DNA of 39,711 nucleotides, from positions 1 through 39,711 of IMG/VR virus record IMGVR_UViG_3300038496_000083. The stretch is one strand, 5' to 3'. The notes beneath the pieces are model-generated. The model was not told the origin of the DNA. It did not search any database and worked only from the letters and a program-made list of their open reading frames with translations. The DNA comes from a virus. Shown one piece after another: positions 1 through 39,711 of the stretch; positions within the stretch are counted from its first letter, which is position 1, and each line of letters opens with the position of its first letter. Position numbers and translations under genes: made by a program.

Positions 1-78
1 AAAGACCGACAAGAACACAGTATGAAAAAAGCTGGAGAATTGGCTTGTAAATTTTGCGAGAAGCACTTAGCTTATTAA
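1..78 (+). CDS. 3' end of a truncated CDS, unknown
   Basis: Frame 1 is open from the first base to TAA at 76-78 and reads 25 residues, including CKFC near the end. The start lies outside the window. The short Cys-x-x-Cys could be part of a metal-binding site, but 25 residues are too few to assign a family. It could also be chance open frame, because AT-rich DNA this close to an edge gives little support either way. No terminator follows directly. Confidence 0.35.
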   Translation, partial: KDRQEHSMKKAGELACKFCEKHLAY

Positions 79-187
79 TTTTTATTAATTATATAATGTG
101 TTATTGTGCGTTTTAATGCACTCTAACGTATTACAGATAAGATTAGTTGCGACTAAATTAATAAATGAATTTAATAAATAAGAATAA
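79..187. other. AT-rich spacer with small hairpins
   Basis: No gene is visible. Two short inverted repeats occur: GTGCG-TTTTAA-TGCAC near 106-121, and a TTAGT-TGCG-ACTAA tetraloop hairpin near 143-156. The stretch is very A/T rich and its style resembles the spacers at 479-641 and 885-936 more than the tightly packed phage genes after 937. Confidence 0.4.
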
Positions 188-478
188 ATGAATTACGACA
201 CAAAACAAATAAGCATAGCATTAGAGGAATTACACAACAGTAAAGATGTGAGCGATGCAGCCTACTCAACTTTAAAATACGCAATAGAGCAATTAATTTT
301 ATCTGGTGTTAGCAATAGTATTCCTGCTGTAAGGGTTAGATGGCATCCAACAGATACAGACGAAACGTTTGTCGGAACAGTTATTGACGAAAAGCTAAAT
401 TACTATGTTGTGATACCCGACCAAAATTTAACATTAAACCAAAATTGGAACAAAAAACTATGCGATGTACTTCGTTAG
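188..478 (+). CDS. Hypothetical protein, 96 aa
   Basis: Open frame of 96 residues starting at ATG 188 after an A/T-rich leader (AATAAGAATAA). I do not recognise the family. The N-terminal half looks helical and acidic/amphipathic (residues 1-45). The C-terminal half has alternating hydrophobic residues (VRWHP, VGTVID, YYVVIP) that suggest a small beta domain. There is no signal peptide or membrane segment. The stop codon lies inside an inverted repeat (CGTTAG at 472, CTAACG at 488). It stands alone, with non-coding spacers on both sides, unlike the overlapping genes further right. Confidence 0.6.
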   Translation: MNYDTKQISIALEELHNSKDVSDAAYSTLKYAIEQLILSGVSNSIPAVRVRWHPTDTDETFVGTVIDEKLNYYVVIPDQNLTLNQNWNKKLCDVLR

Positions 479-540
479 ATATTATTGCTAACGTTAAAAT
501 ATATGAAAAGTTGTCCAGTTTATTAACGCAAAAACTGGAC
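472..540. repeat. Two inverted repeats after the 96-aa gene
   Basis: The first is CGTTAG (472-477) with CTAACG (488-493), overlapping the stop codon. The second has 9-bp arms, GTCCAGTTT (513-521) and AAACTGGAC (532-540), around a 10-base loop. No T-run follows on the + strand. On the - strand a weak T-rich tail follows. They could be bidirectional terminators or recombination-type structures; the sequence alone does not decide. Confidence 0.45.
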
Positions 541-641
541 ATTAAAAACGAATTAACTTAACAATAACAAGACTTTGCAGAATACCACCTATGGCAATTT
601 TTTATATATGGTGTTGTACATCTGTTAAAAAATATGGGATT

Positions 642-884
642 ATGACAGACCAAGAAAAAATACAAAAACTAAAACACGCATTTGAGGAAACCATTTGGAT
701 GGCTATAAGATATGCTGATGGTAGACACACTTACGCACCGAGTATGGTAAGGGATGCAATTAAAGATTTTAAAATGGTTTTTCCTGATTGGAAACCTAAA
801 CATGATGGAGTAATAAAACCACCTAACAAAGAAGATTTAGGAGGGATGAACTTTGAAAGCGACCACCTACACGATATTTTTTAA
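642..884 (+). CDS. Hypothetical protein, 80 aa
   Basis: The open frame begins at 591, but the first 17 codons give a hydrophobic, Cys-containing stretch unlike the rest. ATG 642 (MTDQEKIQKL) gives a normal soluble start and is preferred. The 80-residue product has a helical N-terminus, a central IRYADGRHTYAPSMV segment and an acidic C-terminus ending HDIF. I do not recognise it. It may be phage accessory or belong to whatever DNA lies left of 900. No partner gene is evident. Confidence 0.55.
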   Translation: MTDQEKIQKLKHAFEETIWMAIRYADGRHTYAPSMVRDAIKDFKMVFPDWKPKHDGVIKPPNKEDLGGMNFESDHLHDIF

Positions 885-936
885 TTGTAGACAACGTATG
901 GTTAGATTTTTAACGGATTAAAAGAACGAAATATTA

Positions 937-1431
937 ATGAAAATACTAATTATTGGTCATGCAAGACATGGCAAGGATACGATAGCAGAGATGATTAGAG
1001 ATAACTTCGGATTGGAGTTTCAGTCATCCTCACAAGCAGCAGCCAACATCTTTATCTACGATGAGTTGAAGGATAAGTACGGATACATTACCCCAGAGGA
1101 ATGCTTTGCGGATAGAGTAAACCACAGAGCAGAGTGGCACGACCTTATCTGTGGATACAATCAGTTCGACAAGGCACGTCTAGCCAAGGATATACTCCTT
1201 AATGCTGATATGTATGTTGGTATGAGAAGTAATGCTGAGGTTGAAGAGTGTCTTGACCAAGGTCTGTTTGACCTAGTCATTGGGGTATTCAATCCACATG
1301 AGGCTTTGGAGCCAGAAGATTCTTTTGACATCGACTTATGGGAGAAGGCTGACTTTGTAATCCCTAACGCAGGTACTCTGGAAGAACTAGAGTACAAGGT
1401 AACTGATGTGTTTAATTATATACTACGATAA
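937..1431 (+). CDS. P-loop kinase, deoxynucleoside monophosphate kinase-like
   Basis: The 164-residue protein opens with a beta strand and a Walker A loop, GHARHGKDT at residues 7-15. The GxxxxGKD/T form is typical of phage dNMP kinases and related small nucleotide kinases. Such enzymes phosphorylate dNMPs to dNDPs with ATP in the cytoplasm, supplying dNTPs for phage replication. The alternating alpha/beta pattern and length suit a P-loop kinase; the substrate cannot be read from the sequence. It heads a tight + strand block with a HAD phosphatase, ThyX and ribonucleotide reductase, which supports a nucleotide role. Its stop overlaps the next start (ATAATGG), so translation is probably coupled. 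An adenylate-kinase-like or other small P-loop ATPase remains possible. Confidence 0.7.
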   Translation: MKILIIGHARHGKDTIAEMIRDNFGLEFQSSSQAAANIFIYDELKDKYGYITPEECFADRVNHRAEWHDLICGYNQFDKARLAKDILLNADMYVGMRSNAEVEECLDQGLFDLVIGVFNPHEALEPEDSFDIDLWEKADFVIPNAGTLEELEYKVTDVFNYILR

Positions 1432-1850
1432 TGGTAAAGGAAATGTTAAAGAGAAAGTTTGTAGCAACTTCGGTGGTAATAGCTGTGGACTTTGACGGAA
1501 CCATCTGCACATTATCCTATCCTGCTATTGGACGGGAACGTATGGGTGCAAAGGAGTATATCAATCAGCTATATGATGAGGGGTATGCAATCGTAATCAA
1601 TACCTGTAGACAAGGTCAGGCTGCTGAGGATGCTAAGACATTCCTTAAGATACGTGGGATAAAGTATGATGAGTTCAATGAGAACATGCCACATATCCTT
1701 GACCTGTACGGATGTGATACCCGTAAGATATCCGCAGATGTGTACATCGATGATAAGTGTTTGTTCGAGATTCCATCTTGGAACAACAAGTACGCAATTA
1801 TTAAGAAGAAGTTCCCAGAATGTAAAAAACCTGTAGTTCATGAAAGTTAG
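1431..1850 (+). CDS. HAD-superfamily phosphatase
   Basis: The 139-residue protein has the HAD motifs in order: motif I DFDGT at residues 20-24 (nucleophile D20, acid/base D22), motif II threonine T58 in INTCRQG, and motif IV YIDDK with D107/D108. Length and layout match small cap-less HAD hydrolases found in Bacteroidota and their phages. The product is a cytoplasmic phosphatase, possibly a nucleotidase given its neighbours, but the substrate is unknown. It starts one base before the kinase stop ends, and its own 3' end overlaps the small HTH gene at 1840, so the three are likely one message. An alternative start at the internal ATG 1443 is possible. Confidence 0.75.
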   Translation: MVKEMLKRKFVATSVVIAVDFDGTICTLSYPAIGRERMGAKEYINQLYDEGYAIVINTCRQGQAAEDAKTFLKIRGIKYDEFNENMPHILDLYGCDTRKISADVYIDDKCLFEIPSWNNKYAIIKKKFPECKKPVVHES

Positions 1851-1983
1851 TATAGAAGAGTGGAGAAAGATAAAGGATTATAGTACTGGTGAGTATTCAA
1901 TGAGGGAGTTAGCAAGTAAATACAATACTAGTAATGGTTATGTATGTAATGTAGTAAATAATCAAATAAGAGTGAATATATGA
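1840..1983 (+). CDS. Small helix-turn-helix protein, 47 aa
   Basis: A short frame begins at ATG 1840 inside the end of the HAD gene and ends with TGA at 1981-1983 overlapping the ThyX start (ATATGA). Residues 20-45 (SMRELASKYNTSNGYVCNVV) read as a helix-turn-helix of the recognition type used in resolvases and phage regulators. Overlap on both sides indicates coupled translation, and codon use matches the neighbours. It could be a DNA-binding regulator of this operon or a remnant of a larger homing-endonuclease DNA-binding tail. The function is not known; the call rests on one predicted HTH. Confidence 0.6.
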   Translation: MKVSIEEWRKIKDYSTGEYSMRELASKYNTSNGYVCNVVNNQIRVNI

Positions 1984-2657
1984 AAGTAGAACTAAAAACT
2001 ATAACCCCAAACGCTGAGGTTACTATTGTTGAAATAGCCAGAGTATCCAGTAGTAGGAAAGACAAATCAGAAAAACCAGAGGGGTTACTGAATTACTTAT
2101 TAAAACATAAGCATTTTTCACCCTTTGAGCATGCAAGTATTACATTTGACATCACAACGTCCAAGGCTATAGGTATCCAGTTGATACGCCATAGGTCTTT
2201 CACGTTCCAAGAGTTCTCACAGCGATATCAGGATATTAGTAGGATTAGTGAGAGTGGAATGTTTGAGGATATAGAGTTGAGGGAACAGTCTACTAACAAT
2301 AGACAGAGTAGTGAGAAAGTTATATGTCCATCTACATTAGTATTACGTAATCCCAATGGTCGAGAGTATGACTATAAAGATGCATATACTCTGATTAAGG
2401 AGCACATGATGCGTTCTAAGAATTTATATGAAGAGTTATTAGAGGTAGGAGTTGCTAGGGAACAGGCACGTATGGTCTTACCTATGGCTACCAAGACTCG
2501 TATCTATATGACTGGTACAATTAGGTCATGGATACATTTCTTGAACATAAGGGATGATGAGCATGCTCAGAAGGAGATACGATTGATTGCTCAGGAGATT
2601 AAAGCAATCATGATAGAAGAGTTACCAATCATTTCAAAAGCATTATCATGGATATAA
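1980..2657 (+). CDS. thyX: FAD-dependent thymidylate synthase ThyX
   Basis: The 225-residue protein carries the ThyX signature RHRx7S: R70-H71-R72 followed by S80 in RHRSFTFQEFSQRY. ThyX converts dUMP to dTMP using methylene-tetrahydrofolate, with FAD and NADPH, as a homotetramer in the cytoplasm. Length is normal. A second conserved region, around ARMVLPMATKTRIYMTGTIRSWIHFL (read as two adjoining segments near residues 163-188), fits the dUMP/FAD-binding C-terminal half. It lies between the HAD/HTH genes and ribonucleotide reductase, completing a phage dNTP pathway. Its stop overlaps the following lipoprotein start by 10 bases. Confidence 0.95.
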   Translation: MKVELKTITPNAEVTIVEIARVSSSRKDKSEKPEGLLNYLLKHKHFSPFEHASITFDITTSKAIGIQLIRHRSFTFQEFSQRYQDISRISESGMFEDIELREQSTNNRQSSEKVICPSTLVLRNPNGREYDYKDAYTLIKEHMMRSKNLYEELLEVGVAREQARMVLPMATKTRIYMTGTIRSWIHFLNIRDDEHAQKEIRLIAQEIKAIMIEELPIISKALSWI

Positions 2658-3364
2658 AACTTAGAAACATAATTACATTACTATTAACTATATTGATAGT
2701 TGGTTCGTGCAGAAAGGAAACTGATTTGATTTCCGAAAAGATTACCCTATCGATAACTGTAGATAAGCTGTGGGTGGTGAACAATCAATTCAATAACAAA
2801 GCCAGTAAAAGTTGTGACTTCCCTGAGACATTTGCCCCTATAGATAGTAGGACATATTACCTAGTATTGGAGAGTTTGGACAATGGAGAAATCCAGAGGA
2901 TTGTCATAGATGATAACGCAGGTAGTTTCACCTTCACAAATCACGGTGATAATTATAGACTGTTCACATCTACATTTGATGGGGAGATATTACCAGAGAC
3001 TGGTGATAACTACTACTGGTTTAGTGAGCAGGTCTTAGACTTAGGTGTCAATAGAGACATTGAAGTTCTACTGGAGAATCCATACTCTGCAGTTGTGGTT
3101 GTCAATAAGGAGAATACGATACAACCTACCCCTACACTAGATGGACAGGATATGTTTGTAAAGTCTGATGGGTGGTATATCTTCACAAAGGTGGAAGGTG
3201 AAGAGGCTATTCAGATACTCAAAACCGATGGAGGTACTGTTAATTTGAATACAGATTACGAACCTACTCAGATATATACCTACATGTACTGTCAACCACT
3301 TAGTGCTAGTATATCCAAGAGTACTATACCGTTTACAGTAAACAACAACATCCAGATAAATTAG
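2648..3364 (+). CDS. Predicted phage-encoded lipoprotein
   Basis: The N-terminus has a short positive region (MDIKLRN), a hydrophobic stretch (IITLLLTILIV) and a lipobox VGSC with Cys21 as the predicted lipidated residue. The mature 218 residues are mainly beta-type and acidic, with no membrane segment. I do not recognise a family, although the beta-rich form faintly recalls Bacteroidota fimbrillin-like lipoproteins. The gene overlaps thyX by 10 bases, so it is made together with early nucleotide enzymes. A cell-envelope protein expressed early could alter the host surface, for example in superinfection exclusion; that is inference. No terminator separates it from nrdB, but a weak -7 box follows at 3382. 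Confidence 0.75.
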   Translation: MDIKLRNIITLLLTILIVGSCRKETDLISEKITLSITVDKLWVVNNQFNNKASKSCDFPETFAPIDSRTYYLVLESLDNGEIQRIVIDDNAGSFTFTNHGDNYRLFTSTFDGEILPETGDNYYWFSEQVLDLGVNRDIEVLLENPYSAVVVVNKENTIQPTPTLDGQDMFVKSDGWYIFTKVEGEEAIQILKTDGGTVNLNTDYEPTQIYTYMYCQPLSASISKSTIPFTVNNNIQIN

Positions 3365-3381
3365 GGTTGATAAATTATTTG

Positions 3382-3389
3382 TATCTTCG
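3382..3389 (+). promoter_or_regulatory. Possible -7 box for nrdBA
   Basis: TATCTTCG differs from the Bacteroidota -7 consensus TAnnTTTG at one position and is preceded by ATTTG as in other boxes here. No TTTG is seen about 20 bp upstream. It lies 36 bases before the nrdB start, whose leader is A-rich (AAAAAAACATAAAGAAAC). Confidence 0.45.
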
Positions 3390-3424
3390 TAGTTCCGCTT
3401 TTAACCAAAAAAACATAAAGAAAC

Positions 3425-4399
3425 ATGAGTTTATTTGACCGAAGGGTTGCATTCAAGCCCTACGAATACCCTGACTTGCTCTATTACAAAGATGCAATTC
3501 GCCATTCATACTGGCTACACACAGAGTTTAACGTGTCAAGTGATATCCAAGACTTTAAAGTAAATGTTTCCCCTGCCGAACGCTCAGTCATTAAGAAGAC
3601 CATGATGGCAATCTCTCAGATAGAGATTTCTGTTAAGACCTTCTGGGCTAAGATATACGACAGGATGCCCAAGCCTGAGATAGGTGCTGTGGGTATGACA
3701 TTTGCTGAGTCAGAGATTCGTCATGCAGATGCCTACGCTTTCCTTCTGGAAAAGTTAGGTCTCAATGATGAGTTCGAGAAGATACACGAGATACCTGCAA
3801 TGATTGACAGAATCAATTACCTTCAAAAGCACATAAGTGGCTCCCGTAGTAGGGATGATAAGACCTATGCTTTGTCGGTACTATTATTCTCAGTCTTCAT
3901 TGAACACGTTTCCCTGTTCAGCCAGTTCTTAATCATGATGTCATTCAACAAGCACAAAGGCATGTTCAAGGGCATATCCAATATCGTAGAGGCTACCAGT
4001 AAAGAGGAAGACATTCATGGTATGTTCGGTATCGAGATTGTAAAGATATTGAAGAAGGAGAAACCTGAGTGGTTTGATGATGAGATGGAGCAAGCTATTA
4101 TCAAGGCATGCGTCAAGGCAGAGACTGCAGAGAAGAAAGTCCTAGATTGGATTTTTGAAGACGGGGAATTGGATTTCCTACCAAAAGATGTAGTTGTCAA
4201 CTTCATACGTGACAGGTTTAACAGTTCATTGGAGTCCCTAGGGATTGCACCACAGTTCGAAGTGGATACTGATATGCTTGACTTGACCGAGTGGTTTGAT
4301 GATGAGGCTCTGGTGAGTAAGGATAATGACAACTTCAACAAGCGTAGTACATCGTACTCAAAGAAAAGTAAAAGTGTAACTTCTAAAGACTTATTTTAA
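3425..4399 (+). CDS. nrdB: Ribonucleotide reductase class I, beta subunit
   Basis: The 324-residue protein carries the di-metal centre of class I beta subunits. E97-x-x-H100-x-x-x-Y104 in ESEIRHADAY gives two ligands and the radical tyrosine with the same spacing as E. coli E115/H118/Y122. A later glutamate in VFIEHVSLF and the EEDIH pair (second E-x-x-H) complete the ligand set. The upstream ligand appears to be Glu in ISQIEIS rather than Asp, as in many Bacteroidota forms. The subunit generates and stores the tyrosyl radical passed to NrdA for reduction of ribonucleotides. The gene ends one base before the nrdA start; the two form an operon, probably from the weak -7 box at 3382. Confidence 0.95.
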   Translation: MSLFDRRVAFKPYEYPDLLYYKDAIRHSYWLHTEFNVSSDIQDFKVNVSPAERSVIKKTMMAISQIEISVKTFWAKIYDRMPKPEIGAVGMTFAESEIRHADAYAFLLEKLGLNDEFEKIHEIPAMIDRINYLQKHISGSRSRDDKTYALSVLLFSVFIEHVSLFSQFLIMMSFNKHKGMFKGISNIVEATSKEEDIHGMFGIEIVKILKKEKPEWFDDEMEQAIIKACVKAETAEKKVLDWIFEDGELDFLPKDVVVNFIRDRFNSSLESLGIAPQFEVDTDMLDLTEWFDDEALVSKDNDNFNKRSTSYSKKSKSVTSKDLF

Positions 4400-4400
4400 C

Positions 4401-6047
4401 ATGGCAAAATTTGATTGGCTGAACAAGGACAGCAGGACATTCCTTGAACGTGGATACCTCTTAGAAGGGGTTACTCCAGAAGAAAGAATTAAAGAAATAG
4501 CTGATGAGGCTGAGAGAATCCTTGGTATTAGGGGTTTTTCAAATAAGTTCTACGACTACATGTCAAGGGGTTGGTTTTCATTATCATCCCCAGTATGGGC
4601 TAACTTTGGGCTAGAGCGTGGGTTACCCATCTCTTGCTTTGGTAGTTACATTGGTGATAGTGTTGAATCGATTCTAGGAACAGCCAAGGAGGTTGGGATG
4701 ATGTCCAAGTACGGAGGTGGAACCTCAGCATACTTTGGTCACATCAGAGGGAGAGGTTCTAAGATTACTGATAATGGGGAGAGTAATGGTTCCTATCCAT
4801 TTGCTAGGATATTCGACACCCTTATCGATGTAGTATCTCAGGGTTCCACAAGACGTGGATACATGGCAGGTTACATTGACATAGAACATCCAGATATTCT
4901 GGAATGGTTAGATGCATTGAAGGAGGGGAATCCTATCCAGTTAATGTACTACGGAGTTTGTGTAGGTGATGACTGGTTACAGGAGATGAAGGATGGAGAC
5001 CAAGCAAAGCGTGAGACATGGGCTAAGGTGATAGAGGCAAGAGGTGAAGTAGGTGTACCTTACATCATGTTCAAGGACACAGTAAATAGAAATACTGTGG
5101 ATGTCTACAGGAACGAAGGTCGTACAATCTATGCATCAAACCTCTGTAGTGAGATATGCTTACCATCCAATGAGGAAGAGTCATTTGTATGCTGCCTATC
5201 CTCAATGAACCTATTACATTACGATGAGTGGAAGGATACGGATGCGGTTGAAATCCTTACAATATTCCTAGATGCTGTGATGACTGAGTTCATTAGGAAG
5301 ACAGAAGGGGATAAGGATATGGTTAGAGCACATACATTCGCTAAGAATCACCGTGCCCTAGGTCTTGGAGTTCTTGGATGGCATGATTACCTGCAGAGTA
5401 AGAATATAGCTTTTGACTCGTTCGATGCGATGCAGCATAATGTAAGAATCCACAAGGATATCAAGGAGAAGGCATATATAGCCTCCAGAGACATGGCTAA
5501 GTGGTTTGGAGAGCCACCTGTTTTAAAAGGATATGGGAGACGTAATACTACGCTACTTGCCATTGCACCAACAAAGAGTAGTTCGTTTATCCTAGGGCAG
5601 GTGAGTCAGACCATTCAGCCTCATGAGAGTAATTATTACATCAGGGATGCAGCCAAGATTAAGGTTACCGTTAAAAACCCTTTCCTTACTAGAGAACTTG
5701 CTCGTATAGGTAAGGATACTAGGGAGGTTTGGAAATCCATAAAGGAGAACAACGGTTCCGTACAGCATCTTGACTTTCTTAGTGACCACTTGAAGAAGGT
5801 GTATGAGACATCCTTTGAGATTAGTCAGTTGTCAATCATTCAACAGGCTGCTCAGAGGCAGAAGTACATATGTCAGTCTCAGTCATTGAATGTAATGATA
5901 CATCCTAAGACTTCAATCAAGGAGATTAATGAGTTGCTATTGACAGCACATCAACTTGGAGTGAAGACTTTGTATTACCAGAATAACCTTAACGCAGCGC
6001 AGGAGTTTAAAAGAAACCTCTTGACGTGTGCAAGTTGTGAATCTTAA
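4401..6047 (+). CDS. nrdA: Ribonucleotide reductase class I, alpha subunit (short)
   Basis: Catalytic subunit of 548 residues. Visible are the redox Cys79 (PISCFGSY), the radical-site set N247-x-C249-x-E251 in SNLCSEI, the partner Cys at 264/265 (VCCLSS), the tyrosine pair in LYYQNNL that relays the radical from NrdB, and a C-terminal CASCES tail whose Cys pair is re-reduced by thioredoxin or glutaredoxin. It is much shorter than the usual 750 residues: the N-terminal ATP-cone activity domain is absent, so dATP shut-off through that domain is not expected. It reduces NDPs to dNDPs in the cytoplasm. The start is two bases after the nrdB stop. Confidence 0.95.
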   Translation: MAKFDWLNKDSRTFLERGYLLEGVTPEERIKEIADEAERILGIRGFSNKFYDYMSRGWFSLSSPVWANFGLERGLPISCFGSYIGDSVESILGTAKEVGMMSKYGGGTSAYFGHIRGRGSKITDNGESNGSYPFARIFDTLIDVVSQGSTRRGYMAGYIDIEHPDILEWLDALKEGNPIQLMYYGVCVGDDWLQEMKDGDQAKRETWAKVIEARGEVGVPYIMFKDTVNRNTVDVYRNEGRTIYASNLCSEICLPSNEEESFVCCLSSMNLLHYDEWKDTDAVEILTIFLDAVMTEFIRKTEGDKDMVRAHTFAKNHRALGLGVLGWHDYLQSKNIAFDSFDAMQHNVRIHKDIKEKAYIASRDMAKWFGEPPVLKGYGRRNTTLLAIAPTKSSSFILGQVSQTIQPHESNYYIRDAAKIKVTVKNPFLTRELARIGKDTREVWKSIKENNGSVQHLDFLSDHLKKVYETSFEISQLSIIQQAAQRQKYICQSQSLNVMIHPKTSIKEINELLLTAHQLGVKTLYYQNNLNAAQEFKRNLLTCASCES

Positions 6048-6055
6048 AACATAAT

Positions 6056-8005
6056 ATGGATTATATATATGACATAGAGTTCTATCCTAATTTCTTCTGC
6101 GTGAATATCAGGACTCCTGATAACACCTATAGAAAGTCTTTCGAGATTTCTAATAGGAAGGATGACAGGGTAGAACTTATAGAGACATTGGAACAGAGTG
6201 ATATCAGGATGATTGGATTCAACAACAATCATTATGATTACCCTGTATTGCACTATCTTCTGGAGAACCCACAAACCAAGTTACTTAACTGGTTCCGTTG
6301 GGTACAGAAGAATATCTTCAAGGACGAAACATTTATCATATTCGAATCCCAGAGGAAGGTTAAGCAGATTGACCTGTTTAAGATTAATCATTATGATAAT
6401 ATGGCTAGGCGTTCCAGTCTTAAGTGGCTAGAATTTACCATGAGGTGGCACAAGGTGCAAGACCTTCCTATCACACCTAACACGAACGTTCCAGAAGGAT
6501 TGTTCGATGAGATGGTTAAGTATTGTTGGAACGATGTTGACTTTACACACGAACTCTACCTTATGTCATTGAATGCCATTAAGTTACGTGAGAGAATGGG
6601 TAAGAAGTACAACACGAGCCTGATGGATTACTCGGATGTTAAGATTGGTGAGTACATCAATCGTGTAAACTATGAAGAACTTTCTGGTATCAAGTACAAG
6701 GATTTTAAGAACAAACGTACGTTTCACAAACAGTTCGACCTTATTGATATCATTCCTGAGTTCATAGAGTTTCACACTCCAGAGATGAAGAAGTTCATAG
6801 AGGAACTTAAGAATGTGAGATTCAGAGATGGTGACCCGTTCGAAAGGACTATTCATCTAGGTGGTGTTGAGATTAAGTTTGCCAAGGGTGGACTTCATAG
6901 TGTCGATTCACCACGTATTCAGAAGAGGAAGGAAGGTTGGACGTTAATGGAGAAGGATGTTGGTTCCATGTATCCTAGGTTTATAGTTGTCAACGGGGTA
7001 TATCCACAGCATTTAGGTGTTGAGTGGAATACTGGTATTAGTAACAACTACGACTATAGATTGGATGAGTTGAAACCTAAACTTAAGACTCTGGAGTATG
7101 GCTCCGAGGAATGGGAAGAAGTGAACGATGAACAGGCTGTAATCAAATTAGCGATGAACGGTGGTGGATTTGGTAAGCTAGGTTCCTCACACTCTTGGCA
7201 GTTTGACCCATTGGCTAAGTATAAGGTTACAATAGGCTGTGAGTTGAGTTTGCTGATGTTGATTGAGGCGTTCCATATAAGAGGTATAGATATCATATCG
7301 GTGAACACGGATGGTGTTGTTGTACACTACCCTAAGACCATGCAGTACATCGTTGATAAGATTCACGCTTGGTGGGAAGAGAAGACTCAGTTCTTACTTG
7401 AGGACACACACTACAGACAGATTGTATTCTCTACTGTTAACGATTACATTGCAGAGATTGTTGACCCAATAACGGATGAGACTGATAAAATCAAGTACAA
7501 GGGTGACTTTGAGATTGATAAGGAGAGTCACAAGAATAACAGTCAGCGTATTGTGTCGATTGCTCTTTCAGAATACTTCATAAGTGGTATACCTATTAAG
7601 GAAACCATCGGTGCCGTAGGAAGGGAGTTCATCAACTCCAAAGGTAAACTTGAGTACACCACCATCTACGATTATTGTATTGGTCGTAGGGTTATCAATA
7701 GCTGTGAGTATTACCTAGTCGATAAGGGAAGGGCTACACTCATCCCAGACAAGGTAGTGCGTTATTACATTGCCAAGGGTAGGAAGACCCTACTCAAGAA
7801 GTTCACCAAGGGCAAGAAGGTCGGTGCGTATCAGAAGATTAATGCAGGGTTCAACGTTGAACCTTTTATGGACTACAGGAAGGAAGTTGATTATAAGATT
7901 GATGAACTGTATTACCTAGCAGAATGTCGTAAGATTATCACACCGATAGAGAAGGGAACCAGATTACTGGAGAACCCACACCCACCGCAGTTGGAACTGT
8001 TCTAG
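6056..8005 (+). CDS. Family B DNA polymerase with 3'-5' exonuclease
   Basis: A compact 649-residue replicative polymerase. Exonuclease motifs come first: Exo I D6-x-E8 (DIEFYP), Exo II N57...D61 (FNNNHYD) and Exo III Y156-x3-D160 (YCWND). Polymerase motifs follow: motif A D301-V-G-S-M-Y-P, motif B starting K364 (KLAMNGGGFG) and motif C N417-T-D419 (VNTDGVVV). Motif C has Asn in place of the first Asp of the usual DTD; the metal-binding second Asp is kept. The length is nearer to small protein-primed polymerases than to T4-type ones, but no terminal-protein gene is recognised here, so the priming mode is open. It follows nrdA by 8 bases and ends just before a strong promoter. Confidence 0.9.
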   Translation: MDYIYDIEFYPNFFCVNIRTPDNTYRKSFEISNRKDDRVELIETLEQSDIRMIGFNNNHYDYPVLHYLLENPQTKLLNWFRWVQKNIFKDETFIIFESQRKVKQIDLFKINHYDNMARRSSLKWLEFTMRWHKVQDLPITPNTNVPEGLFDEMVKYCWNDVDFTHELYLMSLNAIKLRERMGKKYNTSLMDYSDVKIGEYINRVNYEELSGIKYKDFKNKRTFHKQFDLIDIIPEFIEFHTPEMKKFIEELKNVRFRDGDPFERTIHLGGVEIKFAKGGLHSVDSPRIQKRKEGWTLMEKDVGSMYPRFIVVNGVYPQHLGVEWNTGISNNYDYRLDELKPKLKTLEYGSEEWEEVNDEQAVIKLAMNGGGFGKLGSSHSWQFDPLAKYKVTIGCELSLLMLIEAFHIRGIDIISVNTDGVVVHYPKTMQYIVDKIHAWWEEKTQFLLEDTHYRQIVFSTVNDYIAEIVDPITDETDKIKYKGDFEIDKESHKNNSQRIVSIALSEYFISGIPIKETIGAVGREFINSKGKLEYTTIYDYCIGRRVINSCEYYLVDKGRATLIPDKVVRYYIAKGRKTLLKKFTKGKKVGAYQKINAGFNVEPFMDYRKEVDYKIDELYYLAECRKIITPIEKGTRLLENPHPPQLELF

Positions 8006-8006
8006 T

Positions 8007-8038
8007 TTTGGCAGTTTGATATAATTTAACTACTTTTG
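8007..8038 (+). promoter_or_regulatory. Consensus Bacteroidota promoter
   Basis: TTTG at 8007-8010, a 20-bp spacer and TACTTTTG at 8031-8038 match the Bacteroidota primary-sigma consensus (TTTG-N19-21-TAnnTTTG). It starts just after the polymerase stop codon and would begin a message about 10 bases before the nuclease start at 8055, opening the 8055-10242 unit. Confidence 0.85.
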
Positions 8039-8054
8039 TACCAAAGAGTATATT

Positions 8055-8525
8055 ATGTCATATAAGAGAAGAAGAGGTAAGCCTATTTCAGCAAAACCTA
8101 AGAAGAAAAAAGATTTAAACTTCAAGGGAACTGAGTACAAGAGTGGTTTGGAATTGACAATGGCTAAGTTGCTAGATGCAGCTAAGATTGAGTTCAAGTA
8201 CGAGCCACATTCATTTAATCTAATCGAGTCATTTAACTTTCCGTTCAAGTGTTACGAACGAAGGGGTAAGGGTGATATGATTGATAGAGGTGGAAAGAAG
8301 GTACTGGGTATCAAGTATACCCCTGATTTTGTCGGTAAAGATTTCATAATCGAAACCAAAGGCTTTGCTAATGAATCCTTCCCTATACGATGGAAACTCT
8401 TTAAGCAACTATTAGCTAAATCTACCAAGGCTGACCCAGATAAGTTGATTATCTACAAGCCACAGAAGATTAGCGAGTGCGAAGAAGTAGTGAAATTAAT
8501 CAAACACCATAGAGATGGCAAGTAA
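8055..8525 (+). CDS. PDDEXK nuclease, T7 endonuclease I/resolvase-like
   Basis: The 156-residue basic protein (N-terminal KRRRGKP...KPKKKK tail) contains the PDDEXK nuclease core: E33 in SGLEL, D91 in YTPDF, and E100-x-K102 in IIETKG. The order and spacing resemble phage endonuclease I, a Holliday-junction-resolving enzyme that debranches replicating DNA before packaging. The insert between residues 55 and 85 (FNFPFKCYERRGKGD) is not recognised. It is transcribed from the consensus promoter directly upstream, and the small acidic gene at 8515 overlaps its end. A general phage PDDEXK nuclease such as a DUF1064-type protein is the main alternative. Confidence 0.75.
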   Translation: MSYKRRRGKPISAKPKKKKDLNFKGTEYKSGLELTMAKLLDAAKIEFKYEPHSFNLIESFNFPFKCYERRGKGDMIDRGGKKVLGIKYTPDFVGKDFIIETKGFANESFPIRWKLFKQLLAKSTKADPDKLIIYKPQKISECEEVVKLIKHHRDGK

Positions 8526-8694
8526 AGAAGAAGTTAAAGACATGAGGACAAGTGCAATCTTTGCATTTTGTAGCGAACTCCACGATGATATTGACACACT
8601 CTACGAAGTAATGGTAGATGGGACTGATGAGGAAGAGAAGGTGGTTGTGGAGACTCTAATCGAAAAGATAAAAGAACTTAATACAGATAGGTAG
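8515..8694 (+). CDS. Small acidic protein, 59 aa
   Basis: ATG 8515 lies inside the end of the nuclease gene and TAG at 8692-8694 abuts the next ATG at 8695. The 59-residue product is acidic and helical (VMVDGTDEEEKVVVETLIEKIKEL), with no known motif. Overlap on the left and contact on the right make coupled translation in one operon very likely, which is the best evidence that it is real. Acidic helical miniproteins in phages often bind host or phage replication proteins, but no function can be assigned here. Confidence 0.65.
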   Translation: MASKEEVKDMRTSAIFAFCSELHDDIDTLYEVMVDGTDEEEKVVVETLIEKIKELNTDR

Positions 8695-10242
8695 ATGAGA
8701 TACACAGATTTAACCAAGTCTGATATCAAGTGGATTAGTAATCTATACGCCAGTAAGGAACCAAGGGATTGGGTACAGGCGCAGGTTGCTGAGAAGTTTG
8801 GTGTCACAAAACGTGCTGTCCGTAAATGGGCTAAGGTACTTGAAATAGTTAATGAACCTACAGCGCAGTTTGTACAGGCGCAAAAGAAAGTCCTACAGGA
8901 CAAACAGTACTACCTTATTACATGGGGTCAGAACTCCACCCCAGTTCACTTGGGGTTTCTCAGGAACCTAGAGGCTTATGCTGAACACTTAGGTGCTGAG
9001 ATTAGTGTCATTGCAGGCAGGTATAGAAACCCTACCAGTATATTTCCAGATTCGGACAAGGAGGTATGGGACGAACGTCTTCATCCTTACCTAGATGCCA
9101 GTAGACATAAAATCCATGAGTACATGGAGATACTATCCGACATTAAGATTCACCCCACAGCCAGACTACCACTCTCATCATTCGAAGGGGTAAGTAGCGA
9201 AAGTAGCTGCATAATCGGTCACCCTCGTGTTCATCAAAAAGTAGTACCTGCTTTAAACGGGTACAAGCCTAAGATGATGCTTACCACAGGAGCATGTACC
9301 GTTCCAAACTATACGGATTCAAAGTCAGGTAAGATTGGACAATTCCATCACACCCTAGGTTGTGTAATCGTAGAGATTGATGGGGATGACTTCTACGTAC
9401 GTCAGATAACTGCAGACGAGAGAAGTGGAAACTTCACAGACCTTATCAATTTGGTTGAGGATGGAAGGGTAGTAAGGGCAGAGAGGGTAGAGGCTATTGT
9501 ATTAGGTGATATCCACGTTGGTGACCACGACCCTGAGTGTATCACAAGTACATTGACATTGTGTGATGTATTACAGCCTAAGACTGTGGTGTTGCATGAT
9601 GTACTTAACGGTCATAGTATCAACAGGCACGAGTCTAAGAATCCATTCGCTAAGTTTGCTAAGATGAAGACCAATGACCATTCCTTAAAAAAGGAGATTG
9701 ATGATGTCATAGGTTTTACCGAGGCTCTGGAGGAAGAGATGGAGTACGCTACCAACTTCGTTGTGGTAAATTCTAATCACGATGCTTGGATTGAGGCGTA
9801 TCTAATCAATCAGGACTGGAAGAAGGATGTAGAGAACGCTCTGGAGTACATGGAGTATTCTACATTACTGCTTAAAGGTTTTGCAAAGAAGGGAATCCTA
9901 GCTACGATACTGGACAACAACATAGATGGTATCGAAACTCTGGCACTTGATGAAAGTTACAGACTTAAGGATTGGGAACTAGGTGTCCATGGTCATGAGG
10001 GAGCGAATGGTAGTAGGGGAAATCCTAACCAGTTCAAGAAACTTTCTACAAAGATGATTACGGGGCACACACACACACCATCGAGAGTTGATGGGGTTGT
10101 TACTGTGGGTACTTCTACCTACTTAAGAGTTGGATACAATACTGGTGCAAGCGGTTGGTTGCAATCTCACGCAATAATCAATGCAGACGGTAGAGTTCAA
10201 CAGATAAATTGTATCAATTACAAATTCACTACATTAATATAA
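8695..10242 (+). CDS. HTH plus calcineurin-like metallophosphoesterase
   Basis: A 515-residue two-part protein. Residues 1-50 hold a helix-turn-helix (VAEKFGVTKRAVRKWAKVL). The C-terminal half is a calcineurin-type phosphoesterase: GDIH with D272/H274, N361-H362-D363 (SNHDAW), a further HGHEG, and G457-H458-T-H460. The middle (residues 70-265) is unrecognised. The fold covers SbcD/Mre11-type nucleases and the phage T5 A1 protein, which acts in host DNA degradation and takeover. DNA binding plus a metallophosphoesterase next to a PDDEXK nuclease suggests DNA processing or host DNA breakdown; that is inference. It begins directly after the 59-aa gene. Confidence 0.8.
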   Translation: MRYTDLTKSDIKWISNLYASKEPRDWVQAQVAEKFGVTKRAVRKWAKVLEIVNEPTAQFVQAQKKVLQDKQYYLITWGQNSTPVHLGFLRNLEAYAEHLGAEISVIAGRYRNPTSIFPDSDKEVWDERLHPYLDASRHKIHEYMEILSDIKIHPTARLPLSSFEGVSSESSCIIGHPRVHQKVVPALNGYKPKMMLTTGACTVPNYTDSKSGKIGQFHHTLGCVIVEIDGDDFYVRQITADERSGNFTDLINLVEDGRVVRAERVEAIVLGDIHVGDHDPECITSTLTLCDVLQPKTVVLHDVLNGHSINRHESKNPFAKFAKMKTNDHSLKKEIDDVIGFTEALEEEMEYATNFVVVNSNHDAWIEAYLINQDWKKDVENALEYMEYSTLLLKGFAKKGILATILDNNIDGIETLALDESYRLKDWELGVHGHEGANGSRGNPNQFKKLSTKMITGHTHTPSRVDGVVTVGTSTYLRVGYNTGASGWLQSHAIINADGRVQQINCINYKFTTLI

Positions 10243-10268
10243 ATTCAATCTAAATTAAAACATTTCTC

Positions 10269-10634
10269 ATGAAAGAAGTAACAAATTATGTAAGATGGGA
10301 CGTAGCATTAGCTGCGCTCATCGCAGGTGGAAGAGTAACCAAGAAGGGTTGGAAAGCAGGTAACTTTGTCTTCAAGCAGGTTCCTGCGGAGATAGACGTA
10401 GATGCTGTGGTGGAAGTCATGACATCGTTACCTCAAAGTGTGAAGGCTGAGTTCCTTTATCGTCTTGACCAGTCGGAAGAGTATAACCCACAGATGAATC
10501 CAGAACTCCTAAAGACAATCAGGTACGTTAATCAATTTGCCCGTGTCAATGAAGAGAACCAGATTACATCGTTCGAAACCCCTGTAATTTCCCCTAACGG
10601 GAAGGAAGAATGGGAGATTTTAGACCAAGTGTAG
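10269..10634 (+). CDS. Tad2/DUF2829-like protein, candidate anti-Thoeris
   Basis: The 121-residue protein fits the Tad2 (DUF2829) pattern. Its N-terminus, WDVALAALIAGGRVTKKGW, matches the family's F-x-x-AL-x-x-L-x-x-G-k-V-x-R-x-x-W. The C-terminus, SPNGKEEWEIL, corresponds to the usual S-x-x-D-x-x-x-x-DWEI. Tad2 proteins bind the cyclic ADP-ribose-type signal of Thoeris immunity and block it. Between the ends, about 55 residues (roughly 40-95) are longer than in minimal Tad2 proteins but compatible with longer family members. The gene stands alone between replication genes and tRNAs, a usual site for counter-defence genes. Ligand binding cannot be judged from sequence. Confidence 0.7.
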   Translation: MKEVTNYVRWDVALAALIAGGRVTKKGWKAGNFVFKQVPAEIDVDAVVEVMTSLPQSVKAEFLYRLDQSEEYNPQMNPELLKTIRYVNQFARVNEENQITSFETPVISPNGKEEWEILDQV

Positions 10635-10653
10635 GTTATTAAATAAAAAGTTG

Positions 10654-10661
10654 TACATTTG
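10654..10661 (+). promoter_or_regulatory. -7 box before small membrane protein
   Basis: TACATTTG matches TAnnTTTG exactly. No good TTTG is seen 19-21 bp upstream. A transcript starting near 10667 would have a leader of about 20 bases before ATG 10689. Confidence 0.6.
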
Positions 10662-10688
10662 CACAGAACATTTAAAACAGAGAACCGT

Positions 10689-10829
10689 ATGGGATTTATC
10701 GCAGGAATGATTACAGGGGCAATATTATTATTCTTAGTATTAGACAACAACCCCAAACTAGCAGCAAAGCTAAGCACAGTAAAGAAATTAGTTAAAAAAG
10801 AAGTAGAACAGAAAGTTAAAGGATTATAA
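10689..10829 (+). CDS. Small single-pass membrane protein, 46 aa
   Basis: ATG 10689 to TAA 10827-10829. Residues 1-18 (GFIAGMITGAILLFLVL) form one hydrophobic helix with glycines. The rest is a basic amphipathic helix (KLSTVKKLVKKEVEQKVKGL). The form is that of a YtxH-like or phage small membrane protein with a cytoplasmic tail. An exact -7 box lies just upstream. A holin is conceivable from size alone, but the position far from lysis genes argues against it; host-membrane modulation is equally possible. Confidence 0.6.
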   Translation: MGFIAGMITGAILLFLVLDNNPKLAAKLSTVKKLVKKEVEQKVKGL

Positions 10830-10834
10830 AGCAG

Positions 10835-10909
10835 ATGAGAACAGTAACAGGAATAGCGATTATTGGCAGAACTAAGGATAAACTCTTGGGGAGGATTTCT
10901 ATGTTATAA
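10835..10909 (+). CDS. 24-codon leader-peptide candidate
   Basis: ATG 10835, six bases after the stop of the 46-aa gene, reads 24 codons to TAA 10907-10909 (MRTVTGIAIIGRTKDKLLGR plus four). It ends 25 bases before a terminator hairpin. Its last codons contain TGGGGAGG, which can pair with the terminator's 5' arm. That layout is like an attenuator leader. It may also be a chance frame; evidence for translation is only the placement. Confidence 0.35.
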   Translation: MRTVTGIAIIGRTKDKLLGRISML

Positions 10910-10933
10910 AGTCATTTGACTAAAACGTACAAG

Positions 10934-10958
10934 CCCTCCCCACCAAGGAGGGTTTTTT
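10934..10958 (+). terminator. Rho-independent terminator before tRNA-Ala
   Basis: CCCTCC (10934-10939) and GGAGGG (10947-10952) form a GC stem around a 7-base loop, followed by six T. It lies four bases before the tRNA-Ala gene. The segment TGGGGAGG at 10887-10894 is complementary to CCTCCCCA at 10935-10942 and could form an alternative hairpin that breaks the terminator. Confidence 0.85.
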
Positions 10959-10961
10959 ATT

Positions 10962-11034
10962 GGGGTAGTACCGTGTTGGCTAGGTAATCTACTTTGCAAG
11001 TAGGTTTTCGTGGGTTCGATTCCCATCTATTCCA
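10962..11034 (+). tRNA. tRNA-Ala (anticodon UGC)
   Basis: The acceptor GGGGTAG pairs with CTATTCC (two G-U). The anticodon arm TCTAC-TTTGCAA-GTAGG shows UGC, and the T arm GTGGG-TTCGATT-CCCAT is intact, with discriminator A. No CCA is encoded. The 73-base length is normal and the D arm is weak but holds GG. It reads GCA codons. It starts four bases after a terminator, so its transcript must come from readthrough or antitermination. Confidence 0.88.
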
Positions 11035-11035
11035 C

Positions 11036-11066
11036 AAATCGAGGATTCGATTCCCAACGGGTACTA
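11036..11066 (+). other. tRNA 3'-half-like remnant
   Basis: Directly after tRNA-Ala, GAGGATTCGATTCCC resembles a T arm and GGTACTA resembles an acceptor 3' strand. GGTACTA is an exact complement of TAGTACC at 10966-10972. No anticodon arm belongs to it. It looks like a decayed or duplicated tRNA end rather than a gene. Confidence 0.35.
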
Positions 11067-11078
11067 AAAAGTAATGTT

Positions 11079-11366
11079 ATGAGCAGAACTAGAAGAAAAG
11101 ATAAAGAGGGTAATGTTTTCTGGGATGGAAGACGCACAAGAGAAATAAATCATCGCTGTAGATGTGCTTGGTGTACAGGGATAGACAAGAAAACCTTAGA
11201 GGAAAAGATAGCTGACAAGGATATGGAACTGCAGCTTAAAAGATGGTACGGAGATGAGCAGTACCAAGAGGAATGGTGGGAGTTGACATCAAGTGAATGG
11301 GAAAGAAGAGATAAAGAATTTATCCAAGAACAACTTAATTGGATAGAATATAGGAATATAGCATAA
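11079..11366 (+). CDS. Hypothetical protein with CxCxxC cluster, 95 aa
   Basis: The frame is open from 11010, but the upstream part runs through the tRNA-Ala T arm. ATG 11079 (MSRTRRKDKEGN) is chosen as it follows the tRNA and gives a normal basic start. The 95-residue product has H-R-C-R-C-A-W-C (residues 25-32) as a possible zinc site and a highly charged helical C-terminus rich in W, E and K. I do not recognise a family. The last 15 bases and the stop codon overlap the start of tRNA-Ile, so one base string serves both genes. Confidence 0.65.
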   Translation: MSRTRRKDKEGNVFWDGRRTREINHRCRCAWCTGIDKKTLEEKIADKDMELQLKRWYGDEQYQEEWWELTSSEWERRDKEFIQEQLNWIEYRNIA

Positions 11367-11425
11367 TTGGTCAATGCACACGGCTGATACCTGTGAGACT
11401 GGGGGTTCGAATCTCTCTATTCCTA
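11352..11425 (+). tRNA. tRNA-Ile (anticodon GAU)
   Basis: Acceptor AGGAATA pairs fully with TATTCCT. The D arm is GCAT-AATTGGTCA-ATGC. The anticodon arm CACGG-CTGATAC-CTGTG shows GAU, and the T arm is GGGGG-TTCGAAT-CTCTC (two G-U). Length is 74, with discriminator A and no CCA. It overlaps the 3' end of the preceding CDS by 15 bases and lies five bases before tRNA-Gly. Confidence 0.9.
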
Positions 11426-11430
11426 CAAAT

Positions 11431-11503
11431 GCGTGATTGGTGTTAATGGTTAGCATAAGACACTTCCAATGTCAAGGTATGGGTTCGAATCCTGTATTGC
11501 GCA
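11431..11503 (+). tRNA. tRNA-Gly (anticodon UCC)
   Basis: Acceptor GCGTGAT pairs with ATTGCGC (two wobble pairs). The anticodon loop CTTCCAA shows UCC in an AGACA/TGTCA stem with one mismatch at its base. The T arm is ATGGG-TTCGAAT-CCTGT. Length is 73, with no CCA. It reads GGA codons, common in this window. A consensus promoter begins six bases after it. Confidence 0.9.
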
Positions 11504-11508
11504 CAAAA

Positions 11509-11540
11509 TTTGGTTCTTTGACATTTTATTTGTATCTTTG
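11509..11540 (+). promoter_or_regulatory. Consensus promoter giving a near-leaderless mRNA
   Basis: TTTG at 11509-11512, a 20-bp spacer and TATCTTTG at 11533-11540 match the Bacteroidota consensus exactly. The next ATG is at 11545, only four bases after the box, about where transcription should start. The message would have little or no 5' leader. Confidence 0.85.
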
Positions 11541-11544
11541 CGAT

Positions 11545-12024
11545 ATGAAGATACTAAGAACAATAGTTCTCGTAGCTGTACTGGTGTTTGCAGCTATATT
11601 ATGGGGAACAAAGGATGCACCAATGATATCACAAAGCGCATTCGCACTATCACCAAACAACCATTGGTACGTCCTTATGCACTTGTCAATTATGTTGACG
11701 TTTGTATTAGATGCTATCTTCGGGAGAAGAATATGGGGATGGGTAGTAGTCGCTGCTTCGGCAGGAACGTTAGCGTTCAACATGTACGACTTCCCTTTAA
11801 CGCATAATCTGTTTACTGCAGGTATTATGGCATCAGCAGTATTCAATTTGATTTATTATGCAACACCTCACACAAGGGTATTTGCAATCCTTAACTCGGT
11901 GGTCGGTACTACAGTATTTGTACTGGCATTGACAACGAATGGAATCCATGTATTCTTTGCCGAAGTTGTCGCAGAACTTGCAATTGGTGTCGGAATGGCG
12001 AGAAGGATTTGGATTAAAAAGTAA
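11545..12024 (+). CDS. Multi-pass membrane protein, 159 aa
   Basis: The frame is open from 11437, but that start lies inside tRNA-Gly. ATG 11545, just after a consensus -7 box, gives MKILRTIVLVAVL and is chosen. About five hydrophobic segments are visible: residues 5-20, about 43-60, 64-80, 88-106 and 112-148 (possibly two helices). The charged C-terminal tail is RRIWIKK. I do not recognise a family. With its own promoter between tRNA genes it behaves like an independently acquired accessory gene; superinfection exclusion or lysis control are possible but unsupported by motifs. The stop lies three bases before tRNA-Met. Confidence 0.75.
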   Translation: MKILRTIVLVAVLVFAAILWGTKDAPMISQSAFALSPNNHWYVLMHLSIMLTFVLDAIFGRRIWGWVVVAASAGTLAFNMYDFPLTHNLFTAGIMASAVFNLIYYATPHTRVFAILNSVVGTTVFVLALTTNGIHVFFAEVVAELAIGVGMARRIWIKK

Positions 12025-12027
12025 CAT

Positions 12028-12097
12028 TGCGAAGAGAATTGGTATTCAATCGGGTCTCATAAGCCTGACTTCGTGGATTCGATTTCCACCTTCGCTA
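12028..12097 (+). tRNA. tRNA-Met (anticodon CAU), short D arm
   Basis: GCGAAG pairs with CTTCGC for six pairs, with a U-U mismatch at the 1-72 position. The anticodon arm CGGGT-CTCATAA-GCCTG shows CAU. The T arm GTGGA-TTCGATT-TCCAC is perfect and the discriminator is A. At 70 bases, the D arm is about three bases short. A 1-72 mismatch is a hallmark of bacterial initiators, but the GGG/CCC anticodon stem is not exact; an Ile-lysidine tRNA is another option. Confidence 0.75.
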
Positions 12098-12104
12098 CAA
12101 AACA

Positions 12105-12190
12105 CCATTCGGCTTAGGGAAGTCACAAGCTGCATTCTGGTAACAGAAATAACCCTTAACCTAAGTGACTAGTCAGGAGGTGACCTGACA
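12105..12190 (+). ncRNA. Structured RNA candidate between tRNAs
   Basis: No open gene. CTTAGG (12113-12118) pairs with CCTAAG (12160-12165), while AGTCAC (12121-12126) pairs with GTGACT (12165-12170). The helices interleave as in a pseudoknot. TGACTAGTCA (12166-12175) is a perfect palindrome, and GTCAGG (12172-12177) with CCTGAC (12184-12189) makes a hairpin. These can exchange with each other. It may be a processing or termination structure, a small RNA, or a recombination site beside tRNA genes. Confidence 0.45.
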
Positions 12191-12193
12191 TAT

Positions 12194-12273
12194 ACCTGTG
12201 TAACCGTGCCGTCCTTCTAAGTTGGTAAGCGTAATTGGAGTTGCAAATACTGGTTCGAATCCAGTCACAGGTT
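12194..12273 (+). tRNA. Non-canonical tRNA-like gene (possibly Arg, UCU)
   Basis: The ends are those of a real tRNA: ACCTGTG pairs perfectly with CACAGGT, and the T arm ACTGG-TTCGAAT-CCAGT is perfect. The 46 bases between are odd. A plausible anticodon arm CCGTC-CTTCTAA-GTTGG (UCU, one T-T mismatch) comes right after the acceptor. A D-arm-like GCGTAATTGGAGTTGC, close to the D arm of tRNA-Ile here, lies after it. An alternative reading uses CTTCTAAGTTGGTAAG as D arm and leaves a poor anticodon loop with TGG. Length is 80 bases. The identity is not settled. Confidence 0.5.
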
Positions 12274-12279
12274 CAACAT

Positions 12280-12356
12280 CGCCTCGTATCGGCTTTCACT
12301 CATAATGAATAGAAACCGTAATCGGTCACATGTGGGTTCGATTCCCACCGAGGCAA
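12280..12356 (+). tRNA. Non-canonical tRNA-like gene with CAU loop
   Basis: GCCTCG pairs with CGAGGC, with a C-A mismatch at 1-72. The T arm GTGGG-TTCGATT-CCCAC is perfect. A textbook CTCATAA anticodon loop sits in a TTCA/TGAA stem at 12295-12309, only seven bases after the acceptor, leaving no room for a D arm. After it comes ACCG-TAAT-CGGT and a GTAATCGGTCAC segment resembling a D arm. The layout parallels the gene at 12194. The last base abuts the stop codon of the giant - strand gene at 12357. Confidence 0.55.
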
Positions 12357-15300
12357 CTATTCCTGCTCAAAGAGTTGGAAGTAGTATTGCATAGTTTCCG
12401 CATCGATTGCTCCTTCATCTTTCAGTTCCTTAAGTATCTTAGCCTCTTGTGGGTCTAAACCTCCAGTTAGAATGTTACCATAGTATTCAGCCATGAATAC
12501 GGCACGTACTTGTTTGTTACGCTCGTATTTCAATCTGTTGATTATAGGTTCCTTCTTCTCTTTAGACATTTCAGCCTTAAACCAATTCTTCGCTTTATCC
12601 ATCATCAAAGGTTGTTTTTCGTAAACCTTTGTAAACGTCTCAAGGATTTCCTTGGGAGTTGATTCACCCAATTTGACTTTTCTAGCAGACTTTTTGACTG
12701 CGTCCTCGATAAGGATGCTCTCTCTTTCTGCTGCTGCAACCTCTGGTGAAATTCTTTCCTCAACCTTAGCTATAACGTTGTAAGGGGAACCACTCTTGAT
12801 TACCCTCTTAACCGTAGCTGCTGCAATATTACCTGCTGCCTCGCCTAGGTCAAATGGTTCACCGTCTGGTGTAACTGAGTTACCCAATGCATAAGCAATA
12901 CCCACATATGGGTTAGTACTAGGTGTAGTAATGAATGACTCCATGGCAGATTGAAATCTTAATGGTGATAGACCAGTAAGTTCTCCAAACTTCTTGTAAA
13001 GAGGCTCTACCCTGTCATCAACAATACCTTCATTCTCTGGTGAAATCTTACCTAAATCCCATGATAGTGGATTACCTGTATAGCCATCCATTCCTGTCAT
13101 AGCCATTGTAGCGTCTATTGCAGGGATTCTCTTATGTATTCCAATATCTACTGGGAGTATGTTATACCTCACAGCATCTGTGGCAATCTTAAGCAAGTCA
13201 CCTTTGTACTTGGAACCAGTATAATTAGCCAATGCTACTCTCTGCATGTGCTCCGCAGCGTTAATCATAGGAGTTACAGCCTGAGCCTTCGCCATTCTTA
13301 AGTATCTCCAGTTCCCTTTATCATCTTTGTATCCCAATGGAATGATGAAATAGTTTCTAAGGTCATACTCACTTACCTGCTCAATAGTAGCAAAGTATTT
13401 ATCAGCACGGGTCATTTCTTTAAGTTCCTCGTCATTATCGTCAGTATACTTACCTATCAGGTACATAGAAAGACCTAGTACTGCTGCTGTGGAGTACCCA
13501 ACCACCTGCGCCATTCTAACTACAGTTTCAAGAGGACGTTTCTTAGTGCTCTCAATAGCTGCCCTTGTGCCTTGCGTAGCTGCATTCAAGTAAGGAATAC
13601 CTGAGTTTAGAGTCTTAACAACACGACCACCTTGGTTGAAGTCAGTCAATTCTCTAGCAGAACGTACAGCCTTAGTATAAACTATAGTTTGTTCGGACTC
13701 GGATAGAGTGTTTATGTCACTTACCTTCATCGCCTTTAATTGATTCTTGATACTCTTGTTGAATACTGCAACCCTCATACCTGCCTCAGACGCTAGGTTC
13801 CACCTGTCAACCCACTTCTTAACTAGGTTACGTGTAACCTTGTCTTGGTTCTTTTGACTAACTGCATTGTCGATTGCTCGGTTCAATCTAGTTGTACCTT
13901 TGTATTTACCCTGTAGGGCAAGGTAGTCCATACCTCCACCATACTGTACGTATTTCTGGAAGTCTGAACCTCTAGTAAGAGCACTACCCATGCCTTTAGT
14001 AAGGTCAATCATCAATTTAACACCGTTACTTATAACCTCATTACCATATTCCTTAGAGAACGTCAATGTAAACATGAAATCCCTAGGCATGTTGGTGATG
14101 AAGAAAGCAGGGTTGTTACCAGTAGCTATACTCGTTACAGCAGCCTGACCAGATAACAATGATACAGCCTCCTTAGCATTACTCTTAAGATATTGCTCCT
14201 GAGTATCGGTAAATGCTGCATGGAACTCATCCTCCATGTAAATACGATTGGCTACACCATTCTCATAGTAGTAGATTGGAGAGAAACCTCTAGTGTTTTC
14301 CTTCTCCATCTTGTACTTAGGTTGTCCTTTCTTATTGAACTTTTTAATTTCATCCATACGAACTTTGGACTGTAGACGTGTAAAGTTGTCTACAATCTTT
14401 TGTTCAGCCTTTGTCAGTTTATTTCCTATCTCATTTCTCTTTGCCTTTGCTTTCAAGTCCTCAACAACTGCTGCTTGCTTTTTAAATTCTGCAGCGAACG
14501 TACTGTTCAGCCTGTTTGAGAATACGGCAGCAGCACGGGTAAGTAATGTCCTTTGTAATAGATAATTAGAGTCAGTAATCTGGCTCCCCTCGCTACCCAA
14601 GTTCATACTTTTAATCTGAGGCTTAGATAACGGTGCGCTTTCTCTCTTACGTAGTTCATCAACTAGGAACTCTCCATCCAATGAATCCAAGTACTCTATG
14701 TACTCTGTAGGTTGATAATTCACATCGGCAAACTCTTCATAAGTAGCGTCTGTAATTATACCTTCATTATTCATTTGTTTAAGGATGTCCTTGTACGCTT
14801 GGAAGTAATCGTTGGCTCTATTGCTCAAGTCATTGTAAGCCTCATCTCCAAGTCTTTCCTTCATCTTAGCCAATACATCCCTAGCTGCCACATCAGTCAT
14901 ACCACCTTGGTGACGTACTGGAGGCATTCCTCGGTCTGCACGATTCTCATCCACAGCAATTACCCTTTCTAGGTGTATAATCTGGTCAAGGTCATTTAGC
15001 TGTGTGTTAGTCAGTCCTAGGTAAATCTTATCGTAAAGTTTGTCGTATTCATTCTTAGCGTACGATGATGCACCTGCACCAACCACCATGAAGTCAACGC
15101 TATTCTCGAATCCTGCATTGTTTAGGATTTTCTTAGGTACAAACTGCCTGTCCACGGTTTCAGTCATCGCTTTTTCAATAGCATCTTCCATAGCTGTTAC
15201 ATTCTTATCAAGTTTTCTACCCTTCTTCTGGTCAGCAATGGCTTTATCCCAAGCATCTTGGAAGGTAGTAGCTGCTTGTTCAGCAGTCATACCCCTTGCT

Positions 15301-18300
15301 CTGTTAATATAACCTTTCGCTATAGTCTTTTCCTTATCGGTCTTATATCCTTTTAGAATGTTCTTATCAGAGATATTGTTGTCCACCATCTTCTTAATGT
15401 CATCGAACATATCAAGCAATTCCCTGTTACCCTTGGGAACATTCAAGGCTGAATCGATATCCTTAACTTCGTAACCCTTCTGTTTAAGAAAATCCCTGAT
15501 TTCTTTATTAGTGAACCCTGCGTCCTTTCCTTCTTTGACCAGACCGTCAAGGGTCTTATCCTTCTGGAATCTAGTCTCCATAATCGATATAGGTGCGCTA
15601 TATGAACTCAGACCGTGTGTACGTCCGAGATTTGTACGTATACCCTCTATGTCCCAATTAGATTTACTACCCTTCTTCCTAGTACCTAGTTTGGTTTCCA
15701 ACTCATTAATTAGAGATACTAACTCATCATCCTTTTGTTTTCTGAACTCAGGGATAATATCAACTAAAGGATATGCGCCATCTAAAACCAATACTTCAAT
15801 CTCTTGGTCAGACTCTACGTGGAACCCATAGGATTCGTGGTAGAACTCATCGTCTTTAGGAGTCTCCACAGTCTTAAGGTTACCCTTGGTTCTTATTACT
15901 GTGATGACGTCATGTGTGCCTGCGTCAGAGGTCATTGGCTCCTCTAATGACTTAGCCAATTCCATTACACTACCCACCGTTGGGTATTTAGTTTTTACAC
16001 CCTGACCTAGGATAGATTCCATTGTTGCTTTCCTTTCATTAAAGGTCATGTCGTTGACCATCAGGTTTTGAAGGTCATTCATCATCTTGTCAACGCTCTT
16101 GTACTTAGCAAGTTGCTCTATAGCAGGTTGGTACTTAGTCAGGTCAGCCTTCTTACCTGAGATTTTAAAGGTTCTCCTTAACTGTTTAACCATATCCTCC
16201 GTGGTGTACTCACCATTTGCGTATGACTCTTTAAGGAGTTCTGTAGCGATTATAGTCGAGTTCTTGTTAGATATATGAGATGAAGGAGACATGATTGCAG
16301 GTAGTAGGTACCTGTAACCGTCTTTGCTCTTCCTAGATTCGTTTACAATCTTATTGGCAGCACCCACAGAATCACTTGCCCAGTATCTACCAGTAATAAT
16401 AGGATATCCAACTCCACCTAGGAATTTGAAAGTACCCATAGTACCTGCAAATAACTTATCGGAAAGTGTACTGGACACGTTCTGCCCTTCAATTTCTTTA
16501 AGTGGAAAGTTCTTCCTCACCTTAGTATTAGGATTCACAGGGAACCGTTCTTTCTGCAAAGCATCCATTACCTTACTGTAACGTGTGTTCTGTGCAGGTT
16601 TTACCCTACCAACTTTAACCTTAACGTTCAATGCACTAATGTCACCCTCGGTAATAGTCTCCCCTTTATTAAGTCTCTTGGCGATTACGTTCAATACAGT
16701 AGTAACCTCAGCATCGGTAAATGGTTTCATACCAAAAACCTTAGCCAGTCTCTCAAGCCATTGCTTGATGATTGTCTTCTTAGGAGTTGGCATCTTTTGA
16801 TAGTTGTTCGCAAGGATACCTACCAGTTCAGCTAGTTTCTCTTCACTCTGGATGGCTCCGTCATAGTTTTGGATGAAATCATTCAACCTCTGGTTGAGTT
16901 CTGGTGATAGTGTACCCTCCAAAGCCTTGACCATCTTCTGAGTAATCTCTTGTATCTGAGCGTCATCCTTAATCTTCTCTGTCAATATGGCATGGAAAGC
17001 CTCATGACCAACCGTTGTACCGTCAGCCTTATTCAAGTTAATACCTATTGTTTTAGTTGTAGGATTATAGAATGCTGCTGCGCCCTCATTACCTGCTGCC
17101 TTGTCAAAATCGGAATCGTTTTCAAATACTTGAACTGTTACGTCTGGTGCAATTTCCTGTAATGCAGACATAGCATTAGTGATATTATCCTTTACAGTCT
17201 GTTTAGTTGATTCCACCTTTGCTGAAATAACCTCAGCAAGTGTCTTCGCTTTCTCAGCAGGAGGCATGGCATTAATCTGCTCCTGTCTTGCCAATTTATT
17301 ATTGTATACAATATCCTCGGCTGCTTTACCTTTAACTGTTTGAGTTTTAGAACCATCTAGACTCCTAACGATTACGCTCTTTACGTTACCGTCATTGTCA
17401 CGCTTAATGCTCTTATCTACAACTTGTATAGGTTCACCATTATACTGGATAGTATCATCGACAACGTTCACAGTAGATACGATTGGTTCAATTCCCAATT
17501 TACTCAACTTTGTATCGGTCATCTCATCGATGTTTCCGACCTCAAGGATTCTACCATCAGTAGTCTCAACTACTACGGTCTTACCATCTTGAAGTAAGAC
17601 ACCCTCTACAGGGGCTATAGCTGAACCACCTAGTTCAGAAATAACGACTTGATTGTCAATAGCCTCTCCCACAGTTTTAGGCGTAGTCACTTTTGCCTTA
17701 CCGTCCTTCTTAGGAGTAGCCTCTGTTTTAACGGTCTCTTTATTCTTACCTACTTGAGATATCCATTCTGGTAGTAATCCAATCTTCTGGTCAGCGAAAG
17801 GTCTTTCAGTCACAGATAGGTAACCTTCGTCACCCTTCTTCTTGACTGAGCCATCCTCATTACGCATTTTCTTATTGAAGTTTACCCAAGAGTTTTGACC
17901 CTTGGTTTCAGTAGTCATCGCTCTACGTGCTTTGTCGGAGTACATTCTAGCATGTACATCCCATGCATTCTCTTCACCTATGGCACCAAATGCGTTACCA
18001 CGTTCACCATGACCCACAGCATCGTGTACAAAACGGAATACATCGTTGATAACCAACGGTTTACCGTTAACATCAGTTATACCTGAGTCTTCAAGTAGTG
18101 GATTTTCCGCACGTTGTTCTGCTGTGATTGCTCCATCTCCGAAACCAGAATCGGTTGCGAATACATAAAGGTGCTTGTTCTCTGACAAATCCTTAACCAT
18201 TTCTGCACTATTTGCATATGGTTCCCCTTCACCTTCGTACAACTCAACCTTGTAACCTGCTTTTTCAAGCATATCATATTGTTCCATTGTCTCAGTAGCC

Positions 18301-20129
18301 ATGGCTGTGTAAGCCTCTTTGACTTCTGGGTCATTAGGTGCATGTTCCATTTTATCGTACTCATCGGCAATGTTCTTAGATTGCTCAATGTCAAGTTCGA
18401 TTATCTTCTCCCCTGCATCATTTGTGATACCTTTTTCTTTCTTATACTGTTCTACAACTTGAGGTATGTCATTATTAGTCTCGGTGAATACCTTATCAGG
18501 GTTCCCCTTTATAACCTCCGTACCACTACTTAAGTTGGCAAGTTGCTCATCTATGACTTTACTTCTTGCAATTTCGTCTTGAACCAACGCCTTATCAGTC
18601 CCATCTATCGTCTGCTGCAGTTTATCCTTCTCCTTGATAAGGTTAACCGCCTTTTCTAATTGCGCCTCTGTAAAGGGCTTATTTGAGTTCTTTATAGTTT
18701 GTACGTAATCTTGTGTTTTTTGGAAAATAGCAAGAGACTGTTTAGCGTCATCCATTGTTATAAGACCACTCTTGACATCTCTCATTAAACTCTGCTCCAA
18801 GAATGCCTTTGAGTATGGCATACCTGCTATCTTAATTTGGTCAGTACTAAGTCCATCAGCCAATGGTTGATTAAATACCTCAGATAAATCTGTCCACTTA
18901 GAACCTTCGATAGTTTTGTCTATATACTGCTTTACTTTCTTTTCGTGTAGCATTTTAGGTGCCGTTCCACCTGCCGACATCACACCACCCATCACACCAG
19001 ATACCATGGCTATATCCACCATCTCCAGTAATGCGTCTTGAAATTCCACAGTCTTACCTCTAAATAAGTAATCTGCTGCCTTGTCTGTCAAGTATGTAGC
19101 CTCTTCCGTTAGAATCTCTCCACCAACACCGTATCCTAATTCCTTCCAGAATGAAGTCAATGTTTGCTCTGCTGCCTCTTTTGTAGCCTTAATTGCACCC
19201 TTTCCGAATGCGGATAATATCTTGTCAGCCTGTCCTTTGGTAAACTTCTCGTATACAGCCTCTGCTGCACCAGAAATATAAGCATTCCCTATTGCTGCAC
19301 CAGAAAGGTCATCCCCTTCGGCTTGGATATCTCTTAACTTCGAACCTGCTGCTCCTGCACCAACTGACGCAAGACCTATCACAGGAATCATTGTTTGTAG
19401 TATAGATGGGACTGTTTGTGCAAGTTCCCCTGCCATTCTCTTACCTGCTTGAAGGAAATCACCATTAGCAACGTCTTGACCCATAGTAGTTTCGAACTGC
19501 TCTAGGCTTGCCTCTACTTCTTGAGTCCTTTCTACAAGACCTCTAGCAGCCTTACCTGCACCTTCGGCAATACCAGAACCTGCAACACCTGCCATAAAAG
19601 GATTGACAACTCTATTGATGAAGTCTTCTCTCTCGGCAGGTTCCATTTTGTTTACCATAGCCATTTCCTCGTCACTAGCTACTGCTGTGAACAAGGATTG
19701 GGTGATAAGCGTAGGTATAGATGCAATCCCAGATGCTGCCATCTTGAATCCCATACCTAGTTTCTTGTCTATAAATGATTGATTACGTGGGTCTTTTGGG
19801 TCTTCAAACTTGGCTAAGGTTCCACTTGAAGATGCCGAAACCCCAACTTCCGTTGGTGCCTGTTCTGAATCCAATGTAGTATCTTGAGCCACGTCTTGTC
19901 CAACCAAATCCTCTTGACCTTGGACTGGTTGACTTTCGTCTTTTTTTTTTAATCCTAAATCACTCTTGAATACTTCAAACTCAGGTATATCATAGTGCTG
20001 TGACATTGCGTCACGGAACTTGGATAGTTTAGCATCATCTTGCATATCAGCCTTGAAAGTTTCAAAGTCTGGCATATCAAATTGTGATGTTGCGTTCTCG
20101 TATAGTTTTTGTAGAATTTCTTCGTTCAT
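12357..20129 (-). CDS. Giant internal virion/polyvalent protein, HEAFH metallopeptidase
   Basis: A 2590-residue protein, last of three internal virion genes and in the place of T7 gp16. Residues about 6-58 hold two copies of a Y-x-x-A-x-SQ-x-D-x-P-x-FE-x-FK-x-D motif. Hydrophobic stretches near 130-165, 180-270 and 365-385 suit membrane insertion on ejection. FRFVHDAVGHGERGNAFG at about 698-715 is of a kind found in large phage polyvalent proteins. HEAFH at 1042-1046 is a zinc-metallopeptidase motif. A domain from about 2000 (NPAFFITNMPRDF) to 2330, with one membrane helix near 2210, resembles LPD38. No RNA polymerase or transglycosylase motif was seen. It probably enters the host with the DNA. 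An A10 run lies at codons 60-63. Confidence 0.85.
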   Translation of the reverse strand: MNEEILQKLYENATSQFDMPDFETFKADMQDDAKLSKFRDAMSQHYDIPEFEVFKSDLGLKKKDESQPVQGQEDLVGQDVAQDTTLDSEQAPTEVGVSASSSGTLAKFEDPKDPRNQSFIDKKLGMGFKMAASGIASIPTLITQSLFTAVASDEEMAMVNKMEPAEREDFINRVVNPFMAGVAGSGIAEGAGKAARGLVERTQEVEASLEQFETTMGQDVANGDFLQAGKRMAGELAQTVPSILQTMIPVIGLASVGAGAAGSKLRDIQAEGDDLSGAAIGNAYISGAAEAVYEKFTKGQADKILSAFGKGAIKATKEAAEQTLTSFWKELGYGVGGEILTEEATYLTDKAADYLFRGKTVEFQDALLEMVDIAMVSGVMGGVMSAGGTAPKMLHEKKVKQYIDKTIEGSKWTDLSEVFNQPLADGLSTDQIKIAGMPYSKAFLEQSLMRDVKSGLITMDDAKQSLAIFQKTQDYVQTIKNSNKPFTEAQLEKAVNLIKEKDKLQQTIDGTDKALVQDEIARSKVIDEQLANLSSGTEVIKGNPDKVFTETNNDIPQVVEQYKKEKGITNDAGEKIIELDIEQSKNIADEYDKMEHAPNDPEVKEAYTAMATETMEQYDMLEKAGYKVELYEGEGEPYANSAEMVKDLSENKHLYVFATDSGFGDGAITAEQRAENPLLEDSGITDVNGKPLVINDVFRFVHDAVGHGERGNAFGAIGEENAWDVHARMYSDKARRAMTTETKGQNSWVNFNKKMRNEDGSVKKKGDEGYLSVTERPFADQKIGLLPEWISQVGKNKETVKTEATPKKDGKAKVTTPKTVGEAIDNQVVISELGGSAIAPVEGVLLQDGKTVVVETTDGRILEVGNIDEMTDTKLSKLGIEPIVSTVNVVDDTIQYNGEPIQVVDKSIKRDNDGNVKSVIVRSLDGSKTQTVKGKAAEDIVYNNKLARQEQINAMPPAEKAKTLAEVISAKVESTKQTVKDNITNAMSALQEIAPDVTVQVFENDSDFDKAAGNEGAAAFYNPTTKTIGINLNKADGTTVGHEAFHAILTEKIKDDAQIQEITQKMVKALEGTLSPELNQRLNDFIQNYDGAIQSEEKLAELVGILANNYQKMPTPKKTIIKQWLERLAKVFGMKPFTDAEVTTVLNVIAKRLNKGETITEGDISALNVKVKVGRVKPAQNTRYSKVMDALQKERFPVNPNTKVRKNFPLKEIEGQNVSSTLSDKLFAGTMGTFKFLGGVGYPIITGRYWASDSVGAANKIVNESRKSKDGYRYLLPAIMSPSSHISNKNSTIIATELLKESYANGEYTTEDMVKQLRRTFKISGKKADLTKYQPAIEQLAKYKSVDKMMNDLQNLMVNDMTFNERKATMESILGQGVKTKYPTVGSVMELAKSLEEPMTSDAGTHDVITVIRTKGNLKTVETPKDDEFYHESYGFHVESDQEIEVLVLDGAYPLVDIIPEFRKQKDDELVSLINELETKLGTRKKGSKSNWDIEGIRTNLGRTHGLSSYSAPISIMETRFQKDKTLDGLVKEGKDAGFTNKEIRDFLKQKGYEVKDIDSALNVPKGNRELLDMFDDIKKMVDNNISDKNILKGYKTDKEKTIAKGYINRARGMTAEQAATTFQDAWDKAIADQKKGRKLDKNVTAMEDAIEKAMTETVDRQFVPKKILNNAGFENSVDFMVVGAGASSYAKNEYDKLYDKIYLGLTNTQLNDLDQIIHLERVIAVDENRADRGMPPVRHQGGMTDVAARDVLAKMKERLGDEAYNDLSNRANDYFQAYKDILKQMNNEGIITDATYEEFADVNYQPTEYIEYLDSLDGEFLVDELRKRESAPLSKPQIKSMNLGSEGSQITDSNYLLQRTLLTRAAAVFSNRLNSTFAAEFKKQAAVVEDLKAKAKRNEIGNKLTKAEQKIVDNFTRLQSKVRMDEIKKFNKKGQPKYKMEKENTRGFSPIYYYENGVANRIYMEDEFHAAFTDTQEQYLKSNAKEAVSLLSGQAAVTSIATGNNPAFFITNMPRDFMFTLTFSKEYGNEVISNGVKLMIDLTKGMGSALTRGSDFQKYVQYGGGMDYLALQGKYKGTTRLNRAIDNAVSQKNQDKVTRNLVKKWVDRWNLASEAGMRVAVFNKSIKNQLKAMKVSDINTLSESEQTIVYTKAVRSARELTDFNQGGRVVKTLNSGIPYLNAATQGTRAAIESTKKRPLETVVRMAQVVGYSTAAVLGLSMYLIGKYTDDNDEELKEMTRADKYFATIEQVSEYDLRNYFIIPLGYKDDKGNWRYLRMAKAQAVTPMINAAEHMQRVALANYTGSKYKGDLLKIATDAVRYNILPVDIGIHKRIPAIDATMAMTGMDGYTGNPLSWDLGKISPENEGIVDDRVEPLYKKFGELTGLSPLRFQSAMESFITTPSTNPYVGIAYALGNSVTPDGEPFDLGEAAGNIAAATVKRVIKSGSPYNVIAKVEERISPEVAAAERESILIEDAVKKSARKVKLGESTPKEILETFTKVYEKQPLMMDKAKNWFKAEMSKEKKEPIINRLKYERNKQVRAVFMAEYYGNILTGGLDPQEAKILKELKDEGAIDAETMQYYFQLFEQE

Positions 20130-21583
20130 TAGTATGCTTTTGGTTTGTTCCCGTTAGTTGGCAGTTTACTCTTAAGGAAGTCTTTCATTTCGATTGCGTC
20201 CTTAAATCCTAGCCTTTTGGCTATTTTTCCTGCTGCCATTGCGTCTTTACCTGACAAAGATACGAAAACTGTTTCAGTTTGCAAGCGTGGTGTGTCAGCG
20301 AAGATTGCTTGTATCGCCTCGATAGCTTGTTGTTGTTCAGTTTTATCCTCAATCTGGTCTGGGAACTTACCTTCATACCCTGCATCCTTTAGGTCTGCCT
20401 TATCTTGAGCACTTAAATTCTCAGCCTCAACTTTACGTTTTTGCTGACCTCTATATGATAGGGCACCACTTGAAGGGTTGATGAATACCTCATCTACCTT
20501 CGCATACTTATCGGCTGCATCAAGTTGTACTCCTTGTTGAAGTACGAACCCCACACTACCGTCTACTGTTACAGGTTGCCCAGTAACTGAATCTTTAGCT
20601 AATCCTATATTATCTTCGTAAGAGATTTTAGTCTTGTCTGCAGATGTTCTATCATCCCTAAGTTGTTGTTTCTGCACCTTCTTACCGAATCGAGCCTCAA
20701 CTCTTTTCATCATCTCATCGTGAACCTTTAACCTTTGCTCATCGGTAAAGTCAGTTTCTTGCATGGAACCTTCCATCTGGTTAAGGATGTCAGCCATCAC
20801 AGCATCATCCTCCAGTTGTCCCATAATCATATCAGAGGCAATCTCCTTATTGGTTTCACCTAATTCGCTTTCAGTCACAGCAAATCCTCCTTCTATAGAG
20901 GCTGTGATGTTCTCTCCGAAACTCTTAACAATACCATCGATGTTCTCTGCGATATCAACTTTATCATAAAGGGAACCTTGGATTAGTTCTTTATACGACA
21001 TAACCTTACCAAGGGTAGCGTTACCATCCTTATCGGGTTTATCGTAAAACATAAATTGTAGGTTATCGTTCTTGTCAAGTTGAATGTTAAGGGTACCTTG
21101 GTCGGTAGCCTCAAGAATCTCTTGCCATTTCTTTTCATGTACACCACTAAGTTTACCTTCTGCAAGTTTCTTCTTGTAGTCCTCACCCATCAACTGCATC
21201 TTTTCATATGATTGACGGATGTTCTTAATCGAAGATGTAATCTTACCTAGTCTCTTCTTACCTTCAAGGTCGTTCGGAGTTTGCTCTAGTTGCTTAAAAA
21301 CATCGTAGTATCTGTCACGCAATTTGTGCATTGTCTGTGTAGTGGCATCGTTCAATGTGCGGAACTCAGAATCTTGAAGAACCATAAGGTCTTCATCAAA
21401 TCCATAAGTATCTCTGAACTTCTCGGTCTGAGCAAGTTTCTCCTTACGAAGTACTTCATCCTCTGCCTTCTTCTCACGCCTAAGCGTATCAGCCCTACTG
21501 AGACTCTGGTTCATTATGTCACCAAAGTCAGTCTGTATAGCTTGAGTAGGTGCTGAACCTATAATTGAAGTGTTTTCTGCCAT
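20129..21583 (-). CDS. Internal virion protein, T7 gp15-like by position
   Basis: A 484-residue, highly charged and mostly helical protein. Residues 25-170 are rich in K/E heptad-like patterns (LRREKKAEDEVLRKEKLAQ) suggesting coiled coil. There is no signal peptide or enzyme motif. The C-terminal 80 residues look like a small globular domain (FVSLSGKDAMAAGKIAKRL). It sits between a short Ala/Gln-rich gene and the giant protein gene, the same order as T7 gp14-gp15-gp16, so an ejection-tunnel component is the best guess. Its stop overlaps the giant gene start by one base (TAATG). Sequence similarity to gp15 itself is not claimed. Confidence 0.7.
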   Translation of the reverse strand: MAENTSIIGSAPTQAIQTDFGDIMNQSLSRADTLRREKKAEDEVLRKEKLAQTEKFRDTYGFDEDLMVLQDSEFRTLNDATTQTMHKLRDRYYDVFKQLEQTPNDLEGKKRLGKITSSIKNIRQSYEKMQLMGEDYKKKLAEGKLSGVHEKKWQEILEATDQGTLNIQLDKNDNLQFMFYDKPDKDGNATLGKVMSYKELIQGSLYDKVDIAENIDGIVKSFGENITASIEGGFAVTESELGETNKEIASDMIMGQLEDDAVMADILNQMEGSMQETDFTDEQRLKVHDEMMKRVEARFGKKVQKQQLRDDRTSADKTKISYEDNIGLAKDSVTGQPVTVDGSVGFVLQQGVQLDAADKYAKVDEVFINPSSGALSYRGQQKRKVEAENLSAQDKADLKDAGYEGKFPDQIEDKTEQQQAIEAIQAIFADTPRLQTETVFVSLSGKDAMAAGKIAKRLGFKDAIEMKDFLKSKLPTNGNKPKAY

Positions 21584-21588
21584 TTTTA

Positions 21589-22218
21589 TTAGATTTTCCC
21601 TGTGAATAGAGGTGCGATTATTTCATTATTCCCTGTTAGAGCATTACCAGTTACGGCACCCATTGTCTTGGCTCCAAGTACCTTTCCACCTGCAAGTCCT
21701 TTAGTTGGGTCTCCCATACCTGCAGCCATTCCACCTGCTGCTCCTGCTATATCACCAATTCCTGACCATATATCTTGCTGTGCTGCGTTGGCTTGTGCTT
21801 GCATAGCTTGAAGTTCGGCATTGTCTCTCTGCTCCTGCATTGCTTGAATACGAGCCTCATCTTGCGCAACCTCTCTATCGAGTTGTACTTGTTGTTGGTC
21901 AAGACCTGCACCGATTTGATTAGCGTTGTTATTAGCAGCCTCTTGTACGCTTTGCATACCACCTACAACTCCACGGACACCTCCAGAACGAAGTGCGTCT
22001 GCAGATGTAGCCATACCTCTGGCGTTCTGTTCATTTGCCAAGTCTGCACCTCTGGTGGATATTCTCCTACCTTCGTTTACATTACTTAGTTCTTGTCTCC
22101 TAAACCTAGCCTGAGCCTGTTTGACAGCTTTCGCTCTCTTGGCTCCAGATATAGTCTTAGCGATACCTCCTGCTGCGGAGATACCACCTATAATTGCTGC
22201 TGATGTTGCTAATGCCAA
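21589..22218 (-). CDS. Internal virion protein, T7 gp14-like
   Basis: A 209-residue Ala/Gly/Gln-rich protein with a hydrophobic glycine-rich N-terminus (ATSAAIIGGISAAGGIAK, residues 3-20), a basic stretch, a long helical Gln/Ala region (about 60-155), and a second Gly/Ala hydrophobic segment (IGDIAGAAGGMAAGMG, about 155-170). This is the usual make-up of small podovirus ejection proteins that form the outer-membrane pore at infection. It lies 5 bases before the gp15-position gene and after the inserted homing endonuclease. The start ATG 22218 gives MALATSAA. Confidence 0.75.
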   Translation of the reverse strand: MALATSAAIIGGISAAGGIAKTISGAKRAKAVKQAQARFRRQELSNVNEGRRISTRGADLANEQNARGMATSADALRSGGVRGVVGGMQSVQEAANNNANQIGAGLDQQQVQLDREVAQDEARIQAMQEQRDNAELQAMQAQANAAQQDIWSGIGDIAGAAGGMAAGMGDPTKGLAGGKVLGAKTMGAVTGNALTGNNEIIAPLFTGKI

Positions 22219-22236
22219 TGTCTTATAATTTAAAAG

Positions 22237-22767
22237 TTAAACGTATCGAAATGATGTTCTATTTGAATTTTGACCAGTTAACATTGCGTTTAACGTAGTT
22301 CTATTCATTCCTATACTATTTGCTGCCTTTTGAATAGAGGTATAAAATATACCTGTCTCTTCATTTACTATTAATTTACTTGAACCAGAAGGCTTTCCCG
22401 TCTTAGTTCCTTTATTCCAAGCCACATGTCCTTTCCTAGACTGTGATATTTTCTTTTTAACTTTATCGGATAAATATCCGCTCTTATCATCTAATCCTTG
22501 AACTCTACAATTAAGTTCTGGTTTTAAGAGTATTTGCCAATATCTCTCTTTTTTATTTAAATCTTCAATATTACATTCTTCTATCATTGCAAAGATATGA
22601 TTTTTAAATCCATACTTCTTCATAGAGTTACGTAATACAGGTTGTCTGTCCTGTGAAGAATTACCAAGATATCTGTAGTGCCTACTCCATCTTTTTTCAA
22701 TGTCAACAGATTGTCCAACATAAATCTTACCGTTTGGTGAAGTTATCTTGTATATCCCTACTGCCAT
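22237..22767 (-). CDS. GIY-YIG homing endonuclease
   Basis: The 176-residue protein has a GIY-YIG nuclease: G4-I5-Y6, Y16-V17-G18, R26 and catalytic E74 (KKERYW). It is followed by DNA-binding modules of NUMOD3 type (KKISQSRKGHVAWNKG, about 104-119) and NUMOD1 type (SIQKAANSIGMNRTTLNAML, about 139-158). It makes site-specific breaks that copy its own gene into related phages. It is free-standing, sits between the acetyltransferase and the first internal virion gene in an otherwise structural operon, and is more A/T rich than its neighbours, all signs of recent insertion. No intron boundary was seen. Confidence 0.93.
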   Translation of the reverse strand: MAVGIYKITSPNGKIYVGQSVDIEKRWSRHYRYLGNSSQDRQPVLRNSMKKYGFKNHIFAMIEECNIEDLNKKERYWQILLKPELNCRVQGLDDKSGYLSDKVKKKISQSRKGHVAWNKGTKTGKPSGSSKLIVNEETGIFYTSIQKAANSIGMNRTTLNAMLTGQNSNRTSFRYV

Positions 22768-22770
22768 GTT

Positions 22771-23199
22771 TTATAATCGTTTTATCATTTCTGTTGTTTC
22801 CTTTGAACCTACTGTGAATCCGCAATCGGAATACCTATCAATGAGGCTCTTATTCTTTACACTTGTAAAAATCCATTTCACATCGTTAGACTTGGCGTAT
22901 GACGATATGGCATTGATTAAACCATTCAACATTAACTTTCTAACTGTCTTATCCTTTATATCAGGATTGGATACTATGAACTCTACCCATGCTGCACCGC
23001 TATTAGTCAAGTATAAAAAACCTGCACAATGTGGAACTCCTTTTGAGTCTTCTATAATGACTCCACATGTTCCATTCTCTGGTAAGAAATCTCTAGGTGG
23101 TGGTGTAAATTTCCACCAGTTCCACCATTCTACAAGAATCTCGTAGTCGGATTCATCCAACATCCTAACATTGTATAACTCCATAGTATTATATTCCAT
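22771..23199 (-). CDS. GNAT-family acetyltransferase
   Basis: A 142-residue protein with the layout of phage GNAT enzymes found near tail genes: an N-terminal strand (VRMLDESDYE), a W-rich loop (WWNWWKFTPPP), a central sheet GVPHCAGFLYL followed by AAWVEFIVSN, then the acetyl-CoA helix region (KTVRKLMLNGLINAI) and a C-terminal GFTVGS. The R-x-x-G-x-G/A loop is degenerate, as is common for these. The substrate is unknown; modification of a virion or host protein is possible. The start ATG 23199 is five bases after a -7 box, so the message may be leaderless. It ends four bases before the homing endonuclease start. Confidence 0.75.
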   Translation of the reverse strand: MEYNTMELYNVRMLDESDYEILVEWWNWWKFTPPPRDFLPENGTCGVIIEDSKGVPHCAGFLYLTNSGAAWVEFIVSNPDIKDKTVRKLMLNGLINAISSYAKSNDVKWIFTSVKNKSLIDRYSDCGFTVGSKETTEMIKRL

Positions 23200-23204
23200 T
23201 ACAA

Positions 23205-23212
23205 CAAAGATA
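23205..23212 (-). promoter_or_regulatory. -7 box, near-leaderless acetyltransferase message
   Basis: On the - strand TATCTTTG matches the consensus. TTTA lies 19 bp upstream as a 3/4 match to TTTG, inside the end of the tail gene. ATG 23199 begins five bases after the box, so the predicted transcript start and start codon nearly coincide. It would feed the acetyltransferase, homing endonuclease and internal virion genes. Confidence 0.7.
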
Positions 23213-23217
23213 CAAAA

Positions 23218-26200
23218 TTAATCGGTACTCTTAAATACTTCGGTGTTTATGGCAAATAACTCGGCATCTACTGTTGAGGTTGCCGATGTTAATGTAACCT
23301 TCATATAGTAACCTTTCATTGCTGATGATTCACTCCTACCGTCCTTGGCTAACATTACAAAGTCAAACCCAGTTCCAACTTCCACAGCATCGAGAGTAAT
23401 CTCATTGGTGTCATAGTTTATTGAAACCACGTTACCTACTACTGTGTAGTTGTCATCTCCTGAGAATCTTATCACATCGTCACCTACTGCTAATGATTCA
23501 TTGATGTACGGTGCTCCTATTGTAATTACGTTACCCGTTATGTTCACAATGGTACCAAGACCTTGTACTGCGGATACGCTAGAAAAGTCGTACGTTGCAG
23601 GAGCGTTACCTCTTATGTATGCGTAGAACTCAGATTCAAACTCTTCGTACTCGCTTGCTGCGATTGAACTAGATGTCAAGTTAGTCTCAAGAGAAGTTTC
23701 CCATGCGAAGTTACCCTCGATGTTGATGTTCTTGAATACCTTGATATCATTAGGTGCATCGTTGAATACTGTCTCGATGTGAGCGTCAAATTCCTCACCA
23801 TAGAAACGGTTGATAATTACTCCACCCTCCACATTGGATACGTGGTGTTGGTACAGTTGACCATTCTTAATACTGTAGAACTTGTTGTTGATGTTCAACA
23901 TAGCCTCTGGTACATAAGAATAGAATACTGGGAAACCATTAACCCTATCGCTGTACGATAACGTACGGGCAGTTCCCGTACTGGTAACATTCAACATGTA
24001 AACGTCATCGAATGGGTCATAACCTCCAACGAATAATGTCTGCGTAGGTAGTGTTCGGAAGTAGTTCTGGAACCCGTAGTTGGATATCTCTGTGTACCCG
24101 TCACCACCTAGCCTCATGAGCGCACCTGCGTCACCGTCAACGTGATAAATCATGTTACCATGGTATGCAAATGACTCTGGATGTAAGCCGATGCCGTACT
24201 TCCCTGCGAATGCAATCTCCTGACCAAGTACATTAGTACTCTGTTGCACGTTACCAGAACCGTCTGCATTGAATAGAACGTCCTTACTGTATAGTACTCT
24301 GTGAGTTTTGTCCTCTTGGAAAACATACAGGTCGGTATCTTTTGAGAATAACTTCTGGATACTACCGAATGCATCATCCATGTCCTTGTAGTTGGCAAGG
24401 GATAGGTTGAACTCATTTACTGCATTGTAGCTAGTTGTACGCTCGTAAACCCCACCATATGTCAAGGATGCAATCCTAGTGACCTGCTTGTATTCATCTA
24501 TTGGTGACAAAGGTTTTGTGTCAAGTATCATCTCCTTACCGTTAAAGCTATCACCAATCTTGTAAGATTCAAAACCGTTAGCCCAACCGAACGAGTTGAA
24601 ATAGTCTAGGTTAATCACAGCGTTGACAGAACCAAATACTTGGTTAGTATCCCCTGCTGCACCTAAGTGATTGTCCCCACTGATTGTATATGTATATGGT
24701 AATTCGTAGAAGATATCCGAGTTGTTATCAATCGGAATAGTCTCGAATATAATATTGTTGTCAAGTTCTGAGATGTTGATAGATGCAGGTACCCTTACCT
24801 TACCACCACCTGTGTAGTTGGCAGAAGATAGGAATAGCATAATCATTTCATCGTTGGCATTACCTGTGATGTTAGTCACCTGCTCAAGACCGTCAACGAA
24901 CTTCGTAAATGTACCTCTACGGAAACATACCCTGTCCAAAGAGTTAGGGTAGGTCATCTGTGAGATTATATTGTCCCCATGGAACCATTCCTCTAGGTTT
25001 GCGTAAGCCTGAGTAGTTGTAAAGGTATCCTCAAATGCAGGAATCTGGTCAGCTACATCTGAACCAGATGCGCTGTCATCGTATCGAATTGTGATAGTGG
25101 CTCCACCTTTTATGGATTCATCTACTACAGGGTCTTTACCCATATACATGACGATGGCACGTCTACCGTTACCACCAACACTACCTCCACCATTCCAAGA
25201 GTCGGTTACATCTTTCGACTTGGCTGATACTACCCATGCGTCATCCGTCTGGTGGTTCACAGTATCACCGAATGTAATACTTACACCATTTGACAATACT
25301 TGAGCAGCCCCAGTGATATTTATACCTAAACCTGCGTTATCGTTCCATGCACCAGTTGTGCCGTTTGTAGCGTCAACCTCTCTCCACCTGAAAGTATCTG
25401 GAGCACCAGTTGCCATAATCTCAATCTCATACCTGATATCAACAGAACCTGTGTAAGTCCCTGACCTTGACAAGTCATCCACACCTATGGTACCATAATA
25501 TACAGGTTGCTCAATGTAGTCTTGACTACCTGAGAAGTTATTAGGGGTTGAGTTACTACGGTAACCACCACCTATATCATCGTATATCTGTACCGCATCT
25601 GAACTTAGACTGAAACCAGTAGCTTTTACCTTGAAGTAGGTACCTTCTAACTGTAAAGTCTCAGTACCATCGATGATGACAGGGTCAGTTTCGAGGAAGT
25701 TCCTAGATTGGTCTTGGATGTCAAGTATCTTGGTCTGGGTAACCTCAGTCCTTAGACCAGAAGTGTCAGACTTTACGTATACTATATCCCCAACTTCGAA
25801 CTTGTTCCTATCGCTCCCTTCAATCTTCAACCATGCGTACACACCGTCTCTGTAGAAGACAACGGGTGCCACAGTATCATAAGAAGTCTTAGATTGCTTT
25901 ATGAAGAACCTGTAGTGGGTAGCCCACGCAGGTGCCTTACTGTCAATTGTAACTTGTAGTTTGTTTTCCTTATCCGCATCCCCATTCAACACGAACGTTG
26001 TGTTGTCAGTACTCGTAATAGGTGTAGTCATTCTACCCTTACCGTCTAGGTATGCAATCGCTATTTCATAGTCCCTGATACTCTTGACAGTAGTGTACGG
26101 AGCACCCACAGTCCCTGCTGTAGACGTGTAACCAAGTGATAGCGATGGATAAATAGTACTTCCAACACCGTCAATAATGTCATAGTTCTCTGTGTAGTTT

Positions 26201-27201
26201 CCGAAGATTGGTCGGTTACCAATTATCTCTAAACCTTTGGCTTTCAAAGGTACGTTATCATATACCCTTGCCAGTTGCGTACTGTCAAGTGCTTGTAATA
26301 TCTTGTTGTTCGAGAATGTAATAGTCTGGGTAGTATTATCTGCCCATCCTTTATCATCCTTGCTGATTCTTTCTACAATCCATGCTGTGTTGCTGACAGC
26401 CTCTTTGAATATAATATCAATGGCAACAACCCTAGAAGTTCCAGTGTCAATGGCAACATCGACCTTACTGTACCTATTGAACATGGAGTTGTTGGTAGAT
26501 GTGGCGTAATCGTAGCTGAAACCTTTCGCCCTGAAAGCAAATTCCGAGAAAGGAGATAATGCGCTAAATTCACCATCTAAGTATTTGTACCTATATGCGA
26601 ATGCAACGAACTTACTCTCTAGGTTATTCTCTTCCTGAGAAACGGTATCACCTAATGTCAAGGAAGGTGCGTTCAATGGTGGCATCTTAATCAAAGAGAT
26701 GTCTGCCTCATCGAAACCGTTGAGACCGTAAGTCTTAGCCCTAGCTATGTTGAAGTACCTTGGTTCATTGAAGTTATCCGTCATGAACATGAAAGACCTA
26801 CCATTGTCGTTATCATTGATGAAACGAATGTCAGTCATTTCAAAACCATCCTGAAAGTTTAGGATGTTTGCTGCACCTGCACGTGTATCTTGTAGTATAA
26901 TTGACTCAGTATCAGTCAGTACGTTGTATTCAACCACGTAGTTACCAGTATCTGACTTGACAGCCCAACGAATAGTGTTGGCAAAGTAATCAACCTCATG
27001 ACCCATCCATTTAGCGTTGGTACCAAAGTTGAATGATGAAAGTTGACTATTACCCAATGCAAACCTCACCGTACTAGCGTTAGCACCATCTGGAGTGATG
27101 ATACGAACGTTCTCGGCATGTAGATATTCATTCTTGGCGATTGAACGTAGGTCTAAGTCCTTGTTCATCTTCGCCCCGTAAAAGGCTTGTCTTAATTTCA
27201 T
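23218..27201 (-). CDS. Large tail tube/stabilisation protein
   Basis: A 1327-residue beta-rich protein without signal peptide or membrane segment. Its N-terminus (MKLRQAFYGAKMNKDLDLRS) and regular strands of N, D, T, Y residues are typical of podovirus tail-hub proteins: the T7 gp12 (tubular B) position, often named stabilisation protein in crAss-like phages. Segments such as FVAFAYRYKYLDGEFSALSP (about 190-210) fit that family. It follows the two adaptor proteins and precedes the internal virion genes, as expected for a nozzle or tail-tube subunit. It is longer than T7 gp12 (about 790 residues), so extra domains, possibly receptor-facing ones in the last 400 residues, are likely. Confidence 0.75.
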   Translation of the reverse strand: MKLRQAFYGAKMNKDLDLRSIAKNEYLHAENVRIITPDGANASTVRFALGNSQLSSFNFGTNAKWMGHEVDYFANTIRWAVKSDTGNYVVEYNVLTDTESIILQDTRAGAANILNFQDGFEMTDIRFINDNDNGRSFMFMTDNFNEPRYFNIARAKTYGLNGFDEADISLIKMPPLNAPSLTLGDTVSQEENNLESKFVAFAYRYKYLDGEFSALSPFSEFAFRAKGFSYDYATSTNNSMFNRYSKVDVAIDTGTSRVVAIDIIFKEAVSNTAWIVERISKDDKGWADNTTQTITFSNNKILQALDSTQLARVYDNVPLKAKGLEIIGNRPIFGNYTENYDIIDGVGSTIYPSLSLGYTSTAGTVGAPYTTVKSIRDYEIAIAYLDGKGRMTTPITSTDNTTFVLNGDADKENKLQVTIDSKAPAWATHYRFFIKQSKTSYDTVAPVVFYRDGVYAWLKIEGSDRNKFEVGDIVYVKSDTSGLRTEVTQTKILDIQDQSRNFLETDPVIIDGTETLQLEGTYFKVKATGFSLSSDAVQIYDDIGGGYRSNSTPNNFSGSQDYIEQPVYYGTIGVDDLSRSGTYTGSVDIRYEIEIMATGAPDTFRWREVDATNGTTGAWNDNAGLGINITGAAQVLSNGVSITFGDTVNHQTDDAWVVSAKSKDVTDSWNGGGSVGGNGRRAIVMYMGKDPVVDESIKGGATITIRYDDSASGSDVADQIPAFEDTFTTTQAYANLEEWFHGDNIISQMTYPNSLDRVCFRRGTFTKFVDGLEQVTNITGNANDEMIMLFLSSANYTGGGKVRVPASINISELDNNIIFETIPIDNNSDIFYELPYTYTISGDNHLGAAGDTNQVFGSVNAVINLDYFNSFGWANGFESYKIGDSFNGKEMILDTKPLSPIDEYKQVTRIASLTYGGVYERTTSYNAVNEFNLSLANYKDMDDAFGSIQKLFSKDTDLYVFQEDKTHRVLYSKDVLFNADGSGNVQQSTNVLGQEIAFAGKYGIGLHPESFAYHGNMIYHVDGDAGALMRLGGDGYTEISNYGFQNYFRTLPTQTLFVGGYDPFDDVYMLNVTSTGTARTLSYSDRVNGFPVFYSYVPEAMLNINNKFYSIKNGQLYQHHVSNVEGGVIINRFYGEEFDAHIETVFNDAPNDIKVFKNINIEGNFAWETSLETNLTSSSIAASEYEEFESEFYAYIRGNAPATYDFSSVSAVQGLGTIVNITGNVITIGAPYINESLAVGDDVIRFSGDDNYTVVGNVVSINYDTNEITLDAVEVGTGFDFVMLAKDGRSESSAMKGYYMKVTLTSATSTVDAELFAINTEVFKSTD

Positions 27202-27202
27202 A

Positions 27203-28096
27203 TTACTTTATCCTTTTGTCTTTACCTCTCATTGCTTGCATGATGTCATCAAAGGTAATACCGTTGAGTCTCATCTTGGCTCTTCTCCTAGCTACATCGT
27301 AATCCTTTCTCTTCCTTTTTATGATATACTCTTGTATACCCAACTTAGAATCGAGAATCATCCATTCAATGTATCTGTACAGAGCCTCTTCTGCAAACTT
27401 ATGCACTCTTACCTTATCAGGGTCACTGGATTCCAGTCCGTCTGATATGTACTCAAGTACTATTGTTCTGGTTCCGACATTGGATGAGAATTTCATGACA
27501 CCACTGGACTTGTCCACAGTAAACCATCCATTGTAGTTAGCTTTTGCTGTGTTGAGACCGAATCTGCCACTAGTTCTTAGTTCTGAGTAATCGAAACCAT
27601 CATTATCAACTCGATATTGTCTGTACCCAGAAGGTATATTTGTCTGGTCGTAACTGTTATCTGCAGCCTTAAGTACATTTCCTGATTCATCGAATAGGAT
27701 ATTGTAGTCGTTATCTTGAAGATAAGCCTCTGCAATCTTTGTATCATCGTTCATCACCATAGGGTGGAAGTTACCTGCCCTATCGACCCATGACACTCTG
27801 ACATACTTTACGTAGTCCTCTGGGAGGATTAACGTCAAAGTCTCACTCAAATCTATTTCTATACCCTTAATCTCCTTTAGAATGTCGAAATTAGCCTCCT
27901 GCAAGCCTCTCTTAGCGTGAAACAGAACAATGTCACGGTTTATGTTGTTGATGAGTTTATCATCCCCTACGTACATTAATTCGAAGTTATTGATAACGTC
28001 AGCCAATGTCACGTACTGATAACCACCTTGCAAATCTTCGTATGCAGGGTTTTCGTAAAAGTCTTGTGGGGTTACCCCTGTTGGTAGTACTGCCAT
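27203..28096 (-). CDS. Tail tubular/head-tail adaptor protein
   Basis: The 297-residue protein ends in a long helical basic segment (KVRVHKFAEEALYRYIEWMI, then KRKRKDYDVARRRAKMRLNG, about 230-280) after a beta-rich middle. This is the form of P22 gp4/T7 gp11-type adaptors that ring the portal. Its stop is one base before the start region of the 1327-aa tail gene, and its own start overlaps the preceding gene by one base, indicating a tight head-tail operon. The early part has TLILPEDYVKYVRVSWVDRA, a beta-hairpin-like piece often seen in crAss-like tail tubular proteins. Confidence 0.7.
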   Translation of the reverse strand: MAVLPTGVTPQDFYENPAYEDLQGGYQYVTLADVINNFELMYVGDDKLINNINRDIVLFHAKRGLQEANFDILKEIKGIEIDLSETLTLILPEDYVKYVRVSWVDRAGNFHPMVMNDDTKIAEAYLQDNDYNILFDESGNVLKAADNSYDQTNIPSGYRQYRVDNDGFDYSELRTSGRFGLNTAKANYNGWFTVDKSSGVMKFSSNVGTRTIVLEYISDGLESSDPDKVRVHKFAEEALYRYIEWMILDSKLGIQEYIIKRKRKDYDVARRRAKMRLNGITFDDIMQAMRGKDKRIK

Positions 28097-28788
28097 TATG
28101 CTCTATTTTCGTTTACTGTTTGCTGTTGTTGCTTTCCTTCCGCATACTGTACGATATCCTGCTCTCTCACAGACACGCCAACGTAGCTTAATATTTTAGA
28201 GACAAGTTTATACTCGTCCGATGGATGTATTTCAAAATCCTGATAACTTCCGTTAGAAGGGTTGAATACTGGATTGTTTGATACCATTTGATATGTCCAC
28301 TTAGGAGTGGCAGGTATTCTTATGTAGTTAACTTCTACGCTGTCTATTATTGTTGCAGGTAATACAACGAACTCATCCTCTAATTTGTAGTAGATTGGAT
28401 ATGATGTGGATGGTGCTGTGAGGTTTGATTTGTTCAGAAGATTGGCTCTCCTTTTAGTTGTCTCTTCTATTCTATTGTCGTTATAGTAAATCTCCATAAC
28501 CCTGTAGGTATCTGCAGGTGCGAAGAATCTATCGGTATCGTATGTCAATACCCCGTCCTTCTGGAATCTATCCAACTTCTCCCTAATATTCTTGGGAATG
28601 TCAGAATAGCCCGTGTTACTCATTCGCTTATTCTGCAAATTAAGCCATCTGTTATATTCATAGAAGTAGGACTCAAATATCTCTATTTGTGCTAGGTACG
28701 CATATCTGTTAAACCTCTCTGGTTGTATCCAACCTCGATTATCCTTCTCCAGAAAGTCGTGTACTACTTTTCTAACGTTATCAATCAT
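28096..28788 (-). CDS. Head-tail connector/structural protein
   Basis: The open frame reaches TTG 28818, but that part overlaps the promoter box at 28806-28813. ATG 28788 (MIDNVRKVVHDFLEKDNRGW) is the first possible start after the transcript begins, giving 230 residues. It has a helical N-terminal third, a beta-rich middle (FVVLPATIIDSVEVNYIRIP) and a C-terminal EIHPSDEYKLVSKILSYVGV followed by a Gln-rich tail. It lies between the head proteins and the tail tubular protein, so a head-completion or adaptor role is inferred. I do not recognise a named family beyond resemblance to crAss-like structural proteins in this position. Confidence 0.7.
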   Translation of the reverse strand: MIDNVRKVVHDFLEKDNRGWIQPERFNRYAYLAQIEIFESYFYEYNRWLNLQNKRMSNTGYSDIPKNIREKLDRFQKDGVLTYDTDRFFAPADTYRVMEIYYNDNRIEETTKRRANLLNKSNLTAPSTSYPIYYKLEDEFVVLPATIIDSVEVNYIRIPATPKWTYQMVSNNPVFNPSNGSYQDFEIHPSDEYKLVSKILSYVGVSVREQDIVQYAEGKQQQQTVNENRA

Positions 28789-28805
28789 TTGCTTAAATCT
28801 TTTCA

Positions 28806-28813
28806 CAAAGATA
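28806..28813 (-). promoter_or_regulatory. -7 box directly after a terminator
   Basis: TATCTTTG on the - strand, preceded by the T-run of the terminator at 28822-28853. No clear TTTG lies 20 bp upstream. A message would start near 28801 with a leader of about 13 bases before ATG 28788. Confidence 0.65.
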
Positions 28814-28853
28814 AACAAAAAAGAGGATACATGCTTACTTGCACATATCCTCT
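28814..28853 (-). terminator. Rho-independent terminator after head protein gene
   Basis: On the - strand AGAGGATA and TATCCTCT form an 8-bp stem, extended by GTGC/GCAT-type pairing in the loop, followed by six T and TTTATC. It ends the 29643-28873 unit, and the T-run merges into the next -7 box. Confidence 0.85.
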
Positions 28854-28872
28854 CTCTATGATTGGTTGGTTG

Positions 28873-29643
28873 TTATTTTCCTAACTTCACTCCAATAGCC
28901 TTCATTACTTCGGCTCCTTCGTCAGTCTTAAAGTACTGAGCAAGGGAGGTGAAAGGATTGCTACCGAATGGTAGTTTCACAATTACCTTCTTACTGTCAA
29001 CCCAGTAGATAGTAGTATTATCGTCTCTTACACCGATAATGTTCAAGTCTACTGCTCTGTTTGCTAAGTTTCTCAACTTAATGTCAGAGTCATTTGCTAG
29101 TTCAATGAACTTGGCAGGGTTGTTACGGGCATATAATGTAACGTCTCTCTTAAGTTCAGAAGTTGGCATTGTGTCAACTTTAGACTTAAATAGTACACGT
29201 CCGATAGCCTCAAGGTCGGTGATGTCCATTTCCAAGGCTATCTTGATAGCCTCGTACTGTTGTTCCATTTTGTCAAGTTCGTCCTTAGCCACAGACTCTG
29301 GGTCAAATTCCTTAAACCTACTACCACCGTTCACCTCATTATCTGGGTGATGTAGTAAGAAGAATTGAAGAGTTGTGTTCTGAGCGTCAACCACTAATTT
29401 ACCGTCTTCGAAAAGTACGGTACCAAGGATGGCTAGATTATCGTTCTGAGCGTCAACGAAGATTTCCTTCTGATTACTCAAGTAACGAAGTGCTCTTAGA
29501 CCATCTCCATCGAAATATTGTAAGGGGTTGTGCTGTGTGTCCCTAGAACGTAGTTGATACGTAATGGGTGTTGCTTTTTGTGTAAGGATGTAAGTCCTTG
29601 TCTTGCCTTTAGCGAAGGCAGGGGTATTCTTCTTAGATGCCAT
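28873..29643 (-). CDS. Head-associated structural protein, 256 aa
   Basis: Directly follows the major capsid gene and has its own promoter and terminator, which suggests a level of expression different from its neighbours. The N-terminus is basic (MASKKNTPAFAKGKTRTYIL), followed by beta strands and then a long helical acidic region (about 120-190, EFDPESVAKDELDKMEQQYE). There is no enzyme motif or signal. The position suits a head decoration, completion or portal-adaptor protein. The family is not recognised; similar unannotated proteins follow the capsid gene in crAss-like phages. Confidence 0.65.
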   Translation of the reverse strand: MASKKNTPAFAKGKTRTYILTQKATPITYQLRSRDTQHNPLQYFDGDGLRALRYLSNQKEIFVDAQNDNLAILGTVLFEDGKLVVDAQNTTLQFFLLHHPDNEVNGGSRFKEFDPESVAKDELDKMEQQYEAIKIALEMDITDLEAIGRVLFKSKVDTMPTSELKRDVTLYARNNPAKFIELANDSDIKLRNLANRAVDLNIIGVRDDNTTIYWVDSKKVIVKLPFGSNPFTSLAQYFKTDEGAEVMKAIGVKLGK

Positions 29644-29673
29644 TTGAATTTAGATTAGATGTTATTACTGGTG

Positions 29674-29681
29674 CAAAGATA
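29674..29681 (-). promoter_or_regulatory. -7 box for the 256-aa head gene
   Basis: TATCTTTG on the - strand, 30 bases upstream of ATG 29643. The leader ends AATCTAAATTCAA before ATG, a variant of the leader at 32268 and 38189. The terminator of the capsid gene lies immediately upstream at 29695-29728. Confidence 0.7.
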
Positions 29682-29694
29682 CTGAAAATAATAT

Positions 29695-29728
29695 AAATAA
29701 AAAGGGGGTAGTTGTTACACCACCCCCT
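29695..29728 (-). terminator. Rho-independent terminator after major capsid gene
   Basis: On the - strand AGGGGGT (29722-29728) pairs with ACCCCCT (29703-29709), followed by a T-rich tail TTTTTATTT. It lies 17 bases after the capsid stop codon and is directly followed by the promoter box at 29674. Confidence 0.9.
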
Positions 29729-29745
29729 AGTTTAATAAGCTATGC

Positions 29746-31095
29746 TTAGTCTTCGATTAATAAGAAGTTGTTCGCTCCGATAACTACAAGTGCTCTCTCT
29801 GACAAGAACTGAACTTGCATTGCATCAAGGTCAGAGTTAGACGCTCCACCTGCTGAACCAGTCAACCAAGTTTTGTATCGTCTATCCTCAGTCGCTGACT
29901 TACGGTACTTAACGTGTAAGAAAGGCTGACGGATTTTCTTCCCAAGGATTTGGTCGTAAACTGTCTTAGTACCAGAAGGTACGATTAGACCTCTTACTTT
30001 ACCAGTACCATCGATGTTACCACGAGTGGATGCATCGTTAAGGTATTTCCAGTCAGTCTTGTAGAACTCGTAAGAACCTCTGTGGAATCCGTAGAATCCT
30101 AAGTTCAACGCCATCTTCTCTTGGTTGTTGAAAGCACCGTAAGATGTTCCACCTGCACCGTAAGAGTTCTTGCTTGCCAAGAAGTCATCGATAGCCAAGT
30201 TTTGGTCTCTGTCTGCGAAGAACATGTTCTCCATGATAGAACCTTGCTTGTCAAGTCTCTTCAAGATGTTATCAAAATCAGCTTGTGCTGATGCAACTCC
30301 GTTGAAAAGGTTACCTCTGCTACCCACTTCGTGGAATAAACCTTTGGTACCATTCGCTACGGCAGCAGCGTCAGAACCTGCCTCAGCAGGAACACCTTCT
30401 ACCATTGACATTTCAAGGTAATCCTCAAAACGTAAACGAGTTTCGTGCTCAGACTTCAAGTACCATAGGTAACCAGAACCACCGCCTTCAGTAGATACTT
30501 CTACCCAACCGATTTGAGTCATGTCTGAACCATTGACTTCGTACTTGTCTTTGATGATGATAGGGTTGTTCTCGAAGAACTCAGGAACAGCCTCTAATGC
30601 ACCTTCCATACCATTTGTTCCTTTTCCGAACTCAGAACCGTATACGTACACCTTAAGTGTAGCGGATGCTGTTGCGTGAGTAAATCCTCCAGAAAGGAAA
30701 GAAACTGCTGTGAATGTGTTCACATCAGGTACATCCGTGATAAGAGCCTTCTCAACTACTGAACCATCAGAGATGATAATAGTTTGACGCTTACGGAAGT
30801 TGTGACCTGTTTTTGTGAACGTGTTAGTTCCTACAGCACGACTTACGTCTGTGTACTGTGTGTGTAATCTACCTTCTTCTGTCCACTTAATAAGGTCAGA
30901 GGTGCAAGGGTACTCGGCTGAGGATGCTCTCAAGAAAGATGCAATCGTACGATTACCATATCTCTCGAAGTTCTCAGAGTAAGTATCAGGCAACTCAGTC
31001 TTCAAAAAGTCGAAGTCGGTGATATAATTTGTAGCTAGTACCTGTGGCTCTGGGCTAGGTGTCAAGCTAAACGTTGGTGATGCTGCTAATGCCAT
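29746..31095 (-). CDS. Major capsid protein
   Basis: A 449-residue protein placed right after the scaffold gene and before a strong terminator, the usual setting of a highly expressed capsid gene. Its make-up fits an HK97-fold subunit: an N-terminal arm (about 1-60), beta segments with Thr/Val (TFTKTGHNFRKRQTIIISDG), a long spine-helix region around EAVPEFFENNPIIIKDKYEV, and a Gly/Ser-rich insertion (TEGGGSGYLWYL). The C-terminal QVQFLSERALVVIGANNFLL is typical of capsid ends. The leader before ATG is A/T rich (AAACCAATTAAACA). It is probably expressed from the promoter before the scaffold gene. Identification rests on position, length and composition. Confidence 0.85.
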   Translation of the reverse strand: MALAASPTFSLTPSPEPQVLATNYITDFDFLKTELPDTYSENFERYGNRTIASFLRASSAEYPCTSDLIKWTEEGRLHTQYTDVSRAVGTNTFTKTGHNFRKRQTIIISDGSVVEKALITDVPDVNTFTAVSFLSGGFTHATASATLKVYVYGSEFGKGTNGMEGALEAVPEFFENNPIIIKDKYEVNGSDMTQIGWVEVSTEGGGSGYLWYLKSEHETRLRFEDYLEMSMVEGVPAEAGSDAAAVANGTKGLFHEVGSRGNLFNGVASAQADFDNILKRLDKQGSIMENMFFADRDQNLAIDDFLASKNSYGAGGTSYGAFNNQEKMALNLGFYGFHRGSYEFYKTDWKYLNDASTRGNIDGTGKVRGLIVPSGTKTVYDQILGKKIRQPFLHVKYRKSATEDRRYKTWLTGSAGGASNSDLDAMQVQFLSERALVVIGANNFLLIED

Positions 31096-31121
31096 TGTTT
31101 AATTGGTTTTAAATGTTAAAG

Positions 31122-32267
31122 TTAGTAATTCCTTAGTTTAATAATTGGTTTTGATGTCGCTCGTTGTTTCTGTTCTCCAACATCCACAGCCCTCACCTTG
31201 AATCCACCAGTACTTCGAGGTTGATTAACCTGTCTAGTACCCATGTCGATATTCTTAGCTTTCCGTGCGTCCTTGTCTGCGTTGTCAGCCTGTCCCATTT
31301 CATAGAAATGTTTTGCTACTGCTGCAGGGTCGGATGCAAATGTCAATGCCATATGATATCCTTGTACATCGGTGATGTTGCCATCTTTGTCAGTAAACTT
31401 GCTTAACAAGTTATTCACGTTGAGATTTTGCTCTTTCGTCTTCTGTATGTTCTCAGGCTTGTATGTAGCTTTTACACCTTCGCCTAAATCAATTTCAAAA
31501 CCTTTGAAATCTTTACTAAGAACCTTGTCAGTCTCTTTAACAAAGTAATCTCGTTTTGCATCTAACTCTTTCGAACTAGCTGCTTGTTGTGCCTCAAATT
31601 GTTCTTTAAAGGCGATTGCCTCCTTAGCTGATTGTGGAATGGATGCACTTGACTCAAGCACGGTACCATATTTCGCATTCTCAGCGTTCAGTTCTTTTAA
31701 CGCCTCACTATAGAACTTCTTCTTAGCGATTTTCTTTCTTTGGATTGTACGCTCATCATCGATGTATTCGTCAAATCCAAAACTATCTTCTAAATCAAAG
31801 TTGATATCCTCTGCATCTAAGTTCGGATTAATCCTTTGATAGTATTCTCTTATTACTTGCTCTTGAGGTTTATCGTCCCACTTTGTTTGTGCTTTGATAA
31901 AATCCTCTAAACTCCTTCCAGTTTCCTCATGGAAATCAAGATACCTTTGCACAGCCTCTGGTAGTTCATCGTAATCAACTACATCATTATCGTCAGGTTC
32001 TGGTTGAGGTTCTGACTCAACATCTGGCTCAGGTTCTACATCTGGTTGAGGTTCTGGCTCACCTTGGTTAGGCGTTGGCTCATCTCCCTGTCCATCTCCT
32101 GTAGGTTCTCCATCATCCGTTCCATCTTGGTTTGGAATTGGTTCAACTGGGTCATCTGTTGGTTGTGGTTCATTGCCTTCTTCTTTAATTGGTTCGTTTT
32201 GGGGCACGTCACTCACGACAGTATTTCCTTCTATGTCCAAATCGACATTTACTGGTTTTAATTTCAT
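31122..32267 (-). CDS. Acidic scaffold protein
   Basis: A 381-residue protein with a very acidic, Pro/Glu/Asp/Gln-rich low-complexity N-terminus (about 20-98, repeats such as EPEPQPDVEPEPDVESEPQP), followed by helical charged regions (RTIQRKKIAKKKFYSEALKE) and a basic C-terminus (KQRATSKPIIKLRNY). Unstructured acid region plus long helices and a basic capsid-binding tail is the usual form of podovirus scaffolds, and it lies between portal and capsid. It acts inside the procapsid and leaves or is degraded before packaging. It has its own -7 box and a conserved leader. Confidence 0.85.
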   Translation of the reverse strand: MKLKPVNVDLDIEGNTVVSDVPQNEPIKEEGNEPQPTDDPVEPIPNQDGTDDGEPTGDGQGDEPTPNQGEPEPQPDVEPEPDVESEPQPEPDDNDVVDYDELPEAVQRYLDFHEETGRSLEDFIKAQTKWDDKPQEQVIREYYQRINPNLDAEDINFDLEDSFGFDEYIDDERTIQRKKIAKKKFYSEALKELNAENAKYGTVLESSASIPQSAKEAIAFKEQFEAQQAASSKELDAKRDYFVKETDKVLSKDFKGFEIDLGEGVKATYKPENIQKTKEQNLNVNNLLSKFTDKDGNITDVQGYHMALTFASDPAAVAKHFYEMGQADNADKDARKAKNIDMGTRQVNQPRSTGGFKVRAVDVGEQKQRATSKPIIKLRNY

Positions 32268-32308
32268 TTGAATAGATTTTAGATTATATACTTATCGGTA
32301 CAAAGATA
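32268..32308 (-). promoter_or_regulatory. -7 box and conserved leader of scaffold-capsid unit
   Basis: TATCTTTG (32301-32308, - strand) followed by a leader ending AATCTAAAATCTATTCAA then ATG. The 21 bases before ATG are identical to those at 38189-38209, and GGTACAAAGATA (+ strand) is shared too. No clear -33 element is seen. Confidence 0.75.
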
Positions 32309-32350
32309 ATAATAATATTATTTACCTTTAGACCCCCTGTTTTCACTCCT

Positions 32351-34786
32351 TTATTTTGGTTCGAAAGATGACATATCAAATCCATCTAAAGAGTCTTCTG
32401 TAGACTCGAAGTTAACGGGTGCCTTACCCTTAGCCTTCTGGTCTGCAATCTTAGATGTAGCTGTGTTTTGCTCTCTTTGACGTTTGTCCTTTCTATCTTC
32501 TTTTTGATTCTCCACCGTTGTCTTGGTACTTGCCTCCATACCTCTAATTTGCATGTTGTACTCAAACTCCACACTCATTAGGTATTCCTTACGGTTCATT
32601 TCCTCATCTTGATTTCTATTCTCTAAATCCTTAAGGTTAGTATCGATTGCAATCTGAGCCTGAACCTTAGCTTGTTCCTTAGCTTGGTCAGCCTGAGCCT
32701 TAGCTTGTGCAGTCTTAGTTTGTTCCTCGGATTGGGTCTTGATGAGGTCTTTTTGACGCTCTTGTTCCTCTTTAAGTTTAGCTTGTCTACGGATTTTCAT
32801 CAGTTGATTTGCCAACTTGACGTTCTTAATGTCACGCAGTTCGGCAGCATCATCCAAGTAAATAAGTTCTTTCGCAAGAGCCTGTTGGATGTTCTGCTCA
32901 AGGTACTCCTTCTCTTGTGCATCTGGTGATATCTCGATGAATACACCGAAGTCGTGAAGGTATAGTTTTGAAATCTCTTGTAAGATTGAAACGTTAGCCT
33001 TCCCTATAGCTTGGATGAAAGTCTTCTTATCATCTGAATACTCAAGTACATCGGATATTCTGTAACCCACAGCCTCTGCAATCTTCTTGGTCATATAAAC
33101 ACCTGCGTCAAGAATGTGACGTGTAGCGGTATTTGAGTTAAGTGCTGCAAGTTTTTGCACACCGACCAATGACCTAGAGTCTGGAGTAGAGCCATCACTT
33201 GCCTCGTTAAGACCAGTAACATCCCTAAGCATTTGTAGGTAATAGTTATACAATTCAATAAGTGCCTGTATCTTAGCACGTCCTGAGTTGTTATTGATTT
33301 CTTTAATTGGTACAGCACCATGGTTAAATTCACCCATAGATGTCAATGACCTACCAATGACCGAACCTGTCTGGAAGAATAATTGTAATGCCCTCTTAGG
33401 GTCGTACTTACTTCCATCCCCAAGGTCAATTTCGTTTAGACCATCAGCATCAATGTATACACCATCTGGTACAACACGGGCTGCTACTTGTTGTAGTTTC
33501 ATGCTCACAATCTGAATCTGGTCAGCGAAGATTGAACCTCTCTGACATAATGATTCAGTTCTGTCGTCATAAATTCTAGGGGCAACCACTACGTAGTTAG
33601 CCATTGCTGTGGAGTTGTTAGACTTAGGTCTTACCATGTTCTTAACAAGTTCCCACTTCAATAGTATGTTACTACCTAGTACTAGCGCACCTTCGTACCA
33701 TACGTCTATAGTCTTAACGATTCTTTTAGAATCACCTAGCTTATCTGCAGGTGGGTTCCAATCCTCTGTTTTCTCGATAAGGCTGACCTTACCAGTATTA
33801 GGATTTACTCGTTTCTTATAGACAATGTCTTTTGTAGTTTTGTAGTTGAAGAACAGTACGTTGGTCTCATGACCATCGAATCCACTTCTCTGGTCTTCCT
33901 TGAACCTATGGTAAACCTCCCAATCTGCAGCAGCACCTTTGGCTTGCTCCATTTCGTTTTTAGTAATCTCTGGGTTTATCTTTCTAAGTTCAGTAAGTGG
34001 TATTTTCTTTACTTCACCGAAGTAATAGCAATCCTGACGATATGGGTCTTCCGAGTAGGAGTGAACCAACGTTGCAGGGTCAACATATTCTATCTTGATA
34101 CCTGATTTGAATGATGGGTCATAGGTGTGTTTCATTGCACCAACTCCCAACACAGCTACATCGTAGTCAAATCGTTTCTTGATATCGTTAAATTCGTTTG
34201 CTTTAAATATGTAGTCAATAGCCTCTTCCTCTGCAATCTCAATAGCTTGCTTGTAGTTAAGTTGCATGTGTACGTTCAATTCCTCTGTGGTTTCTGGTAC
34301 AGAGTTAGGGTCGTTTGCAAAACCATTGACACCTAGGACTTCTTGTCCTTCCATCAACATTTGTCTAGCAACCATATCCTTCTCCATCTCGATTACGTAC
34401 TTACTACGTTGCTCGGTAGCTAATGAATCAACAGCCTGAGCCTTTACTGAGAATGACCTATTGGATATACCGTTTACAACGATATCTATAAATTTAGGTA
34501 GAATTGGTACAGGAGTCCAGTCAAGGTTCAAGTATGAAAGGTCACCATTGATAGCCATCTCATTCTTATACTTCTGTATAGGTTGTTCCGCACGGGCATA
34601 TAACCTAAGTCTGTGGTATTTGAATTGGTTATCGTAGAACCTAGCATCGCTATTCTTGTTCCTCTTGAACCATTCATTCTCAATAGCCTTACCGACTTTA
34701 CCACCAAACTCAGTAGAATCCTTGTTGGTGTCTAAAACGTCAGGAAAACCTGCTGTACTGAAAATCTCGTTGCTTGTTTTAATCAT
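32351..34786 (-). CDS. Portal protein
   Basis: An 811-residue protein starting on the TerL stop (TAATG overlap). The first 150 residues include KFIDIVVNGISNRSFSVKAQ, typical of the clip/wing region of podovirus portals. Then come a stem-and-crown region with RAKIQALIELYNYYLQMLRD (about 480-500) and a very long charged helical C-terminus (about 640-780, EQERQKDLIKTQSEEQTKTA and similar). The extended C-terminal helix recalls the barrel of P22-type and crAss-like portals. It forms the dodecameric DNA channel at one capsid vertex and is the docking site for TerL and the adaptors. Confidence 0.85.
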   Translation of the reverse strand: MIKTSNEIFSTAGFPDVLDTNKDSTEFGGKVGKAIENEWFKRNKNSDARFYDNQFKYHRLRLYARAEQPIQKYKNEMAINGDLSYLNLDWTPVPILPKFIDIVVNGISNRSFSVKAQAVDSLATEQRSKYVIEMEKDMVARQMLMEGQEVLGVNGFANDPNSVPETTEELNVHMQLNYKQAIEIAEEEAIDYIFKANEFNDIKKRFDYDVAVLGVGAMKHTYDPSFKSGIKIEYVDPATLVHSYSEDPYRQDCYYFGEVKKIPLTELRKINPEITKNEMEQAKGAAADWEVYHRFKEDQRSGFDGHETNVLFFNYKTTKDIVYKKRVNPNTGKVSLIEKTEDWNPPADKLGDSKRIVKTIDVWYEGALVLGSNILLKWELVKNMVRPKSNNSTAMANYVVVAPRIYDDRTESLCQRGSIFADQIQIVSMKLQQVAARVVPDGVYIDADGLNEIDLGDGSKYDPKRALQLFFQTGSVIGRSLTSMGEFNHGAVPIKEINNNSGRAKIQALIELYNYYLQMLRDVTGLNEASDGSTPDSRSLVGVQKLAALNSNTATRHILDAGVYMTKKIAEAVGYRISDVLEYSDDKKTFIQAIGKANVSILQEISKLYLHDFGVFIEISPDAQEKEYLEQNIQQALAKELIYLDDAAELRDIKNVKLANQLMKIRRQAKLKEEQERQKDLIKTQSEEQTKTAQAKAQADQAKEQAKVQAQIAIDTNLKDLENRNQDEEMNRKEYLMSVEFEYNMQIRGMEASTKTTVENQKEDRKDKRQREQNTATSKIADQKAKGKAPVNFESTEDSLDGFDMSSFEPK

Positions 34787-37410
34787 TATCTTAGTTTGCT
34801 TTGATGTCCTTTATTGTCAAATGTAGCCATTCCTATACTGATAGTTTTCAATTCGGGAACTGGAGTCAACTTGGCTCTGTTCAATCCCATCAACGCATAA
34901 CCAGAACTAATCGTGGCATCGTGCTTTTCCCTAGCAGTAATGTCAAATTGTAGCCAATCCTTCAGTGTACGCTTAAAGAACATGCTCCCCATGGAACCAT
35001 ATTCACGTACCTGTTTTGTCTCATCTTGCTCATTATAAACTCCTACAAAGTTACTAATAAAATTTTCAATGAAGGAGGCATGGGTTGTTATGACATCTTT
35101 AGACGAAGATGGAATCCCTCCCAACTCCCTTTCCGTAACCGATAGCTTATTAGCTGCCTTATCTGGACGAGATAATGAAAAACCTCTATACCCTCTGTTC
35201 TTGAAGTGATACAATAATCTAGGTTTGTTGTTCTCACAGAGTATTGGCATTCCGTAGAATACACATGCCATTAGCACGTCCTCGAAGAAGATTTCTGCTG
35301 TGGCTGCTCTGGAGATGTATTCCAAAAAGAAAACATTAGATGGTGCATCTTCCATGGTAAAACCAGTAACACCGTGTAACGAACCCTTGGAACCCTTTCC
35401 AGAAACGGTACCTGAGATATCGTAGGAGTCACAACCAAAGCAACCTATATGGGAGTTCAATGGATGTCTCACACCTCTTTTTATCTCATATGCGTTCTGC
35501 ATTTCCTTCTTAGGGATCCACGATACGAAGAATTTACCAGTAGGACTTGGTTTCCATACTACCTTAGTATCCCTGATACCACCTTCCCATTCGAAGTTAC
35601 CTTGAGTTATATGGTGTGCAAGAATCATATTCTCTGCAGCCTCAAGTTGTTCGTTTATCTTTTCAATGTTGAATATGTTGGATTTAGCCTCATCCCTTAA
35701 TGCCTCTTGTACGGTCATGGGGAAGGCTCTCAATTCTTCGTTGTATGCAATATCGGATTCACGTTTCTTCTGCTTACGTCTAGCCTCAAGGAATGCAATG
35801 GATCCACCTTTTATAACCTCACCGTGTACATTGTAGGTTGTTACTTTAGGTGTTTCCGTATGACAGACTCCATACTTATCGGTAAACTTACTCATGTTCT
35901 TATGAGCAGGTAGGAAGTATGAGTACAACCCAGTAGGTGTACGTTCTGTGTGTTTGTCCCTCTTGGTCATAAGCGAACCGTAGTACATAGCCTTGAACTC
36001 TTCACCACCTCTTTTCATAGGGTTTACAGTAGAACCAATAAAAGCCTTACCTACTATGTTACCACCTTCGTCAAACGTTGGTGAAATCCTACCGAAGTGA
36101 TTCTCGTAGTTAGCAGGTTTCTGCCACTTGGATGCCTCATCCCCTAGGTACCTATACAGACGCTGACCATCATAAGAACCATCCTTTGTAGGTTGGAAAT
36201 CTATGATAGTGTTTAAGTAGTCCTCGGTCTTGTTCAATCTGGCAAGTTTAGATGCCTTGGATTTATCGGAAGGTTTTGCAAATTCCAATATCTTGTGCGA
36301 ATCCACAGCCCCTTTGACAACGGGACGGAAGAAGAACGGTAAGTTCTGGAACATGTAGCTGAACTTTACAAACGCCTTCTTAGCATCTGCATCCGATTGA
36401 GATGTCAGACCAATGTTAACGTTCTTGGTCATAGTGGCATCATTCAACATAATTGTCAATATAATGTATGTAAACCCTGTACGTCTTGACTTTACGAAGA
36501 GTTCACCTAGGGAACGTCTGTCCCTGATACACGCCTCTGCAAAGTAATACATCTCCATCTGAGCATATCGGAAGTCCATGTATCCACCAGTATCACGCAT
36601 CTTGCAATGTTCTAGTGCAAACCACATGTGACCTGTCATGTACTCAGCTTTACCGTTGTTCATGAACCATACCCCTTCACGTCTACGTCTGAACTGTGTG
36701 TAGATGAAATCGGAAAAGGCATCTTCGGTGTCTGGATTTATACCGTCTGGTAATTCTTCCCTTCTCCAATACTGCTCCTTCTTTGATAGATTAGAAAACA
36801 GTATGTCTGCCTTCTTTGGTTTCTTTGGAAGTTGAACCTTAAGCCCTTCAATCTCTATTATTTCACCCTTCGTCCCCTTTGGGCAAATCATTACTGCTCC
36901 ATCTTCCTCATTATACCACTCGGTATGATAATTCTCTTCTGGAAAGAACTCACCATTGGCGAACCTCTCTGGGAACCCAACCTTGAACTCTCTATCGGAT
37001 AGGTTGAACTTGTCCTGCTCAATCTGAATCCTAAGTTCCATCAAGGAAGTATCCAACTGGTGGATGTACTGCAGGATACTAGATTTAGCCTTCACAGCCT
37101 CTGGTATCTTAGTAGGGTCTAGGTCGGCATAATCAATCTTCTTACGAAGTGCCTGTCTCAAACTATCTATGGAAGAATCCCCAGTATCGACTAGACGGGT
37201 AATGTAACTCTTGAACTTCTCTTCACTAGGCTTATTAGGTGAGTTTATCCACTTATCAAGCAGTTCCTTAGTGTACTTGAACGCTGAGACCTTAGAGTCC
37301 ATAGCTTGGCGTAACCTGTTATCCTCTACTGTGGATAGGTCAATCGGTAACTCCAGACCATCAAGTATGGTGTCAATCGCCAGTTCTATATCGGAGCCGA
37401 GTCCAATCAT
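34786..37410 (-). CDS. terL: Terminase large subunit
   Basis: An 874-residue packaging motor. K307-SRRTGFT-314 is a deviant Walker A with the lysine first and Phe at the usual lysine place, the same type as lambda gpA KSARVGYS. LGDEA at 422-426 is Walker B with the catalytic Glu. The C-terminal part holds an RNase H-like nuclease with GCDSYDISG (about 676-684) and a later LYHFKNRGYRGFS region. The long N-terminal extension (about 1-220) is unrecognised and helical; it might replace a separate small subunit, since no terS gene is identified. The start overlaps the preceding stop (ATGA). Confidence 0.93.
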   Translation of the reverse strand: MIGLGSDIELAIDTILDGLELPIDLSTVEDNRLRQAMDSKVSAFKYTKELLDKWINSPNKPSEEKFKSYITRLVDTGDSSIDSLRQALRKKIDYADLDPTKIPEAVKAKSSILQYIHQLDTSLMELRIQIEQDKFNLSDREFKVGFPERFANGEFFPEENYHTEWYNEEDGAVMICPKGTKGEIIEIEGLKVQLPKKPKKADILFSNLSKKEQYWRREELPDGINPDTEDAFSDFIYTQFRRRREGVWFMNNGKAEYMTGHMWFALEHCKMRDTGGYMDFRYAQMEMYYFAEACIRDRRSLGELFVKSRRTGFTYIILTIMLNDATMTKNVNIGLTSQSDADAKKAFVKFSYMFQNLPFFFRPVVKGAVDSHKILEFAKPSDKSKASKLARLNKTEDYLNTIIDFQPTKDGSYDGQRLYRYLGDEASKWQKPANYENHFGRISPTFDEGGNIVGKAFIGSTVNPMKRGGEEFKAMYYGSLMTKRDKHTERTPTGLYSYFLPAHKNMSKFTDKYGVCHTETPKVTTYNVHGEVIKGGSIAFLEARRKQKKRESDIAYNEELRAFPMTVQEALRDEAKSNIFNIEKINEQLEAAENMILAHHITQGNFEWEGGIRDTKVVWKPSPTGKFFVSWIPKKEMQNAYEIKRGVRHPLNSHIGCFGCDSYDISGTVSGKGSKGSLHGVTGFTMEDAPSNVFFLEYISRAATAEIFFEDVLMACVFYGMPILCENNKPRLLYHFKNRGYRGFSLSRPDKAANKLSVTERELGGIPSSSKDVITTHASFIENFISNFVGVYNEQDETKQVREYGSMGSMFFKRTLKDWLQFDITAREKHDATISSGYALMGLNRAKLTPVPELKTISIGMATFDNKGHQSKLR

Positions 37411-37958
37411 AATTCAAATCTTTCGTATAGACATATATCCGAGTCCTTCATTCTGTAGTAGAACTTACCATCAATCTCAATTTCATATTCAGACTCAGGG
37501 GTAAACCCTATAGGACTTTTACTCTTGTGCTTGTTTGAAAGGTAAATGTTACCCGTGTGTGCAAGGTCTCCCTTATCCAGTAAGGATATACTATCTTCCA
37601 ATATTGGCTCTACAATACAGTAGTCCATGTTCGGAACCCATTCGGAACCCTTTCGAAACAAGAATATCTCTTCCTCTATACAATGGTACATTCCATCGTA
37701 GATGTGAGCACGACTATGCTTGAATTGACCACTTTGGTCATAGTAATCCCTAAAGATGTTGTGGTGTAAAAGAACCTCATCGCCTACTTCTATTGCCCCA
37801 TTGTAGTTGTGTGGGACAGCTAGTACGATTCCTTCTTTACTTACGTCCTTGGCGTTCTCTATAGACACAGCCTTTGTAAACTCTACATTCCCTATCTGAG
37901 TAGTAGAGTTATACTTTTTGTGTTTAGGAGTTACCAAGAAATCTAATGGTGACCTCAT
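37407..37958 (-). CDS. GroES-like co-chaperonin candidate
   Basis: The 183-residue protein has a GroES-type pattern: GIVLAVPHNYNGAIEVGDEV (about 43-62) followed by LLHHNIFRDYYDQSG, then FRKGSEWVPNMDYCIVEPI. This resembles viral co-chaperonins, and the HHNIFR segment occurs in similar phage proteins. A second, similar half (GFTPESEYEIEIDGKFYYRM, about 151-170) may be another beta barrel. Phage GroES-like proteins such as T4 gp31 work with host GroEL to fold the capsid protein; a place right before terminase, portal and capsid fits. The mobile loop cannot be recognised with certainty. It overlaps both neighbours by four bases (ATGA). Confidence 0.6.
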   Translation of the reverse strand: MRSPLDFLVTPKHKKYNSTTQIGNVEFTKAVSIENAKDVSKEGIVLAVPHNYNGAIEVGDEVLLHHNIFRDYYDQSGQFKHSRAHIYDGMYHCIEEEIFLFRKGSEWVPNMDYCIVEPILEDSISLLDKGDLAHTGNIYLSNKHKSKSPIGFTPESEYEIEIDGKFYYRMKDSDICLYERFEL

Positions 37959-38188
37959 GCTACCTTTTCGAACTTTGAAAAAGCCTTGATATCATATTCC
38001 ACAACTACTGGAACATTGAATATCGTTTTCCAAAGAAAGGTTACATTTTCCTCATCGGTGATGTATATTTCGTAATGATTGGCAGCTACTTGCTTAATTA
38101 AATGAATGGTTTGACCTCTCATTATCTGCCCTACTGTGTAGTGCATTGCGTCTTTATAGTCAACGCCTATGCTTATTTTTCGTATCAT
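37955..38188 (-). CDS. Hypothetical protein, 77 aa
   Basis: The frame is open from 38257, but the upstream part crosses the promoter box at 38220-38227. ATG 38188 (MIRKISIGVDYKDAMHYTVG) after the conserved leader is the likely start. The 77-residue protein is a mix of strands and helix, with no membrane segment or known motif. It is the first gene of the unit carrying the GroES-like protein, terminase and portal, and overlaps the next gene by four bases. A small terminase-like or assembly role is possible by position only. Confidence 0.6.
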   Translation of the reverse strand: MIRKISIGVDYKDAMHYTVGQIMRGQTIHLIKQVAANHYEIYITDEENVTFLWKTIFNVPVVVEYDIKAFSKFEKVA

Positions 38189-38227
38189 TTGAATAGATTT
38201 TAGATTATACTGCTTGGTACAAAGATA
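38189..38227 (-). promoter_or_regulatory. -7 box and conserved leader of packaging unit
   Basis: TATCTTTG (38220-38227, - strand) lies between a terminator and ATG 38188. The 21-base leader before ATG is identical to that of the scaffold gene. Transcription would start near 38215 and run into terminase and portal. Confidence 0.75.
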
Positions 38228-38240
38228 GCAAATATTATAA

Positions 38241-38271
38241 AAGCAAAAGACCCCCAAGTTAATGGAGGTCT
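38241..38271 (-). terminator. Rho-independent terminator after the 207-aa gene
   Basis: On the - strand AGACCTCC (38264-38271) pairs with GGGGGTCT (38248-38255, one G-U), followed by TTTGCTTTT. It ends the unit running from the right edge and is directly followed by the promoter box at 38220. Confidence 0.85.
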
Positions 38272-38330
38272 AGCAAAAGAGTTCGACTGGGACACTTGAC
38301 TTACCTAATAAGGGTTCAGCGGTGCTCGAA

Positions 38331-38954
38331 CTACTGTTTACGTTTACCCAATCCCCACCAGAACTTGACACCTACTGTGGTGGCGTTCTCTGCAGGTAGG
38401 AGACCTGAGAAGTTATTGCTTATTGTGGCTCCGATAGCCCACCTCTGTTTTCGATTGTACATCAAACCTACAGACGCTGCCTCTGGTAGCTTATTTACGA
38501 CATTGAAGTCTAATCCTCCACCTAGGTACAAACGTGAGCGTGTGTCCCATTTGGTGATGGTTGTGGTGTTGTTTATGATTGTTTCTTTAGTCTCTAAGTT
38601 GAATTTGTAGGCGTATAGGCTATCTGCGTATATTTCATACCCTATAGTCCCATTATCCAATTCCTCGGTGCCAGTATACTTTTGGGTTTCAACCTCTCTG
38701 AACACAGGTTCACCACCCATTGGGTTCTCTGCAGGTACATTTATGATTACAGTTTCCACATTAGCTTTTGCCTTTGCCAATTCTTCCTTCAAGAACTTAA
38801 TCTCAGTAGAATCCACAACTGTCTTGTATATAGTATCGGTCTGCGTTACCACGGTTGTAACTGGCTCTGGACATCTGTCCATATAAAAAACAGCACCTGC
38901 CCCTAGGATAATCCCAATGACAAGTGCTATTAGATATTTTGAAAGCGAGTTCAT
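38331..38954 (-). CDS. Membrane-anchored envelope protein, spanin-like candidate
   Basis: A 207-residue protein with an N-terminal membrane helix (YLIALVIGIILGAGAVFYM, residues 7-25), then a Thr/Val-rich linker, a short coiled coil (EIKFLKEELAKAKANVE, about 51-67), and a C-terminal third of alternating strands (SRLYLGGGLDF, AASVGLMYN, RWAIGATISN, TTVGVKFWWGLG) like the strands of an outer-membrane barrel. Such N-membrane/C-beta proteins (DUF6808-like) occur in Bacteroidota phages. One anchor in the inner membrane and one in the outer would suit a single-molecule spanin for the last lysis step; that is inference. No endolysin or holin is identified nearby. Confidence 0.65.
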   Translation of the reverse strand: MNSLSKYLIALVIGIILGAGAVFYMDRCPEPVTTVVTQTDTIYKTVVDSTEIKFLKEELAKAKANVETVIINVPAENPMGGEPVFREVETQKYTGTEELDNGTIGYEIYADSLYAYKFNLETKETIINNTTTITKWDTRSRLYLGGGLDFNVVNKLPEAASVGLMYNRKQRWAIGATISNNFSGLLPAENATTVGVKFWWGLGKRKQ

Positions 38955-39184
38955 TATGCTTTTACCAGTTTCTTACCTTTAGCAGGAGCAGCAGGAGTCT
39001 CACTAGGTGTATCTGCAGGTTGATTCTTAGCATCGATAGCTGCAACAACTGCATCAATATGGTCAAGAGTTAAATCACCCTTTGCTAATTTCTCGTCAAG
39101 AGTAATGACTACTTCAAGGATTGCAGGGTTTAAATTCAAACCTACATAACGGAGTACTGATGATAATTTGTTAAATCTTTCCAT
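38954..39184 (-). CDS. Hypothetical protein, 76 aa
   Basis: The 76-residue protein has a helical first half (FNKLSSVLRYVGLNLNPAIL) and an Ala/Pro/Lys-rich flexible tail (ETPAAPAKGKKLVKA). There is no signal peptide, membrane helix or known motif. The stop overlaps the next start by one base. It has a near-consensus promoter upstream with a good -33 element. It may be a small structural or assembly protein; nothing in the sequence decides. Confidence 0.6.
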   Translation of the reverse strand: MERFNKLSSVLRYVGLNLNPAILEVVITLDEKLAKGDLTLDHIDAVVAAIDAKNQPADTPSETPAAPAKGKKLVKA

Positions 39185-39223
39185 TTCAATTCTATTTTTA
39201 TTGTTAAACGTTCAATTGGAGTG

Positions 39224-39255
39224 TAAATGTACAAATAATAATTCAAAGTACCAAA
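39224..39255 (-). promoter_or_regulatory. Near-consensus promoter for 39184-38331 unit
   Basis: On the - strand TTTG (39252-39255), a 20-bp spacer and TACATTTA (39224-39231, one mismatch to TAnnTTTG). The leader of about 35 bases before ATG 39184 ends AAAATAGAATTGAA, related to the other late leaders. Confidence 0.65.
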
Positions 39256-39278
39256 ACATCATGAATATCTCCTTATCT

Positions 39279-39694
39279 TTAGTAATTTGTTGCTCTGACA
39301 GCAGAAGAACTATTGCTGACAAAATGAAAAGTATATTCTTCATTTTCAGCTAAAACGATTGAAGGAGATACAATTCCATTTTTATCAAAAATGTTTGCAC
39401 CAAAGGTAAATGTTGTTCCCCCAACCCTTGTTGTCTTTAGATGAACCATTGTTGGATAACCCACAGAACTACTTATACTAGTCATGCTTATGGTTATTGT
39501 TACCTCGCTAGCTGTTGTTATTTCAATATTACCAGTAGTTGCCACATTGAAAGAATAAATTGCAGAACTTACCGTTGCTGACGTACGCCCTCTATATGGG
39601 ATTGTAATTGCAGGGATATCATCTAAATGAGCAATAGTACCATCCTTATCTTGTATTGTCTGAACCCTATTTGCTGTTAAACCTTGCCCTAAGT
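39279..39694 (-). CDS. C-terminal part of a virion/fibre protein, truncated
   Basis: The - strand frame stays open from the stop at 39279 to the right edge, so the apparent GTG start at 39545 is internal. About 138 residues are visible. The first part (GLTANRVQTIQDKDGTIAHL, then DDIPAITI) is a common style in phage tail-fibre and virion proteins. The rest is Ser/Thr/Val-rich beta (NIEITTASEVTITISMTSIS) and ends RATNY, a small sandwich-like tip. It probably attaches to or decorates the particle. The true start is outside the window, and the last bases at the edge come from a primer, not the gene. Confidence 0.65.
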
Positions 39695-39711
39695 GATCGT
39701 GACTGGGAAAC
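39695..39711 (-). other. Amplification primer sequence at contig end
   Basis: Read on the - strand, the final 17 bases are GTTTCCCAGTCACGATC. From memory this is the constant tag of a widely used random-PCR (SISPA) primer derived from the M13 forward primer. It is therefore a laboratory sequence at an artificial end, not phage DNA. Confidence 0.85.

What the first reader, a model, noticed from the sequence alone, without database searches (positions are those of the whole stretch)
12194..12356. Two tRNA-like genes with anticodon arm before the D arm
Both genes have perfect T arms and near-perfect acceptors, but the recognisable anticodon loop (CTTCTAA, CTCATAA) comes only 7-8 bases after the acceptor, and a D-arm-like GTAAT[T/C]GG segment lies between it and the T arm. 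Two neighbours sharing the same odd order argues against random decay. They may be internally permuted tRNAs, tRNA mimics (decoys for host nucleases), or fast-evolving tRNAs I have mis-folded.
Basis: partly seen in the sequence, partly recalled or inferred. Interest (0 to 1): 0.8.

Follow-up and report, generated by a model that had tools for sequence, protein, structure and literature searches.

The report
Phage tRNAs with relocated D-loop
Two neighbouring phage genes that standard tRNA software misses belong to a widespread, apparently undescribed family of isoleucine and arginine tRNAs in which the D-loop lies after the anticodon arm instead of before it, so the cloverleaf seems not to be the only tRNA layout used by bacterial ribosomes.

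Summary
In both genes the anticodon arm starts a few bases after the acceptor, and a D-loop motif (A14-R15-Y-Y-G18-G19-N20) lies between it and the T arm. ARAGORN finds neither; Rfam's tRNA model matches both only weakly, with the D arm deleted. Pattern searches gave 268 distinct members, mostly on phage contigs, including isolates of Pseudomonas, Streptomyces, Vibrio, Microbacterium, Serratia and Bacteroides phages, nearly always unannotated. Unguided RNAalifold on 91 gapless sequences gives: acceptor, a 3-bp helix enclosing the anticodon arm (100% paired, compensatory changes at all three pairs), D-loop, T arm. A tertiary prediction held: A15 goes with U48, G15 with C48. Members carry only Ile or Arg anticodons. 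Base 20 is A in all Arg members (the main ArgRS determinant) and U in nearly all Ile members, as in canonical tRNAs. They lie in tRNA arrays and tend to replace the canonical tRNA of that anticodon. Best reading: functional tRNA-Ile and tRNA-Arg with a permuted D region and preserved elbow. The 'permuted tRNA' idea is supported; no RNA or charging data exist. I found no earlier description in the open-access library. Gene 2 is typical, gene 1 divergent.

The parts
12194..12273 (+). Gene 1: permuted tRNA, Arg type, anticodon TCT (12216-12218), divergent subfamily
   Evidence: R1 model 33.3 bits, E 2.5e-7; homologues in Maribacter phage Panino and Pseudomonas phages; Rfam tRNA 32.4 bits without D arm
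12205..12207 (+). Gene 1: 5' strand of the D helix (CGT); partner GCG 12229-12231
   Evidence: Alignment A2: the CG...CG core is invariant so uninformative; third pair U-G here, A-U in L158, A-C mismatch in Panino. Weak evidence in this subfamily alone
12209..12225 (+). Gene 1: anticodon arm CCGTC-CTTCTAA-GTTGG
   Evidence: 5 bp perfect in the Pseudomonas homologues; one U-U mismatch shared with Panino
12232..12239 (+). Gene 1: relocated D-loop TAATTGGA (A14 A15 U16 U17 G18 G19 A20)
   Evidence: A20 in all Arg members; A15 pairs with U48 at 12248
12249..12265 (+). Gene 1: T arm
   Evidence: 5/5 pairs, loop TTCGAAT
12280..12356 (+). Gene 2: permuted tRNA, anticodon CAT (12301-12303), Ile2 type inferred from U20, A73, C4-G69
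   Evidence: R1 model 86.9 bits, E 6.6e-23 (the sequence is also in the model's training set); alignment A1
12290..12292 (+). Gene 2: 5' strand of the D helix (CGG), pairs with CCG 12316-12318 around the anticodon arm
   Evidence: 100% paired in 91 nonredundant sequences, compensatory changes at all 3 pairs
12295..12309 (+). Gene 2: anticodon arm TTCA-CTCATAA-TGAA
   Evidence: 4-bp stem, 99.5% of cells paired in A1
12319..12326 (+). Gene 2: relocated D-loop TAATCGGT (A14 A15 U16 C17 G18 G19 U20)
   Evidence: 15-48 covariation (A-U 63, G-C 27, G-U 1); U48 at 12331
12332..12348 (+). Gene 2: T arm
   Evidence: 5/5 pairs, loop TTCGATT
12028..12098 (+). Neighbouring ordinary-order tRNA(CAT) with a very short D arm
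   Evidence: ARAGORN; Rfam 28.0 bits
10962..11504 (+). Canonical tRNA-Ala(TGC), tRNA-Ile(GAT), tRNA-Gly(TCC) of the same array
   Evidence: ARAGORN and Rfam

Best explanation
Both genes encode working translational tRNAs of a family with a second chain topology. Order 5' to 3': acceptor strand; U8-A9; three bases of a D helix; anticodon arm; a short linker (usually GAAA); the other three bases of the D helix; the D-loop A14-R15-Y16-Y17-G18-G19-N20; a short linker ending at Y48; T arm; acceptor strand; discriminator. The D helix stacks on the anticodon stem as one long arm, and the D-loop folds back as a linker to make the usual elbow contacts (8-14, 15-48, 18-55, 19-56), so an L shape is kept with altered connectivity. 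Gene 1 would be charged with arginine and read AGA/AGG; gene 2, after lysidine modification of C34 by the host's TilS, with isoleucine and read AUA. SHOWN by comparison: layout, D helix, 15-48 pair, restriction to Ile/Arg, linkage of base 20 and discriminator to the anticodon, array context, exclusion of canonical isoacceptors. INFERRED: L-shaped 3D fold, transcription, charging, use on the ribosome. SPECULATIVE: that the fold helps escape host nucleases attacking ordinary tRNAs.
For: RNAalifold, given no structure, returns this fold on 91 gapless sequences. Pair count: 98.7% of cells paired versus 33-45% when slid; D helix 100% paired with compensatory changes at all 3 pairs; 15-48 is A-U 63, G-C 27, G-U 1. 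Prediction test: a scan for G15 with position 48 free to be C or T returned G-C 71, G-T 4, while loci from a scan leaving 48 free had A-U 71/71. Mutual information on 202 sequences ranks the D-helix pairs with the acceptor and anticodon stems. Anticodons TAT, GAT, CAT, TCT, CCT, ACG, TCG account for 268 of 272 well-fitting candidates although all four scans left the anticodon partly or wholly free. Base 20: A in Arg 92/92, T in Ile 133/137 in scans not fixing it; canonical tRNAs on the same loci show Arg A 147/152, Ile T 49/59. A20 is the main ArgRS determinant, with C35 (PMC9976931). Discriminator is A in 172/172 Ile members; G 53, A 31, T 12 in Arg, mostly in line with A73 for Ile and A/G73 for Arg. 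CCA is encoded after the discriminator in 83/268. CAT members have C4-G69, an Ile determinant, in 14/17. Gap filling: the same anticodon rarely also occurs in canonical form (TCT 2/21 vs 26/56, p 0.002; GAT p 0.005; ACG p 0.007). Gene 2 sits where Panino has a canonical tRNA(CAT), with near-identical flanks. Window genes use AGA+AGG for 290 of 429 Arg codons and AUA for 200 of 671 Ile codons.
Against: No RNA-seq, charging or structure data. Search patterns imposed parts of the motif (TAA/TAG..GG, GGTTC and, in two scans, GAAA), so frequencies of those letters mean nothing and unlike members may be missed. Gene 1 scores only about 33 bits with either model and its D helix has little covariation support. 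Single-sequence folding does not give the consensus fold as MFE for most members tried, and their z-scores are modest, -1.2 to -2.2. Isoleucine charging of CAT members is inferred from three features only. Why only Ile and Arg occur is unexplained.
Confidence: 0.86

Rival explanations
1. They are D-armless tRNAs with a long variable arm (a class II-like hairpin), arms otherwise in ordinary order; the D-loop resemblance is accidental.
For: Rfam's tRNA model aligns them this way; gene 2 folds locally into ACCG-TAAT-CGGT, a variable-arm-like hairpin.
Against: That hairpin is not conserved: 37.7% of cells paired, all three pairs in 14% of sequences, no covariation, versus 100% for the enclosing D helix. 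The segment carries A14, R15, G18G19 and N20 with 15-48 covariation and A20/U20 identity.
Confidence: 0.05
2. tRNA mimics or decoys for host tRNA nucleases or regulators, not used in translation.
For: Phage genes, fold unlike ordinary tRNA, sometimes near RNA ligase genes (A3Wally; L504).
Against: Seven anticodons, all Ile or Arg, with matching identity bases, encoded CCA and exclusion of the canonical isoacceptor; a decoy needs none of these together.
Confidence: 0.07
3. Decaying tRNA pseudogenes.
For: Gene 1 has a U-U in the anticodon stem and lacks CCA; standard finders miss both.
Against: 268 distinct members; a nonredundant 91 keep 98.7% pairing with hundreds of compensatory changes; the U-U in gene 1 is shared with Panino.
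Confidence: 0.01
4. A permuted or split tRNA GENE whose RNA is spliced or circularised into an ordinary cloverleaf.
For: Known permuted tRNA genes exist in algae and archaea (general knowledge).
Against: There the two halves are swapped and the mature ends lie inside. Here acceptor strands are at the ends, CCA often follows directly, and no leftover segment would complete a D arm.
Confidence: 0.01

Closest known systems
Canonical bacterial tRNA-Arg and tRNA-Ile (Rfam RF00005)
   Same: Acceptor, anticodon and T arms, U8, A14, 15-48, G18G19, A20/C35 for Arg, A73 for Ile, array context
   Different: The D-loop follows the anticodon arm; the 3-bp D helix encloses the anticodon arm; the Rfam model matches only by deleting the D arm
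D-armless mitochondrial tRNAs (e.g. [quoted passage not shown] coli mini-HisT (PMC11551756)
   Same: Anticodon arm comes a few bases after the acceptor
   Different: Those lose the D-T elbow; here the D-loop is kept in a new place. The paper says armless tRNAs are restricted to mitochondria and that arm size is the whole structural diversity of cytosolic tRNAs
Selenocysteine tRNA, allo-tRNAs and other non-canonical tRNAs reviewed in PMC7609411
   Same: tRNAs deviating from the standard cloverleaf
   Different: They vary arm lengths or lose arms, rather than change arm order; the terms 'phage' and 'permuted' do not occur in the review
Circularly permuted tRNA genes (algae, archaea; general knowledge)
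   Same: The word permuted
   Different: Those are processed into ordinary cloverleaves; here the mature RNA itself is rearranged

Membership tests
Canonical tRNA cloverleaf | D arm between acceptor and anticodon arm | tested here: not met
   ARAGORN 0/268 with right extent; Rfam match deletes the D arm
Canonical tRNA cloverleaf | 7-bp acceptor, 7-nt anticodon loop with U33, 5-bp T arm with TTCRA loop | tested here: met
   (part of the T loop was imposed by the search patterns)
tRNA tertiary core | Levitt pair 15-48 with A-U / G-C exchange | tested here: met
tRNA tertiary core | G18-U55 and G19-C56 between D and T loops | tested here: inconclusive
   Bases present but invariant, and imposed by the search patterns
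tRNA-Arg | A20 plus C35, discriminator A/G | tested here: met
   A20 92/92; discriminator G 53, A 31, T 12; gene 1 itself has U73, so the minor discriminator feature is not met by gene 1
tRNA-Ile | Anticodon GAT/TAT or CAT with lysidine, A37, A73 | tested here: met
   A73 172/172, A37 in all; lysidine not testable here
Translational tRNA | Transcribed, processed, aminoacylated, used by the ribosome | not testable with these tools
   Needs tRNA-seq, acid gels, reporters
D-armless (mitochondrial-type) tRNA | No D-loop to contact the T loop | tested here: not met
   Relocated D-loop with 15-48 covariation
Class II tRNA (long variable arm) | Conserved hairpin between anticodon arm and T arm | tested here: not met
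   37.7% paired, no covariation

The most novel reading that the evidence does not exclude
A second natural topology of functional translational tRNA, with the D-loop moved behind the anticodon arm, is used for Ile and Arg by phages of several bacterial phyla and by some bacterial chromosomes, and has gone unannotated because tRNA finders assume the cloverleaf order.
Probability: 0.8. Interest if true: 0.95.

Novelty: new variant of a known kind. Interest (0 to 1): 0.93.

Why it matters
Non-mitochondrial tRNAs are described as sharing one chain order. A natural alternative that keeps the tertiary core would show the cloverleaf order is not required, make the folding and evolution of tRNA testable by topology, give engineers a new scaffold, and fill holes in phage tRNA sets. 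If it proves to resist host tRNA nucleases it would link fold to anti-phage defence.

Tried and rejected
Variable-arm hairpin (rejected). Pseudogenes (rejected by covariation). Permuted gene processed to a cloverleaf (no evidence; ends already adjacent). Canonical cloverleaf (ARAGORN negative). Single-sequence MFE folding was uninformative. First attempt at a covariance model failed on a structure string one character short; rebuilt as R1. Literature: ten searches with different terms found no description of permuted or D-loop-relocated phage tRNAs; [quoted passage not shown] 2017) is not held, so priority is not certain. Whether host chromosomes that carry a member depend on it was not resolved: all ten genomes have TilS.

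Full report
WHAT IS IN THE WINDOW. The window is a 39.7-kb phage contig in IMG/VR, related to Maribacter phage Panino. At 10962-12098 lie four tRNAs found by ARAGORN. Immediately after them are two genes ARAGORN does not see: gene 1 (12194-12273) and gene 2 (12280-12356), which abuts the end of a 2590-aa ORF on the other strand. Rfam's tRNA model misses both in the whole-window scan and barely reaches threshold in a short scan (32.4 and 29.5 bits), deleting the D arm and inserting about 20 nt. A descriptor of the layout finds these two sites in the window and none in 100 simulated windows.

RELATIVES. BLASTN finds gene 1 in Panino and in Pseudomonas phages (ventosus, UAVern, Bitten, PAK_P2, KoPa-4), and gene 2-like copies in Streptomyces phages and the crAss-like Kehishuvirus tikkala, nearly always with no annotation; EGole calls its copy tRNA-Leu. 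A descriptor independent of the D helix kept 268 distinct sequences on 248 loci. Isolates of Vibrio, Microbacterium and Serratia phages and bajarodcaudovirus also carry copies. ARAGORN finds none of the 268 with the right extent.

FOLD. The main class is gapless: 202 sequences of 76 nt plus discriminator. On 91 with less than 82% identity, RNAalifold without guidance returns acceptor(7), a 3-bp helix (columns 11-13 with 37-39) enclosing the 4-bp anticodon stem, and the T arm. Counting pairs, 98.7% of cells are paired against 33-45% for slid structures; the enclosing helix is 100% paired with compensatory changes in 31, 35 and 20 sequences. The competing local hairpin between anticodon arm and T arm is 37.7% paired with no covariation.

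THE RELOCATED D-LOOP. After the enclosing helix comes T-A-R-Y-Y-G-G-N, which reads as A14 R15 Y16 Y17 G18 G19 N20. If it is the D-loop, R15 should pair with Y48 just before the T stem. Early members all had A15 and U48. I predicted that G15 versions would carry C48 and scanned for G15 leaving position 48 as C or T and the anticodon free: G-C 71, G-T 4. Loci from a scan leaving position 48 free had A-U in 71/71.

IDENTITY. Among 272 well-fitting candidates only Ile (TAT, GAT, CAT) and Arg (TCT, CCT, ACG, TCG) anticodons occur, apart from four sporadic fits treated as false positives. Position 20 is A in 92/92 Arg members and T in 133/137 Ile members from scans that did not fix it, matching canonical tRNAs on the same loci (Arg A 147/152, Ile T 49/59). 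A20 is the main arginine determinant for E. coli ArgRS, with C35 (PMC9976931). The discriminator is A in all 172 Ile members. CAT members carry C4-G69, an isoleucine determinant, in 14/17, which favours tRNA-Ile2, readable as AUA only after lysidine modification.

CONTEXT. Members sit in tRNA arrays: 168 of 268 lie within 500 bp of a canonical tRNA on the fetched DNA, 109 within 100 bp. They tend to replace the canonical tRNA with the same anticodon: TCT 2/21 versus 26/56 (p 0.002), GAT p 0.005, ACG p 0.007, TAT p 0.06 (related phages are not independent, so p values are indicative). In L306 an array of 20 canonical tRNAs without any Ile has a permuted Ile(TAT) right after Phe. Gene 2 lies where Panino has a canonical tRNA(CAT), with near-identical flanking bases. 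The window uses AGA/AGG for 290 of 429 Arg codons and AUA for 200 of 671 Ile codons.

OUTSIDE PHAGES. A strict A15 pattern found 10 stretches in 84,980 prokaryote genomes. With model R1, 10 of 196 genomes in the family of one of them had a strong match, mostly Ile(TAT) between tRNA-Asn and tRNA-Lys in chromosomal tRNA arrays, near a relaxase gene in one and an RNA ligase gene in another. So the family is mainly viral but also occurs on bacterial chromosomes, probably with mobile tRNA arrays.

GENE 1. It is a divergent member: 33.3 bits with R1. Its Pseudomonas homologues score 44-51 bits and have a perfect 5-bp anticodon stem. In this subfamily the D helix core is an invariant CG/CG and gives no covariation. 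Its identity as Arg rests on TCT, A20 and homology; its discriminator is U.

MECHANISM. Inferred: RNase P and CCA addition as for other tRNAs, charging by host ArgRS or IleRS, decoding of codons that the phage uses heavily. The D helix and anticodon stem form one arm and the D-loop bridges back to the T loop. Why the topology persists is unknown; escape from nucleases that recognise the ordinary tRNA body is a hypothesis, hinted at only by RNA ligase genes near two arrays.

NOVELTY AND LIMITS. [quoted passage not shown] Ten searches of the open-access library found no report of this fold, but preprints and most subscription papers are not held. Search patterns imposed several bases, so only unconstrained positions were used as evidence. 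No experimental data were available.

Noticed in passing
L495, L497, L500-L502 (matches); L503, L504: Permuted tRNA-Ile(TAT) inside chromosomal tRNA arrays of a Bacteroidota family (10 of 196 genomes), near a relaxase gene (L503) or an RNA ligase gene (L504).
   Followed up: partly
L117:660-750, L120:545-635: Members with an insertion after the anticodon stem that could form an extra helix (GGAC...GTCC) spanning the D-loop.
   Followed up: no
window 12099-12193: Noncoding stretch between the tRNA(CAT) and gene 1 with nested complementary segments (CTTAGG/CCTAAG, AGTCAC/GTGACT, TTCTG-GTAA-CAGAA) and a GTCAGG/CCTGAC hairpin; possible pseudoknot, folding z only -1.2.
   Followed up: partly
window 12028-12098: tRNA(CAT) with a D arm of about 4 bp and 4-nt loop in ordinary order, 84% identical to a tRNA-Met of Bacillus phage BSP38.
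   Followed up: no
L008:1487-1563: Streptomyces phage EGole annotates its permuted tRNA-Ile(GAT) as tRNA-Leu(UUA), a misreading of the loop; related phages leave it blank.
   Followed up: yes
L421:6219-7301: Microbacterium phage A3Wally has an RNA ligase gene directly after its tRNA array, which includes an unannotated permuted tRNA-Arg(ACG).
   Followed up: no
L305:4755-4826: Contig of an Acholeplasmatales MAG with a tRNA array, a tmRNA and a CTA-anticodon tRNA called Pyl by ARAGORN, beside a permuted tRNA-Ile(TAT); probably a phage contig.
   Followed up: no
L302:2737-2813: Permuted tRNA-Arg(TCT) with encoded CCA on a Mesorhizobium contig; genes 1.7 kb and more away match LPG synthase, Ppx/GppA and FtsJ families.
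   Followed up: partly
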